This document shows positions 1 through 5,366 of a stretch of DNA of 5,366 bases, piece after piece; position 1 is the stretch's first letter, and each line of letters begins with the position of its first letter. The notes under the pieces were generated by a model that was not told where the DNA came from, did not search any database, and was given only the letters and a program-made list of their open reading frames with translations. Both the position numbers and the translations under genes were made by a program. The DNA is taken from contig JALXCH010000362.1 of NCBI GenBank assembly GCA_026991005.1, positions 1-5,366 on the forward strand, read 5' to 3'. The DNA is from Calditrichia bacterium (GTDB taxonomy: Bacteria > Calditrichota > Calditrichia > RBG-13-44-9).

Positions 1-64
1 GATGCTGGGGACCCATGTTGAGAACCAATCTGTCTCGCTTAAGCTCTTGCACAGTTTCAGGCAT
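1..64 (-). CDS. nuoD: NADH-quinone oxidoreductase subunit D, N-terminal fragment
   Basis: Only the first 21 codons are in the window; the gene runs off the left edge. The translation begins MPETVQELKRDRLVLNMGPQ and is followed by His, which matches the NuoD/49 kDa start, where a short leader precedes the conserved MGPQHP segment. NuoD is a peripheral-arm subunit of complex I that helps form the quinone-binding site together with NuoB. The ATG at 62-64 is the likely start because an in-frame TGA lies only two codons upstream (between it and the ATG are codons for Asn and Asp). The Shine-Dalgarno sequence is weak (a GGGTG stretch about nine bases upstream). It follows nuoC on the same strand after a 93-bp gap, longer than the near-contact between nuoA and nuoC, but no promoter or terminator is evident in that gap. 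Identification rests on a short stretch plus gene order. Confidence 0.85.
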   Translation of the reverse strand, partial: MPETVQELKRDRLVLNMGPQH

Positions 65-157
65 ATCGTTTCACACCCGTTTTTTCCAGATAAATCGTTC
101 GCTAATTAATCTATTCTAAAGGAACAGCCATCGTTTTCGTTTTACAGCATCGCAGTG

Positions 158-649
158 CTACTTCAAATCCAGAATCACGTCACGTTCACCGCGACCTCGT
201 AAGGGATAGTCTTTACGCAGGGGATAGCCGTCAAATACATCCGGCGTGAGGATACGGCGTAAATCGGGATGTCCCAGGAAGTTGAATCCAAACATCTCGT
301 AGGCTTCACGTTCCAGCCAGTTGGCCGCATTCCATAACGGCACCATGCTGGGAACATCCAGATCATCCTCGGGAACCCCCGTTTTTACCCGTACCCGGTG
401 ATTATTCTTAAAGGAATACAGGTGGTACACGACATCGAACCGGGGTTCACGTTCCTGTTTCAGGAAATCCACCCCGGTCAAATCGGTAAGGTAATCGAAT
501 TGAAGGTTGGCATCTTTTTTCAGGAACTCCATTAATTCAAATACCTGATTTTTGGGGATGCGAATACTCAACATACCCCGAAATTCTTCAAAGGTTGCTT
601 CAGGAAATTTTTGCGACACTGCATCCTGAATGTGTTTATTCTCAATCAT
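158..649 (-). CDS. nuoC: NADH-quinone oxidoreductase subunit C (30 kDa subunit)
   Basis: The 163-residue protein has the usual length for a stand-alone NuoC, not the NuoCD fusion. NuoC is a cofactor-free peripheral-arm subunit of complex I that packs against NuoD and NuoB. The 30 kDa signature is clear: ERE at 113-115, then YEMFGF and His127, with RRIL at 131-134. It is followed by the conserved GYPLRKDYPLRG block at 141-152. The N-terminal half (about 1-90) carries the alpha/beta fold with the FDYLTDLTGVDF segment at 51-62. The ATG at 649 is well supported by a GGGAG Shine-Dalgarno six bases upstream, located inside the last codons of nuoA, and the two genes are three bases apart, so translational coupling is likely. 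Downstream lies nuoD. No key residue appears to be missing. Confidence 0.96.
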   Translation of the reverse strand: MIENKHIQDAVSQKFPEATFEEFRGMLSIRIPKNQVFELMEFLKKDANLQFDYLTDLTGVDFLKQEREPRFDVVYHLYSFKNNHRVRVKTGVPEDDLDVPSMVPLWNAANWLEREAYEMFGFNFLGHPDLRRILTPDVFDGYPLRKDYPLRGRGERDVILDLK

Positions 650-652
650 TGG

Positions 653-1018
653 CTACTCCCACTTAAATGCACCGCGTTTCCAGAGGTAAAGGTAACCGGC
701 AAATAAAATTCCGATAAACACCATCATCTCCCAGAAGATAAACATACCATGGGAGAGGAACTTTTTGTACACCACCGCCCAGGGATACAGAAAAATCACT
801 TCCACATCAAACAGAATAAACATCATGGCTGTAATGTAAAAGCGGATGGGGAAACGAACCCGGGCATCCATCTGCGGTGGTAAACCCGACTCATACACCG
901 TTTGTTTTATGGTATCTTTTACACGGGGACTGATGATGTGACTTAAAATCAGGATCGCTGCAGCAATAACCAGAGCCAGAATCATCAGTATGAGAATAGG
1001 CAAATATTGTGATAGCAT
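653..1018 (-). CDS. nuoA: NADH-quinone oxidoreductase subunit A
   Basis: This is a 121-residue integral membrane subunit of complex I, typical in length for NuoA. It lies at the junction of the membrane and peripheral arms, next to the quinone chamber. Three hydrophobic helices are visible at about residues 5-29, 59-83 and 91-113. The long polar loop after helix 1 carries YESGLPP at 42-48, the counterpart of the family's YE(C/S)G motif, here with Ser instead of Cys as in many bacteria. Helix 2 contains the hallmark FDVEVIFLYPWAV at 70-82 with the buried acidic residues Asp71 and Glu73. The ATG at 1018 has an AGGAAA Shine-Dalgarno about eight bases upstream. It is the first nuo gene here and is followed three bases later by nuoC; nuoB, usually next, is missing from this position. 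Confidence 0.97.
   Translation of the reverse strand: MLSQYLPILILMILALVIAAAILILSHIISPRVKDTIKQTVYESGLPPQMDARVRFPIRFYITAMMFILFDVEVIFLYPWAVVYKKFLSHGMFIFWEMMVFIGILFAGYLYLWKRGAFKWE
656..660 (-). promoter_or_regulatory. Shine-Dalgarno of nuoC inside the nuoA 3' end
   Basis: GGGAG lies six bases before the nuoC ATG and overlaps the Trp-Glu codons that end nuoA. It fixes the nuoC start and suggests that ribosomes finishing nuoA feed nuoC directly. Confidence 0.7.
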
Positions 1019-1057
1019 AGAAACATTTCCTGATTGTTTTATCTTTCACTTATCATA

Positions 1058-1086
1058 ATAACATGAATTTAAAATATTTGTAACAA
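1058..1086 (-). promoter_or_regulatory. candidate promoter of the nuo operon
   Basis: On the minus strand a -35-like TTGTTA (1081-1086) is separated by 17 bases from a -10-like TGTTAT (1058-1063). Each matches four of six sigma-70 consensus positions. Transcription would start about 30 bases before nuoA. The region is very AT-rich, so such matches arise easily by chance; an overlapping TATTAT/TATGAT just downstream is an alternative -10 with poorer spacing. Confidence 0.3.
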
Positions 1087-1172
1087 AAATCAATAAAAAA
1101 ATATTTTTTGAAACCCTCTTTATTGCACTACTGCTCTCAACTTGTGTTTTTTAGAACAAACTTCAATATTAT

Positions 1173-1196
1173 GTATCGCAAACTTTAGTTTGCGAG
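1173..1196 (+). repeat. REP family 1, copy 1 (left outer)
   Basis: The GTAT foot is followed by CGCAAACTTTAGTTTGCG (1177-1194), an 8-bp perfect stem around a central TT, then AG. The 19-base core from 1178 recurs exactly at 1207, giving a 29-bp period. Confidence 0.9.
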
Positions 1197-1201
1197 GGTG
1201 T

Positions 1202-1225
1202 GTAATGCAAACTTTAGTTTGCGAG
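1202..1225 (+). repeat. REP family 1, copy 2 (left inner)
   Basis: The GTAA foot, one T, then GCAAACTTTAGTTTGC (1207-1222) and GAG. It has the same orientation as copy 1. The 7-bp stem is perfect, while the outermost pair seen in copy 1 is lost by a C-to-T change at 1206. It lies about 64 bases past the RAYT stop codon. Confidence 0.9.
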
Positions 1226-1288
1226 CCAAAACAAAATTTTATTGAATTCCACGTTTCCTTTGCTTTCCCACCTTTCTCGTCCTAAAAA

Positions 1289-1960
1289 TCACAAATAGAC
1301 ACAATAACTATAATTCCAATCTTCCCACCTGGAGACCAATCCTGCTTTAACCGGATCGTACAAAATATACTCAATTATCCGAACTAATTCTTCTACATCT
1401 CGCACATAATGGTCATAACTTTCGTGGTGCCAGAAATATCCGCTACGGTTCAAAACCTGATTACACTGTTGGGCCGTTGCCCCTTTTAACAATTGCATCA
1501 CTTTGGATAAAGGATACTTTTTCTTTTTCCTACCCACACTGATTTCCTTTTGCAAAACCGAAGCGAGGTTTTCTTCTTCTTTCAAATAAAATACTGAATG
1601 CACATGGTTTGGCATAATCGTGTAAGCTATTAAAGAATAAAACTTATCGTCCATCTCATGAAGTTTATTCTTTACAATATCAGCAATTTTTTCTTCCTTT
1701 AACCACACCGGACCAAACGCGGCGTGATTCAGTAATTGATCAAATTTGCCGAAATACTTTTTTTGAATTAAATATTTTTCCTCATTAATCTTTTTTCGGT
1801 TATTTCCATATTTTGAGGTTAGCTTTTCGATTTCCATTTCCATTTCTGATTTCAGCTTTTTAATCACATATAGGGGTAATGAACCCTTCAAGCGAAACGT
1901 TATAAAAAACACGGCATCCTCCGGATGGAGATGCGGTAAATTCCGCCGATATTGGATCAT
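1289..1960 (-). CDS. REP-associated tyrosine transposase (RAYT; Y1/HUH, IS200-like fold)
   Basis: The 223-residue protein belongs to the Y1_Tnp/IS200-like superfamily. These enzymes nick single-stranded DNA next to a hairpin and form a 5'-phosphotyrosine link. The N-terminal strand FFITFRL (18-24) is followed by a Lys/Glu-rich, probably helical insertion (about 32-70), then GPVWL (83-87). The metal-binding HUH motif is MPNHVH with His119 and His121. The C-terminal part has FWHHESYDHYVRD (176-188) and EYILYDPVKAGLV (197-209). By comparison with E. coli TnpA-REP as I recall it, Tyr198 is the probable nucleophile. The short length and flanking cognate REP hairpins argue for a RAYT rather than an IS200/IS605 transposase. 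The ATG at 1960 has GGGAG ten bases upstream. All key residues are present, so it may be active. It is more AT- and Lys-rich than neighbouring genes, consistent with transfer. Confidence 0.92.
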   Translation of the reverse strand: MIQYRRNLPHLHPEDAVFFITFRLKGSLPLYVIKKLKSEMEMEIEKLTSKYGNNRKKINEEKYLIQKKYFGKFDQLLNHAAFGPVWLKEEKIADIVKNKLHEMDDKFYSLIAYTIMPNHVHSVFYLKEEENLASVLQKEISVGRKKKKYPLSKVMQLLKGATAQQCNQVLNRSGYFWHHESYDHYVRDVEELVRIIEYILYDPVKAGLVSRWEDWNYSYCVYL

Positions 1961-2046
1961 TTCTTAAATACTCCCTGGAAACTCCCACTACAATTTCATT
2001 TATTTGAAAGTTAATGTTTTTATCTTTTAAAAACAAATTTCTATGC

Positions 2047-2061
2047 GTATCGCAAACTTTA
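2047..2061 (+). repeat. REP family 1, degenerate or half copy
   Basis: GTATCGCAAACTTTA is identical over 15 bases to the first part of copy 1, but the second stem arm is replaced by TTGTATGC and no good hairpin forms. It lies inside the unit, upstream of the RAYT start, and is either a decayed REP or a remnant of rearrangement. Confidence 0.6.
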
Positions 2062-2104
2062 TTGTATGCTAAATAAAATACCTATTTTGAAACAAATCAC
2101 AATT

Positions 2105-2125
2105 GCAAGCTAAAGCTTGCCCTAC
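2105..2125 (-). repeat. REP family 1, copy 4 (right inner, GC variant)
   Basis: Read on the minus strand: a GTAG foot, one G, then GCAAGCTTTAGCTTGC. Compared with the other copies both stem arms have changed together (A to G in one arm, T to C in the other), so the 7-bp stem stays perfect. Confidence 0.9.
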
Positions 2126-2127
2126 AC

Positions 2128-2151
2128 AACGCAAACTAAAGTTTGCGTTAC
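2128..2151 (-). repeat. REP family 1, copy 5 (right outer)
   Basis: Read on the minus strand: a GTAA foot followed by CGCAAACTTTAGTTTGCG, identical over these 18 bases to copy 1 but in the opposite orientation. The palindrome extends to 10 bp per arm (2128-2149). Its outer end lies 3 bp from the candidate rmlB -35 element. Confidence 0.9.
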
Positions 2152-2154
2152 AAC

Positions 2155-2183
2155 TTGTAAATCTACCCCAAACATTTTATATT
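2155..2183 (+). promoter_or_regulatory. candidate promoter of rmlB
   Basis: A -35-like TTGTAA (2155-2160) and a -10-like TATATT (2178-2183, five of six consensus positions) are separated by exactly 17 bases. Transcription would begin near 2190, giving a leader of roughly 25 bases that contains the strong Shine-Dalgarno. The upstream neighbour is divergent, so rmlB needs its own promoter here. Sequence-only prediction. Confidence 0.5.
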
Positions 2184-2205
2184 CCCGCAACTTAACGATA
2201 AAAAA

Positions 2206-2211
2206 AAGGAG
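2206..2211 (+). promoter_or_regulatory. Shine-Dalgarno of rmlB
   Basis: AAGGAG lies five bases before the ATG at 2217, following a run of A residues. It is the strongest ribosome binding site in the window and fixes the rmlB start. Confidence 0.8.
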
Positions 2212-2216
2212 CCCAT

Positions 2217-3230
2217 ATGAAATCCATCCTGGTTACCGGCGGTGCCGGATTCATCGGAAGCAATTTCGTTCGGTACATGGTAAATAAATACCCTGACTAT
2301 CGCATCATCGTACTGGATGCCCTGACCTATGCTGGCAATCGCGAAAATCTCCAGGACCTGGAAGGTCGCCTGAATTATTTCTTTTACCACGGTAACATTT
2401 GCGATAAAGAGGTGGTGGATAATCTGGTGAGCAACGTGGATACCATCATCAACTTTGCTGCAGAAACCCACGTGGATCGCTCCATTCTGGAAGCGGGAAG
2501 TTTCATTCAAACCGACGTGGTGGGAACCTTCACCTTGCTGGAGGCTGCACGAAAATACGACATCGAACGTTACATTCAAATCTCCACTGATGAAGTGTAC
2601 GGTTCCATCGAAGACGGTTCCTTTACCGAAGAAAGTCCTTTGCAACCCAACAGTCCCTATTCCGCCAGTAAAGCCAGTGGCGATTTGATGGTGCGTGCTT
2701 ACCATCGCACTTACGGCTTACCTACAATCATTACCCGTAGTTCCAACAACTTTGGTCCCTATCAGTATCCGGAAAAACTCATTCCTTTATTTATTACCAA
2801 TGCCCTGGACGATCTCCCTCTGCCTTTGTATGGTGATGGTAAAAACGTACGGGATTGGCTTTACGTATTGGATAATTGCGAAGCCATTGACCTGGTGTTA
2901 CACAAAGGGAAAGTGGGTGAAGTGTACAACATTGGTGGCGGGAACGAGATGCAAAACATTCAGATTACCGAAATGATTTTGGAGCTATTGAACAAACCCA
3001 AATCGCTGATCCAGCCCGTTCCCGATCGTCTGGGGCACGACCGCCGCTACTCCGTGGACACCCAAAAAATTCGCGCACTGGGTTGGAAACCCCGGCACAA
3101 TTTCCAACAAGCGCTCCAAGAAACCGTTCGCTGGTATGTCGAACATGAGGATTGGTGGCGAGCCATCAAAGAAAAACAGGAAGAATTCAAACGCTACTAC
3201 CAGCAACAATATAAAACGCTTCATTCATAA
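2217..3230 (+). CDS. rmlB: dTDP-glucose 4,6-dehydratase
   Basis: This 337-residue extended short-chain dehydrogenase converts dTDP-glucose to dTDP-4-keto-6-deoxyglucose, the second step toward dTDP-L-rhamnose and other deoxysugars of cell-surface polysaccharides. It is cytosolic and uses tightly bound NAD+. The Rossmann motif TGGAGFIG is at 7-14 (Gly8, Gly11, Gly14). The catalytic set is visible: Thr124-Asp125-Glu126 in STDEVYG, where the Asp-Glu pair is specific to this dehydratase family, and Tyr148/Lys152 in YSASK. Further family blocks are AAETHVDRSI (81-90), RSSNNFGPYQYPEKLIP (174-190), GDGKNVRDWLYV (207-218) and DRLGHDRRYSVD (270-281). Length is normal and the start has a strong AAGGAG. 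It is transcribed divergently from the RAYT gene. The usual partners rmlA, rmlC and rmlD are not adjacent, so the pathway must be completed from elsewhere. Confidence 0.96.
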   Translation: MKSILVTGGAGFIGSNFVRYMVNKYPDYRIIVLDALTYAGNRENLQDLEGRLNYFFYHGNICDKEVVDNLVSNVDTIINFAAETHVDRSILEAGSFIQTDVVGTFTLLEAARKYDIERYIQISTDEVYGSIEDGSFTEESPLQPNSPYSASKASGDLMVRAYHRTYGLPTIITRSSNNFGPYQYPEKLIPLFITNALDDLPLPLYGDGKNVRDWLYVLDNCEAIDLVLHKGKVGEVYNIGGGNEMQNIQITEMILELLNKPKSLIQPVPDRLGHDRRYSVDTQKIRALGWKPRHNFQQALQETVRWYVEHEDWWRAIKEKQEEFKRYYQQQYKTLHS

Positions 3231-3521
3231 AATTGGGCAACCGCCGGGATTTTCAAGAAGTGACGTGAGGTTATTAATTTTCTCAGAGGTTGAACTGCGG
3301 GGAGAATATCAATCCATCTCTTCACATTCTGTGAATACCCGATTTCTACCTTCTGCCAGAGCCATCACACGTAACTTCCCGAGCTATTTTGAGCAGAACA
3401 AAATGATTCAAAAACAATAAAACCTATATCAAGCACGATTTGTGAGAACAAAGAAAGTTGGAGTGCAATTTATCCTTTTTATCCGGCACAGAAAATTCGT
3501 TTAACAAGAAACTGAAAAATA
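3231..3521. other. 291-bp gap with no recognisable gene
   Basis: Between rmlB and the HAD gene I see no supported gene, RNA or terminator. A small inverted repeat, TTCACA-TTC-TGTGAA (3321-3335), is present but too short to interpret. A plus-strand reading frame through 3420 starts inside rmlB out of frame and has no family resemblance. No T-tract hairpin follows rmlB, so read-through into the HAD gene is possible. The AT-rich stretch at about 3450-3521 could hold a promoter for the HAD gene, but no convincing -35/-10 pair stands out. Confidence 0.5.
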
Positions 3522-4250
3522 ATGCACCAGGAAGGAAAACAGAAAGAAAAGCTGCCCTTGCCAAAAAAATTGATTCTTTTTGACATAGATGGTACCCTGG
3601 TACTTACCGGGGGAATTGCCATGGGGAAAATGGTAGAAGCCGTTTCCCGCGTTACGGGTTTTCCGGTTCAATGGCATGTACGGGATTTTGTGGGGTACAC
3701 AGATCGTTACATACTGCGCACCCTTTTACAGCGCTGCGGTGTTTCTGAGGGACAGGTGGAGGACTTAACCGAAGCGGCATTGAGTTATTATCTGGAGGGG
3801 ATTCGGGATGCTCTGCGGTCGGACGGAGCAGTGAGGGTGTTACCCGGAGTAAAAGCCCTGCTGGAAGCTCTCAGTCGGGACAAACGATTTGCCCTGGGAC
3901 TGTTAACCGGCAATGTACGAGAGGGAGCTCATTACAAGCTGGCGCCGGTGGGACTGGAGCGGTACTTCCTGGTAGGCGCCTACGGGGACGATGCCCTGCT
4001 GCGGGACGACCTGCCACCGGTAGCCATTCAGCGGGCAGAGAAACATTACCAGTGCTTTTTTGAGAAAAAGGACATCTGGATAGTAGGCGATAGCGTAAAC
4101 GACATCCGTTGCGCCCATGCTCACCACTTGCGCAGCCTGGCCGTCGGTACGGGAAAAATCCCCGCAGAAGAACTCCGTAAATATCACCCCGACGTGTTCC
4201 TCCCGGATTTAACCCCTACCGAGAAGATTATTCGTATCCTATCCCAATAA
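3522..4250 (+). CDS. HAD-superfamily hydrolase, phosphoglycolate phosphatase-like
   Basis: The 242-residue protein carries all four HAD motifs: DIDGT with nucleophile Asp21 and acid/base Asp23, LLTGN with Thr129 (motif II), Lys139 in HYKL (motif III), and GDSVND with Asp190 and Asp194 (Mg2+ binding, motif IV). A helical cap occupies about residues 30-105 between motifs I and II, placing it in HAD subfamily I with Gph and beta-phosphoglucomutase-like enzymes. It probably hydrolyses a small phosphomonoester; phosphoglycolate is one possibility, but the substrate cannot be read from the sequence. A 17-residue Lys-rich extension precedes the first strand. The ATG at 3522 lacks a clear Shine-Dalgarno, and a purine-rich AGGAAGG lies just inside the gene, so a later TTG start cannot be excluded. 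It is more GC-rich than the RAYT gene. It stands alone on the plus strand, 291 bp after rmlB. Confidence 0.88.
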   Translation: MHQEGKQKEKLPLPKKLILFDIDGTLVLTGGIAMGKMVEAVSRVTGFPVQWHVRDFVGYTDRYILRTLLQRCGVSEGQVEDLTEAALSYYLEGIRDALRSDGAVRVLPGVKALLEALSRDKRFALGLLTGNVREGAHYKLAPVGLERYFLVGAYGDDALLRDDLPPVAIQRAEKHYQCFFEKKDIWIVGDSVNDIRCAHAHHLRSLAVGTGKIPAEELRKYHPDVFLPDLTPTEKIIRILSQ

Positions 4251-4256
4251 AACCCG

Positions 4257-4281
4257 GTAGCCGCGGGCTTCATGCCCGCGG
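4257..4281 (+). repeat. REP family 2, unit 1
   Basis: A GTAG foot is directly followed by CCGCGGGC-TTCAT-GCCCGCGG (4261-4281), a perfect 8-bp GC-rich stem with a 5-base loop, then TAAATTAAT. It begins 7 bp after the HAD stop codon. Without a following T-run it is not a classical intrinsic terminator, though the hairpin could protect the mRNA 3' end. Confidence 0.85.
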
Positions 4282-4305
4282 TAAATTAATGCACCGCAAT
4301 CAAAG

Positions 4306-4326
4306 CCGCAGGCTTTACGCCTCCGG
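4306..4326 (+). repeat. REP family 2, unit 2
   Basis: CCGCAGGC-TTTAC-GCCTCCGG has the same layout as its neighbours but carries one C:C mismatch in the stem (C4309/C4323), followed by TAAATTTCAT. It starts 45 bp after unit 1. Confidence 0.8.
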
Positions 4327-4354
4327 TAAATTTCATACCCTACGAACCTAATAA

Positions 4355-4375
4355 CCGCAGGCTTCATGCCTGCGG
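4355..4375 (+). repeat. REP family 2, unit 3
   Basis: CCGCAGGC-TTCAT-GCCTGCGG is a perfect 8-bp stem with the same loop as unit 1, followed by AAATTAAATA. Relative to unit 1, a G:C pair has become A:T through changes in both arms. It starts 49 bp after unit 2 and ends 35 bp before the ATPase stop codon. Confidence 0.85.
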
Positions 4376-4410
4376 AAATTAAATATTCTAAAAATGGGCA
4401 ACTACCCTCT

Positions 4411-5366
4411 TTACAACAATTTAAACCTGGAGTAAATCTCCCAGGGATACATCGTTTCAACTCCGGAAGAATGCTTCCCCTGTTCGAAGCAAATTCCGTA
4501 CACTTCACCCTGGTATTGCTCTTGAAATGCTTGTAATGGCCTCGCTCGAAGCTGGGCAGAATTCATCTTTACTTCCAGAGCATACAAACCATCTCTGGTG
4601 TCCAGAATAAAATCGATTTCTTTTTTGTCCCGAGTACGCCAGAAATGAATAGGTATTTCGGGGAATATTTTGGTGAATTCTGTAAAAATTGCTGTTTCCA
4701 GAGCATTTCCCGAAAAAAAATCGGGGATTTCGCGAAAAATCAACATGTGCATTAACCCTGTATCCAGAAAGAAAATTTTCGGGCGCTTGAAGAGTTCCTT
4801 GCGCATGTTACCGGCAAAGGGGGAAACTCTTCGCATTACGTAAGTGTTTTCCAGAATAAAGAGGTAATCCTCCAGAGTAGGACGCGAAATCCCGGTGGTA
4901 TTCGACAATTCGGCTAAATTTAATAAAGAAGCACTTTGTTGAGCTAAAACCCGGAGTAATTTATTAAACTTGTCAATCTGTCGAATATTACCCAGGTCCC
5001 GGATGTCCGCCTTTAAATAGGTGTCGATGATCTGACGTAAATAAACTTCTTTAACCTCCTTCTCCTCCGTTAATACGATTTTGGGGAAACCACCAAATAA
5101 AATATATTCCCTGTAGAGCTGTCGGAGTCTTTCGACGGAGGCAGGGGTGGTAACGGGTTGGGTAAGGTCAAAGGGCTCTTCTTTAAATGTTAGAAACTCC
5201 TGAAAGCTCAGGGGGAATAATTCAAAATTGACAGTACGTCCCACCAAACTGTCCCGGAATTTACTGCGGATGGCAAACGTTGAGCTACCAGTAACAATCA
5301 GCTTTAAATCGGGGTAATGGTCGTGTAGTAATTTTAGAAAAGAAGAGGGATCATTAAGAAGCTGAA
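4411..5366 (-). CDS. AAA_14 / DUF4143 family ATPase, C-terminal part (5' end outside window)
   Basis: The reading frame stays open to the right edge, giving 317 codons of a longer protein. The first visible residues, QLLNDPSSFLKLL, correspond to the segment just after the Walker B Asp-Glu of AAA_14 proteins, so the P-loop and Walker B lie beyond the edge. Next comes the sensor-like LIVTGSS (22-28 from the edge) and SLVGRTVNFELFPLSFQEF (39-57), typical of the family. The DUF4143 half follows: YREYILFGGFPKIV, then a winged-helix-like LAELSNTTGISRPTLEDYL. It ends with a PD-(D/E)XK-like core in which FWRTRDKKEIDFIL and LYALEVKMN supply the Asp and the E-x-K. These proteins are common in Bacteroidota and many archaea, and their cellular role is poorly defined. 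A TTG codon at 5247 could be mistaken for the start, but the homology continues upstream. The gene is convergent with the HAD gene. Confidence 0.9.
   Translation of the reverse strand, partial: QLLNDPSSFLKLLHDHYPDLKLIVTGSSTFAIRSKFRDSLVGRTVNFELFPLSFQEFLTFKEEPFDLTQPVTTPASVERLRQLYREYILFGGFPKIVLTEEKEVKEVYLRQIIDTYLKADIRDLGNIRQIDKFNKLLRVLAQQSASLLNLAELSNTTGISRPTLEDYLFILENTYVMRRVSPFAGNMRKELFKRPKIFFLDTGLMHMLIFREIPDFFSGNALETAIFTEFTKIFPEIPIHFWRTRDKKEIDFILDTRDGLYALEVKMNSAQLRARPLQAFQEQYQGEVYGICFEQGKHSSGVETMYPWEIYSRFKLL

Follow-up and report, generated by a model that had tools for sequence, protein, structure and literature searches.

A contig of a Calditrichia bacterium (JALXCH010000362.1 of assembly GCA_026991005.1) carries a RAYT gene between REP-like hairpins, most of which do not open with GTAG. 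REPs are defined by a 5' GT[A/G]G tetranucleotide in the available sections of PMC3686654, and the foot linked to RAYTs is given as GTAG or GT[A/G]G in the accessible parts of PMC3733652, PMC2817692, PMC3686654, PMC6006769, and PMC8266576. Do this gene and these hairpins form a REPtron with a foot of another kind, or are they a mobile unit, a decaying remnant, or a gene beside ordinary terminators? A first-pass annotation of the window (the whole stretch of 5,366 nt that we analyzed) had proposed a REPtron with feet departing from GTAG in a little-studied lineage, and our analysis supports this. The locus is probably a REPtron consisting of a TnpAREP-type HUH nuclease gene and its cognate REP hairpins, with a clade-wide foot of GTA plus an unpaired fourth base that covaries with the residue equivalent to Q95 of the E. 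coli enzyme.

Architecture of the locus

The RAYT/TnpAREP-like HUH Y1 transposase gene (1960..1289, minus strand, 223 aa) was assigned from its ORF, profile matches, phmmer, and a fold search with an AF2 model. It lies between the divergent genes nuoA (1018..653, minus) and rmlB (2217-3230, plus). These two genes, nuoC (649..158, minus), and a HAD-type hydrolase gene (3522-4250, plus) were identified from the ORF list and profile matches, and a DUF4143/AAA_14 ATPase gene (4411-5364, minus) is cut by the window end. Of the best NuoC matches with a name, most belong to Calditrichaeota/Calditrichia, and the closest NuoC in 25 candidate genomes of relatives was 50% identical. On the minus strand of window positions 1-1018, nuoA is followed by a 3-base gap, nuoC, and an apparent nuoD start (MPETVQELKRDRLVLNMGPQH); nuoB is missing from the usual interval between nuoA and nuoC.

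Four intact hairpins and a degenerate one frame the RAYT gene. On its 3' side are the outer copy R1 (1173-1193, plus; GTAT-C-GCAAACT-TT-AGTTTGC) and its direct repeat R2 (1202-1222, plus; GTAA-T-GCAAACT..). On its 5' side are R4 (2125-2105, minus; GTAG-G-GCAAGCT.., with stem GCAAGCT/AGCTTGC) and the outer copy R5 (2151-2131, minus; GTAA-C-GCAAACT..), along with the degenerate R3 (2047-2067, plus; GTATCGCAAACTTTATTGTAT), which has a GTAT foot and a broken 3' arm. Each intact copy consists of GTA, two nucleotides, and a 7-bp stem with a TT apex; we wrote the family as the search pattern GTANNGCAARCTNNAGYTTGC. A scan for GTA, two nucleotides, and a 7-bp hairpin found five sites in the window (R1, R2, R4, R5, and one site of another family at 4257), while 200 dinucleotide-shuffled windows had a mean of 0.03 sites and a maximum of 1. 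This confirmed the framing of the gene by two hairpins on each strand that had been described at first reading. The match between the outer copies was borne out as well, R1 and R5 being identical at 21 of 22 bases in inverted order.

As expected of a REPtron, the gene has hairpins of opposite orientation on its two sides, and the feet of all four intact copies are directed away from it. The doublets had been called mirror images, which is correct across the gene, but R1/R2 and R4/R5 are each direct repeats rather than inverted pairs, and only the degenerate R3 and R4 are arranged in the feet-outward order of a REPIN. Three of the four intact copies (GTAT, GTAA, GTAA) depart from GT[A/G]G, and GTAG occurs only in R4; the window is thus a mixed locus with A, A, G, and T as fourth foot bases. 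The scan site at 4257..4280 (plus, foot GTAG) belongs to a second, unrelated REP-like family and is not part of the REPtron. This family comprises three copies of a longer hairpin at 4251-4384, with the foot GTAG in the first copy and AAAG and ATAA in the others, and the window holds no second RAYT.

The RAYT protein

The ORF is intact. Its HUH motif (H119-H121) lies within NHVH at residues 118-121, H119 being invariant and H121 nearly invariant among 28 aligned rows. W177, R187, and Y198, the presumed catalytic tyrosine, are also retained. Profile scores were marginal: 23.1 bits for Pfam Y1_Tnp (cut-off 23) and 73.4 bits for the NCBIfam REP-associated tyrosine transposase (REP_Tyr_transpos; below the cut-off of 80). 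At an E-value of 0.001 we found 1051 homologues, and the names among the matches listed include Bacteroidetes, Ignavibacteriales, Caldithrix, and Chloroflexi. A search of viral contigs found no RAYT relatives.

The predicted fold of the protein most resembles that of E. coli TnpAREP. Among 546 PDB matches to its AF2 model (pLDDT 84.8, pTM 0.81), the sole one with an E-value below 0.001 was 4er8_A, the RAYT in complex with a REP (E-value 7.7e-7; TM-scores of 0.47 and 0.62 when normalized by query and by target), and phmmer against PDB sequences also recovered 4er8 (E 5.4e-4). The E. coli REPtron (subclass 2.2, Bertels group 2) shares with the window the HUH nuclease fold, REPs in inverted order around the gene, and the aligned pairs Y198/Y115, H184/H101, and R187/R104. 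It differs in having Q95 and E100 where the window protein has H178 and D183, and its REPs, according to the available text of PMC8266576, begin with GTAG and have a bulge in the stem, whereas in the window GTA is followed by A, T, or G and the stems are short and perfect.

The protein reads W177-H178 in place of the WQ motif of subclasses 2.4 and 2.7, and YILYDP (Y198-ILY-D-P) in place of Y---NP, with the Y and the P retained. Across 81 rows (the best 80 of 432 relatives plus the window), the Q95-equivalent residue is Q in 50 and H in 15; position 202 is N in 79 and a gap in one, and D in the window alone. D202, the score below the NCBIfam cut-off, and the marginal Pfam score suggest that the window protein may be decaying. 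It is unlikely, in our judgment, that the whole REPtron is decaying, with non-G feet and odd residues as drift after loss of function rather than as a recognition state. The degenerate R3, D202, the NCBIfam score, and the mixture of fourth bases among the window's own copies agree with such drift; the intact ORF and its retained HUH, W177, R187, and Y198 do not, nor does the fact that P0001 represents five member sequences on two contigs. The feet of relatives bear on this further, as described below.

Hairpins and the GTA foot among relatives

Searches of relatives' genomes sampled a part of each group. A scan of genome contigs retained the best 80 of 432 relative loci, which come from Chloroflexi, Ignavibacteria, Bacteroidota, Poribacteria, Cloacimonadota, Planctomycetota, and others and form part of our discovery set. 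In the full discovery set, 181 loci were reduced to 163 full-length loci; filtering to below 97% identity left 154, the requirement for matched hairpins 101, and that for at least two unambiguous feet per locus 69. The same rules took a held-out set from 81 to 80, 68, 39, and 27 loci. Double-foot copies (GTA on both sides) were excluded from base counts.

Matched hairpins lay on both sides of the gene at 56 of the 81 loci (best 80 of 432 relatives plus the window), where no foot trinucleotide was as frequent as GTA (234 of 291 copies, 48 of 56 loci). In the enlarged discovery set they were present on both sides at 101 of 154 non-redundant RAYT loci and, by the rule used, absent at 53. The foot was GTA in 391 of 501 copies and GTA was commonest at 88 of the 101 loci, 13 not showing it; the held-out loci behaved similarly (128 of 159 copies, 33 of 39 loci). 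GTA is accordingly the conserved part of the foot in the clade, though not at every locus. At one relative locus, on a contig labelled Desulfatirhabdium, the RAYT has REP arrays on both sides whose 15 readable feet are all GTAA.

These data also address whether the hairpins could be ordinary terminators of transcription, or form RNA structures, and have nothing to do with the gene beside them, which their intergenic positions among nuoA, the RAYT gene, and rmlB would allow. We consider this highly improbable: a search of Rfam gave no match up to an E-value of 0.5, 196 of 217 copies have the GTA foot two nucleotides from a 7-bp arm (best 80 of 432 loci), and RAYTs of many phyla are accompanied by matched hairpins with a GTA foot. 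Relatives resemble REPINs or BIMEs in that their adjacent REPs are often feet-outward (53 of 120 adjacent pairs near RAYTs, with 36 direct, in the best 80 of 432 loci; 8 of 11 in genome G771, described below), while the intact doublets of the window differ in being direct repeats.

The fourth base of the foot

Among 354 unambiguous feet of the enlarged set, the fourth base was A in 138, G in 134, C in 52, and T in 30. It may thus be any letter among relatives, but it is usually one letter per locus. At loci whose RAYT has Gln at the Q95-equivalent position, 567 of 800 within-locus pairs had the same letter (shuffled mean 344), and at His loci 103 of 207 did (shuffled mean 68, shuffled maximum 104). 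Eleven of the 20 His loci, counting the window among the 20, use a single letter, which is never G. This does not suit a reading of the non-G feet as drift. The foot had been described as a relaxed GTAN; the part of this description that stands is that the fourth base can be other than G, but in the clade it is uniform within loci and tracks the Q95-equivalent residue. The departure from the GTAG foot is clade-wide and patterned, not confined to the window.

Two other accounts of the fourth base were tried. Its role as a base of the stem was rejected: it was paired in 37 of 164 copies at mixed loci, against 44.0 expected, although pooled copies gave 100 of 287 against 79.0 in shuffles; the next base was paired in 71% of the 287. 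A guide model, in which the fourth base is complementary to an N4'-T cut dinucleotide at an assumed position, was not supported, reaching p below 0.05 within mixed loci at 0 of 26 fixed offsets, and at 7 of 46 offsets with pooled copies.

Covariation with the Q95-equivalent residue

In the discovery set, G was the majority fourth base at 27 of 45 Gln loci and at 1 of 24 non-Gln loci (His 0/14, other residues 1/10). When every alignment column was scanned, the strongest of 386 residue tests was that of the Q95-equivalent (z 5.0), a value that none of 5000 permutations attained; the residue had first been examined alone in 80 loci, so the later scan was unguided but not blind. Among held-out loci, some of them from genomes that had also supplied discovery loci, G was the majority at 16 of 20 Gln loci and 0 of 7 non-Gln loci (p 0.0004), and at 13 of 15 and 0 of 4 (p 0.004) for rows that shared less than 80% identity with every discovery row. 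Both sets together gave G majorities at 43 of 65 Gln, 0 of 20 His, and 1 of 11 other loci. Mean base shares were G 0.65, A 0.24, and C 0.08 at Gln loci and C 0.46, A 0.40, and G 0.07 at His loci. Judged from aligned proteins and feet, the fourth base in this clade covaries with the Q95-equivalent residue, Gln going with G (then A) and His with C or A. The His178 of the window protein would be in keeping with its mostly non-G feet.

Shared ancestry rather than recognition might produce the same association, but we find this doubtful. A quick tree required 16 changes between Gln and non-Gln, and independent pairs drawn over all branches of the best quick tree had a median of 16, of which 14 pointed the same way and 0 the opposite way (range opposite 0-2; sign test median p 1e-4, worst 0.007). 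The starred (well-supported) branches gave 4 independent pairs, too few for significance, and 33 of 66 inner forks of the tree are open; both of these, and the overlap in source genomes between the held-out and discovery rows, leave room for ancestry. On the side of recognition, the E. coli residue of this column is reported among the GTAG contacts (PMC6006769 and PMC8266576, available sections). The accessible part of PMC6006769 describes Q95 as well conserved in subclasses 2.2, 2.4, 2.5, and 2.7.

The Q95-equivalent residue may itself read the fourth base. It may not be the reader, or the sole one, since in E. coli TnpAREP the contacts to the final two bases of GTAG are made by G160 and E161 in the C-terminal tail (PMC8266576, as far as its text was available); the uncertain link of the copies in one Gln genome to its RAYT (G016, below) also weighs against the residue as sole reader. 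Because a G majority is missing at 22 of the 65 Gln loci, 4 of which have a C majority, Gln is not sufficient for G.

Dispersed REPs in the genomes of relatives

We searched 251 genomes of one order with the pattern GTANNGCRRVMTNNAKBYYGC, built from the stems of this group, and scored RAYT presence as an A1-type RAYT at an E-value up to 1e-50. Of the 27 genomes that had such a RAYT, 17 contained at least 10 REP copies, as did 10 of the 224 that lacked one (p 5e-13); the former had a median of 27 copies per genome and the latter a mean of 1.6. The first-pass annotation would have been contradicted by a repeat found only at its own locus, or abundant in genomes lacking this RAYT type. In the relatives' genomes, to which this comparison applies, REPs proved to be dispersed in several, yet the 10 REP-rich genomes without a detected RAYT count on the other side; these may hold more distant or unassembled RAYTs. 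Four genomes without a detected A1-type RAYT (G769, G843, G711, and G668) had 49, 37, 30, and 27 REP matches, and most of the G668 copies among the matches listed are palindromes with two feet, which the pattern hit on either strand.

Genome G771, a single 3.97-Mb contig with a His RAYT, has 48 REP sites, 42 of them with perfect stems. Copies with GCAA.. stems, the family of its RAYT's own REP, have GTAC feet in 12 of 14 cases, while GCGA/GCGG stems have GTAA in 20 of 28. Eleven adjacent REP pairs lie within 150 bp of each other against 0.08 expected. In 20 regions of this genome, 14 of 34 sites were inside ORFs of at least 100 aa, which cover 84% of the region bases.

Foot letters were also counted in genomes chosen after the feet at their RAYT loci were known. 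The His genomes had GTAC in 60 of 69 copies among the matches listed (G003, 141 copies in total), GTAA in 41 of 45 (G005), and GTAA in 14 of 22 (G004); copy numbers of this order do not fit a family decaying with its enzyme. The Gln genomes had GTAG in 11 of 11 (G011), 47 of 57 (G012), and 30 of 30 copies (G016). These counts include copies at the RAYT loci (14 of 57 in G012, 4 of 11 in G011, and 3 of the 69 listed in G003), and in all six genomes they show that the locus letter persists, without testing the residue independently. The G016 copies share stem letters, but not the loop, with the hairpins beside its RAYT, and may not belong to that RAYT. G015 had 3 copies (2 GTAG, 1 GTAC) and G010 had 93. 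Two genomes with Gln RAYTs, G060 and G813, were rejected as an independent test of the residue; their many GTAC or GTAA REPs have stems that differ from those beside the RAYTs. Two contigs of G006 carry a fixed GTAA foot, one (C174) in tandem REP arrays with spacings of 39 and 84 bp and the other (C117) in a plus/minus REP pair repeated about every 77 bp.

The earlier suggestion that the whole unit moves, as an IS200/IS605-like insertion sequence with the REP doublets as its ends, was not supported and seems improbable to us. The near-identical inverted outer copies, the relationship of the protein to HUH Y1 transposases, and the spread of clade RAYTs over many phyla (best 80 of 432 loci) are what such an element would have. 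The doublets, however, are direct REP repeats rather than distinct left and right ends, and the hairpins of relatives are dispersed without the gene. Among hand-mapped full-length loci, taken from 29 relative genomes with two or more members rather than comprising every match in them, 1 of 34 within-genome RAYT pairs was at least 90% identical (G1228, 96%). From this figure, the RAYT gene looks resident and the hairpins look like the spreading part. The introduction of PMC8266576, the portion consulted, likewise reports no evidence of tnpAREP mobility.

As a REPtron, the locus would work by analogy with described systems. A TnpAREP-like protein would bind the folded single-stranded REP through its 5' foot and stem-loop, and its HUH/tyrosine centre would cut near the REP and then join ends. 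REP and REPIN copies would scatter over time while the gene itself stayed in place.

Comparison with known RAYT systems

The following comparisons with subclasses draw on Table 1 and the other available parts of Quentin et al. (2018; PMC6006769). Subclass 2.4, like the window clade scattered across phyla, has the NH[IFV]H motif in common with the window protein, and its YIxNNP is matched by the consensus of the window clade (YILNNP), the window itself having YILYDP. It differs in its WQ motif, its median length of 194 aa, and its long or double-foot REPs, where the window protein has WH and 223 aa. Subclass 2.7 is alike in [ND]HVH, YI[LR][NQ]NP (compared with the clade consensus), and a median of 213 aa, but has WQ, long REPs with GT[AG]G, and a distribution in Cyanobacteria and a few other phyla. 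Subclass 2.6 and class 3 TnpAY1 are a precedent for flanking structures without GT[AG]G; these structures are weaker and atypical, whereas the window has perfect 7-bp stems and keeps GTA, and the Y motif of subclass 2.6, YIH[QN]NP, is unlike that of the window protein.

The Marinomonas REPtron Mb (subclass 2.5, group 3) resembles the window in its TTTA loop and in having a short, perfect stem separated from the foot by two bases, and differs in its native GTAG foot and in the subclass 2.5 motifs DH[LF]H and YI[VI]ANP. In the available text of PMC8266576, the Mb enzyme cut changed feet in vitro, GTAC moving the cut to GA or GT sites, while a GTAC foot abolished cutting by the Stenotrophomonas enzyme. 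That text describes REP recognition through loop, stem, and GTAG contacts and names no residue as responsible for a change of the fourth base. A CGTC superfamily is described as having no dedicated transposase in the part of PMC3733652 consulted. In the RAYT/REP literature covered, mostly open-access and in part as excerpts, we found no description of a family whose foot is GTA followed by a base other than G, and none linking the fourth base to Q95.

Significance for REP recognition

A switchable code is a tentative but plausible reading of these results: the Q95-equivalent residue would set the permitted fourth base (G or A for Gln, C or A for His) and let several REP families coexist under separate enzymes. 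Coexistence of families in one genome is suggested by the GTAC and GTAA families of G771. How domesticated transposases distinguish their own REPs from those of other families is an open question, which the covarying residue addresses, and such a residue makes REP discrimination testable by one swap. If the covariation holds, REP families with GTAA, GTAC, or GTAT feet would be overlooked by searches demanding GTAG or GTGG, and surveys based on GTAG or GTGG would leave families undetected in Chloroflexota, Poribacteria, and allied phyla.
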